In this document: positions 1-64,000 of the stretch, piece by piece
Layout of the letters: each line of letters begins with the position of its first letter
How positions within the stretch are numbered: the stretch's first letter is position 1
Assembly: GCF_002886185.1 (NCBI RefSeq)
Contig: NZ_KZ614146.1
Coordinates: forward strand, 3,562,338-3,626,337
Direction of reading: 5' to 3'
Source: Salipaludibacillus neizhouensis
GTDB lineage: Bacteria; Bacillota; Bacilli; Bacillales; Salisediminibacteriaceae
Length of the DNA: 64,000 nt
The notes under the pieces: generated by a model
Databases searched by the model: none
What the model saw: the letters and a program-made list of their open reading frames with translations, nothing else
Told to the model about the DNA's origin: nothing
Translations under genes and position numbers: made by a program

Positions 1-1406
1 TGAAATACATTAGGATAAATATTATCTGCTTGCATGTGTGGAACCATCACTTCTTCCATTAATCCCAATCTCCAAGCAGCGTCATCTGGCTTTGTTGTCA
101 CTTCACCATAGTAACTATCTAAGATCGCTAATGGACCACCAACTGATGTTCTTTCTCTTAACTCAACAGGCGCTGTGCCTTCTAAATCTTTGTGCTTTAA
201 CATATCTTCGCTTTCATCAAATTCAAAAATGTTCTGTTGTTCTTCATCGCCATGCGTACCCCAGTTATTTTGAACGGACTGATGTGGATCATAAAGTTGA
301 TCGATCCATTTCGCTGTTAATTCAAGATTTTCATTTGCACTTGTAATGACCATTCTCGAACGATCAAAGCCCATTCCATTTGTTCTTGCAACATTTTTGT
401 GACCATCGGGACCTTCTAGAGGAGGCATAAGATCAAAAGTATCATTCATGCCTGAAATATTTCCTTTATCCCAAGTGAAATACATACCATAACGACCTTC
501 TTCTCCTTTTGAAACATACACAGGCCAATCTTGTTCAAATGCTTCAACATCTATTAATTCTTCTTCATATAACTCGTTCATGAAACTTATTGCGTCTTTA
601 TATCCATCCTCCGCTGCAGTTAATTTCACTTCTCCATCATTCGTTACTACGGTATGATCCCAATTATCACCTAGACCAAAGGAGCCAAATAGGAAACTTG
701 GATCTTCTCCACCATGATTAATGATAAAAGACATTGGAATTGTTTGACCGTCTCCTGCTGGATCATTATCTCTAAATGCAATTAACACTTCTTTTAATTC
801 TTCAGTAGTTGTTGGCATATCTAGCCCTAATTCATCTAACCACTCTACATTAATCCAAGGAAAGTTATCGACAGAGTGAATACTTTCTTTACCTTCACCT
901 AACTCTTCTATCCACGGGAATGCATAAATATTCCCATCTTCAGCAGTCATCATCGCTTCGTACTCTGGTGCTTTCTCCAGTACACTTTGCAGATTAGGCA
1001 TATAATCATCAATTAAATCGTTAAGTGGAATAATGGCATCATCATTTGCTAACTCTAATAATTCATAATCACTATACCCTGCATTTTTTATTGCATCCGG
1101 CATTTCACCGCTAGACATCGCTAAATTTCTTTTATCACCAAACGCTTCGCCTACAAAGCTTCTCCACTCGATATTGACACCTGTTTCTTCTGCTAATCTT
1201 TCATAAATCACCTTCTCATTAGGATCTTCAGGTGCCAATGAAGAACTTTCTGTCAAAAATCTTAACGATACTTCTTCTTCTAACGGGAAGCTAATATCTG
1301 ACAACTCATAATCTTCCGACCATGTTTGGTCATCATTTCCACCACAACCTACTGTAATTAAACTTCCAACTGACAAAGCTGACATTAGTTTAATAATCTT
1401 GTTCAT
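1..1406 (-). CDS. Extracellular sugar-binding lipoprotein, LplA/YtcQ type (partial)
   Basis: The frame is open from an ATG at 1404-1406 to the left edge, so the C-terminus is missing; about 468 codons are present. The N-terminus is a lipoprotein signal: a short KIIKLM segment, a hydrophobic stretch, then a lipobox ending VGC at about residue 21, followed by GGND. The body has acidic, aromatic-rich segments such as YAFPW and MYFTWDKG that are typical of the long solute-binding proteins paired with LplB/LplC permeases. It should sit on the outer face of the membrane and deliver an oligosaccharide or its fragments to the permeases encoded just upstream. The permease gene ends 23 bp before this start, which implies one operon. 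The substrate cannot be read from the sequence. Confidence 0.85.
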   Translation of the reverse strand, partial: MNKIIKLMSALSVGSLITVGCGGNDDQTWSEDYELSDISFPLEEEVSLRFLTESSSLAPEDPNEKVIYERLAEETGVNIEWRSFVGEAFGDKRNLAMSSGEMPDAIKNAGYSDYELLELANDDAIIPLNDLIDDYMPNLQSVLEKAPEYEAMMTAEDGNIYAFPWIEELGEGKESIHSVDNFPWINVEWLDELGLDMPTTTEELKEVLIAFRDNDPAGDGQTIPMSFIINHGGEDPSFLFGSFGLGDNWDHTVVTNDGEVKLTAAEDGYKDAISFMNELYEEELIDVEAFEQDWPVYVSKGEEGRYGMYFTWDKGNISGMNDTFDLMPPLEGPDGHKNVARTNGMGFDRSRMVITSANENLELTAKWIDQLYDPHQSVQNNWGTHGDEEQQNIFEFDESEDMLKHKDLEGTAPVELRERTSVGGPLAILDSYYGEVTTKPDDAAWRLGLMEEVMVPHMQADNIYPNVF

Positions 1407-1429
1407 AATTAACCCCTCACTTTTCTTTT

Positions 1430-2341
1430 TTATTTTAATGATCCGACCATAACTCCCTTTTCAAAATACTTTTGGAAGAATGGATACATGATCAATAAAG
1501 GTAAACTGGCGACTACAATGGATGAGTATTTTATCATCTCAGAAATTCTTTGCATCTCAGCTCTAGCAAGTTGATCTGCAATCATTCCTGGTTGTACTTC
1601 GTTTTGGATTAGAATTTCTCGTAAAACTAATTGCAATGGATACAGTGATCGATCTTCAAGATAAATCATTGCGTTAAAATAAGCATTCCACTGTCCTATA
1701 AAAGCAAATAGCGCGAGTACAAAGATAATTGGTTTAGCCAAAGGTAATATAATTTTAATGAAGATCATGAAATCAGACGCACCATCTATTCTTGCAGCTT
1801 CCTTCAACTCATTTGGTAGAGCCTTAAAATAAGTTCTTGCTAAAATAATATTCCAAACTGTGACAGCACCAGGTAATATAATCGCCCAAGGCGTGTTAAT
1901 CAATCCTAACTCTCGTATAAGTAAATATGTGGGAATTAATCCTCCATTAAAAAACATCGTAAAGAGAAAGAAAATCATAAATGCCTTTTTACCAACTAGC
2001 TCATCAATTGATAGCGCATATCCTGCAAGAATAGAAAATATAATAGAGACTATAGTAAATCCCCCAGCATACAGCACAGAATTGAGGAACCCTCTCATGA
2101 TTGATCCATCTTGAAAGATTCTTACATAACCGTCAATTGTCCAATGATCAGGATTAAGTGAAATCCCATGTGATACCAGAATATTTGGCTGTAAAAAAGA
2201 GCCAAGTAATACATATAAAAGAGGTACAGTAACAATGACGACAACTAAACTCAACAGAATTTTATTTATTAGTAGTAATAATTGATCTGTTTTTGAGTTG
2301 TTTATTGTTTGAATTTTTTTTGAGTGTGCTATTTTACTCAT
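1430..2341 (-). CDS. Carbohydrate ABC transporter permease, LplC/YtcP type
   Basis: A 303-residue inner-membrane permease with about six hydrophobic segments. The cytoplasmic EAA loop that contacts the ATPase is clear (EAARIDGASDFMIFIKIILP, about residues 182-201). The C-terminus ends GVMVGSLK, the usual LplC-type ending. It pairs with the LplB-type permease encoded 18 bp upstream and the binding lipoprotein 23 bp downstream. No ATPase gene lies in the visible operon. In Bacillus such importers often share MsmX, which is an inference here. Confidence 0.9.
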   Translation of the reverse strand: MSKIAHSKKIQTINNSKTDQLLLLINKILLSLVVVIVTVPLLYVLLGSFLQPNILVSHGISLNPDHWTIDGYVRIFQDGSIMRGFLNSVLYAGGFTIVSIIFSILAGYALSIDELVGKKAFMIFFLFTMFFNGGLIPTYLLIRELGLINTPWAIILPGAVTVWNIILARTYFKALPNELKEAARIDGASDFMIFIKIILPLAKPIIFVLALFAFIGQWNAYFNAMIYLEDRSLYPLQLVLREILIQNEVQPGMIADQLARAEMQRISEMIKYSSIVVASLPLLIMYPFFQKYFEKGVMVGSLK

Positions 2342-2359
2342 CTAATTTTCCACTCCATT

Positions 2360-3337
2360 CTAGAAAAGGGATTCTCCTTTAAGTTTTTTCACTACTTGAT
2401 TTACTGTTATTAGTAACATCAAATTAATAATGGACAAAAATAATCCAACTGCTGCACCAAATGACCAATCTGCTGCTTGCAACCCTCTTTTATATACATA
2501 GGTCTCAATAACTTCTGAAGCAGGTAAATTCATATCTGTTTGAAGTAAATATGCTTTTTCGAAACCAACTGCCATGATTCCTCCAACTGCTAGAATAAAT
2601 AAGACAGCCATTACTGGTTTAAGCACTTGAACGTCAATATGCCAGATTCTCTGTAATAATGATGCCCCGTCAATCATTGCTGCATCATGGAGTTGTGGAT
2701 CACTATTGGATAATGCAGCAACATAAATAATAGATGCAAAACCAGCTGCTTGCCATATACCAGATGCAACGAAAATGGTTCTAAAATAATTTGGCTCAGA
2801 CATAAACGCAACAGGACGATCTAAGAATACAGTTAATATCGCATTAAGAGGTCCTGCAGGTGATAAAAACATAAATATCATCCCGCCGATGACTACTACT
2901 GAGATAAAATGTGGTGCATAAATAATTAATTGGATATTCTTTTTGATCCCTGATCTTCTCACCTGGTTTAACATCAGAGCCAATATTATCGGAATAGGAA
3001 ATCCAATAAGAAGCTCATACGCACTTAGTTGAACGGTATTCATAAAAATTCGTAAAAAATTAGGCGACTGCATAAAATTTGTAAAATGACTGAAACCAAC
3101 CCATTCGCTTGCCATGATCCCTCTAACGGGACTAAAATCCTTAAATGCAATAACCACTCCATACATCGGTATATAATTAAATATCAAAACAGAGAGTACT
3201 GCAGGGGATAAGAATAAGTATAGAATCCAATTTTTTCTGATATATTTTAAAAGTTCTGTTTTCTTTTTATTTTTTTTGGGAATCTGATTTAAAACATTTA
3301 CTGATGAGTTACCTGAAGAACTCAAGTCTTTTGGCAT
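2360..3337 (-). CDS. Carbohydrate ABC transporter permease, LplB/YteP type
   Basis: A 325-residue permease and the first gene of the three-gene transport operon. A basic N-terminal tail (KKNKKKTELLKYIRKNW) precedes six predicted membrane segments. The EAA-type loop reads DAAMIDGASLLQRIWHIDV. The family partners with LplC permeases and long lipoprotein binding subunits for polysaccharide fragments. The start is an ATG with an AGGGGGG-like Shine-Dalgarno site just upstream on the minus strand. A leader of roughly 250 bases separates it from the operator-promoter at 3603-3641. Confidence 0.9.
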   Translation of the reverse strand: MPKDLSSSGNSSVNVLNQIPKKNKKKTELLKYIRKNWILYLFLSPAVLSVLIFNYIPMYGVVIAFKDFSPVRGIMASEWVGFSHFTNFMQSPNFLRIFMNTVQLSAYELLIGFPIPIILALMLNQVRRSGIKKNIQLIIYAPHFISVVVIGGMIFMFLSPAGPLNAILTVFLDRPVAFMSEPNYFRTIFVASGIWQAAGFASIIYVAALSNSDPQLHDAAMIDGASLLQRIWHIDVQVLKPVMAVLFILAVGGIMAVGFEKAYLLQTDMNLPASEVIETYVYKRGLQAADWSFGAAVGLFLSIINLMLLITVNQVVKKLKGESLF

Positions 3338-3602
3338 GGTTATCCCCCCTTGATTTTAAGTAGTCATTTAAAACTCTCATAAACTATTTCTTTCTCCACC
3401 CACCTTTCGTTTAACCTCAGCTTTGTTTAAATCTGATATCCCCCTTTTAATAGAATAGGCTAAACTTACACGGTAGATTACTACACCTTAAGGAAACATT
3501 CAATATAGCATCTAATAGACCTTTTTGTTAACGCTTTCTTTTTGTTTTTAAAACTCAAACTACTTTGTTTGAATTCTATTTGTTAAGTAATCTTCTAATC
3601 AG

Positions 3603-3641
3603 ATTGTATGTCAACCGGTTTCTTATGTCAACCGGTTAACA
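3603..3641 (-). promoter_or_regulatory. LacI-type tandem operators over a sigma-A promoter for the LplB operon
   Basis: Reading the minus strand, TTGACA (3626-3631) and TACAAT (3603-3608) are 17 bp apart. The -35 box lies inside the 17-mer tgttaaccggttgacat (3625-3641), which is repeated exactly before the lacI gene at 4994-5010. A second AACCGGTTGACA copy fills the spacer (about 3609-3620). AACCGGTT palindromes centred on CG are typical LacI/GalR operators. Occupancy would block RNA polymerase. Confidence 0.7.
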
Positions 3642-3676
3642 CAAAAAGAATAAAAAAATCCCCCCTTATATTATGA

Positions 3677-3834
3677 GTCCACTGATAAAGTATAAAATTA
3701 CCTGGCAATGGCTTCGTTTTCCGCGCGCCTATTAGGAGAAAGCGCTCCTAATAGGCTTAAAAAACTGCGGAAGCTTCGCTCATTGCATCAATAGGGCACT
3801 GAAAAAGTAAAAATCGACTTTTTCAGTGCCCTAT
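3677..3834. repeat. Hairpin-rich repeat-like block; distal hairpin is the probable lacI terminator
   Basis: Three structures are visible. A perfect 12-bp stem pairs 3727-3738 with 3745-3756. A perfect 18-bp stem pairs 3791-3808 with 3817-3834 and lies just after the lacI stop, so it is the likely terminator. GTCCACTGATAAAGT at 3677-3691 is an imperfect inverted copy (12 of 15) of 3817-3831, giving the block the look of a small element with terminal inverted repeats. No ORF is inside. Confidence 0.45.
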
Positions 3835-3862
3835 ATATTATTGGGGGCTCCTTCCATGCTTT

Positions 3863-4825
3863 CTATGTTGTTTTACCCTCTATTAATTCAACAGGCAATA
3901 TTGTTTCTAATTGAAAATCACTTTCTGTACTATTTATTTGTTTCATTAAAAGTTTAATCGCAGTTTCTGCAATTTCTTTTATCGGCTGTTGCACTGTAGT
4001 TAACTCTGGCAGTAGTATTCTGGTTGTATCTGTCCCGTCATATCCTATTACTTTCAAATCTATAGGTATGTTAATGTTCCTTTCCTTAGCTTCTCTTATA
4101 ACATTAGCTGCTATGAGATCATCACTCGCAAAAATACCATCGACTCCAGGATTTTCATCGAATACTTTTTTTATGATATCCTCACCTATCTCATATGCTA
4201 TTGGATTTAGATTGTTGGCTATCATAACATCCTCATATGCTTTTCTTCTCAAATTCGCAGGGGTTTCTAAAGAACTTGGCCCATTTATATGCAAGATTTG
4301 TTGGCATCCTTTATTTATCAACAACTGTGTTGCTATTTTTCCTCCAATATAATTGTCACTTGATACAACGGGAACATTTTTCGATAAATAACGGTCGATC
4401 CCTACAAGTGGCAGATTAGGTGTGTTATATTCCTCAATTCCAGTATTATGAGCACCAGCTATAATACCATCTACCTGGTGTCTTTGAAGCATTTCCAGAT
4501 ACGTTTTCTCTTTATCTTCTCGACCTTGACTATTACACAACAAAACTTTGTATCCTAAAGACTCACAAATATTTTCCAAATGAAAAATAAGCTGCCCATA
4601 AAAAGGATTGCTTGTAGTTGGAAAAATAAGCCCTATTAAAAATGATTTATTAATAAACAGTGATCTAGCAATTTCATTCGGATAATAATTTAATTCTTCC
4701 ATAGCGTCTTTTACTTTTTTCCTTGTTTTTTCACTAATATAACCACGGTTATTTAAGACTCTAGAAACGGTTGTAGGTGAAACCCCAGCAGCTTTGGCAA
4801 CATCATTTAATTTTACTTTTATCAT
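3863..4825 (-). CDS. LacI/GalR-family transcriptional repressor
   Basis: A 320-residue regulator. The N-terminal helix-turn-helix is textbook (LNDVAKAAGVSPTTVSRVLN, residues 6-25), followed by the hinge region (YYPNEIARSL) and a periplasmic-binding-protein-like effector domain with GIIAGAH and GIFASDDLIA motifs. The ABC operon downstream on the same strand and the identical operator in front of both transcripts make it the local repressor, probably autoregulated. The inducer is presumably the transported sugar. The start is ATG with an AGGAGG site a few bases upstream. Confidence 0.93.
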   Translation of the reverse strand: MIKVKLNDVAKAAGVSPTTVSRVLNNRGYISEKTRKKVKDAMEELNYYPNEIARSLFINKSFLIGLIFPTTSNPFYGQLIFHLENICESLGYKVLLCNSQGREDKEKTYLEMLQRHQVDGIIAGAHNTGIEEYNTPNLPLVGIDRYLSKNVPVVSSDNYIGGKIATQLLINKGCQQILHINGPSSLETPANLRRKAYEDVMIANNLNPIAYEIGEDIIKKVFDENPGVDGIFASDDLIAANVIREAKERNINIPIDLKVIGYDGTDTTRILLPELTTVQQPIKEIAETAIKLLMKQINSTESDFQLETILPVELIEGKTT

Positions 4826-4993
4826 TGCGTTTCCTCCTGTATTTGTTTCCTTTGGTTGTAGAATAATTTTCTTCTAGTAATTATATTTTTTCGTTTTATA
4901 AATAGTATATAATATTTTCAAAGAATTGGTATAATGCGCGATTGGCAGACGTTGATTATTTCTAGTATTTGAAAGTGTTTTCTTACTCATAAA

Positions 4994-5010
4994 TGTTAAC
5001 CGGTTGACAT
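4994..5010. promoter_or_regulatory. LacI-family operator upstream of lacI
   Basis: tgttaaccggttgacat is the exact reverse complement of 3625-3641 in the ABC-operon promoter. It lies about 170 bp upstream of the lacI start, in the gap after the YesL-like gene, and fits autoregulation. Confidence 0.65.
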
Positions 5011-5067
5011 TTTTCGATTGGTCAACCCATGTTAGAGACATTCAATTCCTTATTGTTTTACACTTTA

Positions 5068-5703
5068 TTAATCTAACTCGTTACTTATCGAAGGTACACT
5101 GTCTTTTCTCGGTAATGATAGTGATGCTACTTTCATCATAACAAAAGCGATTAAGCTCATGCCGAAAACAAGGATTAATACTGTAAAATTGACGTACAAA
5201 AATAATACAATAGCTAACCCAACAATCATATACAATGTTTGGAACGGGCGGGCGATGGCCAAAATTAACGCATGTTTCGGATACTGCCAAAACTTCAAAT
5301 CAAAATGAACGAAGATAGGAAAAATAAATAGTAAGATCAATAAATATACAAGCCCAATAACAAAAGTTATACTCGCCAAAGTTAATTGAAGAATATTATT
5401 GTCTAATAGTTGTAGTACTCTAAAATCAATGTATATAATTAATCCAATACTTAGGAAAAGATAACCCATAAGATTTGACATAATGAATTCAGATTTAAAT
5501 TTGTTAAAGAATAGTTTCACGAGGGGCTGATCCTCATCTTCCATAATTAATGGTCTTAAAACAGCAAATAAAGCTGCAGTAGCTGGAAAGATGCCTAATA
5601 CAAACAGGCCTAAAAATGAAAATGAAATCCATAGAAGGTTTAAAACTACTAAATTAAACCCCAAATTGCCTAATCGTATATACCATCGCGATGAATCAAG
5701 CAT
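5068..5703 (-). CDS. YesL-family (DUF624) membrane protein
   Basis: The start chosen is the ATG at 5701-5703, preceded by GGAGGTG with good spacing. A longer frame to 5754 lacks a ribosome site. The product is 211 residues (MLDSSRWYIRLGNLGF...) with about five hydrophobic segments and the family's FPATAALFAVLRPL segment. YesL-type proteins recur beside LplB/LplC sugar transporters and their regulators, as here. Their molecular role is unknown. It is transcribed toward lacI. Confidence 0.8.
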   Translation of the reverse strand: MLDSSRWYIRLGNLGFNLVVLNLLWISFSFLGLFVLGIFPATAALFAVLRPLIMEDEDQPLVKLFFNKFKSEFIMSNLMGYLFLSIGLIIYIDFRVLQLLDNNILQLTLASITFVIGLVYLLILLFIFPIFVHFDLKFWQYPKHALILAIARPFQTLYMIVGLAIVLFLYVNFTVLILVFGMSLIAFVMMKVASLSLPRKDSVPSISNELD

Positions 5704-5996
5704 TCGTGCACCTCCATTTATTTTGTAAGAATATACAATTTTAAAGCTTCCCACCCAAAATATTGCTTAATATAGAAATAGCTTTTGAAGAAGAAATTTA
5801 GATTCTTATTTTACCCAAATACTATTAAAGCATTTACGGAAAAGAATACACTAATTATTTAGCATAGTAAAATGAATTTTAAATTTATATTATCCATCTA
5901 GCACGTATACATTCTCTCAATCGGCAAGATTGCTTAGATGAAAGGAAACAAATTCCCCTTTTAAAATTCAAGATAGCGAAAATAAAAGCTAGCTTG
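5704..5996. other. Intergenic region without recognisable gene
   Basis: AT-rich spacer between the divergent YesL-type gene and the membrane protein at 6037. Apart from the promoter elements annotated next to it, nothing was recognised. Confidence 0.5.
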
Positions 5997-6002
5997 TATA
6001 AT
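5997..6002 (+). promoter_or_regulatory. -10 box for the gene at 6037
   Basis: A perfect TATAAT preceded by TG-like context (cttgTATAAT) lies 35 bp before the start codon. The -35 region is weak. Confidence 0.45.
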
Positions 6003-6036
6003 GAATTTTAATGCTTTAAAAAGGAAGTGGACTTAA

Positions 6037-6909
6037 ATGGATTTACAAACAGCCTACAAGATAATGGACGTATCAGAAGATATAACAATAGAAAAGTTAG
6101 AGGCCCAATATCTGATATGGATTAGAAAAGATAAAGCACAACAAGGTAAGACTAGAATTAGCTCAAACGATGTGATTAATATGGATACAATCACCGAGGC
6201 ATATAATCTTATTCTAAACTACATTCAATTCACCGATAATCAAATAGAGTCAAGAGGAGGAGTCAGAGAAAAAATAGGCCATTTCATCGAACATTATAAA
6301 TATCATACATTAGGTATACTCTTTCTCATTTTTGTTTTTGGATCTATTATGTTTCATTTTATTGATCATAGAATAGAGCAAGCGAGAGAATCCGATATCC
6401 CTCCACCTGATTTAGAGATTTTGTTATTTGGCGACTATTATGCGGAAGATATCACCGTATTAGAAAACACTCTTGAAAAAACATTTCCTGAATGGGAGAA
6501 CATGGAGGTTAATTTCGAATACTCTCCTACCGAAACAACATCTGAAATGGACATTACATCCGTCCAACAAAGACCACTCACTCTAATGATAGAAGAACCT
6601 GACATATATATTACGGATCAAACCCATTTTGATTTACTGCTAGATTTAGATACTCATCTTCCAATAGAAATAGATATATCCGATGATTTGAAAGAACAAA
6701 TTGGTGACCATTCACTGAAGTTTCATCAAGTAGAGGGAGAAGAAAAGGAAGAATTATATGGAGTCGACCTATCTAGAAGCGAAGTTTTTAGTGAAGTTCA
6801 AATTGTCGGAAGTGAGAAAATAGTCTCTATAAGATCAGAGACGAATAATTATGAAAATGCGTTGACATTTATCAAAAAAGTATTAGAAAAGGTAGAAGAA
6901 ACAGAATAG
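6037..6909 (+). CDS. Membrane protein with J-like N-terminal domain, function unknown
   Basis: A 290-residue protein. Residues 1-65 resemble a divergent J domain: the opening MDLQTAYKIMDVSEDITIEK and the later ITEAYNLILNYI match helix I and helix IV regions of DnaJ-like folds. The HPD tripeptide that stimulates Hsp70 is absent. One membrane segment spans about residues 91-109 and is followed by an acidic, probably extracytoplasmic domain of about 180 residues. The start has an AAGGAAG site. The gene stands alone. I do not recognise a named family, and calling it a J domain is an inference from a short stretch. Confidence 0.65.
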   Translation: MDLQTAYKIMDVSEDITIEKLEAQYLIWIRKDKAQQGKTRISSNDVINMDTITEAYNLILNYIQFTDNQIESRGGVREKIGHFIEHYKYHTLGILFLIFVFGSIMFHFIDHRIEQARESDIPPPDLEILLFGDYYAEDITVLENTLEKTFPEWENMEVNFEYSPTETTSEMDITSVQQRPLTLMIEEPDIYITDQTHFDLLLDLDTHLPIEIDISDDLKEQIGDHSLKFHQVEGEEKEELYGVDLSRSEVFSEVQIVGSEKIVSIRSETNNYENALTFIKKVLEKVEETE

Positions 6910-7041
6910 TTTAAAGTACGGAAATTCGACGGATAATCTCTGAATCCGAATCCTACCGAGTTGTATTCCCTATTTAGATGGAGGTGTTACCAAAGAGCCC
7001 TCCTTCCCCATCCGTGTGATAGTAAAGAAGCCACACCATTA

Positions 7042-7668
7042 TTAAAAGTTTTGATTTTCATTAATTATATGCATCACGCTACCATTTTTGTTAAATCGTT
7101 CTTCAATAGCTTTACCAGACGCTATTCCTTCCAAGCAATCCTTATGAAATGGACAAGCACCTGCAAATGGTTCACTTTCATGCTTAAGAACTAAAATATG
7201 CCCCATTTCCGGATGGCTAAATCCCTCGTGAATTTGATCATGCCTCCCCAAATTCCAGTTCCTACTGTTAAGTACAGACAGCTTGTACTATCTATAGCGG
7301 CCCCCCGTATTTTTTCCTCATATGCAGCAGCATTCACGTCTGTCGTCCAAAAAATAGGAATGTCATAATTTTTTTATCGTCCCCACGAAATCAAAATTTC
7401 TCCAATATTTTTTAGGGGTGTCTATCACAAATCCGTATTTTGAAGAGTTTATATCAACTTCAATTGGTCCAAAAGAACCTATCCCAACCGATCTCAAGGT
7501 GTTTTGGTCAAAAAACTTAGTTACGTGATGAAAAGTATCTTTTGGTTTCGTTGTTGGAAATGAAACTCTATCAATAATGTTAAGGTCTTTACCTGCTACT
7601 GCACATTCAAAATTCCCATCTAAAATGAGAAAGAATGATTTGACTGTTTTAGGTTTTACCTTATGCAA
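7042..7668 (-). pseudogene. Decayed ROK-family fructokinase
   Basis: Fragments in more than one frame line up with a ROK fructokinase: [11 protein letters not shown] and SVGIGSFGPIEVD (7363-7668), DVNAAAYEEK and YLTVGTGI (about 7255-7345), then SHPEMGHILV and CPFHKDCLEGIASG with its cysteine/histidine zinc cluster (7042-7251). At least one frameshift lies near 7360. The canonical [12 protein letters not shown] start and the C-terminal third are missing. A second, differently damaged fructokinase lies at 39970-40254. Confidence 0.8.
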
Positions 7669-7687
7669 GGCTAGTTTTAATTGTTAA

Positions 7688-7714
7688 GGCTGTTCAATCA
7701 AAAATCGAACAGCC
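7688..7714 (-). terminator. Probable terminator after the metal ATPase
   Basis: GGCTGTTC (7688-7695) pairs with GAACAGCC (7707-7714) just beyond the ATPase stop. The downstream T-run on the minus strand is weak. Confidence 0.5.
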
Positions 7715-7722
7715 TAGCCTTA

Positions 7723-10146
7723 TTATTCTTTTACTTTTAGAAGTCGGAGAGCATTTAGTATTACTATAATAGCAGCACCTGTGTCACTTAGCACAGCCAT
7801 CCAAAGTGTAAGCCATCCCGGAAATATAAGAATTAACGCTATAAATTTCACGCTTAAGGAAAACCAGATATTTTGTTTAATGATAGATAGTGCTCTCCTG
7901 CTTAGTTTAATCGTATGTGGTAATTTCTCCAGATTATCAGCCATTAAAACAATATCGGCAGTTTCCATTGCCGTATCCGTTCCTGCTCCACCCATTGCAA
8001 TACCTAAATCAGCAGTGGCTAGTGCAGGTGCATCGTTTATTCCATCGCCAACCATGGCAACTTTGTGACCTTCGCTTTGTAATTGTTTAATCGCATCCAC
8101 TTTATCTTCCGGTAATAGTTCCGCAAAATAGCGATTTACATTCGTTTCGCTTGAAATCAATTTTGCAGTACCTTCATTATCACCAGTTAACATAACAAGT
8201 TGTTTTACGCCTACTTGTTTCAACCCAGTCAACGCCCTAACAGCAGTTGATCGAAGGCTATCAGAAACAGAGATTATCCCCATTATTTCTTGTTGTGTAC
8301 CGATAATCACTACCGTTTTTCCTAGACTTTGAATCTCATTTACTTTGCTCCTGACATCTCCTGTGAAAATATTCATTTCATCAAACAGTTTTAAATTGCC
8401 AGCATAATAAATGTCTTCATTAATTGTTGCTTGAACACCTTTACCGACTATACTTTTAAATAACTCTCCGTTTTTGGCCTTAACTCCCTTGTCTTTTGCA
8501 TATGCAACAATTGTTTTTGCAATAGGATGTGTTGAGTAATTTTCTAATGTTAATGCGATAGAAATTAACTCTTCTTCCGAAACAGTTAGCGATTCAATTT
8601 CAGAAACTTTTGGTTTCCCTTCTGTTAATGTCCCTGTCTTATCAAACGCAATCGCATTAATAGCACCTGCTTTTTCTAGAAACGTCCCCCCTTTGATTAA
8701 CACTCCATTCTTTGCAGCGTTTCCGATAGCAGAAACAATGGCAACAGGAGTAGATATAACCAATGCACAAGGGCAAGCAACTACTAACAATGCAAGTCCT
8801 TTATAAACCCATTCTCCCCATGTTCCAAATCCGAAAAGTGGTGGTAGGATAATGACAACGAATGCTAAAATAAATACAATTGGTGTGTATATGCTAGCAA
8901 ATTTATCGATAAATGCTTGGGTAGGAGCTTTTTGTTCCTGTGCTTCTTCAACCAAATGGATGATTTTAGCTATTGTCGTTTCTTCTACTAACTTCGTGAC
9001 TCTGACTTCAAGTGAACCACTTTCATTAATAGTACCTGCGTAAACCGCATCTCCAATCATTTTGTCAACGGGAATGGATTCTCCAGTAATAGGCGCCTGG
9101 TTTACACTGGTTTCCCCTTGGATGATTTCCCCATCTAATGGAATTCTATCACCCGGCTTAATCACAATAATCTTTCCAACCGGGATGTCTTCCACAGGTT
9201 TTTTAACTAACTCTGATTCAACTTTGATCCATGCCTCTGAGGGGGCTAAATCCATTAGATTATGGATGGATCTTCTAGTTTGTTCAATCGACCTATTTTG
9301 AAGAAACGTACCTAATGCAAATAACCATACTACTGTCGCACCTTCAAACCATTCTCCAATTAAAGCAGCGCCTATTGCTGCTACTGACATTAGAACATTC
9401 ATATCTAACGAACGACTTTTTACAGCATAAAACGCACTTTTCACTGGTTTATAGCCACTTATAACGATAGCTATCGCATATAAGATGGTTGACATAAATA
9501 AGGGGATGCCATTGTAGGAACCAATAAAACCAAGAGCAATTAATATTCCCGATAAGGTAATTAAACCATATCCTTCCTTGTTTTCCGAAGTATCTATTGG
9601 TTTGCTGCCATTCTCAAGCAAAGAAGCTTTAAAACCAGTTTTAGAAACTTCCGAAACAATTTCATCAACACTATTTTCGTGCTCCACTTTCATTTTCCCA
9701 GTGGAAAAGTTTACACTTACATATCTAACTGTTCGAATAATATTCAAGTGATTTTCAATACTTTTCGCACAACTACCACAGTCCATTCCTTCAATACTAT
9801 ATGTTCTTATATTTTTGTTTTGTTTTAGTGGTTCGATCTTAAACCCTAGCTTCTTAACTTCATTTTCTACACTATCTGGAGAGAGGGCATTGGTACCGAT
9901 TACTTGCAGCTTCGACGTGTTATAAGTTACTTTTGCATCTTGGATGTTGTCTAACCTTTTTAGTCCATTTTCTATCGTTATTGCACAGGAAGGACAATCC
10001 ATTCCGTATATTCGATAATCGACTTTTTCACCATTAGCAGATGTTATTTGATTGTTTGAGCTTTCTTCCATTTCTCTACTACAACATCTTTTATTGTCTT
10101 CCGTACTCTTAAGTTCGTCATTTGATCGACTGCTTCTATCTGCCAT
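7723..10146 (-). CDS. cadA: Cd/Zn/Pb-exporting P1B-type ATPase
   Basis: An 807-residue heavy-metal pump. After a cysteine-bearing tail (KRCCS) come two HMA metal-binding domains (GMDCPSC about residues 49-54, GMDCGSC about 120-126), eight expected membrane segments, the TGES actuator loop, the CPCALV metal-site motif of the Zn/Cd group, the phosphorylation motif DKTGTLTEG and the hinge GDGINDAPALATADLG. The CPC without extra copper-pump signatures and the neighbouring CmtR-like sensor favour Cd2+, Zn2+ or Pb2+ over copper. It lies 13 bp after the sensor gene, so both are one operon induced by metal. Confidence 0.93.
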   Translation of the reverse strand: MADRSSRSNDELKSTEDNKRCCSREMEESSNNQITSANGEKVDYRIYGMDCPSCAITIENGLKRLDNIQDAKVTYNTSKLQVIGTNALSPDSVENEVKKLGFKIEPLKQNKNIRTYSIEGMDCGSCAKSIENHLNIIRTVRYVSVNFSTGKMKVEHENSVDEIVSEVSKTGFKASLLENGSKPIDTSENKEGYGLITLSGILIALGFIGSYNGIPLFMSTILYAIAIVISGYKPVKSAFYAVKSRSLDMNVLMSVAAIGAALIGEWFEGATVVWLFALGTFLQNRSIEQTRRSIHNLMDLAPSEAWIKVESELVKKPVEDIPVGKIIVIKPGDRIPLDGEIIQGETSVNQAPITGESIPVDKMIGDAVYAGTINESGSLEVRVTKLVEETTIAKIIHLVEEAQEQKAPTQAFIDKFASIYTPIVFILAFVVIILPPLFGFGTWGEWVYKGLALLVVACPCALVISTPVAIVSAIGNAAKNGVLIKGGTFLEKAGAINAIAFDKTGTLTEGKPKVSEIESLTVSEEELISIALTLENYSTHPIAKTIVAYAKDKGVKAKNGELFKSIVGKGVQATINEDIYYAGNLKLFDEMNIFTGDVRSKVNEIQSLGKTVVIIGTQQEIMGIISVSDSLRSTAVRALTGLKQVGVKQLVMLTGDNEGTAKLISSETNVNRYFAELLPEDKVDAIKQLQSEGHKVAMVGDGINDAPALATADLGIAMGGAGTDTAMETADIVLMADNLEKLPHTIKLSRRALSIIKQNIWFSLSVKFIALILIFPGWLTLWMAVLSDTGAAIIVILNALRLLKVKE

Positions 10147-10159
10147 TCATTCCACCCCA

Positions 10160-10480
10160 TTAATCTATATGACTCTTACAACTAGCGATGTCATTTTGAA
10201 CATCTTCCAGCACTACATCAAACATCGTTAACAGATCGCGTACTAATTGATTGCGTACACGGTAATACACATATTTTCCATCCTGCCTACCTACAATAAG
10301 TCCGCACCCTTTTAAACACGCCAAATGCTGCGATATATTTGATTGATTACCTTTTATGTCCTCGACAATCTGTGAAACTGTTTTTTCATTTTCTTTTATA
10401 CATTCAAGTATTTGAATTCTCGTTTTATGAGAAAAGCCATGCATAAACTTCATCTTCGTATCTATATCTACTTTTAACAT
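10160..10480 (-). CDS. ArsR/SmtB-family metal-sensing repressor, CmtR-like
   Basis: A 106-residue winged-helix repressor (SQIVEDIKGNQSNISQHLAC). It lacks the ELCVCDL metal box of CadC/ArsR. Instead it has Cys55 and Cys59 in the recognition helix (CLKGC) and Cys101 at the C-terminus (SCKSH). This is the spacing of the Cd/Pb site of mycobacterial CmtR (Cys57, Cys61, Cys102 from memory). It should leave its operator when Cd2+ or Pb2+ binds, switching on the ATPase. The start ATG has an AGGAT-type site. Confidence 0.88.
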   Translation of the reverse strand: MLKVDIDTKMKFMHGFSHKTRIQILECIKENEKTVSQIVEDIKGNQSNISQHLACLKGCGLIVGRQDGKYVYYRVRNQLVRDLLTMFDVVLEDVQNDIASCKSHID

Positions 10481-10496
10481 TGGTTATCCTCCCGTT

Positions 10497-10559
10497 ATAT
10501 TAGTTTACACTAATATGTTTTGTTATTATCATATTAGCAGTTACTAATATGTTTGTCAA
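10497..10559 (-). promoter_or_regulatory. Metal-responsive promoter with two operator palindromes
   Basis: On the minus strand TTGACA (10554-10559) and TAATAT (10531-10536) are 17 bp apart. One palindrome, ATATTAG-n6-CTAATAT (10531-10550), fills the spacer. A second, ATATTAGT-n4-ACTAATAT (10497-10516), lies just downstream. Such AT-rich dyads are typical ArsR/SmtB-family operators. Confidence 0.75.
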
Positions 10560-10775
10560 ACTTCCATTTGACAGTCCACTAATTACTGTTTTATGTATCT
10601 CCGCATAACATCCTCAAGTAGGTAAGACTTGATTCTCAATAAAGTTGCATATTTAGTTTTTAGTGAAAACTTTCTAGTAATACAAGGTCAGTGGCTAAAA
10701 TTTTCCACCAATAAAATTGTCAAAGTTGATTAAAAATATCATGCAGAAAGGAAAAGATAAGGAGAGGCAGGAAAC

Positions 10776-11336
10776 ATGAGAAGTTATCTTATTTCAATTT
10801 GGAGTTTAATCGATCCCTTATACTATTTTTGCACCCGTCTGACATTCCCTCCAAGCAAAGGAAGAGAAAGAAATATTTTCAGGATCAGACTAACAAAATA
10901 TAAAGGGAAAAGTATCGTCCTTTCAGATGGTACAAAAATAAACAAAAATGATACTTTAGTAAAAATTCATTTTCACAATGTCAGACTTTTATCAGAACTT
11001 AAAGACATAAAGAGTGAATTTAAAAAAGCCAAAATTATTTCCTCTTATGTCAAAAAGTCTTTACCAGGCGTTGAAATTTACATTCAGAACTATTGCAATT
11101 CTGACGAAATAAAAGGAATTATAGGAATTACACTATTAAATAAAGGCTGTGAACGCCTCGGTTTTGAGATTATCGACATCAAACATCCCATTTACAAGTT
11201 GTTTAAACGGTTATCTTTTTTGCCAATTGGATTTCTGTCCAGCAAAAATTCTTCCATCAGTCATATTCTCATGCATCAGGCACCAAGTTATTTATTTATG
11301 TCCAGAATTAAATTATCTAATATGTACAAACTTTAA
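10776..11336 (+). CDS. ykoP: YkoP-family protein
   Basis: A 186-residue protein of unknown function, recognised mainly by company: in B. subtilis ykoN (glycosyltransferase), ykoP and ykoQ (metallophosphoesterase) are neighbours, and all three types occur here. Visible features are an amphipathic N-terminus (SYLISIWSLIDPLYYFC), a basic middle (RIRLTKYKGKSIVLSDGTKI) and a segment HFHNVRLLSELKDI found in this family. No catalytic motif was recognised. The start is preceded by AGGAGAGG. A copy of the structured repeat begins 11 bp after the stop. Confidence 0.7.
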   Translation: MRSYLISIWSLIDPLYYFCTRLTFPPSKGRERNIFRIRLTKYKGKSIVLSDGTKINKNDTLVKIHFHNVRLLSELKDIKSEFKKAKIISSYVKKSLPGVEIYIQNYCNSDEIKGIIGITLLNKGCERLGFEIIDIKHPIYKLFKRLSFLPIGFLSSKNSSISHILMHQAPSYLFMSRIKLSNMYKL

Positions 11337-11347
11337 ATACACTTCTA

Positions 11348-11455
11348 TAAGAAAAACGCGTAGCGTCTTTTATTAAATACAGCGTCAGCTTCCACCGCCA
11401 TCTTTTAAGTATCAAGGGTGGGTTTCCCTTGATACTTGCGGTGTGAAGGTAGCTG
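11348..11455 (+). repeat. Structured repeat, copy 1
   Basis: First of four copies (others at 16847, 21132, 37657). Hairpin P1 is ACGC-gta-GCGT followed by CTTTT. A conserved linker TATTAAATACAGCGT follows. Outer stem P2 joins CAGC/TTC/CACCGC with GCGGTG/GAA/GCTG. Inner hairpin P3 pairs AAGTATCAAGGG with CCCTTGATACTT. It sits 11 bp after the ykoP stop, in the 3' untranslated position. Confidence 0.85.
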
Positions 11456-11490
11456 CTAATTTTATAAATTCTTATCTTTTAAAAAAAGAA

Positions 11491-11519
11491 AAAAGCTGTT
11501 AAAGAATTTAACAGCTTTT
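11491..11519. terminator. Bidirectional terminator between ykoP and ykoQ
   Basis: AAAAGCTGTTAAA pairs with TTTAACAGCTTTT around a 3-base loop, with A/T runs on both sides. It serves the ykoQ-like gene on the minus strand. Confidence 0.8.
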
Positions 11520-11523
11520 CTCC

Positions 11524-12381
11524 TTAAATTGCTTCAACTACTTTTTTAACAGAGCCCGGCAATGAAAACTCATGAAATGTAATTTCCGGTCGGCTTCCAA
11601 CGCGGATATTAACGCCTGTTTGACCTAACCCTTCACTAATATAAAAGGATTTTCCACCTTGTATATGCAAGCCTTTTACAATATTCATTCTTGCGAGTTG
11701 CCCCATTTTTACTAGGTGATACGCTTTTGGATAGCAGATTTGCCCTCCATGAAAATGACCGGCAAGCAAATAATCAAAATGGTATTTATCCATGTGCAGT
11801 ACGATATTCGGATCATGGGTTAATACTAAGTTTATTCCTGATTTTATTCCATTATATGAAGCTGCAAGGTTGCTTCGCTTTGTACTAAAATCATCGATGC
11901 CAATAATATTAACGGGTTTTCCCTGAACAAAAATCATATCATTTTCGTTCTGTAAAACTTTGCAGTTATATTCTTCAAGCGTTTCTATTAATAGTTGTAA
12001 GTTTTGATTACGTAAAACATAATCATGGTTTCCCAAAACAGCGTAGATGCCATATCTTGCATTTAATTGGTTGAGTATTTTTAAATATGGAACTAGCTTA
12101 GGAATCGTTCTTTTACGGTCGAGGAAATCTCCAGTGAGTGCAATTAAGTCAATTGGTTCATCTTTTAATTTTTCAAAAAGCTCGGTAGGAGAAATAGAAA
12201 TATTTTCGAGATGTAAATCGGAAAGTTGTAGAATATTTATTTTAGGGATATGTCCATTGGACACTTCATTATTGATTTTAATTTTATGAATAATGATATC
12301 CTTCGTGTTTTTATAGGCTTTTATAATGAAATAAAAAGTAATAATGGCTAATACTATAAAGAACAATATCTTCAATGACAA
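11524..12381 (-). CDS. ykoQ: Calcineurin-like metallophosphoesterase, YkoQ type
   Basis: A 285-residue protein with an N-terminal hydrophobic anchor (about residues 2-20) and all metal-site blocks of the family: SDLHLE, LTGDFLDR, LGNHDY, LTHDP and AGHFHGGQI. These ligate the two-metal centre that cleaves phosphoesters. YkoQ/YaeI-like proteins are membrane-associated; the substrate is not known, though related enzymes act on lipid-linked phosphates. It is divergent from the glycosyltransferase at 12522, which may work in the same envelope pathway. Confidence 0.88.
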   Translation of the reverse strand: MSLKILFFIVLAIITFYFIIKAYKNTKDIIIHKIKINNEVSNGHIPKINILQLSDLHLENISISPTELFEKLKDEPIDLIALTGDFLDRKRTIPKLVPYLKILNQLNARYGIYAVLGNHDYVLRNQNLQLLIETLEEYNCKVLQNENDMIFVQGKPVNIIGIDDFSTKRSNLAASYNGIKSGINLVLTHDPNIVLHMDKYHFDYLLAGHFHGGQICYPKAYHLVKMGQLARMNIVKGLHIQGGKSFYISEGLGQTGVNIRVGSRPEITFHEFSLPGSVKKVVEAI

Positions 12382-12521
12382 TCACTCCTTCCCTATTAGA
12401 TTATACAGGAGAAATACTGTTTTTCAGCAAGTAAATAATGCCTTAAATCCCATGGCAGCGAATACCATACCATCATGCTCAGAAGTAATAAAATTATCGT
12501 AGTTTTTAGAAGAGGTGCCCT

Positions 12522-13640
12522 ATGAATAAACTTACTAAATCCGTGTTATTCTTGCCTTTTTTACAGATTCCATCTGGTCATCATCAGACTGCAACTGCTT
12601 TAATAGATGAAATTTTGCGAATGCATCCACAAATAAGGTGCGAAAAGGTAGATATTCTTGCATACAGTTACGGAAAAATTGAAGCTTTAGTTTCTAACGT
12701 CTATCTCAAATGGATACATGCTTTCCCTGGCATATATAATGCCATTTATCAAAACTCTGTCTACAAAAATATCGAAGAAAATAAACGTTATCGTTTGTAT
12801 GAATTTTTATTTATTTATTTTATGAAAAGACTTATACAGGAAAAAAAACCAGATCTAATAATTTGTACCCATGCTTTACCCGCTTATATATTAAATTACT
12901 TAAAGGAAAAAAAGGAAATTAGAGTGCCGGTCATCAATGTTTATACGGATTATTTCATACACAGTTTTTGGGGAGTAGAGTATATCGACTTACATTTTGT
13001 TCCCTCTTATAACATGAAACATTTCTTACTTAAAAAGGGCATTAGAGATGAGCGAATTTTTATTACCGGAATTCCGATCCATTCTAAAATTATAAAACAG
13101 AAACAAACAGCAGAACTGTCAACAAAATCTATATCATCTGTTCTAATTTCTGGAGGAAACTTAGGTGTCGGCGCCATGGAGGACTTAATCCGAAAAATCA
13201 AAGAGGTCCCTGTCCAGGAAATTCAATATTATGTGTTGTGCGGAAAAAACAGAAAATTATATGAAAAGCTAAAAAGTATACAAAAAAATCATATTATTCC
13301 GTTCCCGTATATTACCTGCAGGGAAAAAATGAATTCGCTTTATGATCAGATAGATGCAATTATAACAAAGCCTGGAGGCGTCACGATAAGTGAAAGTCTT
13401 TTTAAGCGCAAGCCTATTTTTATTTATCATGCATTGCCAGGCCAAGAAGAAATTAATCTGCAGCAGCTAAAAGATTTAGGTTTGATCTTTCATCTAGATA
13501 AGCAGGATATTCATGAACAATTACATTCCATTCTCCGAAACCAAAATACACTCGAAAAATATCAAAATCACGTGGCAAATTTCCACTCGCATATCCACTC
13601 CAAAGAACCAGCGGAAATAATAGTGGAACAATTAATGTAA
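12522..13640 (+). CDS. ykoN: Diacylglycerol/MGDG-synthase-like glycosyltransferase, YkoN type
   Basis: A 372-residue GT28-like enzyme. The N-terminal lobe has the SGHHQTATALIDEI motif that in MGDG synthases binds the lipid acceptor. The centre has THALPAYILNYLKEKK and VYTDYFIHSFWGVEYIDLHFVPS-like segments. The C-terminal lobe has SGGNLGVGAMEDL and the nucleotide-sugar motif TKPGGVTISESL. It probably transfers a sugar to a lipid at the inner membrane face. The start has AGAGGTG upstream. The opposite orientation to ykoQ is compatible with shared promoters in the 140-bp gap. Confidence 0.85.
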   Translation: MNKLTKSVLFLPFLQIPSGHHQTATALIDEILRMHPQIRCEKVDILAYSYGKIEALVSNVYLKWIHAFPGIYNAIYQNSVYKNIEENKRYRLYEFLFIYFMKRLIQEKKPDLIICTHALPAYILNYLKEKKEIRVPVINVYTDYFIHSFWGVEYIDLHFVPSYNMKHFLLKKGIRDERIFITGIPIHSKIIKQKQTAELSTKSISSVLISGGNLGVGAMEDLIRKIKEVPVQEIQYYVLCGKNRKLYEKLKSIQKNHIIPFPYITCREKMNSLYDQIDAIITKPGGVTISESLFKRKPIFIYHALPGQEEINLQQLKDLGLIFHLDKQDIHEQLHSILRNQNTLEKYQNHVANFHSHIHSKEPAEIIVEQLM

Positions 13641-13875
13641 TTTAAAAAAGCAATGCGAAATTTGGAAATTTGCATCCAGTTATTTTAGCCTAAAAGTACC
13701 AATTAAACATTTATAAAAGCAAATAGTTATTTTGTTTGCCACTATTTATCAATAATTCTATTTCTGTTAATAGCTTTTATTCAAATGAACCATTATTGAC
13801 GAAGGATAAATAATTAAAGTGAATTAATGATAGAAATCTCGGTATTCAACAAACCTGGCCAACACACAAGTAAAA

Positions 13876-13902
13876 GCACATTTCTTTTATACAGAAATGT
13901 GC
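13876..13902 (-). terminator. Terminator of the YdhG-like gene
   Basis: GCACATTTCT pairs with AGAAATGTGC around a 7-base loop and is followed on the minus strand by TTTTACTT. Confidence 0.7.
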
Positions 13903-13922
13903 ATGATTGATTGAATTTTCTA

Positions 13923-14291
13923 TTACCGCCAAAAACTCGTATATTCTGCTTTATCTTGAATGTTAAATTCAATCATTTTCTTAAGCAATTCGTAATTTAT
14001 CGGCTCATTCCAACGAATTCGAAACAAGCCTTTAGTAGCACTGTAGCCAGCTTGTGTAATGTCATCGGCAAAGTATGCAATACCTTTTTCTTCGGGTGAA
14101 ACGCTCATATGATGCTTCGCTGTAGAAAAGCCGATGATAAATGTACCGTGATCGGAAAACATTGGCGTATTCCACTTGATTAGCGGTTCCATATTTGGAA
14201 ATTTATTAGTAACCCACGCCAAAACTTCCTCTGTTCGTTCACGGTGATCAGGGTTATCGATACCTGCTAAATACTTTTCAAAAACTTCCAT
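13923..14291 (-). CDS. DUF1801 iron-chaperone-like protein, YdhG/Fra type
   Basis: A 122-residue protein of the YdhG/YjdI-type DUF1801 family; B. subtilis YdhG was renamed Fra, a frataxin-like iron chaperone. Family hallmarks visible are IKWNTPMF, an [13 protein letters not shown] segment and the ending W-R. It is cytoplasmic and stands alone between two terminators. The iron role is carried over from the B. subtilis homologue. Many DUF1801 proteins are uncharacterised, so the call is moderate. Confidence 0.75.
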
Positions 14292-14435
14292 GTTGTCCCC
14301 TCCTAAAATAAAAATTAAATTTATTCTTCATTAAAGGTCTCACTATGTATTCAATTATGTCTTTAAAAATAATATCCCTACTCATTGTAACATTTCTACA
14401 ACTAAATTCTTGTCCCATTGCGGTAGAATAATGAA

Positions 14436-14482
14436 AAAGGACGCTTCCGACAAAGTGAGATCTTTGTGCGAAAACGCCCTTC
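14436..14482 (-). terminator. Terminator of gbsA
   Basis: An imperfect stem runs from AAGGaCG at 14438 to CGcCCTT at 14482 with CAAAG/CTTTG near the loop. On the minus strand it ends in CCTTTTT. Confidence 0.7.
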
Positions 14483-14528
14483 AAAACATTATATTTAAAT
14501 TAATGTGATACCTTGGCTTAATTTGCTA

Positions 14529-16007
14529 TTAGAACCAGTTGATAGATTCAGGTTTAAGGTTTTGGAATATATGCTTTGTTTCTGTGTATTCTTCCATACC
14601 TAGTTTTCCTAGTTCGCGTCCAATACCAGACTGCTTAAATCCACCCCATGGTGCATGTGGGAAGTACAGGTTGAATTCATTGATCCAAACAGTACCCATG
14701 CGCATCTTTGTTGCACAGCGTTCTGCTTTTGCAATATCGTTTGTCCATACGCCACCAGCAAGTCCATAGATCGAGTCATTAGCAAGCTTGACTGCTTCCT
14801 CTTCCGCACGGAATTTCTCAACCGTGATAACAGGACCAAAAGCTTCTTCTTGAACAATACTCATGTCTGTTGTACAGTCTGTGAAAACAGTGGGTAGGTA
14901 GAAAAATCCGTTTTGTAGTTCTGGATCTTCTGGACGGCTACCACCAACTGCAATTGTAGCACCTTCTTTAACACCTGTTTCTACATACTCTTCTACTTTC
15001 GCAAGTTGCTCTGCTGAAATAAGCGGGCCCATTTGTGTATCTTCATTAAATCCGCTTCCAAGCTTAAACTTTTTCACTCGCTCAACAAGTGCGTGAACGA
15101 ACTCATCGTGAATACTTTCTTCTACAATCAGTCTTGTACCAGCGGAACAGATTTGACCTGCGTGGAAGAATACCCCGTTTAATGCTTGGTCGACAGCTAT
15201 CTCAAAATCAGCGTCAGCAAAGATGATGTTAGGGTTTTTCCCACCAAGTTCAAGGGCAAGCTTCTTCACATTAACGCTAGCCGCTTGCATGATTTTCTTC
15301 CCGGTAACAATTCCACCTGTAAACGAAATAAGGTCCACATCCATGTTACTGGATAGCTCAGCACCAACTGTGCTACCAGCACCAAGTACTAGGTTAGCAA
15401 CACCAGCAGGCACTCCCGCCTCTTCCATTAGTTCGAATACTTTAATCGTAGTTAGTGGTGTAATTTCACTTGGCTTCATTATTAAAGTATTTCCAGTCGC
15501 AAGAGCTGGAGCTAGTTTCCAAGACGCTTGAAGTAATGGATAATTCCAAGGTGTTATTTGACCACAAACACCAACTGGTTCGTGAACCACTCTACTAATA
15601 GAGTTTGGCACTGGAGAATCAATCAGGTCCCCGCCATTCTTGTCTGCAAGCTCTGCATAATATCGAAATACTCCAGCGATATCATCCATATCTCCACGAC
15701 TTTCCTCTACTGTTTTACCAGTATCTAATGATTCTAATCTAGAAAGCTCTTCTTTATCTCTTTCTATTAATTCCGCAATTTTCCTTACAATAGTCCCTCG
15801 TTCTGTTGCTGGAGTAGAAGACCATTCTCCATTATCAAATGCTGCTCTTGCAGCAGCGATTGCTGCTTTTGTATCTGTTTCATCAGATTCTGGCACAGTA
15901 GCAATAATTTCCTTGTTAAATGGATTAATAATATCACGCGTATTACCTGAATTCGCGTCTACCCATTGACCATTAATGTATTGTTGTTGTTTTATACTCA
16001 AATCCAT
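14529..16007 (-). CDS. gbsA: Betaine-aldehyde dehydrogenase
   Basis: A 492-residue NAD(P)-dependent aldehyde dehydrogenase, full length for the family. It has the cofactor-site TPWNYPLLQASWKLAPAL, the glutamate motif LELGGKNP and the catalytic cysteine in GQICSAGTR. It oxidises betaine aldehyde to glycine betaine in the cytoplasm. The start taken is ATG at 16005-16007; TTG three bases upstream is the alternative. GbsR is divergent, as in B. subtilis, and the choline dehydrogenase lies about 5.6 kb away instead of gbsB, so the pathway is mixed: GbsA with a BetA-type first enzyme. Confidence 0.93.
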   Translation of the reverse strand: MDLSIKQQQYINGQWVDANSGNTRDIINPFNKEIIATVPESDETDTKAAIAAARAAFDNGEWSSTPATERGTIVRKIAELIERDKEELSRLESLDTGKTVEESRGDMDDIAGVFRYYAELADKNGGDLIDSPVPNSISRVVHEPVGVCGQITPWNYPLLQASWKLAPALATGNTLIMKPSEITPLTTIKVFELMEEAGVPAGVANLVLGAGSTVGAELSSNMDVDLISFTGGIVTGKKIMQAASVNVKKLALELGGKNPNIIFADADFEIAVDQALNGVFFHAGQICSAGTRLIVEESIHDEFVHALVERVKKFKLGSGFNEDTQMGPLISAEQLAKVEEYVETGVKEGATIAVGGSRPEDPELQNGFFYLPTVFTDCTTDMSIVQEEAFGPVITVEKFRAEEEAVKLANDSIYGLAGGVWTNDIAKAERCATKMRMGTVWINEFNLYFPHAPWGGFKQSGIGRELGKLGMEEYTETKHIFQNLKPESINWF

Positions 16008-16037
16008 CAACTCCAGTTTTTCGAATAAATTAAGTTT

Positions 16038-16063
16038 GTTAAAAATATATTTAACGTTTTTAA
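16038..16063 (-). promoter_or_regulatory. Candidate GbsR-binding motif at gbsA
   Basis: GTTAAA-n6-TTTAAC followed by GTTTTTAA lies just downstream of the -10 box, over the expected start of transcription. Related GTTAAA/TTTAAC arrays occur before the betaine-binding protein (17071-17101) and betA (23427-23462). Confidence 0.45.
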
Positions 16064-16064
16064 T

Positions 16065-16093
16065 ATAATACCATTTATTATGGAGGCTGTCAA
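16065..16093 (-). promoter_or_regulatory. gbsA promoter
   Basis: Minus-strand TTGACA (16088-16093), 17-bp spacer, TATTAT (16065-16070). Spacing is optimal. Confidence 0.8.
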
Positions 16094-16199
16094 AGAGACA
16101 TTTAAAACAAAAAGGTTTAGAAAGAATTAAAATTAACTAGAAGGCTTGTCATACTAACTTAGTAGACGTATGCAGTTGGCTAAAATCATGTTTTTCCAT

Positions 16200-16227
16200 T
16201 TGACATTTAATCTGTACACGGTATCAT
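16200..16227 (+). promoter_or_regulatory. gbsR promoter
   Basis: TTGACA (16200-16205) and TATCAT (16222-16227) with a 16-bp spacer, about 65 bp before the gbsR start. Confidence 0.6.
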
Positions 16228-16292
16228 AAAGTTTGTGAAGAAAATTAAAAAAAGATTTAACGCACTTAACTTTATATGAAGGGAGTGACTTT

Positions 16293-16844
16293 ATGAGTGA
16301 ATCTACTGATAGATCGAAAATTAAAATAGAAGAAGCCAAAGATAAAGTTATTGGCGCCATTGCAGAGACAATGGATTTATATGGTCTAACACCATCTGCT
16401 GCAAATTTATATGCGACGATGTACTTTAAAGATCAGATGACTCTTGATGAGATGCGTACGGAACTTGAAATGAGTAAACCTAGTATGAGTACTAGTGTCC
16501 GTAAGCTCCAAGAAATAGAAATGGTGAAGAAAACATTTACCCGTGGTTCTAGGAAGCATACCTATGTAGCTGAGAAAAATTTCTTCCGTTCCTTTATGGT
16601 GTTCTACTGTCACATGTGGGAACGCGAAGTAAAAATGAATTTGGAAGCAACTGAGGAAGCACAAGAGGATTTAATAGATGTCATAAAAGATCCTACTAGT
16701 ACACCAGAAATTGTTGCAGAAGCAAAAAAATACTATGATCAATTAGAAGAGTCTAAAACATATTATCACTGGTTGACAGACTTAGTTGCAAGCATAAGAA
16801 GTGGTAAGATATTTGAATTTTTACCTAAAGACCAGCAAGATTAA
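16293..16844 (+). CDS. gbsR: GbsR/MarR-type choline-responsive repressor
   Basis: A 183-residue regulator of the GbsR family, divergent from gbsA. The winged helix includes MTLDEMRTELEMSKPSMSTS and VRKLQEIEMVKK. The conserved linker FFRSFMVFYCHMWEREVKMN and the C-terminal HWLTDLVASIRSGKIFEF are typical of GbsR. In B. subtilis GbsR senses choline and represses gbsAB and opuB. Here its likely targets are gbsA, betA and the neighbouring binding protein. The start is backed by GGGAGTGA. A structured repeat starts 2 bp after the stop. Confidence 0.92.
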   Translation: MSESTDRSKIKIEEAKDKVIGAIAETMDLYGLTPSAANLYATMYFKDQMTLDEMRTELEMSKPSMSTSVRKLQEIEMVKKTFTRGSRKHTYVAEKNFFRSFMVFYCHMWEREVKMNLEATEEAQEDLIDVIKDPTSTPEIVAEAKKYYDQLEESKTYYHWLTDLVASIRSGKIFEFLPKDQQD

Positions 16845-16846
16845 TT

Positions 16847-16955
16847 TAAGAAAAACGGCATAGCCGTCTTTTATTAAATGCAGCGTCAGCTTCCACCGCC
16901 ATGTTTTAAGTATCAAGGAAGGGTTTCCCTTGATACGTGCGGTGTGAAGGTAGCT
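16847..16955 (+). repeat. Structured repeat, copy 2
   Basis: Same architecture as copy 1 with compensatory change in P1: ACGGC-ata-GCCGT instead of ACGC-gta-GCGT. P2 is CAGC/TTC/CACCGC with GCGGTG/GAA/GCT. P3 pairs GTATCAAGG with CCTTGATAC. It begins 2 bp after the gbsR stop. Confidence 0.85.
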
Positions 16956-17070
16956 TTATCTCTTGAAAAGAAGTTATCAGGTAGTCTTTTGAAAAAAACT
17001 ATTGACTACCTTCAATATAAATGTTTCACTTCTATCTTCTAAATAGGAGATGTTTAAGTTTTGTGTTATC

Positions 17071-17101
17071 GTTAAAATATTTCTTAACATTTTTAACGTT
17101 T
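17071..17101 (+). promoter_or_regulatory. Candidate GbsR-binding motif before the betaine-binding protein
   Basis: The array GTTAAAATATTTCTTAAC followed by ATTTTTAACGTTT resembles the motif downstream of the gbsA promoter and the one before betA. Its position, 47 bp before the start codon, suits control of this gene. Confidence 0.4.
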
Positions 17102-17147
17102 GAAATATTTTAGTTTAGAAAATAAAAAAACAAAGGGGTTTTACAAC

Positions 17148-18056
17148 ATGAACAACTCGAAAAAAACACTTATTTTTATCTTAGCGATGCTAATGGCTGC
17201 TGTACTAACAGCATGCGGAAGCAATAATAGTGGGGAAACTAACAGTGCACAAGATGACGCCGAAACAGAAACCAAGGTAAGTGATGAAGAATTAACGATT
17301 GCTCAAATTAACTGGGCTGAAAATATTGCAGTAACAAACATGTGGAAAGTAATTTTAGAAGATAAAGGTTATGACGTGACGTTAAACTTATTGGACATGG
17401 GTGTTACGATGGAGGCTTTAGCAACTAGCGAGCTAGATGCTAGTTTAGAAATATGGTTACCGGTTCAAGATGCGAATTATTTGGAAACGTATGAAGATAC
17501 TGTTAACTTTTCAGAATCTACTTGGTTTGATAATGCAAAAGTAGGACTTGTTGTTCCAACCTATTTAGAAGAAGTGAATAGTGTAGAAGATCTAAATGAA
17601 CATATAGAACTGTTTGAAGGACAAATTATTGGTTTTGATTCTGGCGCAGGGACGATGGAAGTAACGGAACAATTAATTGAAGATTATAATCTTGAGTTTG
17701 AACTACTACCAAGCTCTGAACCTGCGATGATAACTGCGATTGGAGAAGCAATAAAAAATGAAGAACCAATCGTGTCACCACTTTGGAGCCCACACTCGGT
17801 ATTCTCTAACTATGACTTGAAATTCCTAGAGGATCCGCAAAACACATTCGGTGGTGTAGAAAAAATTCACCATGCTACAAGACTTGGATTTGAAGAAGAT
17901 CATCCAGAAGTGAGCGAGTGGTTTAAAAATTGGAAGATGGATGACGAACAAATTGGCCAACTTATCAGTTATGTAGATAATGCAGAAGACCCTCTTGATG
18001 GGGCTAAGAAATGGATTGAAGAAAATCAAGACTTGGTTGATGAATGGGTAAAATAA
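17148..18056 (+). CDS. Glycine betaine/choline-type substrate-binding lipoprotein (conventional domain order)
   Basis: The start is ATG 17148, preceded by AAAGGGG; a longer frame from 17100 lacks a site. The 302-residue product has a lipoprotein signal (VLTACGS). Lobe order is conventional: INWAENIAVTNMWKVILED and LGLVVPTYLE-like first, then IIGFDSGAGTM, WSPHSVF and the KFLEDP segment. These match the OpuAC domain of quaternary-amine importers, with aromatic residues for cation-pi binding. No ATPase or permease gene is adjacent, so it is an orphan subunit that must work with OpuA-type components elsewhere. The exact substrate (betaine, choline or a relative) is not certain. Confidence 0.85.
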   Translation: MNNSKKTLIFILAMLMAAVLTACGSNNSGETNSAQDDAETETKVSDEELTIAQINWAENIAVTNMWKVILEDKGYDVTLNLLDMGVTMEALATSELDASLEIWLPVQDANYLETYEDTVNFSESTWFDNAKVGLVVPTYLEEVNSVEDLNEHIELFEGQIIGFDSGAGTMEVTEQLIEDYNLEFELLPSSEPAMITAIGEAIKNEEPIVSPLWSPHSVFSNYDLKFLEDPQNTFGGVEKIHHATRLGFEEDHPEVSEWFKNWKMDDEQIGQLISYVDNAEDPLDGAKKWIEENQDLVDEWVK

Positions 18057-18142
18057 AGACATAAGTAAATAGTTGAAATACAAAAAAAGCTGGTCCCTCA
18101 ATTGAACTGTAACCTATAAAATGGACAGTTTATAAAAGAGAC

Positions 18143-19090
18143 CTATGCAGCTAGTAAATGACTTCGGTATTGAGCCGGGGTCATTTTCTTTAATCCCCAC
18201 TGGTAACGATGACTATTATATTCTTCCATGTAGTCATCTACTTCTTGTCTTAATTGCATAAAGTTCTCGCATGCTTTGTGATCGACCATATCTTTGAAAT
18301 GACCAAAGAATGATTCCATTGGTGCGTTGTCCCAACAATTTCCCTTTCTTGACATAGATTGACGTACCCCTAATTTTTTCACTCTGTCCTGGAACTCTGG
18401 ATGAGTATAGTGAACCCCTTGATCAGAGTGGAGGATAGTCTCAGGGTGAAAGATACCCATCCCTTCCTTGAGGTTGTCTAATGTTTGATAAACAATATCC
18501 ATTTCTAATGACCTTGACAATTTATACGCTAAAATCTCTTTTGTAGCTCCATCTTTCACACAGGATAAATAGGCTTTTTGACCTCCCCTATAGTAAAGAT
18601 AAGTAATGTCAGTTAATAACACTTTACCAAATTCTTTTTGATCAAATTGACGTTTTAGTAAGTTCGGACATGTACGGTGTTCTTGTGTCGCCTTAAGCAT
18701 TATTCTATAAGGCTTCACCCGCCTAATTTTCGTTTCAAGGCTGAATTTTTTCATTAAGCGTCTGATTTTCTTATGATTCATCACGACACTGTGATCATTC
18801 TCTAATATCATTTTAATTTGAAGCGCCCCTACTTTTTGATTCTTTACGAAGAAAATATTTTTAATAAGTTCAACTTCTTGTGTATCCCTTGCTTCTCGGA
18901 CTTGACGGACGCCCTCTGCGCTTAACCAGGCGTAATAACCACTTTTACTTACTTCCGCTAACTGACACAGCTGGGTTACTTTTCCTTTTAATTGATGCTT
19001 TCTAATGATTTTTTCAATAAGTTCAAATTTCTCTGAAGGGGTTAATATTTCTTTTTCAACGCCTGCCTCTCTCGTTCTTCTAGCTTTTTT
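18143..19090 (-). CDS. IS3 transposase OrfB (expressed by -1 frameshift)
   Basis: The frame is open upstream of the first ATG (18811) as far as the slippery site. It encodes an HTH_21-like segment (QLCQLAEVSKSGYYAWL) and the rve integrase core with the DDE triad: TDITYLYY, LHSDQGVHYTH and the E of APMESFFGHFK. The end is LKKMTPAQYRSHLL. The functional product is an OrfAB fusion made by slipping on AAAAAAG at 19084-19090. Confidence 0.9.
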   Translation of the reverse strand, partial: KKARRTREAGVEKEILTPSEKFELIEKIIRKHQLKGKVTQLCQLAEVSKSGYYAWLSAEGVRQVREARDTQEVELIKNIFFVKNQKVGALQIKMILENDHSVVMNHKKIRRLMKKFSLETKIRRVKPYRIMLKATQEHRTCPNLLKRQFDQKEFGKVLLTDITYLYYRGGQKAYLSCVKDGATKEILAYKLSRSLEMDIVYQTLDNLKEGMGIFHPETILHSDQGVHYTHPEFQDRVKKLGVRQSMSRKGNCWDNAPMESFFGHFKDMVDHKACENFMQLRQEVDDYMEEYNSHRYQWGLKKMTPAQYRSHLLAA

Positions 19091-19476
19091 AAGAAGTCAT
19101 TCTCAGCTTCTAAATACTTGATCCTTGTTTCTGCTTTTTTAAGTTTTTCTTCGGCAGATAACGTTTTAGATGAGGGGCGACCAGAACTTCCTTTTCCTCT
19201 TCGCTCCGATTCGAATCCAACTTCACCAAACTGCTCAAACGTATCGCGCCAACGCCTTAAGCAACGTATTGGTTGATCTTTACCTATAACCTCAAGGTTA
19301 AATCCATTCTCTAGAAAGATCTGAGAAGGTCTTTTTCCTGTTTTATATTCTTGAACAGCCTTTACTTTAAAATATGGTTGGTAAGAGATCGATCGATCCG
19401 ACACACGTACAACATTCGGATTCTTCTCTAGTTCTTTCATTTGAAACTCTGAATATATGTTTTTACTCATGTCCAT
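19042..19476 (-). CDS. IS3 transposase OrfA
   Basis: 144 residues with a helix-turn-helix (AVQEYKTGKRPSQIFLENGF) and a C-terminal leucine-zipper-like coiled coil (KKAETRIKYLEAENDFLKKL). The A6G heptamer near its end (19084-19090) is in the zero frame as A-AAA-AAG, the standard site for -1 frameshifting into OrfB. Confidence 0.9.
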   Translation of the reverse strand: MDMSKNIYSEFQMKELEKNPNVVRVSDRSISYQPYFKVKAVQEYKTGKRPSQIFLENGFNLEVIGKDQPIRCLRRWRDTFEQFGEVGFESERRGKGSSGRPSSKTLSAEEKLKKAETRIKYLEAENDFLKKLEERERQALKKKY

Positions 19477-19610
19477 TCTCCGTTCTAATGATTTATTTTA
19501 TTATAAACGGGTTTATCTTATAAAAACATAAAAACCCGAATAATGAGGCACTTTTTTTAAGTGTCCATTATTCGGGTTACAGTTCAAATTTGGAGAGACC
19601 AGCTTTTTTT

Positions 19611-20197
19611 GTCTTTCAAAACTGTTTTATATTTTATTTGGATACTTTCCCCTTTGATTACGGCCATAAAAATGTACTACTTCTGTCATGTTTTTAACAG
19701 GATTTGGCACAGTTTTTACTACATGCTACCAACAGTTTACCCGTGGAGTAGCTTCAAGAAATTACGGATTTACAACGTGAAGATAAGAAAAGTCTAATCC
19801 TCTTCAAAATAAGCAAGCTGTTACTTGAAGTACAATTCACAGGCAACTAGTTGTCAAACGTACATTATCCTCCTCCTTGAACAAATTCATATTAACAAGG
19901 AAAAAGAGTGAATATGGGTACAATGGCTCTAAGATGGAGCATAGTGAAGGAAGTAAACGTTATATACCTTGAAGTACGGACAACCTTACATTATACATAC
20001 TATTTCGACAATAATTACTGTATTAACCGTTTGACTTGTACATCAACGAAAGCTTAACATTTAAAGCAGTTAGTCTCTAATCTCGCTATTTCATATGCTT
20101 TTACTGTTGGTGACATAGAACATAAAAGACAACTGAAAATTACTACATAGCAGAGCAGAAAAGTGGTAATAATAGTAACTAAAGGAGTGTACTAAAC
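19611..20197. other. Intergenic region, no gene recognised
   Basis: About 590 bp between the IS-split terminator and the second betaine-binding gene. Only short frames occur. It should hold the promoter of the downstream gene, but no convincing -35/-10 pair was found. Confidence 0.5.
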
Positions 20198-21121
20198 ATG
20201 TTTAATTGGAGAAAAAATCTAGGGATTATTGCTGGTTTATCTTTATCCCTTATAGCCGCTGGATGTGGAACAGAGGAGTCAAATGACAGCGGGAATGGGC
20301 AGACAGAAGATACATCAAATGTCAGTGAAGAAATGGGATATCAAATTACTGGTATTGAGCCTGGTGCTGGGCAAACACAGACAAATGAGAAGGCTATAGC
20401 TGAGTATGAAAGTCTTGCTGGTTGGGAACAGGAAACGTCTTCAGCAGCTGCCATGTTGACCGCGTTAGGAGACGCTATTGAAAACGAAGAACCCATTATT
20501 GTTGCAGCATGGTCACCTCACTATATGTTTGCTAAATATGATATAAAGTACTTAGAAGATCCTGAACTTATCTTTGGTGAGGAGGAACACATTACAACAA
20601 TTGTAAGACAAGGTCTAAAAGAAGACATGCCTAGTGCTTATACGATTCTTGATAGACTTCACTGGGAACTACCAGTATTCCAAGAAGCTTTACTTGAAGC
20701 TCAAGAAATGGATTTTGATTTTGAAAAAGTAGCTCAAGAGTGGGTGGATGAGAATCCAGAAAAGGTTACAGAATGGACAGAAGGGGTAGAACCTGTTGAT
20801 GGTACTTCAATAGACTTAGTCTTAACTTCGTGGGATGCAGAAACTTTTTCAACGAATGTGGCTAAAATTGTTTTAGAACAACAAGGCTTCGATGTTATGC
20901 TTACACCAGTAGATCCATCTATTATGTTTAGTGCAATAGCATCTGGTGATTCTGATGCTACTCTATCTCCATGGATGCCTGCAACACATGGTGCACTTTA
21001 TGAAGAGTATGATGGTCAATTTGAAGATTTAGGACCGAACCTTGAAGGGGCTAGGATTGGTTTAGCTGTACCATCCTATATGGACATCGATTCCATAGAG
21101 GATCTTGAGCCTGCAGAGTAA
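20198..21121 (+). CDS. opuAC: OpuAC-type glycine betaine-binding lipoprotein (circularly permuted order)
   Basis: 307 residues with lipobox IAAGCG. Lobes are in the order of B. subtilis OpuAC: TGIEPGAGQT and AAWSPHYMFAKYDIKYLEDP come first, then VLTSWDAETFSTNVAKIVLE, SPWMPATHGALYEEYDGQFE and the ending PSYMDIDSIEDLEPAE. In conventional OpuAC domains, as in the gene at 17148, the second half comes first. Aromatic residues of the substrate cage are retained (W in AAWSPH, W in SPWMP). OpuAA and OpuAB are not adjacent. The start has AGGAGTG. A repeat copy begins 10 bp after the stop. Confidence 0.88.
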   Translation: MFNWRKNLGIIAGLSLSLIAAGCGTEESNDSGNGQTEDTSNVSEEMGYQITGIEPGAGQTQTNEKAIAEYESLAGWEQETSSAAAMLTALGDAIENEEPIIVAAWSPHYMFAKYDIKYLEDPELIFGEEEHITTIVRQGLKEDMPSAYTILDRLHWELPVFQEALLEAQEMDFDFEKVAQEWVDENPEKVTEWTEGVEPVDGTSIDLVLTSWDAETFSTNVAKIVLEQQGFDVMLTPVDPSIMFSAIASGDSDATLSPWMPATHGALYEEYDGQFEDLGPNLEGARIGLAVPSYMDIDSIEDLEPAE

Positions 21122-21131
21122 GAACACTGAA

Positions 21132-21270
21132 TAAGAAAAACGGCATAGCCGTCTTTTATTAAATACAGCGTGATCTTTAGCCACCCCCGAGTAGCACCTA
21201 CGTAGTGTGTGTAGGTGCTACTCGATAGGAGGTGGGGTTTCCCTTGGTACTTGTGGCGTAAAGATAGCTG
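21132..21270 (+). repeat. Structured repeat, copy 3, with remodelled inner hairpin
   Basis: P1 (ACGGC/GCCGT), the linker and P2 (ATCTTT and GCCAC with GTGGC and AAAGAT) are kept. The 5' arm of P3 is replaced by an unrelated 14-bp hairpin (21188-21201 with 21211-21224, CGAGTAGCACCTAC). The 3' arm CCCTTGGTACTT survives. It begins 10 bp after the opuAC stop. Confidence 0.85.
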
Positions 21271-21292
21271 TCAACTTACAGTTCTTAACTAT

Positions 21293-21320
21293 ATGCTCCC
21301 CTTTTAGTGAAGGGGAGCAT
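21293..21320 (+). terminator. Terminator after opuAC
   Basis: ATGCTCCCCTT pairs with AAGGGGAGCAT around a 6-base loop, followed by TATTTAT. Confidence 0.75.
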
Positions 21321-21494
21321 TATTTATGTTTAAAAGAGCTTACGATACAGAGTATACGTTCAATAATTTACAATCATCACGTTCTTTAAAAAAATTCAAT
21401 CAAGAAGATGAACTTCATCATTTACGTGAATGTACCCAGTTTTATCACAGAATCATAAACACCAAGATAATTATTTCTTTAACAAGTTCCAGAC

Positions 21495-21565
21495 AAAAAA
21501 AGAAGGCACTCTTTCATGAAATGTATGCTTTGACCGGCAAATACATTTTGAAAGAGGCCTTCCTT
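21495..21565 (-). terminator. betA terminator
   Basis: A long stem pairs AAGGCACTCTTTCA...AATGTAT with ATACATTTTGAAAGAGGCCTT, followed on the minus strand by CTTCTTTTTTT. Confidence 0.75.
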
Positions 21566-21583
21566 ATGAAAGCATTATTTAAC

Positions 21584-23266
21584 TTAACCTTTTATAGTGC
21601 CTGCATCAGCTGGATGTACCCCATGACGATAGAAGTCCGTATTAATAGGCTTCAGTGGTTTACATCCAAGGATTAAGTCCGCTGCCTTTTCCGCCAACAT
21701 CAATACCGGTGCATGGATATTACCGTTAGTAACATAGGGCATAGCAGACGCATCGGCCACTCGTAGATTGTCGAGCCCGTGGACCTTCATGGTTAGAGGA
21801 TCTACGACAGCCATTGGGTCTGAAGCTGGTCCCATTTTTGCCGTACACGATGGATGAAGCGCAGTCTCCGCATCATTCGCCACCCAATCCAAAATCTCAT
21901 CATCTGTTTGAACTGCATCACCAGGTGAAATTTCTCCTGAATTGTATCGTGCCATTGCTGGCTGAGACATAATATCCCTTGAAATTCGTACCGCTTCAAT
22001 CCACTCACGTCGGTCCTGTTCGGTAGAAAGATAGTTGTAGACCATGCTCGGGTACTCTTTAGGGTTTTTCGAACGAATCTTTAATGTTCCTCGAGAATCG
22101 GAGTACATAGGTCCTACGTGGACCTGGAATCCGTGATCAGTGTCTGCTTTTTTTCCATCGTACCTTACCGCTACCGGAAGGAAGTGGAACATCAAATTTG
22201 GATAGTCGACGTCCTCGTTCGAACGAACAAAACCCCCACCTTCGAAATGGTTGGTTGCTGCTGGACCTTTGCGACTGAGCAACCACTGCAAACCAATCCA
22301 AGGCATACGCGCTTTATTTAAGTTAGGCTGCTCTGAAACCGGTTCTGGACAAGAGTATTGAATATAGGCTTCAAGATGATCCTGAAGGTTCTGACCTACA
22401 CCAGGAAGATCAACTACAGGTTTAATGCCAAGTGAGCGCAAGTGCTTCGCGTCACCCACACCTGACAATTGAAGCAGCTGCGGCGTATTGATTGCACCAC
22501 CAGAGAGTATGACTTCCCCTGCTTTAACTTGATGAGTTCTCCCGTTTCGTTCATATGTCACACCCTTAGCTCGGGTACCTTCGAAATCGATACTTGCAAC
22601 AAAAGCACGAGTTTTCACAGTGAGGTTCTTACGTTTCATAGCCGGATGCAGATATGCACGTGAAGCTGACAATCGTCTGCCTTTGTATACATGCTTATCA
22701 AACGGACCAAATCCCTCCTGCCGAAAACCGTTCACATCGGGTGTTCGCGAGTAACCTGCCTCGACACCTGCGTTAAAAAAGGCTGGAAATAAAGGATTCT
22801 TAGCTGGCCCGCGTTCTAGTTTAAGAGGACCATCGTGACCGCGAAGCTCATCTTCCGGTGAAGCTAAAGCATTTTCCAGGCGTTTGAAATACGGAAGACA
22901 GTGCGCAAAATTCCACGTTTCCATACCTGGATCGGCGCCCCAACGTTCGTAGTCCATCGGATTACCACGTTGGAAAATCATACCGTTGATTGAGCTCGAA
23001 CCTCCGAGAACTTTTCCACGGGCATGCTTGATATGCCGTCCATTCATATAAGGTTCAGGATCAGATTCATATTTCCAGTCGTATAATGATTTCCCTGCTG
23101 GGAACGGCAAAGCTGCTGGCATTTGGATCAATAGGTCCCATGAAAAATCTTTTCGCCCTGCCTCTAACACCAGAACACTGCGTGTCCCATCTGCACTTAA
23201 GCGATCGCCGAGAACAGAACCCGCACTACCGCCACCTATAATAACTATATCGTATGTTTCTTTCAT
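21584..23266 (-). CDS. betA: Choline dehydrogenase, GMC oxidoreductase
   Basis: A 560-residue FAD enzyme. The ADP-binding motif is [17 protein letters not shown] (residues 8-24), GMC signature 1 is [18 protein letters not shown], signature 2 is [15 protein letters not shown], and the active-site histidine lies in [10 protein letters not shown]. It oxidises choline to betaine aldehyde, which GbsA completes to glycine betaine. In B. subtilis this step is done by the iron-type alcohol dehydrogenase GbsB, so the BetA-type enzyme with GbsA/GbsR is a hybrid arrangement. Start ATG with AAGGAGG. The local base composition appears a little GC-richer than its neighbours, compatible with transfer. Confidence 0.92.
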
Positions 23267-23426
23267 ATTTAGTACCTCCTTGGATGTTTGAAAACTAGTT
23301 TAGTGATTAAAGCTATACTAAAAGCATTTATCATAAACTCACCTTCTGTTATTGAAACCAGTTCGTAGTTTGATAGTTTTTTAATTAAATTTACTTGAGC
23401 AATTCAGTGGCTCAGATTCGACCTTT

Positions 23427-23462
23427 GTTAATTTTGTTAAATTTTTATTTAATGTATTTAAC
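23427..23462 (-). promoter_or_regulatory. Candidate GbsR-binding array at betA
   Basis: GTTAATTTTGTTAAATTTTT followed by ATTTAATGTATTTAAC contains GTTAAA and TTTAAC halves like those at gbsA and at the gene at 17148. It is downstream of the predicted betA promoter, as expected for a roadblock repressor. Confidence 0.4.
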
Positions 23463-23478
23463 ACTTTTAATTTACCAC

Positions 23479-23507
23479 AGTATAATTTTTTTGTAAACCG
23501 GTGTTCA
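23479..23507 (-). promoter_or_regulatory. Putative betA promoter
   Basis: Minus-strand TGAACA (23502-23507), 17-bp spacer, TATACT (23479-23484). The -35 is weak. Confidence 0.4.
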
Positions 23508-23728
23508 TATTTTTTTAGATTTTTTTTACATTCACTCAGTAAAGGTCAAGATCATCTTAGCCTGAGCAAACCGAGCATGAGCACCACTGTGGTAGCCAAC
23601 CGCAAACATTATTCCCAATTGCGATGTTATTTTGCCTAACTAAGTCAGTGTGTCATTAACTTTTATCGAATAACTATATGCACCGAGAGTAACACTACTC
23701 ATAAAACTAATGAGGGGAGATTAATGAC

Positions 23729-24214
23729 ATGAAACAGATTATTCTCTGGGCACTCTTGATATTGCCTTGGATGTCCTTATTTTTATTGAAAATGGATACT
23801 GTACGCAGGTACATGCCGGTCGCTCTATTTATGACCATTATTCATACCTTGGCATATCAAGCGGCTTACCATTATGGATGGTGGAAAGAGGCAGGTTCCA
23901 GTCTTTTCGGGTGGGATAAAGTCGTCCCAATCCCTTGGGTGTATGGAGCATATTTAGTAATAGTCATCTGGGTATTCCACTTTACTTTCGGGAAATTTTG
24001 GGTGTATTTAACTGTCAATATACTTTTGGACGGGGTATTTATGTACGTTGTTTACCCGATATGGCAACGGATAGGGCTTGTTTCGAGTGAATCGACTTTG
24101 CCTACAATAGCTATTGTTGCTATGATGATCGGTTTTGCGATTATCATCTATGTGTATCAACTTTGGCAGGACGAAGTGTTCAAACAGCCCAAAGCGAAAC
24201 ACATAAATGATTAA
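23729..24214 (+). CDS. Small multipass membrane protein, CBO0543-like
   Basis: 161 residues with about five hydrophobic segments (LLILPWMSLFLL, VALFMTIIHTLAYQ, YGAYLVIVIWVFHFTF, LLDGVFMYVV, IAIVAMMIGFAIIIYVYQLW) and conserved tryptophans (GWWKEAG, FGWDKVVPIPWVYG). It resembles the CBO0543 family of short Bacillus membrane proteins with no known function. Start ATG with GAGGGGAG. It stands alone. Confidence 0.7.
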   Translation: MKQIILWALLILPWMSLFLLKMDTVRRYMPVALFMTIIHTLAYQAAYHYGWWKEAGSSLFGWDKVVPIPWVYGAYLVIVIWVFHFTFGKFWVYLTVNILLDGVFMYVVYPIWQRIGLVSSESTLPTIAIVAMMIGFAIIIYVYQLWQDEVFKQPKAKHIND

Positions 24215-24250
24215 GAACTGACTTGATATCCCCTTCATTCGGGATGAGGG

Positions 24251-24364
24251 AATCTCATTTATATTGACGCCTTAGACCGACCCGGAAGATCCTATAATGA
24301 AGTCATGGCAGAGTGGAAATATATCAAGCTTAATATTATCACTCTCGAAAATGGTCGTATGTAG
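24251..24364 (+). pseudogene. Serine-recombinase (resolvase) remnant
   Basis: A 37-codon frame encodes IYIDALDRPGRSYNEVMAEW, which matches the LDRLGRs block of resolvase/invertase catalytic domains, followed by LNIITLEN. The serine-bearing N-terminus and the DNA-binding domain are absent. Confidence 0.55.
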
Positions 24365-24928
24365 AGAGAGATGGCTGGTATGGAAAAGTTGAAGGATGAT
24401 CAGTTTTCATCGCTACTCGCTTATACTGAGGTGGATATTTTTGACGAAATTTAGTTGCTTGTAGAAAACTATTATTAAAGTAAGACAAGTTATGCAACTA
24501 ATGTACCAGGCAAGTTAATAATGCAAGGACATCTTCATAAACCTAAATCTATTCTTTTTACAAGTGTTCTCAAAAAACCAGGATAACCTTTAATATTTAT
24601 AAAATAAATAGAATGAGGAGACTATTATGGAAATACTACGTTGAAAAATATGTAGCATTTTTATAATTTATTGAATCTCTTTTCCCCTTCAAGGAACAAA
24701 GAGAGCATAAGGAAGTGAAGAATAAAGTCACTACAACATATACTTTATTTTTACCAAAATGGAGTGGCTACTTGCCTTAAAAAGTTTAAACTGGGAACTA
24801 ACGCACAAAGCTTTCATCTAATTTTCCTTTATGTTTCTCTTTCAACAAAAGTTTGTATGTACTGTCTAATATCAATTGTTTTATATCTTATAGATATGCT
24901 ACTATTTTACTTTACTACATAAAGAAAA
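24365..24928. other. Decayed intergenic DNA
   Basis: No open frame of note and no clear signals between the resolvase remnant and the Ltp-like fragment. Confidence 0.5.
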
Positions 24929-25048
24929 GGATACTACAGCGAGAGTATGCATATGTCTAAAGCGGGTATATACGACCAATTGATTTCGGAATACGGAGAA
25001 AAATTCACTCAAGAACAAGCAGATTATGCAGTTGAAAATTTAGATTAA
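24929..25048 (+). pseudogene. Ltp-family lipoprotein C-terminal fragment
   Basis: The frame ends SKAGIYDQLISEYGEKFTQE...QADYAVENLD, the repeat unit of Ltp (host cell surface-exposed) lipoproteins. The upstream part including any signal peptide is gone. Confidence 0.65.
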
Positions 25049-25095
25049 TCTATATTATTAATTATGTATTGATGAACTCAAAAAAAATAATCTTT

Positions 25096-25128
25096 AAAGA
25101 CCGGGCATAAAAACCATGCCCGGTCTTT
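25096..25128. terminator. Strong bidirectional terminator
   Basis: AAAGACCGGGCAT pairs with ATGCCCGGTCTTT around a 7-base loop and is followed by TT; A-rich upstream, so it also works for the iron operon on the minus strand. Confidence 0.75.
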
Positions 25129-25221
25129 TTAGGTCAGTTAATACACCACTTATATTGTTTTATCTTAGCTATTTCTTCCAAGATCACTTTCGCGGACCAC
25201 ACAAAGTGTTAAAAAGGTTTA

Positions 25222-25923
25222 TTAATTCACTTTTTCATTAAGTAAGCTTAGCATGTCACACGGCCTGCCGGACTTAATCATTTTCCCTTTGTTTAAAATC
25301 ACCATTTTATCAGTCAAAGCCCTTACATCATTTTCATCATGCGTAACAAAGATGGAAGTTGTCCCTGTCTTTTTGAGAATTACTTTTAGTTCCTCTCTAA
25401 TCTTGTTTTGCAAATTAGCATCTAAATTGCTAAAGGGCTCATCAAATAATAAAAGAGCAGGATTAGGAGCCAAAGCTCTTGCTAAAGCTACTCGTTGCTG
25501 CTGACCACCACTTAATTCATGAGGATAGCGTTTTTGATACTCAGATAAGTTTACTAAATCAAGAACTTCTTCTAATCGCTGCTTCTTTTGTTGCCGGTTC
25601 CATTTCTTCAATCCATACGTGATATTCTGCGCAACTGTCATGTGAGGAAATAAAGCATAATCTTGAAAAACCATACCAATTCCTCGCTTTTCCGGTAATA
25701 CAAATGTATATTCATCTCCTAGCAATCTATTATCAACTTTAATAGATCCTTTTGCAGAGACTTCTAAACCAGCAAGGAGTCGTAAAATTGTACTTTTACC
25801 ACTGCCACTTTCACCAAGAATAGCGAGAATTTCACCCTTTTCTAAATCTATAGAAAAATGGTCCACCGTCAGCTTGTCGTTCCTTTTGTATGCAAAGCAA
25901 AGTTCCTTAATCTGGATATACAA
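25222..25923 (-). CDS. Iron(III) ABC transporter ATPase
   Basis: 233 residues with Walker A GESGSGKST, Q-loop FQDYALFPH, signature LSGGQQQRVALARAL, Walker B LLLFDEPFSNLD and the H-loop VTHDE. It lacks the C-terminal regulatory domain of FbpC/FutC enzymes (usually near 350 residues). The gene abuts the permease gene without a gap, and the binding protein and Fur boxes upstream set the substrate as ferric iron. Confidence 0.88.
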   Translation of the reverse strand: MYIQIKELCFAYKRNDKLTVDHFSIDLEKGEILAILGESGSGKSTILRLLAGLEVSAKGSIKVDNRLLGDEYTFVLPEKRGIGMVFQDYALFPHMTVAQNITYGLKKWNRQQKKQRLEEVLDLVNLSEYQKRYPHELSGGQQQRVALARALAPNPALLLFDEPFSNLDANLQNKIREELKVILKKTGTTSIFVTHDENDVRALTDKMVILNKGKMIKSGRPCDMLSLLNEKVN

Positions 25924-27573
25924 TTAGAACACCTCCTTTTCCATAAACAGATGTGAGAAAAAGATAAAAATACCACTAATCATAACAATAATAAGAGAAG
26001 GAATCGCAGCTTCCTGAACCATCTCATTTCCTGCATATTGAAAAGCTTTTGTCGCTAATGTTTCAAAGTTAAACGGTCTTAAGATTAATGTTAAGGGAAG
26101 TTCTTTAATGATTTCGACCCAAGCTAAAATAAACGCACTTATCACTGCACCTTTTATTAATTTTAAGTCAACTTTAAAAAATGTTTGTGTCATCGTCATT
26201 CCTAACATCCTGGAAGCCTCGGTAAAATGGTTTCCATTTTTTTCATAGCCTGCTTCGATAGAATTGTAGCCAATGGCCAAAAACCGAATGACGTATGCAA
26301 AGCATAACAATATAAGACTAGTACTTAGAACGAGTGTCTGATTCATCCCTATTAACGAATAAAAGGCCGAGAGTGTTTTATCCATACCGATAAATAAAAT
26401 TAACACGCCAATGGCAATAACTGCACCAGGTATAGAATAGCCGAGAATAACAACTTTCGCGGATATTCTTGAAAAGAATCCGTTGCTTAACCTCGTAAAG
26501 TTACCAATGATGAGAGCAATGATTACAATTGCAATGGCACCAATACTTGCTACGAAAACAGAATTCCATATAAGTTTAATAAAATCCTTGTTGAGGACCG
26601 CATCGTAAGCCATGAACACCCACATGACCAACTGACTAAACGGAATTATAAAAGCTAGCATAAACACACTTCCACAATAAAAAGTCGTTAATCCTGCCTT
26701 CCATCCAGTTAGTTTAATTGGCTTAAGGGGACGTACCTTTGTAGTTGTTGAACTGTACTTTTTTCTACCGCGCATTATTTTTTCCATTAACAGAAGAAAA
26801 ACCACAATCGCCATTAATGTTCCTGCTAGTTTTATCGCTGATTCAAGATCGCCTAATCCAAACCAAGTTTGAAAGATTGCCGTACTAAGCGTCTGAATCC
26901 CAAAATATTTAACCACACCATAGTCATTTAAAAATTCCAAAATAACTAGACTGCCTCCCCCAACGATAGCTACTCGCGAAATAGGCAAAACAATTCGAAA
27001 GAAAATCTCTACTGAACCACTACCTAGCAACCTTGCATTTTCAATAATAGAAGCCGATTGTTTTACCAGGAATGCACGCGTAATCATGTAGACATAAGGA
27101 AACAAAAACACCGTAAAAATAAAAACAGCACCCGGAATATTCATAATGTCAAAATATTTTTGATTTACTTGAATTCCAAACGAATTACGCAAAGTAGTTT
27201 GAATGATTCCAGTATAATTTAATAACCCATGATAAGCATAAGCGCCTATATAAGGTGGAATAGATAATGGTAAGATTAATCCCCATTTCAAAAAGCCTTT
27301 CATCGGAAAATCATATGCAGATACAAGCCATGCTAAACTAACACCTATAACAATCGTAAGAATGCCTAGCAACACGATCATAACGAATGTAGTAACTAGG
27401 TAATCTTGCAACATGTACGCTTTAATATGTTCCCAATTTTCATTTGGCTCAGAAAATAATTGAAGTAGAATAGATAAGTTGGGTAAAAGGATGAAGCAAA
27501 CGAATAAAAAAGTTAATATAGACCAGCCATTTGTATGTATGAGTATTTTAGGAACTAGTTTGATGGTAGACAC
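25924..27573 (-). CDS. Iron(III) ABC transporter permease (FbpB type)
   Basis: 549 residues with about twelve membrane segments, two permease units in one chain as usual for FbpB/FutB. Each half carries an EAA-like loop (IIENARLLGSGSVEIFFRIV and FTEASRMLGMTMTQTFFKVD). The assigned start is GTG at 27571-27573 and is uncertain. The gene is followed directly by the ATPase. Confidence 0.88.
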   Translation of the reverse strand: MSTIKLVPKILIHTNGWSILTFLFVCFILLPNLSILLQLFSEPNENWEHIKAYMLQDYLVTTFVMIVLLGILTIVIGVSLAWLVSAYDFPMKGFLKWGLILPLSIPPYIGAYAYHGLLNYTGIIQTTLRNSFGIQVNQKYFDIMNIPGAVFIFTVFLFPYVYMITRAFLVKQSASIIENARLLGSGSVEIFFRIVLPISRVAIVGGGSLVILEFLNDYGVVKYFGIQTLSTAIFQTWFGLGDLESAIKLAGTLMAIVVFLLLMEKIMRGRKKYSSTTTKVRPLKPIKLTGWKAGLTTFYCGSVFMLAFIIPFSQLVMWVFMAYDAVLNKDFIKLIWNSVFVASIGAIAIVIIALIIGNFTRLSNGFFSRISAKVVILGYSIPGAVIAIGVLILFIGMDKTLSAFYSLIGMNQTLVLSTSLILLCFAYVIRFLAIGYNSIEAGYEKNGNHFTEASRMLGMTMTQTFFKVDLKLIKGAVISAFILAWVEIIKELPLTLILRPFNFETLATKAFQYAGNEMVQEAAIPSLIIVMISGIFIFFSHLFMEKEVF

Positions 27574-27663
27574 ACCCTTGTACTTTAATTAAATTAAGTT
27601 AATTGTCTCATAAATACAACCCCCTTAGTGGGATATTTTAAGCAATAACACTATGATAAAAAC

Positions 27664-27708
27664 TACAGAATGCCCCACCAAATGCTTTATTTGATGTGAC
27701 ATTCTGTA
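27664..27708 (-). terminator. Attenuating hairpin between binding protein and permease genes
   Basis: TACAGAATG (27664-27672) pairs with CATTCTGTA (27700-27708), extended by CAAAT/ATTTG, and is followed on the minus strand by GTTTTTATC. It would raise binding-protein expression over the membrane genes. Confidence 0.6.
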
Positions 27709-27722
27709 TTGCATACTATTTT

Positions 27723-28856
27723 TTATTTCCAGCCAACTTCATTTAAGATCATAACCGCTTCAGCATTATTCTCGCCAAGTTTAGTTAGATTAAGATCTTG
27801 CGCTTTAAACTCCCCCCAAGATTTAAGCAACTCTGATACTTCGGCATTTGGGTTAACTGGATATTCATAGTTTGCTTCAGCAAAGCGCCCTTGCGCTTCT
27901 TCGCTAGATAGGAATTCGATTAACTTAATAGCATTATCTTTGTTTTTAGCATGCTTTGTTACACCAAGGCCACTAACGTTAATATGTGTTCCTGTTGTTT
28001 CTTGATTAGGGAAGAAAAGAGATAACCCTTCAGCAACCTTCACCTCTTCAGGATCTTCAGAATTCAACATATTACCGAAATAATACGTATTAATAACTGC
28101 GATGTCGCCTTCTCCAGATGCAATAGCTTTTGCTTGATCTCTATCTCCGCCTTGTGGCTCACGTGCCATATTTTCAACAATACCACTAGCCCACTCATTC
28201 GCAGCATCCGCTCCATTTAATTCGATAATGGAAGCTAGAAGAGACTGATTATAAATGTTTTCAGATGAACGGATTAGTACTCTTCCTTGCCACTTTTCTT
28301 CAGTTAGTGCTTCATAAGTTGAAAGCTCTGATTCGTCAACACGGTCATTCGCATATACAAATACACGAGCACGTTTTGTTAGACCAAACCACTGATTGTC
28401 AGTATCACGAAGACTTTCTGGAATATTATTAGTAATTGTTTCATTTTCTACAGCTTGTAATAGACCTGCATCTTTTGCACGGAATAAGCGTCCTGCATCA
28501 GCAGTAAAGAAAAGATCAGCTTCCGTTGCTTCTCCTTCACGATTAAGACGTTCAATTAACTCGTCAGAATCACCTTGTACTACATTAACTTCGATCCCTG
28601 TTTGTTCTGTAAAAGTTGCAAAAAGTTCATTATCAGAATCATAATGACGGCTAGTGTATAGATTTACAGCTCCACTATCATCTTTTTCTTCTACTTGTTC
28701 ACTTGATTCATTGCTAGTTTCATTGCTTTGGTTATTTGTTGAATCTTTTGCAGCATTAGCTTCTTGCTGCTCCTCTCCTCCACAAGCTGATAAAACAAGT
28801 ACGGTAGTTAGTAACATTACTAGTGCAGTTAAAATACGATTTTTCTTCAATCTCAT
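27723..28856 (-). CDS. Iron(III)-binding lipoprotein (FbpA/FutA type)
   Basis: 377 residues. Lipobox VLSACGG, then a long acidic linker rich in S/N/E, then the two-lobed domain opening VNLYTSRHYDSDNELF. The tyrosine pair in VINTYYFGN and the early tyrosines are the usual Fe3+ ligands in this family. It captures ferric iron for the permease downstream. Confidence 0.9.
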   Translation of the reverse strand: MRLKKNRILTALVMLLTTVLVLSACGGEEQQEANAAKDSTNNQSNETSNESSEQVEEKDDSGAVNLYTSRHYDSDNELFATFTEQTGIEVNVVQGDSDELIERLNREGEATEADLFFTADAGRLFRAKDAGLLQAVENETITNNIPESLRDTDNQWFGLTKRARVFVYANDRVDESELSTYEALTEEKWQGRVLIRSSENIYNQSLLASIIELNGADAANEWASGIVENMAREPQGGDRDQAKAIASGEGDIAVINTYYFGNMLNSEDPEEVKVAEGLSLFFPNQETTGTHINVSGLGVTKHAKNKDNAIKLIEFLSSEEAQGRFAEANYEYPVNPNAEVSELLKSWGEFKAQDLNLTKLGENNAEAVMILNEVGWK

Positions 28857-28889
28857 TTCCCCCTATGTAAAATTTTTTATAACTGAAAG

Positions 28890-28925
28890 TGATTCTCATT
28901 ATCATTCTACTGATAATTATTCTCA
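28890..28925 (-). promoter_or_regulatory. Two Fur boxes upstream of the iron operon
   Basis: TGATTCTCATTATCA (28890-28904) and TGATAATTATTCTCA (28911-28925) match the 7-1-7 Fur consensus TGATAATNATTATCA at 13 and 14 of 15 positions by eye, counted on the better strand. They lie 33-70 bp before the binding-protein start. Confidence 0.8.
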
Positions 28926-29129
28926 AGTCAATGCTTTTAACATAAAAGTTTTAATTTTTTTTTACTTCCCTATTTTTTCTTTTAAATAATGTTATGTACA
29001 GCTTATATGTTTGAGCAAATACGACATACACATTCGTCACTTCTTGCAAAGGCTGGTGGCGCTTCTGAACAAATTTAAGTTGTATCTGATATAATTATGA
29101 AGATCGTATATCGCCAGGTTACAAGAAAA

Positions 29130-29236
29130 AAGAAGCTTCCCATAAGTTCAGTGAACTCATGAGAAGCCTCTGGTAAAACCTAAATGTCAGCAAAATGTTA
29201 GCATTTTACATAAAACCCTTACGTATCAAGGGTAAA
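29130..29236 (-). repeat. Integrase-tail-like repeat, copy A (hairpin plus TTAGCA box)
   Basis: A hairpin opening AGAAGCTTCCCATAAGTT and closing ATGAGAAGCCTCT has its T-run on the minus strand. It is followed by GTCAGCAAAATGTTAGCA and an arm pair AACCCTTACG/TATCAAGGGT. The same order occurs at 50852-50990. Confidence 0.5.
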
Positions 29237-29287
29237 CATTAGTACTTTTGGTGAAGGAATTACAGTCGTTTCGGGTTTCATCTTATT

Positions 29288-31624
29288 TTATCGATTAATC
29301 CACCGTAAAAATACCTCAACATTCTTTTTACTAATTGTCCCGCCTGTAAAACGGTCAATTTGTCTAAATGGCATGTTTATAATAAAGTACACGTTATTTG
29401 CCGTTAATGGTTTTCCAATCTTTTTGAAGAAAAAATGGAAGAGCATAATAAAATTATATAGTAATTTCCCTAACCAATTCTTATACTGCGCTTGATTAAT
29501 CGTGTCATTCATTCCCAAATCTTTATGACGATCCCAACTTTTAGGTGGAAGTTTTCTCCCTAATATTTTTTCAAACTCTGAATCAGGGATATGCTCCATA
29601 TTAGCCATTGCGTAGTGTGGATATTCAGTTTTTAGGAATACAGTTGGAGTAACACCCTCCATCTCAACAGTTTCCTCTAGATGAATCTCTTGAATGGAAC
29701 TGCCAACTTGAATATTGTAATTCCCCGATTCAATTTCCCAATCCTTAATTTCAGGATTATAATAAGAGAAATCCCGTTTTGTTAATCCTAGTGTTACTCG
29801 CTTCGTTTCACCTGGTTCCAAGTAGACTTTATCAAAGCCTTTCAATTCTTTTTTTGAACGAAAAATTCTCGAATCTACCTTTTCAATATACAATTGAGCA
29901 ATTTCTGCTCCAGCAACTTTACCTGTATTTGACAAACTAAAACTTACGGATAAGCCATCTATCACAATATCACTGTATTCAAATGTAGTATAAGATAGCC
30001 CATATCCAAATGGATAACGCACAGGTACATTGGCAGTTTCAAAATATCTATAACCAATGAATAGCCCTTCTTTATGTTCACTTGTTGCTTGATGTCCAGG
30101 GTAGTACGAAGAGGATGGGACATCAGTATAACGAATTGGGAATGTTTCACTTAATTTACCACTTGGATTGTATTTGCCAAGCAATATATCGACGACAGCT
30201 TCCCCCCCACCTTGTCCAGAAAGATACGTGTGTATAATTCCTTGTACTTTATCTGCAAAAGGTAATTCAAGTGCTGCACCACCAGCTAAAACAACAATCA
30301 CATTCTTATTTACTTTTACTAAGGATTCAACAAGGTCTAGTTGATTTTGAGGCAGTTTTAAATCTTCTCGATCTACACCTTCTGCTTCTTTGCTTTCATC
30401 AAGCCCAATAAATAAAATTACTGTTTCAGCAGATTTCGCAAGACTTGTTGCTTCTTGCAGTAATTTATTACTCTTTCCTCCCATACGCTTATATCCTTGT
30501 GTATAACCAACTATATTTAAAGCAGAATTTTGTAAAGTATCAAATGGAATACTTAATTTATAGGGATTTATTAATGAACTCCCCGCTCCTTGGTATCTTG
30601 GATTTTTTGCAAAATCACCAATAACGGCTACTTTTGTTCCTTCAGTAAGCGGCAAAATATTATTTTCATTCTTCAGCATTACCATAGATTGACGAGCAGC
30701 TGCCACGGCCTTATTATGGTGCTCTTCATGATCTACTTGTACTGATTCTTTATCATCTAAACGCACTTTATCTATTAGAGACAGCAATTGATCTACTGCT
30801 TCATCTAATATTGATTCTTCTAATGATCCTGCATTTATTGCATCCATAATTTCTTTATCTGTAATCCCGTTAGTTGATGGCATTTCTAACTGATTATGAG
30901 CCTTTAACCCAGTAACACGGTCATTATTTCCTCCCCAGTCAGTTACAACAACACCGTCAAATCCCCATTCAGAATACAAAATGTCATTAGCTAAATGTTG
31001 ATTTTCATTTGCGAATTCACCATTGACCTTATTATAAGAAGACATCATCGTATGAGGATCGCTCTCTTTTACAACTTTTTCAAAGCCTGTTAAATAAATT
31101 TCTCTAAGCGAACGTTCATCTACAATTTCGTCAATTGTCATTCGCATATGTTCTTGACTATTGACAGCATAATGCTTAGGGCAAGCTGAAATACCATTAG
31201 ACTGAATTCCTTTTACCATTTCACTAGCGAGTTCACCAGTTAGGTATGGATCTTCTGAGAAATATTCAAAATTACGTCCACATAATGGATTACGCTTAAT
31301 ATTTAAACCAGGTCCAAGTAAGACACTTACTTTTTCACTGCGAGCTTCCTTACCGATATCTTGTCCTACGTCATATACAAGTGACTTATCCCAGCTATTT
31401 GCTAGCGTTGCTGCTGTTGGGTAACAAGTGGCTGGTATACTTTTGTTTAATCCTAGGTGATCAGCTTTCCCACCTTGTTTTCGCAGTCCATGCGGCCCAT
31501 CGGTTAGCATAATAGATGGAATATCCAAACGTTCAATAGCCTTGGTATTCCAAAAGTTTTGTCCAGACATGAGGGAAGCTTTCTCTTCCAAAGTCATTTG
31601 TTTCATTATATCTTTGTGTTTCAT
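29288..31624 (-). CDS. GH3 beta-glucosidase/xylosidase, cytoplasmic
   Basis: About 778 residues; the ATG at 31622-31624 is preferred to an upstream GTG at 31639. No signal peptide. The order is conventional: a TIM-barrel domain (LTDGPHGLRKQ, GRNFEYFSEDPYLTGELASE, CPKHYAVNSQE, nucleophile D in VVVTDWGGNND), the alpha/beta sandwich (VMLKNENNILPL) and a fibronectin-like domain (LKGFDKVYLEPGETKRVTL). A hydrophobic stretch near the end (LLYNFIMLFHFFF) is unusual. It is in an operon with the permuted GH3 60 bp upstream. Confidence 0.88.
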   Translation of the reverse strand: MKHKDIMKQMTLEEKASLMSGQNFWNTKAIERLDIPSIMLTDGPHGLRKQGGKADHLGLNKSIPATCYPTAATLANSWDKSLVYDVGQDIGKEARSEKVSVLLGPGLNIKRNPLCGRNFEYFSEDPYLTGELASEMVKGIQSNGISACPKHYAVNSQEHMRMTIDEIVDERSLREIYLTGFEKVVKESDPHTMMSSYNKVNGEFANENQHLANDILYSEWGFDGVVVTDWGGNNDRVTGLKAHNQLEMPSTNGITDKEIMDAINAGSLEESILDEAVDQLLSLIDKVRLDDKESVQVDHEEHHNKAVAAARQSMVMLKNENNILPLTEGTKVAVIGDFAKNPRYQGAGSSLINPYKLSIPFDTLQNSALNIVGYTQGYKRMGGKSNKLLQEATSLAKSAETVILFIGLDESKEAEGVDREDLKLPQNQLDLVESLVKVNKNVIVVLAGGAALELPFADKVQGIIHTYLSGQGGGEAVVDILLGKYNPSGKLSETFPIRYTDVPSSSYYPGHQATSEHKEGLFIGYRYFETANVPVRYPFGYGLSYTTFEYSDIVIDGLSVSFSLSNTGKVAGAEIAQLYIEKVDSRIFRSKKELKGFDKVYLEPGETKRVTLGLTKRDFSYYNPEIKDWEIESGNYNIQVGSSIQEIHLEETVEMEGVTPTVFLKTEYPHYAMANMEHIPDSEFEKILGRKLPPKSWDRHKDLGMNDTINQAQYKNWLGKLLYNFIMLFHFFFKKIGKPLTANNVYFIINMPFRQIDRFTGGTISKKNVEVFLRWINR

Positions 31625-31699
31625 TCTAGATCGCCACACTTCTTTTAAAATTAGTAAGAAGGCAACTTAGGCCGCCTTCTATATATCAAATAATACTTT

Positions 31700-34450
31700 T
31701 TAGTTAAAAATGTTAGTTTTAAGTGTTGCATATAGTGAGTTATGCATGCTATTTCGCAGTCCAACTGTAATCGCTTCTGGGTGCTCCTCATATGCTTCTT
31801 CTAAAAGCTGCTTTTGTTTTGGAACCGATAAAATATCTAACATTAAATCATTACCCGATGTAACAGCTTGTGGTGCTTCCATAAATCCGAACACTGCATC
31901 TGAAGATACTACACCTTCAAAACCCCACTCATCTCTAAGAATTCCATTTAGTAATTCAGGATTTGCCCATTTCCCATCAATGAAAGAGAAACTAGACATT
32001 GCACCAGTTACATCCCCCTCTTTGACAGTCATTTCGAAAGGACGTAGGTGAATTTCTCTCATCGTTTGTTCATTAGACCATATTAGAGTCCCAGAGCGTG
32101 CATTAGTTTCTTGCTCATTCATTATAAAGTGTTTCATGAATACTGTAACACCTTGGTCTTGAGCGCCTTTCGCCATACCTGCACCAATCATACCATTTAG
32201 TACAGGGTCTTCTGACATATACTCAAAGTTTCTTCCACCTCGTGGCGTACGATGAATATTAAGAGCTGGAGCGTACCATCCGTGAATCCCGTAAGCTTCT
32301 GCTTCTTGGCCAATAACATTACCCATCTCGTATGCTAAATCTTCATTCCAAGTCGATGCCACGACGATTTCCGTTGGGTAAGCACCTGCTTCAAATTGCT
32401 TAAAGAAAAAACTAAAACCAGCAGGTCCATCCATTAATACTGTGTTTGGAATACCAAGTTCATCAATTGCTATTGTGTGATAAGCAGCTTCTGATACATA
32501 CTCTGTCATTTGATCTACAGTCAATTGGTCTAAAAATTCACCCCACAAAGGATCATCATAATCTAATCCTTTTAGGTCTTCCAATTTTAGACCATTGTCA
32601 GCACCGGTCGTAGGCATTTCTACATCATCATTATATTCATGTCCCTGAACTCTTTCGATAACTTTATCAGTTGCAACTTTTGAATCATCTTGATCTGATG
32701 GATATGTGCCTTCCCTATCGTTACGAGAAAGAACTGTTATTTCGTTTCCTGATTGAGTAAAACGATTTTTGTATTCTGTTTCTGTATCAGCATCTGTTTC
32801 GTACACAATATCTTCAGGTAATTCAAAGTTCAGTGTACTATCAATTTCATGAACATTTTTACCAAGTTTAATTTGGTATGTTCCATTTTCTAAAATATAA
32901 TTCTCATTTGCCATATCGTAAGAAGCCATGTCTCTTGTATCATAACTAATACTTAATACTTCAGACTCTCCTGGTTCTAGTGATTTTGTTTTAGCAAATG
33001 TAGCTAAGTTAATGGCAGACTTCTCAATTCCTCCTGGTGTGTAAGGAGCAGAATAATAAACTTGAACTACGTCTTTTCCAGCTACTTCACCTGTATTTGT
33101 CACTTCTACTTGTAATTCAATTGAATCACTGTTTAATTGTTCACTAACTGTATTCCAATCAAATGTTGTATAACTTAGACCGGATCCAAAAGGAAATTGA
33201 ACTGTTTGATTGTAGCCTTCTTCATTTCCTTGATAGAAAGTTTCATAAAATCTGTACCCTACATAAATTCCTTCTTCATAATTAATGTAAGCTTTATCTA
33301 AATTCTCATACTGATAGTCTCCAAAATTTTCACTAGCTGGTGAAGATTCAATATCATAAACATACGTATCCGTAATACGTCCAGAAGGATTTAATTCTCC
33401 TGACAAAACTTTAGCAAGGGAATTAGTTCCAAATGGTCCAGGTGTTCCAACCCAAACAACAGACTGAATACTTGGATATTCCTCAACAAACCCTAATTCT
33501 AAAGTATTACCAGCATTTACAACGATGGTTACATTATTAAAGTTCTCAGCTACTTTTCCAACTAAGTCATGCATTTCATCTGATAACTTTAAATCATCTA
33601 AACCTACATCTGATGCTTCTACACCTTCACTTTGAATAAGAATCATTGCATTTTCAGAGTACTCTTTCGCTTGGGCTAATGCAGCATCCGTTACATCTGG
33701 TTCACCATCTACCTCATCATCACTACTTAACATTCCTTTAATGACTTGAACAACTCCAGTGTCCGAATTCCCTGTCGTTGCTTCTAATTCTGGTAATCCC
33801 GCATAGTAATCATATAATTCCTGATTATATTCAATGTCTGCATTCGTAAGCGCATCAAATAAATTCACAGCACGAGTTTGGTCTGATGCACCAGAACCAC
33901 CTCCACCATATTTAAAAGTAAATGCATCAGAACCAAATACATTCATTTTTTTATCTGCTAATGGCAGGGAGTTATTTTCATTTTTTAATAATACTAATCC
34001 TTCATTTGCAATCTCTTCTGAAACATCATCAGCAGCTTCCCTGGCTTCGTCAGCTTCTGCACCTGTTGTCTCAATCGTAATATGTTTACCAGTCACGTTT
34101 TCAAGTACGCTTGTAACTCTCGGCCCTATTGTTACACCAATAATTAGTATCAGTGCAGCAACAACTGACCAGCCCGTGATACGTCTTGGTCTATTTTTTA
34201 ATTTTTTATAGATTTTAGTTTCTTTTTTTGCTACTTTTCTTTCTTTACGGCTTAACGATTTCAATTCTTCTTTTCTTTGTTGTTTCTGCTCTTTTCGCAA
34301 AAGTTTATCGCTTTTAATTTCATTCTTTCGTTCTGATTCTGGCAAAGCTGCAATTTCTTGCTTTCTTTCTTTACGCTTTGCTTTATCTTCCCTCACACGT
34401 CGTAATATTTCTTGTTTCTTGTTTTTTCTTTTTTTAAAGTATTCAATCAT
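31700..34450 (-). CDS. Membrane-anchored, circularly permuted GH3 glycosidase
   Basis: 916 residues from ATG 34450 (GGAGGGG upstream; a TTG at 34465 is less likely). Residues 1-85 are a highly basic coiled coil (KKRKNKKQEILRRVREDKAK), followed by one membrane segment (WSVVAALILIIGVTIG). Then come the alpha/beta sandwich (LVLLKNENNSLPL), the fibronectin-like domain (ATFAKTKSLEPGESEVLSI) and only at the C-terminus the TIM barrel (LMDGPAGFSFF, GRNFEYMSEDPVLNGM, FMKHFIMNEQE, nucleophile D in GVVSSDAVFG). Domain order is thus the reverse of the gene at 29288. The catalytic part faces outward. Confidence 0.85.
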   Translation of the reverse strand: MIEYFKKRKNKKQEILRRVREDKAKRKERKQEIAALPESERKNEIKSDKLLRKEQKQQRKEELKSLSRKERKVAKKETKIYKKLKNRPRRITGWSVVAALILIIGVTIGPRVTSVLENVTGKHITIETTGAEADEAREAADDVSEEIANEGLVLLKNENNSLPLADKKMNVFGSDAFTFKYGGGGSGASDQTRAVNLFDALTNADIEYNQELYDYYAGLPELEATTGNSDTGVVQVIKGMLSSDDEVDGEPDVTDAALAQAKEYSENAMILIQSEGVEASDVGLDDLKLSDEMHDLVGKVAENFNNVTIVVNAGNTLELGFVEEYPSIQSVVWVGTPGPFGTNSLAKVLSGELNPSGRITDTYVYDIESSPASENFGDYQYENLDKAYINYEEGIYVGYRFYETFYQGNEEGYNQTVQFPFGSGLSYTTFDWNTVSEQLNSDSIELQVEVTNTGEVAGKDVVQVYYSAPYTPGGIEKSAINLATFAKTKSLEPGESEVLSISYDTRDMASYDMANENYILENGTYQIKLGKNVHEIDSTLNFELPEDIVYETDADTETEYKNRFTQSGNEITVLSRNDREGTYPSDQDDSKVATDKVIERVQGHEYNDDVEMPTTGADNGLKLEDLKGLDYDDPLWGEFLDQLTVDQMTEYVSEAAYHTIAIDELGIPNTVLMDGPAGFSFFFKQFEAGAYPTEIVVASTWNEDLAYEMGNVIGQEAEAYGIHGWYAPALNIHRTPRGGRNFEYMSEDPVLNGMIGAGMAKGAQDQGVTVFMKHFIMNEQETNARSGTLIWSNEQTMREIHLRPFEMTVKEGDVTGAMSSFSFIDGKWANPELLNGILRDEWGFEGVVSSDAVFGFMEAPQAVTSGNDLMLDILSVPKQKQLLEEAYEEHPEAITVGLRNSMHNSLYATLKTNIFN

Positions 34451-34543
34451 GATGTGCCCCTCCAACTTTCTGCTATTTACTTTTATTTCAAAGAATATCC
34501 AGCAATCGTTTGTTGCAAATGTTTTTAAAGCGTTGTTTTACTG

Positions 34544-34566
34544 GAAACGTTCATGATCAAACGTTT
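34544..34566 (-). promoter_or_regulatory. Paired AACGTT operator-like motifs before the GH3 operon
   Basis: GAAACGTTC (34544-34552) and AAACGTTT (34559-34566) are CG-centred palindromes of LacI/GalR style, about 100 bp before the permuted GH3. They do not fit the CcpA cre consensus. Confidence 0.3.
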
Positions 34567-34888
34567 ACTTTAGAACTTACCATTGTAATTTACAACGCAA
34601 CCAAATATAGATTTTTAGCATTATATGGATCTTCCCTTCTTAAAGAAGAAAGACAACGTTTCCATTTTTATCGTATTTCAATGTTCGCTGTCATCACTTT
34701 TATTGTAGATTTAGCGACACTTGATCCAACATTCAATCCTATTCCTTTTCTGTCCCCTCTCGCCTTTTAATTATTAATTAATGGTTTTTGATAGAGTACT
34801 TTCCTACTCGTTAACTCCAATATACAATCCAACTCAATCGAATACATTCCATTATTTTAGAAATGCTATTCCGATTATTGACTTCTAT

Positions 34889-34934
34889 AAAAGAAATGGA
34901 CGTTGCCATAATTATGGCAACGTCCATTTCTTTT
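34889..34934. terminator. Perfect 23-bp palindromic terminator
   Basis: AAAAGAAATGGACGTTGCCA continues into TAA and its exact complement. It lies 40 bp after the stop of the AraC-GH39 gene and carries A/T runs on both sides. Confidence 0.75.
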
Positions 34935-34973
34935 ATTTAGATGTACAGGATTGTCTAACCTATTCAACATTGA

Positions 34974-37490
34974 TCAATAACGGCGCTTGATCTCAAACAA
35001 TTGTATTTCATGCGGCTGTAAAGATGTTTCCAAGTTATAACTTTTTTGTACATATTCATGCTGTATTTTCACTCCTGGTTCTGCCTTTCCTTTAATATAG
35101 TTGATCGTATCATTGTCCATATCATTTGGTGCTCCAATGTCTACCCAAGCATCATATGAAGACCCTTGCTGCCTGTTGACATACAGCTTCTTGATTATAT
35201 ACTCCCCATGCAGGCCTTCTAAATTTAGTTGAAATGACTTAACACGTTCATTTTCAAATACCTTATAGCGGCTAGTTGGGGACAATTGTGAATAATCAAA
35301 TTTTCTGTATAATTGATTTGGATGACTGTAATTAAATAAGAGAATCTGGTAATCTTCGCCCCTTTTTGTAACAATCATATCTTCTTCCTTTAAAACTAGA
35401 TTTTCACCGAGCTTGCTTAAGAAGAAGAATGCATGATACCCTGCCTTCTTGATTCCATTATAGGTCATGAGTCCAAATCCTCCATGGAATAACGGCTGCT
35501 CCAATTGAAACTCATCAAATATATCTGTAAATGTCCAAAAACCCATCCCTGTTACTTTTTCATTGTTTTCAATTACATTTTTAATGATAAAGGCACCCAT
35601 ATAACATGTGTCGTGTACCAAGTCCCTGCTTTCACTATTTGCGTTCCATTCCGTTATCCATAGTTCTTTAGTTAGTGAAGTCAATCCTTTGATCTTATCA
35701 ATGATATGATCAATACTTGTTGAAAAATTTTGTTCATCTCCCAGCATGATGGCACCAGATTCAGCTAGTTTCTGTATAACGTCTCCTGTTACTTCAATAC
35801 CACTCAATGTTTTTAATAAGTCCGATTCAGCCAAAGGATTTCTGGATAGATTATAAACATGAAAAGAGAAGAAATCGACGCCAACCTTTTCATTTTTAAC
35901 AAAAGTATCAAAATCAATTAACCAATTTTGATGCTCGGTAAAGTCAATAATTCCAAATCCGCCAATTTTTATTTCAGAATCAATTGATTTAATACATCTA
36001 TAACTTTCAGCATAAAAGGTAAAAAACTCTTGTCTTGTTCCGCTCCAAAAATATTGAACTTCCGGTTCGTTCCAGAACTCAAAATACCAAGTTCTCACTT
36101 CTTGCAGTCCGTATCGATTAATCAAATGTCTGAAGAAAGTATCCAGTAATTTCAGCCATCGATCCATTTCCTTTGGAGGCGATACATATGCATTCCACCA
36201 AAATATCTTATCTTCAGTACTTGCTAAATCTAATGGCATAAAACTAATTTCAATAAAAGGCTTTAAACCGGCATTAAGCAAATTATCCAAAAGGGAATCG
36301 ATGTGATTAAAATTAAAATAATAGGATCCATCCGGCTTCTGGTTATATACTAAGAGCTGGTCTGAAAAAATCCCATGAAATCGAACGTACTCGAACCCTA
36401 TTTCGCCCTGAATCTGTTTTAATTGATCATGAAAATCCTTTCTCAGGGCATGAGGTGCAAAGCCAAAGGTCAATAATTTAGTGAAGGAACGATTAATTTT
36501 TTTCAAGGATTTGGCAACATCAATTGTTTTGGTTTCCTTTTTATCTATTGGGAACCCGCTAAGATTTTTACGATCAAGATGTTTGAATAGATTTACGAAA
36601 GATTCTTTGCTGTTGATGCTCAAATAATCCTCCATGATGCCTTTTTTGAGCTCCATTCGAAATTGTTCTCGATACTGTATTGGCGTTATCCTTAATACTT
36701 CCTTAAAGACTCTATAATACGCTTTACTGTCTGGGAAACCGGATTTAAGAGCTATCTCAGTAACCTTTTCATCCGTTGTCCGTAAGGTAAACAATGATTT
36801 GTTTAAGCGCATATTATCTAAGTATTTTTTTAGAGATACTCCCACATTTGATTTGAAATATCTGGACAGGTATTGTGGATTTAATGAAAATTCTGTTGCA
36901 ATATCCTGCAATCCGATTTGTGCATCGATACAATGTTCATTCATATATTGAAGTATTTCTACCAGTCTTTGATCATCTTCCATTCGCTTTTTCTTTGTTT
37001 TTGCAGGCACTTCAAAATGCTCCAGAAGAATGACCACAAGATCTAATAACATGATCTTAATCTTAAGATGGTAAAGTTTTTTCCTGTTCAATATCAGATC
37101 CATCATATTGGCTAGGAGATATTTTATTTCATCTAAGACATACATAGATCCTTCTTCAACGTCACTTGAGTTCAAATAGAATCTTTTTTGTTCTACATCA
37201 ATTCCAAGCTTCTTAAAATACCTGGTATCAAATTGCAAAACCAATACCTGTGTTTTACCAAAAACTGTCTTAGAGTTGATAAAATGAAGTTCATTGTCAT
37301 TTACAAGAAAAATATCACCCATTTTCAGATGGAAGTTATCTTGATTAACCCTGATTTCCAATTCACCTTCAAGCACGAAAAGGATTTCAGTTGCTTCGTG
37401 CCAATGATAAGGGAAATTTTCTACTGCATGTGTGAAAATATTAATTGGTAAATCAACTTGATAATCTATTAGCTCATATTGATAACGCAT
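34974..37490 (-). CDS. AraC-type regulator fused to a GH39 glycosidase domain
   Basis: 838 residues. Residues 1-100 form a cupin sensor (FPYHWHEATEILFVLEGELE, MGDIFLVNDNELH). Around 170-280 lie two AraC helix-turn-helix units (LQDIATEFSLNPQYLSRYFK and EIALKSGFPDSKAYYRVFKE). The second half is a GH39 beta-xylosidase-like barrel with acid/base glutamate in FEFWNEPEVQYFWSG and nucleophile glutamate in ELWITEWNANS, both kept. It has no signal peptide, so the enzyme-like domain is cytoplasmic and may sense or cut a sugar. Its targets are probably the adjacent GH3 operon. Confidence 0.88.
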   Translation of the reverse strand: MRYQYELIDYQVDLPINIFTHAVENFPYHWHEATEILFVLEGELEIRVNQDNFHLKMGDIFLVNDNELHFINSKTVFGKTQVLVLQFDTRYFKKLGIDVEQKRFYLNSSDVEEGSMYVLDEIKYLLANMMDLILNRKKLYHLKIKIMLLDLVVILLEHFEVPAKTKKKRMEDDQRLVEILQYMNEHCIDAQIGLQDIATEFSLNPQYLSRYFKSNVGVSLKKYLDNMRLNKSLFTLRTTDEKVTEIALKSGFPDSKAYYRVFKEVLRITPIQYREQFRMELKKGIMEDYLSINSKESFVNLFKHLDRKNLSGFPIDKKETKTIDVAKSLKKINRSFTKLLTFGFAPHALRKDFHDQLKQIQGEIGFEYVRFHGIFSDQLLVYNQKPDGSYYFNFNHIDSLLDNLLNAGLKPFIEISFMPLDLASTEDKIFWWNAYVSPPKEMDRWLKLLDTFFRHLINRYGLQEVRTWYFEFWNEPEVQYFWSGTRQEFFTFYAESYRCIKSIDSEIKIGGFGIIDFTEHQNWLIDFDTFVKNEKVGVDFFSFHVYNLSRNPLAESDLLKTLSGIEVTGDVIQKLAESGAIMLGDEQNFSTSIDHIIDKIKGLTSLTKELWITEWNANSESRDLVHDTCYMGAFIIKNVIENNEKVTGMGFWTFTDIFDEFQLEQPLFHGGFGLMTYNGIKKAGYHAFFFLSKLGENLVLKEEDMIVTKRGEDYQILLFNYSHPNQLYRKFDYSQLSPTSRYKVFENERVKSFQLNLEGLHGEYIIKKLYVNRQQGSSYDAWVDIGAPNDMDNDTINYIKGKAEPGVKIQHEYVQKSYNLETSLQPHEIQLFEIKRRY

Positions 37491-37656
37491 ACTTCACCGT
37501 CCTCTACCCCACAATTATCAATACTTTAGCACAAAAAAAATATCTAAACAATTTTCCATGGGTTTAGATAAAGTTAATACTTTTAAACTTCCAGATGTAC
37601 TATACTCATCAGATCGGACTATCACCATTTAGCAATTAACCGCTTGCTCGGCACTC

Positions 37657-37763
37657 TAAGAAAAACGCGTAGCGTCTTTTATTAAATACAGCGTATCTTT
37701 CGCCACCATCATTTAAGTGTCAAGGGTGGTTTTCCCTTGATACGCGTGGCGTAAAGATAGCTG
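37657..37763 (+). repeat. Structured repeat, copy 4
   Basis: P1 is ACGC-gta-GCGT as in copy 1. P2 is changed on both sides: ATCTTT and CGCCAC pair with GTGGCG and AAAGAT, replacing CACCGC/GCGGTG. P3 pairs GTGTCAAGGG with CCCTTGATAC through a G-T wobble. No plus-strand gene precedes it. Confidence 0.85.
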
Positions 37764-37820
37764 TCATCTTATAAATTCTGTGAACAAAAAAGAAGCCTCT
37801 CAAAAGTTTATCTCTGTGTG

Positions 37821-38227
37821 ATTTTTGATGTCTTTTCTAGAAAAGTAATTGCTTGGAATGTCTCTTATTCAATGACTACTAAACTTGTTTGTGATACGTT
37901 GAAAAGGGCTGTTACGCTAAGGAATCCAAGTTCTCCCGTGATTTTCCATTCAGATAGAGGCTCACAGTACCTTTCTTCTGAACTCCGTCAATGACAAGAC
38001 CATTTAGCCATCGTTCCATCTTATTCAAAGCTCGCTTATCCCTGGGATAATGCAGTAATAGAACCTTTTTTCAAATATATGAAGAAAGAAGAACTTAATC
38101 GTAAAAAGAAGTAAAACTGGCTTGTTTCGAATATATTGAAGGGTTTTATAATCCTAGAAGACCTCATTCTGCCATTGTCATGCTTTCTCCAAACTTAAAA
38201 GAAGACATTTTGTGGCAGTCTTCCTAA
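37821..38227 (+). pseudogene. IS3-family OrfB remnant
   Basis: Broken frames read DVFSRKVIAWNVS, FHSDRGSQYLSSELRQ-stop, PWDNAVIEPFFKYMKKEELN-stop and EYIEGFYNPRRPHSAIVMLS. These are the second D, the E and the tail of an IS150-like transposase. The first aspartate and orfA are gone. Confidence 0.85.
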
Positions 38228-38294
38228 AGAAACATTCCTTTTTTCTGTCTACTTTATTGGCATTTACCCAAATATGGGAAACACTATAAAAAGA

Positions 38295-38319
38295 GGCACT
38301 TCCATCGCTAGGAAGCACC
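38295..38319 (-). terminator. Possible terminator of the GH91 operon
   Basis: GGCACTTCC faces GGAAGCACC with a two-base mismatch; the minus strand continues CTCTTTTTATAG. Confidence 0.4.
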
Positions 38320-38416
38320 CCCAAAATTAAATGACAAACGAAATAATTCAAGTGTCCGACTTTCAATTGAAACTTTGGAGCAAAAACTACCACAAAAACA
38401 TAGTTGAATATATTAT

Positions 38417-39760
38417 TTATGCTCCTGGCGTTGGAGTGGCTCTGAATGCATTTACAGTCTTGTCCATAACAACCTGTGGATCACTTCCCGAATCAAGAAT
38501 CGTATTTTGAAACGATTCTTTTTCTACCAATACTGTTGTTACGGTAAGCGTCTCTGACGCTTCGGTAGTCAACAAAGCGTCGACTTGCGCAGAGAAACAA
38601 GAATCACTTATCTTGGCATGAACCTCCGTGGCAACAACATGATTATTAGAAATATAATTTCCATTACCCGAAACAATACGTATGATTACAGGTGTTGCAC
38701 CTACCGGCTTGATGTTCTGAGTATTAATTACTTCAGAAAAGTGATTAGCAATTACAGAATTTTTATTGCCACTGATATAGAGGAGACCATACAAATCATC
38801 TAAACCATTGTCTATTCCCAGAAAAGGAGTCCAAGGTTCATGGTCACGTAAAAAGTGATTTGATGAAACCATGTTTTCCGAACAATTATCCCTGAATACC
38901 ACCATTCCTGGATAAAATGAATGAAGTCTATTATTTGTGATACTGGAACGTGTCACACCATCAAAATAGATACTGCTCGCACCTCGTGGAAAAACATTAT
39001 TCGCTGTAATCAAAAGTCCACCAAAATTTTGAGCGTAAATTGAATATCCTTTAAAACCGGCTCCTATCAAGTTATCAGTTATTTTTGAAGCCTGTCCCCA
39101 ACCTCGTAGTTCTATACAGTTACCACATTCAGCTATGAAATTATCATGTATAGTCAGTGCATCTGCATGATAAATAGTAATTCCATGCTCTAAATACACA
39201 AACCCCATGCCTGTAATCCGAAATGAGTCACAAGCACTTGCAACATAAATACCCGTTTTCCCGTTAGTGTATGTGTTTTCCGGATTTGTTTCTCCTGAAC
39301 CATCTTCAATAAAATGCAAACCATCAATACAAAAGTCAGAAAACTCTACCGAACTTATTCGGGGATTTCCACTTCGTTCAACATAAAATGCAGCTCCTTT
39401 ATATTCCTCGTCATTCACTTCTAGGGGAATATCTACGAGTATGCGACTTCCTCCCGGCCACAATTCATGCAAATCCGCCCATTCATTTTCAGAAATATTA
39501 AAACGAATACTCGAAGATGTAAACCCGTGTCCAGAACCCATAATTTTAAGATAACTGATGTCTATAACTACTTGACTGCCAAGATGATAATCTCCCGGTG
39601 GAATATAGATAACCGCACCCGGTTTTCCACCTTTATTCACATCAGTGTCCGTTTGCCTACTTTTAATATCTGCTATAATGCTATTGATTACCTCACCAAT
39701 ATCCTCATACGGATTACCGACAGGCCACTCTGTTACGTCGTAATAATTTTTACTGGCCAT
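38417..39760 (-). CDS. GH91 difructose-anhydride hydrolase or inulin fructotransferase
   Basis: 447 residues forming a right-handed beta-helix typical of GH91 (GAVIYIPPGDYHL, FRITGMGFVYLEHGITIYHA, FIAECGNCIELRG, NNRLHSFYPGMV). Asp206 and Glu217 are spaced like the catalytic Asp/Glu pair of the family. From memory these are D207/E218 in the Arthrobacter DFA-III hydrolase and D233/E244 in the Bacillus inulin fructotransferase. There is no signal peptide, and the length matches the cytoplasmic DFA-III hydrolases. Last in an operon with GH32 and an ABC importer. I favour hydrolysis of imported DFA-III to inulobiose; inulin fructotransferase is the alternative. Confidence 0.82.
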   Translation of the reverse strand: MASKNYYDVTEWPVGNPYEDIGEVINSIIADIKSRQTDTDVNKGGKPGAVIYIPPGDYHLGSQVVIDISYLKIMGSGHGFTSSSIRFNISENEWADLHELWPGGSRILVDIPLEVNDEEYKGAAFYVERSGNPRISSVEFSDFCIDGLHFIEDGSGETNPENTYTNGKTGIYVASACDSFRITGMGFVYLEHGITIYHADALTIHDNFIAECGNCIELRGWGQASKITDNLIGAGFKGYSIYAQNFGGLLITANNVFPRGASSIYFDGVTRSSITNNRLHSFYPGMVVFRDNCSENMVSSNHFLRDHEPWTPFLGIDNGLDDLYGLLYISGNKNSVIANHFSEVINTQNIKPVGATPVIIRIVSGNGNYISNNHVVATEVHAKISDSCFSAQVDALLTTEASETLTVTTVLVEKESFQNTILDSGSDPQVVMDKTVNAFRATPTPGA

Positions 39761-39782
39761 AAATAAATTCTCCTATCAATTT

Positions 39783-39822
39783 AGTGTGTTTGTTCATATT
39801 AATCACAATGAACAAACACACT
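39783..39822 (-). promoter_or_regulatory. Inverted repeat in the leader of the GH91 gene
   Basis: AGTGTGTTTGTTCAT (39783-39797) and ATGAACAAACACACT (39808-39822) form a perfect 15-bp stem with a 10-base loop, ending 22 bp before the GH91 start and just before its AGGAG site. It may be an operator, a processing signal or an mRNA stabiliser. Confidence 0.5.
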
Positions 39823-39969
39823 CTCTTTTATTACCATATTTCGAAGGTACCTTCAAATTAAAGAAGTAGTTAATGAACTTTACGACTCTATTGAGTATTG
39901 GAAGAGCAAAAAGGGTTGAATAATTTTTATTCATACAATGCCCCCCCTTTTCAACTTACCTTATGCAAT

Positions 39970-40254
39970 TTATTTCCTTTGCTTTACTTTTTCTGCTAAT
40001 AATAACGCACCGACAATACCTGCATCACCTTTTAAACCTGGTGAAACAATATAACTTGTAAGATCTGGTGTTGAAACGTATCCGCTTAAAAGCTTTTCAA
40101 ATTGACTTCTGATTGAGTGAAGTAAATGGTCCTGCGTGGAACATGTCTCCGAAGGAATCGTTGTAGGAAACGAAACACGATCGATAATGTTAAAGTCTTC
40201 ATCTGCAACTGCACATACAAACTTTGTGCCTCCTGCCTCTATACCTCCTAACAA
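39970..40254 (-). pseudogene. Fructokinase with a large in-frame internal deletion
   Basis: 94 codons. The start (TTG, AGGAGG site, 12 bp after GH32) reads [20 protein letters not shown] and continues [12 protein letters not shown], the ROK fructokinase N-terminus. It then joins directly to the C-terminal end [11 protein letters not shown] and [20 protein letters not shown]. About 200 central residues, including the catalytic aspartate and zinc cluster, are missing, so it cannot phosphorylate fructose. Confidence 0.85.
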
Positions 40255-40266
40255 TTTTCTTCCTCC

Positions 40267-41730
40267 TCAATCTATTACTTTTTTGATTGACCATACTTTA
40301 AGGTCTTCAATTTTCATTTTCCCTGCTGATGCAAATAGCTTACATAAATTGCTGTTTAGATTTGGGAAGATTCGCTTTGTAATAACTTGCTCCCCCCCGT
40401 TTATAAACAATTCAATTGAAGTTGTATCTAATAATATTCTTAATTCTAATCTTCCATTTACAAATGAAACAGGAGCTCGCGAAACACTTTTTTCACCAGT
40501 TCCAGATAAATTGCGGTCCACAAGGACTTCTTGTTTCATTATATCTATTATAATTTTCGTTCTTTCGTGACCATCTTCACTTGACCGAACAAATAAACCA
40601 AACTCATTTGATGTACTTTGTGCGATATCGTAGACAATATGAATCTCAGACGATACAGATAGTTGAGGATCTATCATATATTCATTTTCATATTGAAATG
40701 ATTGAAAATCCTTCAAGTTCTCTCTTAAAGTTTCTATTTCATCTACTGGTACTTGGTATAATTTATTATCAATGACCTTCAATTCACGAGGGAAAGTCAT
40801 CGCACCAGCCCATCCTTCTTTCTGAGATGGTCTATGTGAAAACCACATGTCCATCCATGCAATCATAATGCGTCTATTTTTATCATCTACGAAAGTTTGT
40901 GGTGCATAAAAATCAGAACCATAATCTAAGGTATTTACTAGTCCTTGGGTAAATTGTTTAGTCTTGTAGCTCATATTACCAATGGTATAAAATGGTTTCT
41001 CATTTTTTGTGCCGTACATAGGTGAGATGATAAGGACATCCTTATTATCCAATGAAAATAAATCTGGACATTCCCACATATCTCCTTGAGTTCCATCACT
41101 CTCCGCTACAACTCCTACATACTTCCATTCATAAAGATCTTTAGATTGATATAAGAGAGCTTTTCCTATTCCTTCTTTTTTTGAGCCAACAATCATATAA
41201 AAGAATTCTTCATATTTCCATACTTTAGGATCGCGAAAATCCTTTGTTCCATCTTTCGGAAAGTCATTAATTATGGGATTCCCCTCATACTTTTTGAAGT
41301 TTACTCCATCTTGACTCGTCGCAACACATTGAACTTGCACTGGATCTTTTTCAATAGAGTGACCAGTATAAAACAGGTATAAATGATCATTGTTCACAAT
41401 AGCACTACCCGAAAAACAACCATGATCATTAACTGTTCCATAATCATATTCCTCGGAAGGAGCTAAAGCGATTGGCAGGTGATCCCAATTAACTAAATCT
41501 CGACTCTTTGCATGCCCCCAATGCATTGGACCCCATTCTGGACTATAAGGATCATGTTGATAAAAAATATGATATTCACCTTTATAGAATACCAGACCAT
41601 TAGGATCATTAATCCAACCCGTAGGTGCCATAAAATGATACTTCAACCTGTACTGACTTTTTTGCGTCTCTTTACTTAACTCGCTAATAATATTATTGGC
41701 TTTTTGTATTTCTTTTTCATGATATATCAT
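40267..41730 (-). CDS. GH32 beta-fructosidase (sucrose/inulobiose hydrolase type)
   Basis: 487 residues, no signal peptide. Nucleophile in WINDPNGLVF, FRDPKVW, and acid/base glutamate in MWECPDLF are all present; the beta-propeller is followed by the usual C-terminal sandwich (ELRILLDTTSIELFINGGEQ). It releases fructose from short beta-fructosides in the cytoplasm. Sucrose-6-phosphate hydrolase is the nearest textbook label, but here transport is by ABC rather than PTS, so unphosphorylated substrate such as inulobiose is more likely. Confidence 0.9.
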   Translation of the reverse strand: MIYHEKEIQKANNIISELSKETQKSQYRLKYHFMAPTGWINDPNGLVFYKGEYHIFYQHDPYSPEWGPMHWGHAKSRDLVNWDHLPIALAPSEEYDYGTVNDHGCFSGSAIVNNDHLYLFYTGHSIEKDPVQVQCVATSQDGVNFKKYEGNPIINDFPKDGTKDFRDPKVWKYEEFFYMIVGSKKEGIGKALLYQSKDLYEWKYVGVVAESDGTQGDMWECPDLFSLDNKDVLIISPMYGTKNEKPFYTIGNMSYKTKQFTQGLVNTLDYGSDFYAPQTFVDDKNRRIMIAWMDMWFSHRPSQKEGWAGAMTFPRELKVIDNKLYQVPVDEIETLRENLKDFQSFQYENEYMIDPQLSVSSEIHIVYDIAQSTSNEFGLFVRSSEDGHERTKIIIDIMKQEVLVDRNLSGTGEKSVSRAPVSFVNGRLELRILLDTTSIELFINGGEQVITKRIFPNLNSNLCKLFASAGKMKIEDLKVWSIKKVID

Positions 41731-41801
41731 TATAGAACTCCTTCCTGTTTGTTTAATTTTGTCTTGGGTTCATACTTTGTTCTAAATTCTAAAAATAATT
41801 A

Positions 41802-42671
41802 TTACTCTTTTACAGCACCTAGCGTCATACCACTCACAATATATCTCTGAACTATAATTGAGAAAATCATTACCGGTAAGCTAAAACTTACAGCGGCAGC
41901 TGTCATCGGACCCAAATCCAAATTATATGCTGTCAAAAACTCTGAAATTCCCACAGTCGCCGTTTTGGCATTGGTGCTAGTCAGTAATAATGCAAATAAG
42001 AAATCATTCCACGCTAACATAAAACAGAATATTGCCGCTGTAGCCAATCCAGGGAGAGATACAGGAAGTATCACTTTAATAAATGCCGTAAAAATATTGC
42101 ACCCATCTATTCTAGCTGCTTCATCAAATTCTTTTGGGATATTGTTGAAAAATCCGATCATGAGCCATATTGCAAAAGGAACATTGATGGCCGTATAAGT
42201 AATAATTAAAGCTACTCTAGTATCAATTAGCCCCATTCCATTAATGATAATGTACATTGGTATCGCTATACTGATCATTGGAACCATTCGAACACACAAT
42301 GTAAGTAGGAGAAATATATTCCCTGTTTTCGAAGAAAACCTAGACAGTCCATATGCCGCAAGCGCTCCTAAGAAAACAGCTAATATTGTACTAATTGAAG
42401 CTGTAATAAAACTATTGAAAAAATATTTTGCAATTGGCATCTGATTAAACATGGTGACATAGTTTTCTAATGATAATTCTCGCGGAAAAAATGTTGGTGA
42501 TGGACTGATCGCATCTGATGAAGGTTTAATAGATGTCAAGACTATATAGATATATGGACTAATAAATAGTAGCGCTAGGACAGTGGTAATTAAACCAATA
42601 ATTGTTTTATTCTTCTTAAATAGTCTTCCTAGCGTATTCTCATTAGAAATTCCTGCATTAGGTTGACTCAA
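41802..42671 (-). CDS. Sugar ABC transporter permease, MalG type
   Basis: 289 residues with six membrane segments and the EAA loop DEAARIDGCNIFTAFIKVIL. Ends SGMTLGAVKE as in MalG-like proteins. It follows its partner permease by 15 bp. Confidence 0.9.
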   Translation of the reverse strand: MSQPNAGISNENTLGRLFKKNKTIIGLITTVLALLFISPYIYIVLTSIKPSSDAISPSPTFFPRELSLENYVTMFNQMPIAKYFFNSFITASISTILAVFLGALAAYGLSRFSSKTGNIFLLLTLCVRMVPMISIAIPMYIIINGMGLIDTRVALIITYTAINVPFAIWLMIGFFNNIPKEFDEAARIDGCNIFTAFIKVILPVSLPGLATAAIFCFMLAWNDFLFALLLTSTNAKTATVGISEFLTAYNLDLGPMTAAAVSFSLPVMIFSIIVQRYIVSGMTLGAVKE

Positions 42672-42686
42672 TTTATATCTTCCTTT

Positions 42687-43580
42687 CTATTTCTTGTTAG
42701 CCTTGAACATTGCTATTAAGAAGTATGAGCTTATTGCTAACAAGAGAATAATGAATATTACTGCCATTGCACTTGATTCTCCAACTTGCCCATATCTAGT
42801 AAGTGTTTTGTACATATAAGTGCTTAATACCTCTGATGAATTCGATGGTCCCCCTTGTGTTAACACCCATACGATATCAAAGGTTCTAGCAGCATCAACG
42901 GTCCGAATTAGCACAGCAACAATCATTACTGGAAACAGCGAAGGTAGCGTCACATAAAGAAATGTTTGTATTTTATTCGCCCCATCAATATCTGCTGATT
43001 CATATAGTGTTTTAGAAATCCCTTGAAGTCCGGCTAATAAAACTAACATCATAAATGGAGTTGTTAACCATATATCCGCAATTATTGTCGACAGTAAAGC
43101 AAACCTCTCATCTGATAACCATTGAATTGCATGTCTACTTGAAGTAATGTTAAAATCGTAGAGTAACTTATTTACTATTCCAAATTGGTTATTTAACATG
43201 AATCTCCAAATTAAACCTGTTACTAAAGGGGCTATCATTAACGGAGCTAGCATTATTGTTCTTACAATACCATGCCCTTTAAAAGCAGTATTCAATAACA
43301 AAGCAAAAAATAATCCTAGTACTAATTCGAAACCTACTGCTACTACTACATAAATGAGCGTATTCGTTGTTGTATCAATAAATCTTTCAGATCTTATTGC
43401 CTCAATGTAATTACTCAAACCGACAAATGTACCTCTACCTTGAGCAATCATATCGATTTCAAAGAAACTATCTCTAACTAGCAAGGCTACAGGAAAGAAC
43501 AAAAAAACTAACATAAAAATTCCTGCAGGAGCAAAAAAATAAATGGAAACTCTCGATTCTTTTGTCATACTATCACTCAC
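42687..43580 (-). CDS. Sugar ABC transporter permease, MalF type
   Basis: 297 residues, six membrane segments, EAA-type loop YESADIDGANKIQTFLYVTL. The RTVDAARTFDIVWVLTQGGP segment is typical of MalF-like permeases. Partner of the gene at 41802. No ATPase is encoded nearby, so a shared MsmX-like ATPase is assumed. Confidence 0.9.
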   Translation of the reverse strand: MSDSMTKESRVSIYFFAPAGIFMLVFLFFPVALLVRDSFFEIDMIAQGRGTFVGLSNYIEAIRSERFIDTTTNTLIYVVVAVGFELVLGLFFALLLNTAFKGHGIVRTIMLAPLMIAPLVTGLIWRFMLNNQFGIVNKLLYDFNITSSRHAIQWLSDERFALLSTIIADIWLTTPFMMLVLLAGLQGISKTLYESADIDGANKIQTFLYVTLPSLFPVMIVAVLIRTVDAARTFDIVWVLTQGGPSNSSEVLSTYMYKTLTRYGQVGESSAMAVIFIILLLAISSYFLIAMFKANKK

Positions 43581-43640
43581 TTCGATAATATTTTTTAAAT
43601 GGATAGGGATGGTCCCCTACCCATTTAAATTTAGTTATCT

Positions 43641-44966
43641 CTAGTTCACTATTCCTTCAATTATTTCCTTCGCCTCATCTAAGGCTTCTTGTGGTGTTTG
43701 CGAACCACTAAATACATTCTGAACTGCTGGAAGTAAGGCTTCGCTTTCAATTTCTTCCCATTTTTCCGTTGACGGTCTATTTTGAGTTTGTTTTCCGTTT
43801 AATGTAGTAGCTAACTCGTTTAAATGTGCATACTCCTCTTGTTGACCATACTCTTCAAAGACTGACTGTCTAGCAGCAACCCCTAGAGCATCTGCATACA
43901 ATTCATTGTTTTCGTACAAAAATAACAAATATTCTTTAGCAATGTCCTTTTTCTCTGATGAAGATGGAATTACCTGATACCAAGGTCCAGGGACAACACC
44001 TATTCCACCATCCCCTGCAATCATTGGAGCCGCACCTACATCCCCGGCCACATCTGATGTATCAGGATCATTTGAAGGAACAAAGAAATGCCCCCATGCT
44101 AACATCATTGCTAAATTACCATTATAAAATAATTCTGATGTTTCCGCCGAAGCTGTTTCCAGAACCCCTTCTGGAACTACACCTTCCTCATTCACTAAAT
44201 CATTAAGAAATTCTAAAGCTGCTACATGGTCGTCGTCGTTAACAATAACTTCACCAGCATCATTAATCACTAAGGCTTCCGCTCCAGCTTGAGCGACGTG
44301 ATCTAACCAACTAGCCACTGAGTCACCTGAAGTCGCTCCAAAAACACTGGTACCGTATAGTTCAGGGTAATTCTCATTATTACCGAAAAAATGGGCTACA
44401 TCTTTATATTGATCCCAAGTTTCCGGAGGTGAAAGCTCATACCCGAATTCATCTAGGAATTCATCTTGATTATTTGAGTCATTAAATAAATCTTCCCTGT
44501 AGAGTAGAATTTTAGAGTTTGTCCAAGTAGGAAGCCCATAAACATTTCCATCCATTGAAGCACCGTCGATTAAACCAGGGAATAAATCGTCCTGCATTTC
44601 ATCAGTTATCTCCTCTTGAATTGGCTCTAAGCCTTGGTAAAGTGCCGGTAACCAAATCGTATCAATTGTCGCAACGTCAAATGCACCCGCACCAGACGTT
44701 AATTCTGTTCTCATTCTGTCGTATACACCTGAATATGGTACAGACTCGATGATAACCTCATAGCCAGTATTTTCTTCGAACTCTTCTTTTGTCAGGTCTG
44801 CAACTGTTTGGGCTGGACTACCACCTTCAACAAGAACGGTTAATGTCTGATCGCTACTACTTTGATTTGTGTTATTACCTGCATTACTGACTTCATTATT
44901 TGAACCACAAGCAGATACCAACGCAACAAGCAATGAACTACCAATTATTAATAGTATTTTTTTCAT
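43641..44966 (-). CDS. Sugar-binding lipoprotein of the fructan-type ABC importer
   Basis: 441 residues with lipobox LVSACGS, then a type-1 sugar-binding fold (TVLVEGGSPAQTVADLTKEE, DVATIDTIWLPALYQG, AMMLAWGHFF). First gene of the operon that continues with both permeases, GH32, a fructokinase relic and GH91. The context points to a fructose-containing oligosaccharide or anhydride as ligand. Confidence 0.9.
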   Translation of the reverse strand: MKKILLIIGSSLLVALVSACGSNNEVSNAGNNTNQSSSDQTLTVLVEGGSPAQTVADLTKEEFEENTGYEVIIESVPYSGVYDRMRTELTSGAGAFDVATIDTIWLPALYQGLEPIQEEITDEMQDDLFPGLIDGASMDGNVYGLPTWTNSKILLYREDLFNDSNNQDEFLDEFGYELSPPETWDQYKDVAHFFGNNENYPELYGTSVFGATSGDSVASWLDHVAQAGAEALVINDAGEVIVNDDDHVAALEFLNDLVNEEGVVPEGVLETASAETSELFYNGNLAMMLAWGHFFVPSNDPDTSDVAGDVGAAPMIAGDGGIGVVPGPWYQVIPSSSEKKDIAKEYLLFLYENNELYADALGVAARQSVFEEYGQQEEYAHLNELATTLNGKQTQNRPSTEKWEEIESEALLPAVQNVFSGSQTPQEALDEAKEIIEGIVN

Positions 44967-45135
44967 ATTAATACCTCCATTATTATTGCATCTTTCATAA
45001 AAGGTAACCCACCTAATGGGCTATTTGGACTCCATACATTCATAATAAACCCTCCATAAATTTAAATTATCTATTGCTTACGATTACTAAATTCACCTCC
45101 TTCGCTTGGTATGACATTTGTACAAATTTGCTATA

Positions 45136-45153
45136 CAGTTAATCGATTAACTG
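45136..45153. promoter_or_regulatory. LacI-type operator before the fructan-type operon
   Basis: CAGTTAATCGATTAACTG is a perfect 18-bp palindrome, 170 bp upstream of the binding-protein start. It shares the 16-bp core AGTTAATCGATTAACT with the operator at 46264-46281. Confidence 0.75.
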
Positions 45154-45167
45154 AGATCTAAAAAAAA

Positions 45168-46235
45168 TTAATAGGATGATCTTTTTAGATTTTCAGTCTT
45201 TAATTTAATATGCTGAAAGTCTGAGGTAGGTTTTTGTATTTTATTTAGAATTAATTCTGCAGCTTGCACCCCTATTTCGAATGCAGGCTGTTTAATTGCT
45301 GACAGAGGTGGGGAAATAATTTCTGTCCAATCAGAGTTGTCGTATCCAATAATTCCGATATCATCTGGAATTTTTAACTTTTGTTCTTGAATAAACTTAA
45401 TGGAACCCATAGTCATTATATTGTTTGCTATAAATATAGCATCGATCTCTTTTGAAATTAGTTGTTTAGCCAGGTCGTACCCTGATTGAAAAGAGGATTC
45501 GCCAAATAGTACATAATCGGGATTAAAACTTATTTTATTATCTGATAGAGCAACTTTGTATGCTTGAAATCTTTCATTATTGGGGTTAACATATATTCTA
45601 TTATTTGATAGTTCTTCATTTACTTCAAATTTATCATTAGAAGTAGTTATTCCTAATCCAGAACTTAAAAAGCCAATTTTTTTAAAACCAGATTTAATTA
45701 ATTCATTGATACCTTCATAAGTTCCTTGGAAATTATCTACTAAAACATAATCTCCCTTATAACCAACAGGCAATCTATCAATCATAACAATTTGAAAGTT
45801 ATGATCAATTGTTTCATTTATACCTTTAAAGTTTTCATTTGTCGGTGCCAATATTAATCCATCAACTTGAGTATTAAACATTTTTATAAGGTTTAATTCT
45901 TGTTCCGGATCCTCTTTTGAATTACTTAATATTAAATTATACCCCCTGCTTTTTAATTTTTCCTCTATCCCTTCTGCAATAGACATAAAAAAAGATTTAG
46001 CGGTATCCTCACTATTTATAGGAATTATAAATCCTATTGTATTTGTCTTAGTACTTCTTAAACTTCTTGCTGCAGAATTGGGGTGGTAATTCAGTTCCTT
46101 TAGCACTTTATTTACTTTATTTTTTATTTTTTCTGATACATATTTATTTCCATTAATCACATGTGACACTGTTGCAGTAGAAACTTCGGCTTTTTCAGCA
46201 ACATCTTTAATACGTACATTTTTATTACTTTTCAT
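45168..46235 (-). CDS. LacI/GalR-family repressor of the fructan-type operon
   Basis: 355 residues. HTH: IKDVAEKAEVSTATVSHVIN; hinge YHPNSAARSL; effector domain with DGLILAPTNENF and DAIFIANNIMTMGSI. It lies upstream of the ABC/GH32/GH91 genes, and perfect palindromes flank it on both sides, so it most likely represses that operon and itself. The effector is unknown. Confidence 0.92.
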   Translation of the reverse strand: MKSNKNVRIKDVAEKAEVSTATVSHVINGNKYVSEKIKNKVNKVLKELNYHPNSAARSLRSTKTNTIGFIIPINSEDTAKSFFMSIAEGIEEKLKSRGYNLILSNSKEDPEQELNLIKMFNTQVDGLILAPTNENFKGINETIDHNFQIVMIDRLPVGYKGDYVLVDNFQGTYEGINELIKSGFKKIGFLSSGLGITTSNDKFEVNEELSNNRIYVNPNNERFQAYKVALSDNKISFNPDYVLFGESSFQSGYDLAKQLISKEIDAIFIANNIMTMGSIKFIQEQKLKIPDDIGIIGYDNSDWTEIISPPLSAIKQPAFEIGVQAAELILNKIQKPTSDFQHIKLKTENLKRSSY

Positions 46236-46263
46236 ATCTTCACCAAATTTCGTTTGTTGTTCT

Positions 46264-46281
46264 AAGTTAATCGATTAACTT
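46264..46281. promoter_or_regulatory. LacI-type operator before its regulator gene
   Basis: AAGTTAATCGATTAACTT, a perfect 18-bp palindrome 29 bp upstream of the lacI start, indicates autoregulation. Confidence 0.75.
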
Positions 46282-46482
46282 ATCATTTATATTAATTTTA
46301 TTATATTTTAAATAAAATTTCATGTCAATACTTTTTTGTAAGTGTTTTCATTTTTTTATAAAGGAATCTATTATCCACTCAATCTTATGGCCATACTAGT
46401 TATTTTTATTGTTACTCTTTTTAACAGAACCTATATTTCAGTTAATCTGAAGGATATATTCTTACAAAACCTTAGCCCTTAA

Positions 46483-46710
46483 CCTGAAGAAGAACTAGAA
46501 GAGTTTTTAAGTATAGCTAAGGAAGAAGGCTTAGAGGGGGATCTACTAGCTTTTACTATGTTAGCATATACTGGCTTACGGATTGGTGAAATGATTGCTC
46601 TGAGGTGGTCTGATATTGATTATACTGAACTTACATTACGTGTTTATATAACTTACTATAATCCAACAAATAACAAAACTATTTGGATTGGAAAACTGAG
46701 TGGAAAGTAG
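46483..46710 (+). pseudogene. Tyrosine recombinase (phage-type integrase) fragment
   Basis: 76 codons ending in a stop. LLAFTMLAYTGLRIGEMIAL and RWSDIDYTELTLRV form the box I region with the first catalytic arginine. The N-terminal arm-binding domain and the HxxR...Y part are lost. Confidence 0.85.
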
Positions 46711-46997
46711 AAGATTATGAATAATACAGTTGTAGTTTGACTAAAAAAATAGTTGTTGAGTGTGTAACCTTTATGTAATTGCCAAAAGAGAAGCAGGAAG
46801 CAGTACTTCATCAACTGTAAAAGCCAAGAATATCGCAACAAAATATTAGAGCATTCTAAACAAGAAGGGTCAACTTAAGTCTAGTAAGTATCGATAACTT
46901 TAATGGATATGTAAGGAAAACAAAAAATGTTTAGCAACCTTCTAGAGTTGTGAAAGTATAAAATTAACAAATCAAAAAGCATATTGGATATATCAGG

Positions 46998-47061
46998 CGA
47001 CCTATTCAGCTAGTAAATGACTCCGTTATTGAGCCGGGGTCATTTTCTTTAATCCCCACTG
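46998..47061 (-). mobile_element. 64-bp relic of the IS3 element at 18103
   Basis: Nearly identical to 18138-18203 (end of orfB, including the stretch gagccggggtcattttcttt). No inverted repeat remains, so it is a scar. Confidence 0.85.
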
Positions 47062-47269
47062 GGTTTTTATAATGTCAGATATATCTATTGAACTATTATT
47101 CCTTCTAAACATGGTTGGACATTTTAAAAAGAGGCTTCCAATAAGTTCGGAAACTTAATGGATAACCTCTCTAAAAAACTTATTTACTAATATTTTTTGG
47201 TTTTAAACTATCATTCCTCACGAACTTTGATATAAGAAAGTTATAAAACTTATATTACATCATGCCGCC
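47062..47269. other. Intergenic scar DNA with hairpin and groEL-end-like motif
   Basis: An imperfect AGAGGCTTCC/ATAACCTCT hairpin lies near 47134-47177. At 47254-47269 the sequence attacatcatgccgccc reads, on the minus strand, GGGCGGCATGATGTAAT, like the GGMM-stop end of groEL. It recurs at about 50973. Confidence 0.4.
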
Positions 47270-48874
47270 CGTCAGTCTGTCTAACAATTATTAATAAATT
47301 TTGTTTTTTTGCATGAAAATGGATGCCTTTTGTCGAATCTCTATATCAAAGGATGAGTGTGTATGCCTTATATTGTAGGTGAAGATAGACATCAAATTTA
47401 TTTACTGCCAAATACGTTGGACGACTTTGTAAATGAAGAAAATCCTGTCCGAGTTATCGATGCTTACATCGATAGTTTGAACCTAGAGGAATTGGGATTT
47501 CAAGTATATTCGGGCATCAAAGCTGGGCAAAAGCCTTATCGTCGAGAAGACTTACTTAAGCTCTATCTTTACTGTTATATGAATGGCATTCGTTCCTCTC
47601 GCAAAATGGAAACCGAAACGAATAGAAACATTGAACTAATGTGGCTAATCAGCAAGCTCCAGCCTGACCACGGCACTCTATCTGCTTTCATGAAGAATAA
47701 CAAAACTGCAATAAAAAAGCTGTTTAAAGAGTTCACCTTAATGTTAAAAGGTTTCGGGTTAGTCGATGGTCAAATCGTCGCAATTGACGGCACAAAATTA
47801 AAGGCGAACAGCTCTAAAAAACAACACTTTAATGCGAATATTATCAGTAAAAAGCTAGAGCATATCGATGAAAAAATCGATTCATATTTGCGTGACTTTT
47901 TAACAGAGGACAATCGCCAAAAAAAGCAAGAAATCACAGAAAGGTTAGAGGCTTATCAAGAAAGAATTCACGAGCTGCAGGTAATGAAACAAGAACTCAA
48001 GGAAACAGGTGAAAAACAGCTTTGTGTTACCGATCCAGACGCCAAATCAATGAAAAATAACGGGAAGCATGAAGTTTGTTTCAATGTTCAAACTGCGGTG
48101 GACAGCAAGTATAAACTAATTGTGGACTGTGATACTGTCAATGATGTCAACGATCAAGGGCAATTGTCCAATATGGTGAAGGAAACAAAGGGGACCTTTC
48201 ACAATCAAAAAACCACGGTTCTGGCCGATACAGGCTATTATAACTACCTTGAAATCATTGATGTTGTCGATGAAAGCACCGAACTCTTAATTAAGTCGCA
48301 AAAGGGAAAACAAAACAAACTAGCCAACGGATTTGATAGAACGAATTTTTCATACGATACCATAAACGATAGATATATTTGTCCGTTGGGTTATGAGTTA
48401 CCTTTCAAATGGAACGGAAAGCAGAATGGGAAAGAGTATAAACGTTACACTTGCACAAACTTCGATACTTGCGGACAAAAAGAGTCCTGCACCTCTGCCA
48501 AAGGAGGAAGATCGATAACTAGATTAAAGGATGAGGAAGTAATCGAACAGATTACGAAAAATACACGTAGTCAAAGTGATATTTATAAGCAAAGAGGTGC
48601 GATAGTTGAGCATCCTTTTGGGACGATGAAACGTCACTGGGGCTATACATACTTTTTAACACGAGGGTTGGAATCAGTAAACACTGAGACCAATCTAATT
48701 TGTCTTGCCTATAATTTCAAGAGAGTAATTAAAATAAAGGGAGTAAAGGAGCTCTTACGTCTCTTCAGAGACCGAGCTCGCAGAAAATTTCTATGCACAA
48801 GGTTTATTCGAGTAAAATTGTATAAATCCCGCTTTATAGCTTGCTTAAATAAGCAATTGTTAGACAGACTGACG
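47270..48874 (+). mobile_element. IS1182-like insertion sequence
   Basis: Perfect 20-bp inverted repeats CGTCAGTCTGTCTAACAATT (47270-47289) and its complement (48855-48874) bracket one transposase. No direct repeat of the target was seen. Confidence 0.88.
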
Positions 48875-48877
48875 TAA
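47363..48877 (+). CDS. IS1182-family DDE transposase
   Basis: 504 residues from ATG 47363 (AAAGGA upstream; GTG at 47357 is an alternative). It has the DUF772-type N-terminus (YRREDLLKLYLYCYMNGIRS), the first Asp in VAIDGTKLKANSSK, the second near TVLADTGYYN and the ending Glu in GAIVEHPFGTMKRHWG. A cysteine cluster (CTNFDTCGQKESC) is typical. The C-terminus overlaps the right inverted repeat and the stop codon TAA (48875-48877) lies just outside it. The frame is intact. Confidence 0.9.
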   Translation: MPYIVGEDRHQIYLLPNTLDDFVNEENPVRVIDAYIDSLNLEELGFQVYSGIKAGQKPYRREDLLKLYLYCYMNGIRSSRKMETETNRNIELMWLISKLQPDHGTLSAFMKNNKTAIKKLFKEFTLMLKGFGLVDGQIVAIDGTKLKANSSKKQHFNANIISKKLEHIDEKIDSYLRDFLTEDNRQKKQEITERLEAYQERIHELQVMKQELKETGEKQLCVTDPDAKSMKNNGKHEVCFNVQTAVDSKYKLIVDCDTVNDVNDQGQLSNMVKETKGTFHNQKTTVLADTGYYNYLEIIDVVDESTELLIKSQKGKQNKLANGFDRTNFSYDTINDRYICPLGYELPFKWNGKQNGKEYKRYTCTNFDTCGQKESCTSAKGGRSITRLKDEEVIEQITKNTRSQSDIYKQRGAIVEHPFGTMKRHWGYTYFLTRGLESVNTETNLICLAYNFKRVIKIKGVKELLRLFRDRARRKFLCTRFIRVKLYKSRFIACLNKQLLDRLT

Positions 48878-48919
48878 GCTGAGGGTGTATAATATCTTTA
48901 ACGATGTGTGCAAAAAGTG

Positions 48920-48981
48920 CGGTAAATCAAGGTTTTGGATATTGTTGACTGTAACATATTTAACGGCGATTTACCGTTTTT
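48920..48981 (+). terminator. Possible terminator after the IS1182-like element
   Basis: CGGTAAATC (48920-48928) and GATTTACCG (48968-48976) pair over a long loop and are followed by TTTTTC. A TTAGCAAAATGTTAGCA box follows at about 48993. Confidence 0.4.
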
Positions 48982-49098
48982 CATGAGATTGCGTTAGCAA
49001 AATGTTAGCATAAAATAAAGTTAAACGATAGGTGGTTTAAATGATGCTAAAGCAACTTGTCCAGCATCGAGATAATTATTATTTACAACACTATAAAC

Positions 49099-50496
49099 TT
49101 AAATGTTTTGGCACATTTCCCGGTGATTCATGTTCCAATGGTTTGGAAAATATAACAGTAGCATCTTCGTGTGAAACAGATTTTCATAAAAGCTGAATGT
49201 ATTTTCAGGGCATTCCTTATTTGTATTTTGTTTCATAAAATCCTTCTTTTCTGGATAGCCTGAGTCCTCTTCCGGTAAGACAGGAGATTGCGCTGTTTTC
49301 ACGGGTATAAATTCAGTATGTTCTTTATCGTATTTTTTATATTTAGGATTAATACGGATAAAACCCTCTACATAATTAATAACGGTATTTGTAGAAAGAG
49401 CTTCTTTATTTTCCTCACTTAATTCATTATATGTTACATCATACTCAGAACCAGAATTACTGTTTTTCCAAGCTGTAAATTGCATTGACCGCGGTATATC
49501 TTCAAACACATTATTTTGGAAGGTAGGGTTGATGGCACCACTTGCCATAATCCCCCTGTTAGCGTTATTTTCACCAGGGTCTACATTTTTAAATGTATTG
49601 TTTTCTATCGTTGCATTACTCCAGTTCAATACCCGAATGGGATCCTGACGCATTTTCTCAATTTTATTATTCCTGATAATGATGTGATCATGATATTTTC
49701 CGCCGGAATATTTATGTGTGCCGATTGCCCGGTCTAGGTCATAGAAAATATTGCTATCTATCGAAATATTGGAGTTAGGTGTTTTATCGAACTTACTCCA
49801 TTTAGAGCTCCAGCCATTCGTTAGCTTGTCAGGAGTATCAATATTGATCGCTTCTTTGATTTCAGTTGATGAAGCTATTGAATTCATAAATTTATTGTTG
49901 GATATAACAGCATCCTTCGTTGCATCAATCTCAATGAAATGGCCGGAATACATGTTTAGAAAATTAATATTTTTGATTCTGATATTTTGATTATGGCCGG
50001 CAATGATAGCAATACCATCCTTTTCGAAATTCAAATCAATTGTTGCTGTACCTGATCCAATGATGGAGATGTTTTTTTCACCATTGTATTTGCCATAGAC
50101 ACCTTCTTCTTTTCCAAGAGAGGGGCGGATAAATTGGAAAATTGATTTATCAGCATCGAATTGAGATGTGCCAGTTTCATTTCCATTTACAATCTTTGCA
50201 CCATCTTCTAGTTTAATCGTTACATCTGAAGGTACGAACAATACATTTGACACCGTATAAGTTCCTTTTTCTAATACGAGTGTGCCTCCACCTGTTTCTT
50301 CAAGTTGTTCAAGATATGAACGAATTAAATAATAGTGTTTCGTATGCTTATTGTAGGTTGAATCACCCATAAATTCCCCATTATATGTATCGCTGTTTGG
50401 TGTAATAGTATATATTTCTACCTTAGCTTCAATTGAATTTGCAGGATAGATAACCCACAAGGTCAACACAACTAATATCAATAAAAACTTTTGCAT
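49099..50496 (-). CDS. Secreted right-handed beta-helix protein (pectate-lyase-like)
   Basis: 465 residues. Signal peptide of about 24 residues ending SIEA. Then a helix opening (EETGGGTLVLEKGTYTVSNV) and many N-I-x-I/N-N-x-F rungs (NIRIKNINFLNMYSG, AVISNNKFMNS, NATIENNTFKNV, PTFQNNVFED). The fold is shared by polysaccharide lyases, polygalacturonases and tail spikes; no clear catalytic residues identify one. The last 40 residues look unlike the fold and may follow a frameshift. Confidence 0.7.
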   Translation of the reverse strand: MQKFLLILVVLTLWVIYPANSIEAKVEIYTITPNSDTYNGEFMGDSTYNKHTKHYYLIRSYLEQLEETGGGTLVLEKGTYTVSNVLFVPSDVTIKLEDGAKIVNGNETGTSQFDADKSIFQFIRPSLGKEEGVYGKYNGEKNISIIGSGTATIDLNFEKDGIAIIAGHNQNIRIKNINFLNMYSGHFIEIDATKDAVISNNKFMNSIASSTEIKEAINIDTPDKLTNGWSSKWSKFDKTPNSNISIDSNIFYDLDRAIGTHKYSGGKYHDHIIIRNNKIEKMRQDPIRVLNWSNATIENNTFKNVDPGENNANRGIMASGAINPTFQNNVFEDIPRSMQFTAWKNSNSGSEYDVTYNELSEENKEALSTNTVINYVEGFIRINPKYKKYDKEHTEFIPVKTAQSPVLPEEDSGYPEKKDFMKQNTNKECPENTFSFYENLFHTKMLLLYFPNHWNMNHREMCQNI

Positions 50497-50851
50497 GATC
50501 CCTATGTTCCTCCTGATAATTGTTTATAAGTATTATTAGTAAACTAAGTCGATTACCTTAGCTGCACTTATGTAAGGAGGAAAGCTTTTATACTTTCTTC
50601 CTTGTTAGATTAAAATGGGAATCAATTCCAATTTTAATCGATTGTTTGCTAGTATTTAATTTTCTTGGCTTTACAAAGGAAGTTTGTTACTCTATAAACT
50701 ATTTACCCTATATACAAATAAATAAACTTATGCAAATTCATTCGATTAAGGTCATTCGATTAGTAGTTTCAAAAAATAATTGCAGGTTTCTGAGGTTATA
50801 TAATGTGAAAAAGTTTATTTGACAGCTATCCTAAAACACAAGAAATGAAAA
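50497..50851. other. Leader region of the beta-helix gene
   Basis: No gene. TAATCGATT (about 50635) and CATTCGATTA repeats resemble halves of the LacI palindrome at 45136, but none is a full operator. Confidence 0.35.
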
Positions 50852-50990
50852 AAAGAAGCTTCCCAAAAGTTTACTCAACTTATGAGAAGCCTCTATTAAA
50901 AACCTTTTTGTTAGCATTTTACTCTCATCTCACTCAAAAACCCAATCATATCAAGGGTTGGAACGGCTTATTACATCATGCCGCCCTCTA
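50852..50990 (-). repeat. Integrase-tail-like repeat, copy B, with groEL-end motif
   Basis: Same order as 29130-29236: AGAAGCTTCCC.../ATGAGAAGCCTCT hairpin, TGTTAGCATTTTAC box, arms AACCCAATCAT/TATCAAGGGTT. It ends with TTATTACATCATGCCGCCC, which on the minus strand reads as a GGMM-stop groEL terminus. Confidence 0.5.
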
Positions 50991-51515
50991 GTAACCTTCA
51001 AAACTACTTGACGGTTACAATTGGTTAGCAAATACCTAATCTGGAAGGAATACTATTTTATTGATCCTTAAATGTGACTTCACATATGGAGTTTCTTTAT
51101 CACTCAAGGATAGCTAAATACCAATAGTGTCGATGTTTTAGATAGATTGAATTCTGCGACAGTATAGTTCGTAACAAGTCCTTGTTTCGCCCAATAAGCC
51201 GTTGAGAAATTTAGATATTCCTTTCATAACTTCATAATATCTAAATTCGACAAGAGGCGGAGATTTACCTGTTTTTTCATTCGGTCAAATTTTGGTACTA
51301 CTAACTCATATATCTATTAATTGTACCTTTTTTAATACGAAGCCAATAATTATAAATTAATGAATTTATTATCTGTTTATAAAGGTTTACTTTTAGGATG
51401 TGTCTAAAACCTATAAATTTACGTATAAAAAGGTTATAGAACGATTTTATAAACCTTTAAAAAATAACTGTCACCTTTTAGTCAAGAGCGCATCTGAAAT
51501 TTTCACTTTAGAGTA
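50991..51515. other. Intergenic DNA, no gene recognised
   Basis: Only short frames; no clear promoter, RNA or coding homology was seen. Confidence 0.5.
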
Positions 51516-51541
51516 TTCAACAATAGCGCCTGATTGTTGAA
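51516..51541. repeat. Hairpin with GCGCCTGATTGTTG core
   Basis: TTCAACAAT pairs with ATTGTTGAA around AGCGCCTG. The 14-mer GCGCCTGATTGTTG recurs at 59926-59939 beside the Nudix gene. Confidence 0.6.
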
Positions 51542-51615
51542 GATTCTTTCTGCTGAATTGTATCGTTGTACTATGAAGTAAATGTCTATGTTTTGTTAAG
51601 GCATGAGAATTGCGC

Positions 51616-51806
51616 TTACATCACCGCAGGATCCTTCGAGTTTTCTTCTTCCGCTGAGCGGACAAACACGATCGATAATGCGATCATACCGCCAGCATAG
51701 CATATGCCATCCCCTGAGGAACCCGCATGACGAATAATGTTAAACCAGCAATCAAATCACACTTTAGATTTGTATTACTATGCTTTCTTAAAGATTCTGT
51801 TAACAT
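51616..51806 (-). pseudogene. SulP-family transporter N-terminus joined to a second transporter tail
   Basis: From ATG 51806 the frame reads CDLIAGLTLFVMRVPQGMAY-AMLAV-stop, the first helix of SulP sulfate permeases. In the next frame MIALSIVFVRSAEEENSKDP ends at 51616 and looks like the tail of another transporter. A deletion fused them. Confidence 0.7.
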
Positions 51807-52009
51807 AGCTCTTTCCTTTCTTTAACTTAATTACTAAATCTAACACTTCACACATGTCTTTTCATCAGCGCAATAAGTAATAGGAGTTGTCATATGACAA
51901 CTCCTCGCTCACTATTAAACTCATGTTACACCATATTGGTTTATATGACCATGTGATTGATAAGATAAAGATTTAGTTAGTGACTTTACCTATCAAATGA
52001 AACCTTTTT

Positions 52010-52888
52010 CTATTTAAGGTGAGTATTGTTTTTCTTAATTTTATCCAGACTATTATAATTAATTAATCTGTGTATATGCACTGCAAGATACGCTAATTCC
52101 TCATTTGGAATAGACTTCCCATAAACTTGTTTGATATAATCCTTAATTTTAAAAGCCCCATCCATCGCCTGTGGATACAACGTTGCTAGTTGCTCAAATA
52201 ATGCATTATCTTTATCATCTAGCATTTTATCTGAATAGAAACGTTCTACAAAAAATTTAACATGGGTTATAAATCGAGTATAATGAATGTTTTCATTATC
52301 TATGTTGATATTTAAAGTATATCGAACCAAGTTGACAATACTTCCAATCATTTTAGCAAACCTCATACCATTTTGAGACTCCTTCTTTTCCTCTTGAGCG
52401 TTAATTAAATGGAATGCAATATTTGCTGCTTCTTCAATTGGTAAATCGATTTGTATTTTTTCATTCATAAGCTTTAGAGCAAATTCCCCAATTTTAAATT
52501 CTTCGGAATAATAATTTTTAATTTCCCAATATACTCGGTTGGTGATATTGATATTTTTTTTATATCTTTCTACAGCGAAATTTAAATGATCCATTAACAT
52601 AAAATAGATACTAGTATTGAGTTTAGCGTTAAGTTTTTCTTCCGCATATTGAACAATTTGTTGGGTCAATTCTATAAGCTCTGGAGGAATAGTATCCAAT
52701 ATCCCAAGGAACTCTTTCACTTTGATATTCTCTATTGGTATAAACATTTGTTCAGCTTGGTGTTCCTCAATGATATTACCAGTTTTTTGTCCGTAGCCAA
52801 TTCCTTTGCCTAAAAGAATAAATTCTTCTTTTTGTTCATTTTCTGCTAATACGACACTAGAATTTAGGACTTTTTTGATTGTTATCAT
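52010..52888 (-). CDS. licT: BglG/LicT-family transcription antiterminator
   Basis: 292 residues: CAT RNA-binding domain (residues 1-56, SSVVLAENEQKEEFILLGKG), then two PRDs with conserved histidines (ADQ-type MDHLNFAVERY and AFHLINAQEE in PRD1; YTRFITHVKFFVERF and YLAVHIHRLIN in PRD2). Phosphorylation through HPr/PTS would control it. It binds the RAT before bglP at 56324-56354, preventing the overlapping terminator. Third gene of the operon, so it controls its own synthesis. Confidence 0.92.
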   Translation of the reverse strand: MITIKKVLNSSVVLAENEQKEEFILLGKGIGYGQKTGNIIEEHQAEQMFIPIENIKVKEFLGILDTIPPELIELTQQIVQYAEEKLNAKLNTSIYFMLMDHLNFAVERYKKNINITNRVYWEIKNYYSEEFKIGEFALKLMNEKIQIDLPIEEAANIAFHLINAQEEKKESQNGMRFAKMIGSIVNLVRYTLNINIDNENIHYTRFITHVKFFVERFYSDKMLDDKDNALFEQLATLYPQAMDGAFKIKDYIKQVYGKSIPNEELAYLAVHIHRLINYNSLDKIKKNNTHLK

Positions 52889-52925
52889 CGTGTAATCACC
52901 TTTCTACTAGGGAAGATCTGGATTG

Positions 52926-56203
<3,278 letters not shown>

Positions 56204-56262
56204 TTTATTTTCCCCCTTTATTTTATTGTGCGCTTACATTTCGGCCGAGAAAATAAGCTAAC

Positions 56263-56331
56263 AAAAAAAGACAGGATCCCTAAAAACAATATAATATCCT
56301 TGTAGATATTATATCGTCCTTATGGATCCTG
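56263..56331 (-). terminator. Conditional terminator in the bglP leader
   Basis: CAGGATCC at 56324-56331 (minus) pairs with GGATCCTG at 56272-56279; an inner stem ATATAATATC/GATATTATAT strengthens it, and seven Ts follow. Its 5' arm overlaps the RAT. Confidence 0.85.
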
Positions 56332-56354
56332 CCTGCATTACCAGTAACATGTCC
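56324..56354 (-). promoter_or_regulatory. RAT (ribonucleic antiterminator) for LicT
   Basis: The minus strand reads GGACATGTTACTGGTAATG followed by CAGGCAGGATCC, matching the LicT RAT pattern GGATTGTTACTG...GCAGGCAAAACC. Binding by LicT would sequester the terminator arm. Confidence 0.85.
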
Positions 56355-56381
56355 TGATTTTATATTCATTTTGTTACTATC

Positions 56382-56410
56382 ACTATATTGCATTTACATA
56401 TAGAATGCAA
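56382..56410 (-). promoter_or_regulatory. bglP operon promoter
   Basis: Minus-strand TTGCAT (56405-56410), 17-bp spacer, TATAGT (56382-56387), about 28 bp before the RAT. Confidence 0.7.
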
Positions 56411-56473
56411 GCGGTAAATTTAACATTCTAATCTCCTTAAAGCCTTTATCTATATACGGTTTCACTTCTTTGA

Positions 56474-56884
56474 TTATTTATTAATAACAATTGATAATTT
56501 ATAGTTTACATAATGGCTCAAGCCCTTTAAAAACTCATCCAATTGTTCATTAGAAGGAAATGTACACTCGAGGAGGTAACAGCTATCTCCACTAATTTTG
56601 TAGTTATTGATTATGTAGTTTTCTGATGTTTTTATAAATGATAAATAAGGTACATGATAAGCACTTTTTGTATAAATGTTGATCAATGCATGTATAGAAT
56701 TTCCCAATTTAACTTGGTTAACTTTAATGGTATAACCCTCGATCACTCCACTATCCTCCAATTTTGCCACTCTAGCTGAAACAGCTGGACCAGTCAAATG
56801 GACTTTCTCACCTAATTCTTTCATTGTGAGCCGACTGTTCTTGGATAGTTCATGTAAGATCAGCATGTCCGTATTATCTAACAT
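56474..56884 (-). CDS. Lrp/AsnC-family regulator
   Basis: 136 residues. HTH: LSKNSRLTMKELGEKVHLTG then PAVSARVAKLEDSGVIEGYT, followed by the RAM ligand domain (ALINIYTKSAYHVPYLSFIK, GDSCYLLECTF). Divergent from the metallo-hydrolase and SnoaL-like pair at 57015, which it may regulate. Similar in size to LrpC/YwrC proteins. Confidence 0.88.
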   Translation of the reverse strand: MLDNTDMLILHELSKNSRLTMKELGEKVHLTGPAVSARVAKLEDSGVIEGYTIKVNQVKLGNSIHALINIYTKSAYHVPYLSFIKTSENYIINNYKISGDSCYLLECTFPSNEQLDEFLKGLSHYVNYKLSIVINK

Positions 56885-57014
56885 TTATCTAACTCCTTTC
56901 ATTAATAAAGTAAAACGTGCAAAAGACTTTATTTAATCTATGTATCGGTTAATGGGTCATAGTATAGAATATACATTGTACGAAGGAATTTTTAAAGAAA
57001 AGGGGTTTTAATAG

Positions 57015-57794
57015 ATGAATATACAACTAATTCGAAATGCAACAATCGTCGTTGAATACGCAGGGAAAAAGTTTTTAATCGATCCTATGTTAGCCGAAAA
57101 AGGGACTTTGCCTGCTTTTGGACCTGCGGTAGGCTTACCTGATGCACCAAGACAAGATCAGAACAATCCTTTGGTAAGCTTGCCAACATCCATTGAAACT
57201 ATTATCCAAGATATTGATGCGGTCATCGTCACTCATCTGCATCCTGACCACTGGGATAATGTCGCTAAAGAAGCATTGCCAAAAGAAATTAAAATATTTG
57301 CTCAAAATGATGAGGATGCGTCAGAAATTCGAAACGCTGGTTTCAAAAATGTCGAGGTTTTACAAGAGGATACCGTTTTTGAAGATATCCAATTAATTAA
57401 GACAAAAGGCGAACACGGAAGAGGCGAAATCTTACAAGCTGCTGGTCTCGTATGTGGGATTGTTTTTAAACACTCATCGGAGAAAACATTATATGTTGCT
57501 GGGGATACGGTTTGGTATGATGCAGTTCAGGAAGTAATTAACACACATAAGCCTGAAATTATTGTCGTAAATGCTGGAGATAACCAATTCTTAGTAGGCG
57601 GTTCTTTAGTAATGGGGAAAGATGATGTCTATGAAGTTTATAAGGCTGCTCCTAAGGCAAAAATTATCGCCGTCCATATGGAATCTGTGAATCATTGGAC
57701 ATTATCAAGAGAAGAATTAAAAAACTTTGCTAACGAAAAAGGAATCTCCTTTAATATTTTAGTGCCAAATGACGGAGAAGCTTACACATATTAA
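57015..57794 (+). CDS. MBL-fold metal-dependent hydrolase, UlaG-like
   Basis: 259 residues. Metal-site motif VTHLHPDHWD, YVAGDTVWYD and the late AVHMESVNHW residues identify the metallo-beta-lactamase fold; overall it resembles the L-ascorbate-6-phosphate lactonase-like subgroup. The substrate is unknown. Start with AGGGG. The SnoaL-like gene follows by 18 bp, so they are co-transcribed. Confidence 0.85.
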   Translation: MNIQLIRNATIVVEYAGKKFLIDPMLAEKGTLPAFGPAVGLPDAPRQDQNNPLVSLPTSIETIIQDIDAVIVTHLHPDHWDNVAKEALPKEIKIFAQNDEDASEIRNAGFKNVEVLQEDTVFEDIQLIKTKGEHGRGEILQAAGLVCGIVFKHSSEKTLYVAGDTVWYDAVQEVINTHKPEIIVVNAGDNQFLVGGSLVMGKDDVYEVYKAAPKAKIIAVHMESVNHWTLSREELKNFANEKGISFNILVPNDGEAYTY

Positions 57795-57812
57795 ATCAAA
57801 AGGAGATATACG

Positions 57813-58226
57813 ATGTCAGTTGAAGCTAACAAGGATTTAGTTCGTCGTTTTTATGAAACGATTGAACAGGAAAACTATGAGGCGCTTAAAGGTTTCTGCC
57901 ATAAAGACTTTGTGTTTTACCCGCAACTTGAAAAGCCTTTTCCTGGTATAGAAGGTCTTGTAGAATCAGAAAAGAAAAACTTTGATGCATTTCCAAACTT
58001 CAAAATGCCAATCAAAGCGATAATGGCTGAAGATGATCAAGTAGCTGTATATTTAATATTTGAAGGTACACATACAGGTATTCCGTTCCTTGGAGTTACT
58101 GCAACGGGAAAAAACGTTAAATTCTCTCTTATGATGCTATTACGAATAGCTGACGCCAAAATTATTGAGAAAAGATCACACGTTGATGTACATGACATTC
58201 TACTGCAACTTGGAGTTAATTCTTAA
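57813..58226 (+). CDS. SnoaL-like/NTF2-fold protein
   Basis: 137 residues. The pattern LVRRFYETIEQENYEALKGF, VFYPQLEKPFPGIEGLVE, FPNFKMPIKAIMAEDDQVAV is characteristic of SnoaL-like ester cyclases. Members act on many small molecules or none known. AGGAG site upstream. Probably works with the preceding hydrolase. Confidence 0.82.
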   Translation: MSVEANKDLVRRFYETIEQENYEALKGFCHKDFVFYPQLEKPFPGIEGLVESEKKNFDAFPNFKMPIKAIMAEDDQVAVYLIFEGTHTGIPFLGVTATGKNVKFSLMMLLRIADAKIIEKRSHVDVHDILLQLGVNS

Positions 58227-58317
58227 TTCTTAATTCTTAATGAGACCACTTTAAAGACCCATTAGGTACCGACCCCCGAAAGTTAGAGTAGAAAATCTAA
58301 CTTTCGGGGGTGTTTTT

Positions 58318-58872
58318 ATGGCCAAATATAGTGAAGAATTTAAAAGAAAGCTCGTCACCGAGTATTTGTATGGGAATCTTGGATACAAATCGTTGTCGAA
58401 AAAATATAATATACCCAGTTCCACCCCCACCCCATTAAAAAATTGGGTGAGATCCTATAAAACACAGGGCATGGATTAAAACGAAGAAAGATGCAGGAAG
58501 GGTACTCTGTTCAATTTAAATTAGATACGATACAATTTATACTAGAGACAGGTGCTTCTTATCAGGAAACTGCTGATCAATTTAGATTGAACAATCCTTC
58601 CTTGGATGAAAACATTTAATGAACGAGGGATAGAAGGCCTGAAACCAATATCAAAGGGGCGACCTTCTATGTCTAAAAAACCAACTAAATCCAAGAAAAA
58701 GGAAGAGACAAAGTTAACGCGTGAAGAAGAATTAGAACGTGAGAATGAACTACTGAGACTAGAAAATACTTACCTAAAAAAGTTGAAAGCTTTTCGGGAG
58801 AATCCAAATGCCTTCCACGAAAAGCACAGGCAAAAGTGGCATTTGAACTCAAAGAAGAAGGATTCCGATTAA
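58318..58872 (+). pseudogene. IS3 OrfA, nonsense and frameshift mutated
   Basis: Begins AKYSEEFKRKLVTEYLYGNL, hits a stop after KTQGMD, and resumes in other frames (VQFKLDTIQFILETGASYQE, then KTFNERGIEGLKPISKGRPS and the coiled coil EELERENELLRLENTYLKKL) to 58872. Confidence 0.85.
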
Positions 58873-59689
58873 TAGATATATTCATTGTTGTAGGTATTCC
58901 TGAAGCAACCTATCACTATCATGTGAAAAACTTTGGACAAGAAGACTCAGATACAGAACTAAAAAAACTGATTACAAGCCTATTTAAGCAGTTTCATGAA
59001 CGCTATGGTTATAAACGTATCACAAGAGAATTAACCAAATTAGGACATTCTATCAACCATAAAAAAGTGTATCGCATTATGCGGGAACTAGGGTTAAAAT
59101 GTGTGAAATTTATGCGGAAATCCCGTGAATACAATTCATATAAGGGAAACGTAGGAAAAGTAGCGGTAAACCGATTGTCCCGCCGCTTTAGCACACCTAT
59201 CCCTCTTCAAAAGTTAGTAACCGACATTACAGAATTCAAATGTCTAGGCGAAGAGAAGTTATATTTAAATCCAATTCTTGACCTTTATAACGGAGAAATT
59301 ATTGCGTTTGAAATCAGAAAACGTCCAACATTAGATCTTGTCATAGAACCTTTAACAAGGGCGCTGCAGATAATAAAGAATCATGCAACTTATCTTCTGA
59401 TCAAGGTTGGCATTACCAGCACAACCAATGGGTGAGGACATTAAAAGAAAATAAAATATTCCAAAGCATGTCACGTAAAGCAACCTGCGCTGACAACGCT
59501 TCAATGGAGAATTTCTTTGGCATTTTAAAGCAAGAAATGTATTATGGGGAAGAATTAGTAAGCTATGAAGAATTAAAAAGACGGATAGAAGAATATATCG
59601 ACTGGTATAACAATGAACGATCAAAAATAAAATTGGCCGGATTGAGTCCAGTAGAATACCGAACTCAATCCAGCCAATCAGTTGCATAA
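58836..59689 (+). pseudogene. IS3 OrfB with a frameshifting deletion
   Basis: Opens MAFELKEEGFRLIDIFIVVG, keeps TDITEFKCLGEEKLYLNPIL (first Asp) and stops at 59435. The rest is in the next frame: SDQGWHYQHNQWVRTLKE, NASMENFFGILKQEM (Glu) to 59689. A small deletion at about 59390 removed the residues before SDQG. Confidence 0.85.
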
Positions 59690-59920
59690 AAAAACTCTAA
59701 CTTATGGGGGTAACCACCTTAAGGGTCTTTTTTCTTTTCATAGACATCTAGTTGTAAATACACTTTACTTTTATTCCTTCTTGAACATAACTGCTCATTA
59801 CTTTAAGTACATTTTTCACAAATTCGTCTAAAAATGAAGACCTTTACTACGCAGTATCCGTCTACTACGCAATATAAGAGTAGGCCTTATACACAAAGAA
59901 ATGACGCAACTCATATTACA

Positions 59921-60003
59921 GAATTGCGCCTGATTGTTGCAGATAGAACCGGTAGGAATTAGGTAGTAAAGGGCAGTTAGCTTTGCACTAACGCTTACCC
60001 TTT
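59921..60003. repeat. Cassette-style box downstream of the Nudix gene
   Basis: The 14-mer GCGCCTGATTGTTG (59926-59939, also at 51526) is followed by an imperfect hairpin: AAAGGG and GTTAGC (59968-59981) face CTAACG and CCCTTT (59988-60003). Preceded by acgcaactcatattacagaa, a variant of which precedes the GNAT gene end at 61021. Confidence 0.5.
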
Positions 60004-60018
60004 AGTTGAAGAATATGA

Positions 60019-60804
60019 TTAACTATACTCTTTTTTAACCTCAAACCTACTAATAAGTTCGTATGGTCTAACCTTAAATGCTTCGTAAGGTAAATAGTTT
60101 GCCTCCATTGCATCAAGCGTTCTATTTCTAAAATGCTGTCTTGTAATTAATTGGTTTGCATTTTCTTTATTTAGTTTTGTAAAAACTACTTCTGATGTTT
60201 CATTTTCAGCAGTTCTTACGTCACCAGATTGATACTCACCTCTAAAGACAACACAAATTATCCCATTGGTAATATTTTGGTAAATGCCAGTAATACCAAT
60301 TAAGTGAACCTCAACCCCTGTTTCTTCCATTATCTCTCGGTGGATAGCGTTTTCTAATGTCTCTCCCTCTTCTACTTGACCTCCAGGCATTTCCATTGTA
60401 TCGGAACGATGAAAATTCCTAACAAGTAATACTTCTCCATCTTTATTTGTTATATATCCACTGACAGCCATTATATGTTTAGGTGGATGGTATGTAGCAG
60501 GATAAGCAGTCGAAGATAAAAAATCTTGGTTGCTCTCAATGTAAAGTTCGCCTATTTCTTTTCTTTTTTCTTTTGCTTTTTTGTGTAACTCACTATTTCT
60601 AATTTGGTTTTCTATACTATCATAGTGTTCAATACTTCTATATTCCCAAATAGCTAAAATCTCGTCTTTGTTGTCATTAACCCAACGACCTATTAATTTT
60701 GCACCGTGTTTAATTTGATTTGGATATAAAAAAGAATGAAAAAAATTATTAAAATCGTTTAGTTTTTCTGGCTGAATTTTATAAGTTTTTCTTCTATATA
60801 TCAT
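60019..60804 (-). CDS. NIPSNAP-like domain fused to a Nudix hydrolase
   Basis: 261 residues. Residues 1-105 resemble NIPSNAP/stress-responsive barrel proteins (YRRKTYKIQPEKLNDFNNFF, LIGRWVND, LAIWEYRSIEHYDSIE). Residues 110-235 are Nudix, with the box GGQVEEGETLENAIHREIM-EETGVEV in full agreement with GX5EX7REUXEEXGU. It should hydrolyse a nucleoside-diphosphate-linked compound; the substrate is unknown. The conserved box GGGGAGAATAGTTGAAGAAG lies about 46 bp before the start. Confidence 0.85.
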   Translation of the reverse strand: MIYRRKTYKIQPEKLNDFNNFFHSFLYPNQIKHGAKLIGRWVNDNKDEILAIWEYRSIEHYDSIENQIRNSELHKKAKEKRKEIGELYIESNQDFLSSTAYPATYHPPKHIMAVSGYITNKDGEVLLVRNFHRSDTMEMPGGQVEEGETLENAIHREIMEETGVEVHLIGITGIYQNITNGIICVVFRGEYQSGDVRTAENETSEVVFTKLNKENANQLITRQHFRNRTLDAMEANYLPYEAFKVRPYELISRFEVKKEYS

Positions 60805-60849
60805 TATTAATCAATTCCTTTTCCCTTTAATTTAAACAAATCCATTAAA

Positions 60850-60876
60850 GTTCCTTCTTCAACTATTCTCCCCGTT
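60850..60876 (-). repeat. Upstream box of the Nudix gene
   Basis: Minus-strand CTAACGGGGAGAATAGTTGA then AGAAGG. Variants precede both GNAT genes (about 61525-61561 and 63896-63922). Confidence 0.5.
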
Positions 60877-61056
60877 AGTTTAAGTGAAAAATTTCACAAA
60901 CTCTTATGTTCTCTATTATCATATTAACATAAATTTTCCAATTATAACTTTTATTTGTTATGATCTTCTGATAAAAAAATTATATTGATCTTCCACCATA
61001 TGGCCCTATTAACAAAGAAAGGGCGCAATCCATATTACAGAATTGCTACCCGTTAG

Positions 61057-61485
61057 TTATAGAGTCTTTTGAAAATGATGACAAGTAATATCTAATCCAC
61101 TTTTGAGATAAAATCTATGTGCTTCGTGCCTATGTACACCAGAATCTAGATGAAATTGTTCACAATCATTTTCCTTCGCTTTACTTATTAGCCAATCCCA
61201 TAGGGTGTGTGCGTATCCTTTTTGACGGCTTTTTTCATCTGTAATCAAATCATCTAAATAAAAATAATTTCCCCAAGCTAGAGATTCAGTAATCCTATAT
61301 CCAGCAACTGCTTTAACTTCATCATTCTCAATAACCGTAACGATATTAAAACCATAATTATCTTGCAATCGTCTGATTATCCCCAAAAAATTGTCTTCAG
61401 TTAAATGAGGACGTAGTTGTTTTAAAGTGCTGAAGGTGGACATTATTTCCGAATCAGATTTCATTATTTTTACAATTGGTTTCAT
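61057..61485 (-). CDS. GNAT-family N-acetyltransferase
   Basis: 142 residues. Acetyl-CoA motif SRQKGYAHTLWDWLISKA, preceded by AVAGYRI and YFYLDDLITDE, and ends HEAHRFYLKSGLDITCHHF. The substrate is unknown. GGGGG site before ATG. Flanked by the repeated boxes. Confidence 0.88.
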   Translation of the reverse strand: MKPIVKIMKSDSEIMSTFSTLKQLRPHLTEDNFLGIIRRLQDNYGFNIVTVIENDEVKAVAGYRITESLAWGNYFYLDDLITDEKSRQKGYAHTLWDWLISKAKENDCEQFHLDSGVHRHEAHRFYLKSGLDITCHHFQKTL

Positions 61486-61524
61486 TTAATTTCCCCCTAA
61501 TGTTTGTTTATAAAATTCAATTAA

Positions 61525-61618
61525 TTATACGTTCTTCTTATTCAACTATCTTTTCCCCTTTAGCCATAACAGACAGTACGGTTCTTCCACTAACGCTTCC
61601 CCGTTAGCATTCCTGTAG
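61525..61618 (-). repeat. Two tandem upstream boxes before the GNAT gene
   Basis: On the minus strand AAAGGGGAAAAGATAGTTGA (about 61539-61561) and CTAACGGGGAAGCGTTAGTG (about 61586-61606), the latter with CTAACG/CGTTAG arms. The outer 12-mer GCATTCCTGTAG (61607-61618, plus) recurs at 63922-63933. Confidence 0.5.
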
Positions 61619-61712
61619 TGCGTTAATTTCGACTTTGAAAAAAATAGAGCCCCTCAGTAAGATAAGAGTATAGATACCAAACTAAAACTCAAATCTAAGG
61701 AGGAGCTCTTAT

Positions 61713-62987
61713 ATGAAGTTTAAAATGCAAGACAAACAAAATCAACTAATTGAAAGAATTTCTGATAAACATCTTGTTGTTGGTGTGGATATAGCACAGC
61801 ATGTTCATGTTGCACGAGCTGTAAATTTCCGTGGTATTGTCGTCGGTGATCCTCTCACTTTTGAAAATAACGAGAAAGGTTTCGCTAGATTAATGGAATG
61901 GATTTGTCATTTAAAACTTTCAAAAGGATTAAATACTGAAATAGTTGGGATGGAACCTACCGGACATTACTGGTTGAACCTATCTAAATGGTTATATGAT
62001 CAAGATATTGATGTAGTAACCGTTAATCCTCACCATGTGAAAAGAAATAAAGAAAATCGTGATAATACCCAATCTAAAAGCGATAAAAAAGATGCCCTTG
62101 TGATTGCAGATATGATCAAGAATGGGTATTACTCCTTTATCCGGCCCACTTCTGAAGCTTTTGAAAAGCTTCGAGTGCTAATGGCTAACCGAGATGTAAT
62201 CGTTAAACGCCTCACCAGTTCTATTAACCAAATAAATCGTTGGGTAGATATTGTCTTCCCTGAACTTCGAGAAGTATTTAAAGATGTAAAAGGAAAAGGG
62301 GCAATCGCAACACTTCGGTTATTTCCTACACCTTCAGAACTATGTTCCATGAAAGCACAGGATATAGTGAAAGGTTGGAAAACAGTGATGAAACGTCACG
62401 CAGGACTTAAAAAAGCACAATCGTTAATTGACTTAGCAAAAAATTCTGTAGGCAGTAAACAAGCACACGAAGCCTATAAGCTTCATTTAGAACATTTACT
62501 TGAAGAATTCGATTTAGCAAAAGTCCAACTCGAAAGAGTAGAAAAAGAAGTCACTTCCGTACTTGATCAAATTACTTTCGCTAAAAAAATAATTGCCATT
62601 GAAGGAATTAGTGAAATTTCATTGGCGGGTATTTTAGGAGAAGCTGGTGATTTAAGTGGCTTCGCGCATGGTAATTCTCTATTACGACATGCGGGACTAC
62701 ATCTGGCAGAAGCAAGCTCGGGTAAATGGAAAGGACAAATTGTCGTTTCAAAACGTGGGAGATCTCGACTAAGGCGATTTTTATTTTTAACGACATTAAG
62801 CCTTGTGAGCAATAACTCTGATTTCAAGCAGATTCATTTTAATAATGTTAAAGTCAAAAAGATGAAAAAAATGAAATCTATCATGAAACTCGTGGGGAAA
62901 TTAGCAAGAATATTGGTGGCAATATCTAAAAATCATGAATCATATTGTTCTCAGAAAGTACAACCATTAGCACCTATAGCAGCTTAA
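61713..62987 (+). CDS. IS110-family DEDD transposase/recombinase
   Basis: 424 residues. RuvC-like DEDD part: VVGVDIAQHVHVARAV, GMEPTGHYW, SDKKDALVIADM. C-terminal Tnp20 domain with the serine region HLAEASSGKWKGQIVVSKRG and RSRLRRFLF, and the AIEGISEISLAGILGEAGDL helix-hairpin-helix. AGGAGGAG site. The frame is intact. Confidence 0.93.
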   Translation: MKFKMQDKQNQLIERISDKHLVVGVDIAQHVHVARAVNFRGIVVGDPLTFENNEKGFARLMEWICHLKLSKGLNTEIVGMEPTGHYWLNLSKWLYDQDIDVVTVNPHHVKRNKENRDNTQSKSDKKDALVIADMIKNGYYSFIRPTSEAFEKLRVLMANRDVIVKRLTSSINQINRWVDIVFPELREVFKDVKGKGAIATLRLFPTPSELCSMKAQDIVKGWKTVMKRHAGLKKAQSLIDLAKNSVGSKQAHEAYKLHLEHLLEEFDLAKVQLERVEKEVTSVLDQITFAKKIIAIEGISEISLAGILGEAGDLSGFAHGNSLLRHAGLHLAEASSGKWKGQIVVSKRGRSRLRRFLFLTTLSLVSNNSDFKQIHFNNVKVKKMKKMKSIMKLVGKLARILVAISKNHESYCSQKVQPLAPIAA

Positions 62988-63059
62988 TTCTAATCGTAAA
63001 CTAAGTAAGGCTTTAAAGTAATTAAAAGTAGTTTAATAATTCTTGAATGTTGGCTTATT

Positions 63060-63260
63060 CGTAGGATTACAGAGAAAGCGCGGAGTACTGGATACCGTTG
63101 TACCTAAGGGCACTGACCCGTTTGCGCAGCAAAACCGGCCTCCACCCCTTGGATAGGCATGACGAAGGAATGAAAGGGCAAATGACCCGTTGAGACATGG
63201 GAGGGATAGCCTCCAGGGGCGGCGTGGAGATGCGTGCAGTATATTATGGAAATAAATGGA
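63060..63260 (+). ncRNA. Candidate bridge/seeker RNA of the IS110-family element
   Basis: About 200 bases, visibly GC-richer than the surroundings, in the 3' non-coding part of the element. Local stems include CCGTTT/AAACCGG around GCGCAGC, GCCT/AGGC, and GGAGG-gatag-CCTCC. IS110/IS1111 elements carry their guide RNA in a non-coding end; the 3' position would fit the IS1111 group. No experimental proof. Confidence 0.5.
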
Positions 63261-63413
63261 GCTACTATTGACTCCTCTATTCCCGCATGCCTTCATGTAG
63301 CCTTTATTATCAAAACTCATTCCATTCATCCGTCATTGTTCTTAGAAGTGGTCTGAAATCCTGCGAATAAGCGAGCATTTGTGAGTAAATAGAATCTAAC
63401 TGAGGGAGTTTAG

Positions 63414-63878
63414 TTAGCTTTTAAACTCTATAAAGTGACTTGAATTGGGATAGAGATTTTCCTTTGAAAATCCTAAAGAAGTATAAAATTTATCAGCCTG
63501 TTCCGTATCTGTATGAAGCACCAAAATTTTATAATATCTTTTTGCATCGTCAATTATTTTTTTTACTAAAAGGCTTCCAATACCGTTTCTCCTATACTCT
63601 CTTCTAACATAAAACCTTCTCAACCTACCAATAGATTGTTCATTTGAGAATGGGTCTTTATTTAATCCACCAATAGCAACAAGAACACCTTCCTTACTAA
63701 ACACGCCAAATAAACCTTCTCCAGAATGATTAAAAGTATTACTGCCACTTTTATAATCATTTACTAATCTTTCTACAAAACGAAACCCACCTTCTTTGCT
63801 TTGCTTTACTAAACTATCCAAATCACAATTCAACAGATTATTTATTTGCTTTACCTCATATTCCCCCAATTTACCCAC
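63414..63878 (-). CDS. GNAT-family N-acetyltransferase
   Basis: 154 residues. LFGVFSKEGVLVAIGGL, then the acetyl-CoA loop RREYRRNGIGSLLVKKIIDD and LHTDTEQADKFYTSLGF. The substrate is unknown. GGGGG before the ATG. An upstream box variant GGGGAGAATAGTTCAACAAG is present. Confidence 0.88.
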   Translation of the reverse strand: MGKLGEYEVKQINNLLNCDLDSLVKQSKEGGFRFVERLVNDYKSGSNTFNHSGEGLFGVFSKEGVLVAIGGLNKDPFSNEQSIGRLRRFYVRREYRRNGIGSLLVKKIIDDAKRYYKILVLHTDTEQADKFYTSLGFSKENLYPNSSHFIEFKS

Positions 63879-63895
63879 CCTTCGAATTACGTAAT

Positions 63896-63933
63896 TCTTG
63901 TTGAACTATTCTCCCCTTATAGCATTCCTGTAG
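63896..63933 (-). repeat. Upstream box before the second GNAT gene
   Basis: Minus-strand CTACAGGAATGCTATAAGGG followed by GAGAATAGTTCAAC; it shares GCATTCCTGTAG with 61607-61618. Confidence 0.5.
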
Positions 63934-63950
63934 ATCGTTATTTATCAGGT

Positions 63951-64000
63951 TTGATAAAAAAAGAGCCCCTCAGTAAAATGATTATAGACACGAACACAAA
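63951..64000 (+). mobile_element. Left end of a second IS110-family element (partial)
   Basis: TTTGATAAAAAAAGAGCCCC followed by TCAGTAA repeats the left end at 61636 with divergence further in, so it is a related copy running off the window. Confidence 0.7.

Follow-up and report, generated by a model that had tools for sequence, protein, structure and literature searches.

Background

In IS608-type transposition, as set out in the available parts of PMC6006769, the hairpins are bound, a guide sequence lies 5′ to the hairpin foot, and the target flanks the left end. For IS605, the available parts of PMC7290912 describe ends-only elements that are mobilised in trans, and report a survey in which tnpA genes showed no strand preference (10 of 22 on the leading strand). 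REP and REPIN sequences are high-copy, intergenic, palindromic, non-coding repeats of about 20–65 nt with GT[AG]G at the hairpin foot, and are associated with RAYT genes. The bcr1 repeat of the Bacillus cereus group is a dispersed, structured, MITE-like repeat of ~150 bp; the accessible portions of the published descriptions link it to a TTTAT motif and call it group-specific. Group IIC introns insert behind terminator stem-loops, and lagging-strand DNA is usable by group II introns.

The repeat element of Salipaludibacillus neizhouensis described here resembles the IS200/IS605 elements (IS608, ISDra2) and the ends-only PATEs in its lagging-strand orientation, the absence of target duplication (at one site), its structured ends, a T-rich target adjoining the left end, and a hairpin, subterminal at the right end, that has a complementary stretch on the 5′ side of its foot. 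As to subterminal hairpins of 20–25 nt, the hairpin termed P1 fits at the right end and the left end is formed by a large P2/P3 structure alone; unlike IS608, the element has no small isolated hairpin on the left. It further differs from the IS200/IS605 family in that no tnpA gene or autonomous copy with its ends was found at 36 Y1 loci, that its target includes a hairpin, that most of it is one large covarying structure, and that it exceeds 100 copies in two genomes. With REP sequences and REPINs it shares high copy number, an intergenic, palindromic and non-coding nature and the presence of resident RAYT-like genes, but it is longer (about 118–165 nt), lacks GT[AG]G at the hairpin foot in our alignments and, unlike REPtrons, is not clustered at RAYT genes (0 of 36 Y1 loci). 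The likeness to bcr1 lies in size, dispersal and structure, as compared by description only. Group IIC introns share with it the insertion behind terminator stem-loops; in contrast to them, the element has no recognisable ribozyme domain and no reverse transcriptase (RT), and one high-copy genome gives no RT match. We recognised no description of the element in the open-access PMC literature, most subscription literature being outside the scope of the search, and none in the available parts of PMC3733652, PMC6542083, PMC3446304, PMC2267715, PMC6006769, PMC7290912 and PMC8266576.

Copies in the window and in the host genome

The window, that is, the whole 64-kb stretch of DNA that was analysed, contains four copies of the element, all on the + strand and where the initial annotation had placed them. 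A 20-base linker pattern matches four times in the 64 kb with up to 3 mismatches, compared to 0.02 matches expected. Copy 1 (11348..11479) belongs to a short class and runs from TAAG to TTCTTATCTTT; its P1 hairpin (11356..11366, + strand) has TAAGAAAA and TTTTATTA on its sides and consists of pairs that covary across genomes. Copy 2 (16847..16964) lacks part of the AT-rich tail, and copy 3 (21132..21292) represents a long class. Copy 4 (37657..37785) lies between two genes of the − strand with no same-strand stop codon ahead of it. The 3′ ends had originally been drawn too short, as the element extends to TTCTTATCTYTT where the tail is intact. Copies 1 and 4 have the P1 stem ACGC/GCGT, and copies 2 and 3 have ACGGC/GCCGT; the differences in P2 are likewise as first reported. 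An inner hairpin P3 had been ascribed to all four copies; copy 3 departs from this, its 5′ arm of P3 being swapped for a GAGTAGCACCTAC..GTAGGTGCTACTC hairpin. Copies 1–3 indeed start 11, 2 and 10 bp past the stops of upstream open reading frames (11336, 16844 and 21121). Pfam bears out the naming of the upstream genes of copies 1 and 3 as YkoP and OpuAC, and the frame called gbsR upstream of copy 2 gave no Pfam match.

The repeat is real, and the family is much larger than these four copies. A BLAST-type search of the host genome (5.51 Mb in 11 contigs) returned 46 matches, fragments counted. With a covariance model built from 32 copies (R1), all 150 scored candidates in this genome match, the weakest with E = 8e-12; since every candidate scored was a match, the genome has at least 150 copies. 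When up to 3 mismatches are allowed, the 5′ module is found at 238 places and not once in a reversed control; for the 3′ module the number of places is 75. Ninety of the 150 copies are short. The other 60 are longer than 145 nt: in 59 the GAGTAGCACCTAC..GTAGGTGCTACTC hairpin seen in copy 3, or one of its variants, is present, and one contains an internal duplication. Four pairs of copies stand end to end on the same strand with gaps of −9 to 1. In the fetched loci of this genome, 9 P1 motifs and 2 tails stand apart from the 150 copies. Some of them belong to additional full copies, others are fragments or P1 next to other intergenic sequence, and one is probably a chance match; in the two loci inspected no transposase was seen.

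Structure and covariation

Copies found by the covariance search of related genomes allowed the stems to be compared across species. In an alignment of 28 sequences (26 distinct) from 5 genomes, changes on both sides were seen in 20 of 27 pairs, and 94.3% of cells were paired compared to 84.0% after shuffling. A larger alignment, with 39 sequences from 8 genomes and the Alkalihalobacillus deserti loci described below, showed changes on both sides in 26 of 27 pairs and 94.0% of cells paired, compared to 68.4% shuffled; its covariation score was 0.70, against 0.23 shuffled and no more than 0.14 in any slid register. Fitting to the model gave both alignments a bias towards the structure; it is nevertheless an insufficient explanation for the covariation because of the slid controls and because some stems have wholly different sequences (for example in the genomes G010 and G084). 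The initial claim that pairing is selected, made from four copies, is thus strongly supported.

Among the host-genome rows of a further alignment (83 rows, with the six of other genomes dropped), G–U pairs number 29 and A–C mismatches 17 (23 and 17 with one poorly paired column removed). As G–U pairs are not clearly in excess over A–C, the counts mark neither strand as a conserved RNA. This fits a fold of DNA, or a fold needed for movement alone. The window has no match to any Rfam family at gathering score. At permissive E-values every match was far below its gathering score; RF02998 (IS605-orfB-II RNA), which has a weak full-length match to copy 1, reached 23.9 bits where its gathering score is 88, and was rejected.

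Distribution in other genomes

R1 found no match in seven congeners, among 84 or 96 scored of some 2,100–2,900 first-look candidates in each. A BLAST-type search of one of them (G007) gave a single partial match of 33 bp, inside the hairpin of copy 3. In the family, 5 of 35 genomes match, counting the host itself, and a genome of another genus (G045) does so heavily. Across the order, 5 of 397 genomes, again including the host, match, with 8 candidates scored per genome; absence in this wider search consequently carries little weight. A second model (R2), with 150 candidates scored in each of seven other carriers, matched at least 111 times in G045, 79 in G010, 48 in G084 and 12 in G075, and at least twice in each of G008 and G050 and once in G371. 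In a search of contigs, the exact core had no match and a broader pattern matched two loci, both of A. deserti, which may coincide with one of the searched genomes. Plasmid and phage records gave no match. High numbers in some species, with none seen in congeners, are the pattern expected of a mobile element.

Head-to-tail arrays with a spacing of ~145–158 bp occur in G010 (contig C1), with five copies at 695046–695769 and four at 3023238–3023867.

Orientation relative to replication

The copies show a strong orientation bias with respect to replication. On contig C1 of the host genome, which contains 94 of the 150 copies, 83 run against the fork (p = 8e-15), fork direction being taken from the GC skew of the flanks, which changes sign near 1.9 Mb. 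On all contigs together, among copies with flank skew beyond 0.05, those on the + strand lie in 13 positive and 46 negative contexts and those on the − strand in 57 and 3, respectively (p = 2e-17). All 8 copies located between two genes that face the fork keep the against-fork orientation, and so do 33 of 40 when convergent, divergent and fork-facing sites are pooled (p = 4e-5), so gene direction alone does not explain the strand bias.

The same relationship is seen in other carriers. In G010, 59 of the 60 copies among the matches listed (of 79) are on the − strand before 2.3 Mb and on the + strand after it, a boundary chosen with the data known; with tandems collapsed, 39 of 40 agree with the switch. 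Twelve skew samples taken later are positive to 2.05 Mb, approximately zero at 2.44 Mb and negative from 2.83 Mb. For G045, 74 of the 79 chromosomal copies among the matches listed (of 111) agree with 20 skew samples, and both strand flips coincide with skew flips; all 11 places entered for G084 (of 48 matched) agree with 8 skew samples. In all four cases the orientation is against the fork, and therefore the complement of the annotated strand is in the lagging-strand template. A preference for terminators would by itself yield some strand bias, because most genes run with the fork. The copies could serve as a fossil record of replication direction, with 59 of the 60 listed in one chromosome facing the same way to the fork.

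Insertion target and gene ends

The target is described here on the complement of the annotated strand, that is, on the lagging-strand template. The left end adjoins a terminator-like hairpin and T-tract in 85 of the 150 copies, compared to 10 of 150 with shuffled flanks and to 16, 15, 16, 11, 17 and 16 of 150 in controls shifted by 15 to 100 nt; at the opposite end, on the annotated strand, the same test is passed by 19 of 150. The 65 copies that fail include three of the four in the window, although copy 3 still has a hairpin right at its end. Copy 1 passes, and its end is adjoined by the T-tract of the terminator-like hairpin (11491..11519, − strand) of the opposite gene (11524–12381, −). 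A looser, uncontrolled scan for a hairpin and T-tract in other genomes was positive for 16 of 29 copies.

Sixty of the 150 copies offered an anchor for the left end (the other 90 were dropped), and they give the junction consensus TTTTnTTA just ahead of ARAGATAAGAA; the frequencies are T 0.68, 0.78, 0.90 and 0.82, n, T 0.95, T 0.77 and A 0.65, and the last eight letters on the element's side are largely set by the anchor. The right end is exactly TTTTCTTA in 118 of the 150 copies, which were anchored on TTTTCTTA itself. Target and right end thus have one common layout, a hairpin plus TTTTnTTA. Read along the template strand, the hairpin–TTTTnTTA target is followed by the element, which consists of ARAGATAAGAA, the AT-rich left end, the large P2/P3 structure, TAATAAAA, the P1 hairpin and the terminal TTTTCTTA. 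The TAATAAAA stretch, located 5′ of P1 on this strand, is largely complementary to TTTTCTTA.

The initial annotation left a choice between a 3′-UTR RNA element, a mobile palindrome element, or both. By neighbour calls from a simple ORF script, 70 of the 150 copies are antisense to both neighbours and 67 have a same-strand gene upstream, which in 41 of the 67 ends −3 to 12 nt from the element. A cis-acting 3′-UTR RNA, acting as terminator or stability element and kept in place for the benefit of neighbouring genes, would suit these 41 copies, the strongly covarying structure, and P1, which looks like a small two-way terminator. As the main reading it is nevertheless very improbable, given the antisense copies, an orientation that tracks replication rather than genes, the lack of a clear G–U excess on either strand, and the lack of matches among the candidates scored in congeners and at the orthologous site of copy 2. 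The nearness to gene ends looks like a by-product of target choice, because insertion behind a terminator puts the other end of the element at the stop of the convergent neighbour. This would explain how repeats can collect near the ends of genes while having no function in the mRNA. The alternative of a mobile palindrome has gained support from the many copies, the patchy occurrence, the strand bias and an empty site.

The first bases of the element, TAA, provide the stop codon of the upstream gene in 18 of 67 copies; a less frequent situation, seen in 4 cases, is a stop in either of the other frames within 30 nt of the element's start.

Empty sites

In the congener G005 the element is absent from the site orthologous to copy 2 and nothing stands there instead; the upstream gene is 91% and the next gene 82% identical. 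G007, G003 and G002 likewise lack the element. This is the one clean empty site; it shows no target duplication, and its target is TTTTTC rather than the full TTTTnTTA. Comparison with ~800 kb of G005 yielded eight other candidate sites; the seven of these that were aligned contain no element that we recognised, and they are too diverged to place the junction.

The missing target duplication bears on the possibility that the element is a MITE of a DDE insertion sequence. To our knowledge, DDE elements would not be expected to keep to one strand in 59 of 60 cases, and internal stems that covary are unnecessary for such an element. We therefore give this explanation little credence, even though the ends TAAGAA...TTCTTA are complementary and form a 6-bp inverted repeat, and although bcr1-type MITEs are dispersed in Bacillus genomes according to the available parts of PMC6542083 and PMC3446304.

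Candidate enzymes

Y1 transposase genes are present in 26 of the 35 family genomes regardless of carriage, and so the presence of Y1 or RAYT genes does not discriminate between carriers and non-carriers. At 36 fetched Y1 loci, a subset of the listed Y1 matches with flanks of up to 1.5 kb, there was no R1 or R2 match and no transposase gene flanked by the element's ends. The host genome has two intact Y1 genes, which match the REP-associated tyrosine transposase family with 78.1 and 67.1 bits, below the cut-off of 80, and one of which has its own GTAG-type repeat array alongside. These genes raise the question of whether the element could be a REP of a resident RAYT (TnpA-REP), moved by one of the two proteins. 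One of them adjoins a GTAGGTGCTAC array, and the 11-mer of this array is found again in the hairpin of the long class, which would speak for this relationship; the element is larger than REPs, shows no GTAG at the 5′ foot of a hairpin and is missing from the 36 Y1 loci examined, which makes the proposal doubtful. G045 and G010 also have RAYT-like proteins (loci L205 and L209).

The array just mentioned is at 609–1067 of locus L033 (contig C2 of the host), beside a RAYT-like gene of 202–204 aa. It is a tandem array of five 91-bp copies with palindromes GTAGGTGCTAC..GTAGCACCTAC. The additional hairpin that marks the long class, for example at 21191–21221 of the window, is formed by the same 11-mer with its arms in the other order.

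Matches to RVT_1 (RT) number 9 in the host genome, 11 in G010 and 9 in G084. Both these enzymes and the combination of target class and strand preference, which resembles that of group IIC introns, would be in line with an RNA-based, SINE-like element whose copying is done by a group II intron or another RT. However, G045 holds at least 111 copies and gives no RVT_1 match, which makes a reverse-transcriptase route unlikely. With no intron domain recognised, no Rfam match at gathering score and no clear G–U excess on either strand, we regard the SINE-like origin as improbable.

Proposed mechanism

We are highly confident that the element is a real mobile DNA element, and it is likely that its insertion at terminator-like hairpins is coupled to replication. 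The reading that best accommodates the data, to which we assign a probability of about 0.6, is that of a non-autonomous, IS200/IS605-like single-strand element that uses the lagging-strand template and joins behind hairpin–TTTTnTTA. At replication forks the element would move in single-stranded form, within the lagging-strand template, with a candidate IS200/IS605-like (HUH Y1) enzyme acting in trans; this kind of enzyme is our best guess, at slightly better than even odds, and an IS608-type enzyme is suggested by analogy. Joining is predicted to take place behind hairpins followed by TTTTnTTA. Because the right end (hairpin and TTTTCTTA) is laid out like the target, this single rule could produce both the insertion behind intrinsic terminators and the head-to-tail tandems. 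TAAnAAAA beside P1 may act as a guide by pairing with TTTTnTTA at the sites of cleavage, and the exact junction base is one that we infer. We do not assign the element to the IS200/IS605 family, because no Y1 gene associated with its ends was found at the 36 loci examined.

A more tentative proposal, which we hold possible with the odds somewhat against it, is that the element represents a new class of single-strand elements in Bacillales, in which the right end is a mimic of a terminator, the enzyme recognises a DNA hairpin followed by TTTTnTTA in the lagging-strand template, and the large covarying DNA fold is the handle for the enzyme. If true, the intrinsic terminators of leading-strand genes and the existing copies would all be landing sites. 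Non-coding repeats of Firmicutes are often unexplained; here the orientation, the target and the architecture give a testable mechanism, and offer a search route to a new or repurposed single-strand transposase.

Other repeated sequences

Two other observations concern further sequences of the host genome. Pieces of an IS3-like transposase (rve and HTH domains) lie at 18102–19607 of the window, and the outer ~0.4 kb on each side are 98–100% identical to sequences at two other places in the genome, where they are closer together. On contig C1 of the host, P1-like hairpins adjoin a different intergenic sequence with ACCGCYCSCTTTCCGTGRATGAT (locus L171, ~1440–1681, and locus L075, ~2440–2581). 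The ACCGCYCSCTTTCCGTGRATGAT-containing sequence may belong to a second repeat family, one that either abuts the P1 end or has it in common with the element.
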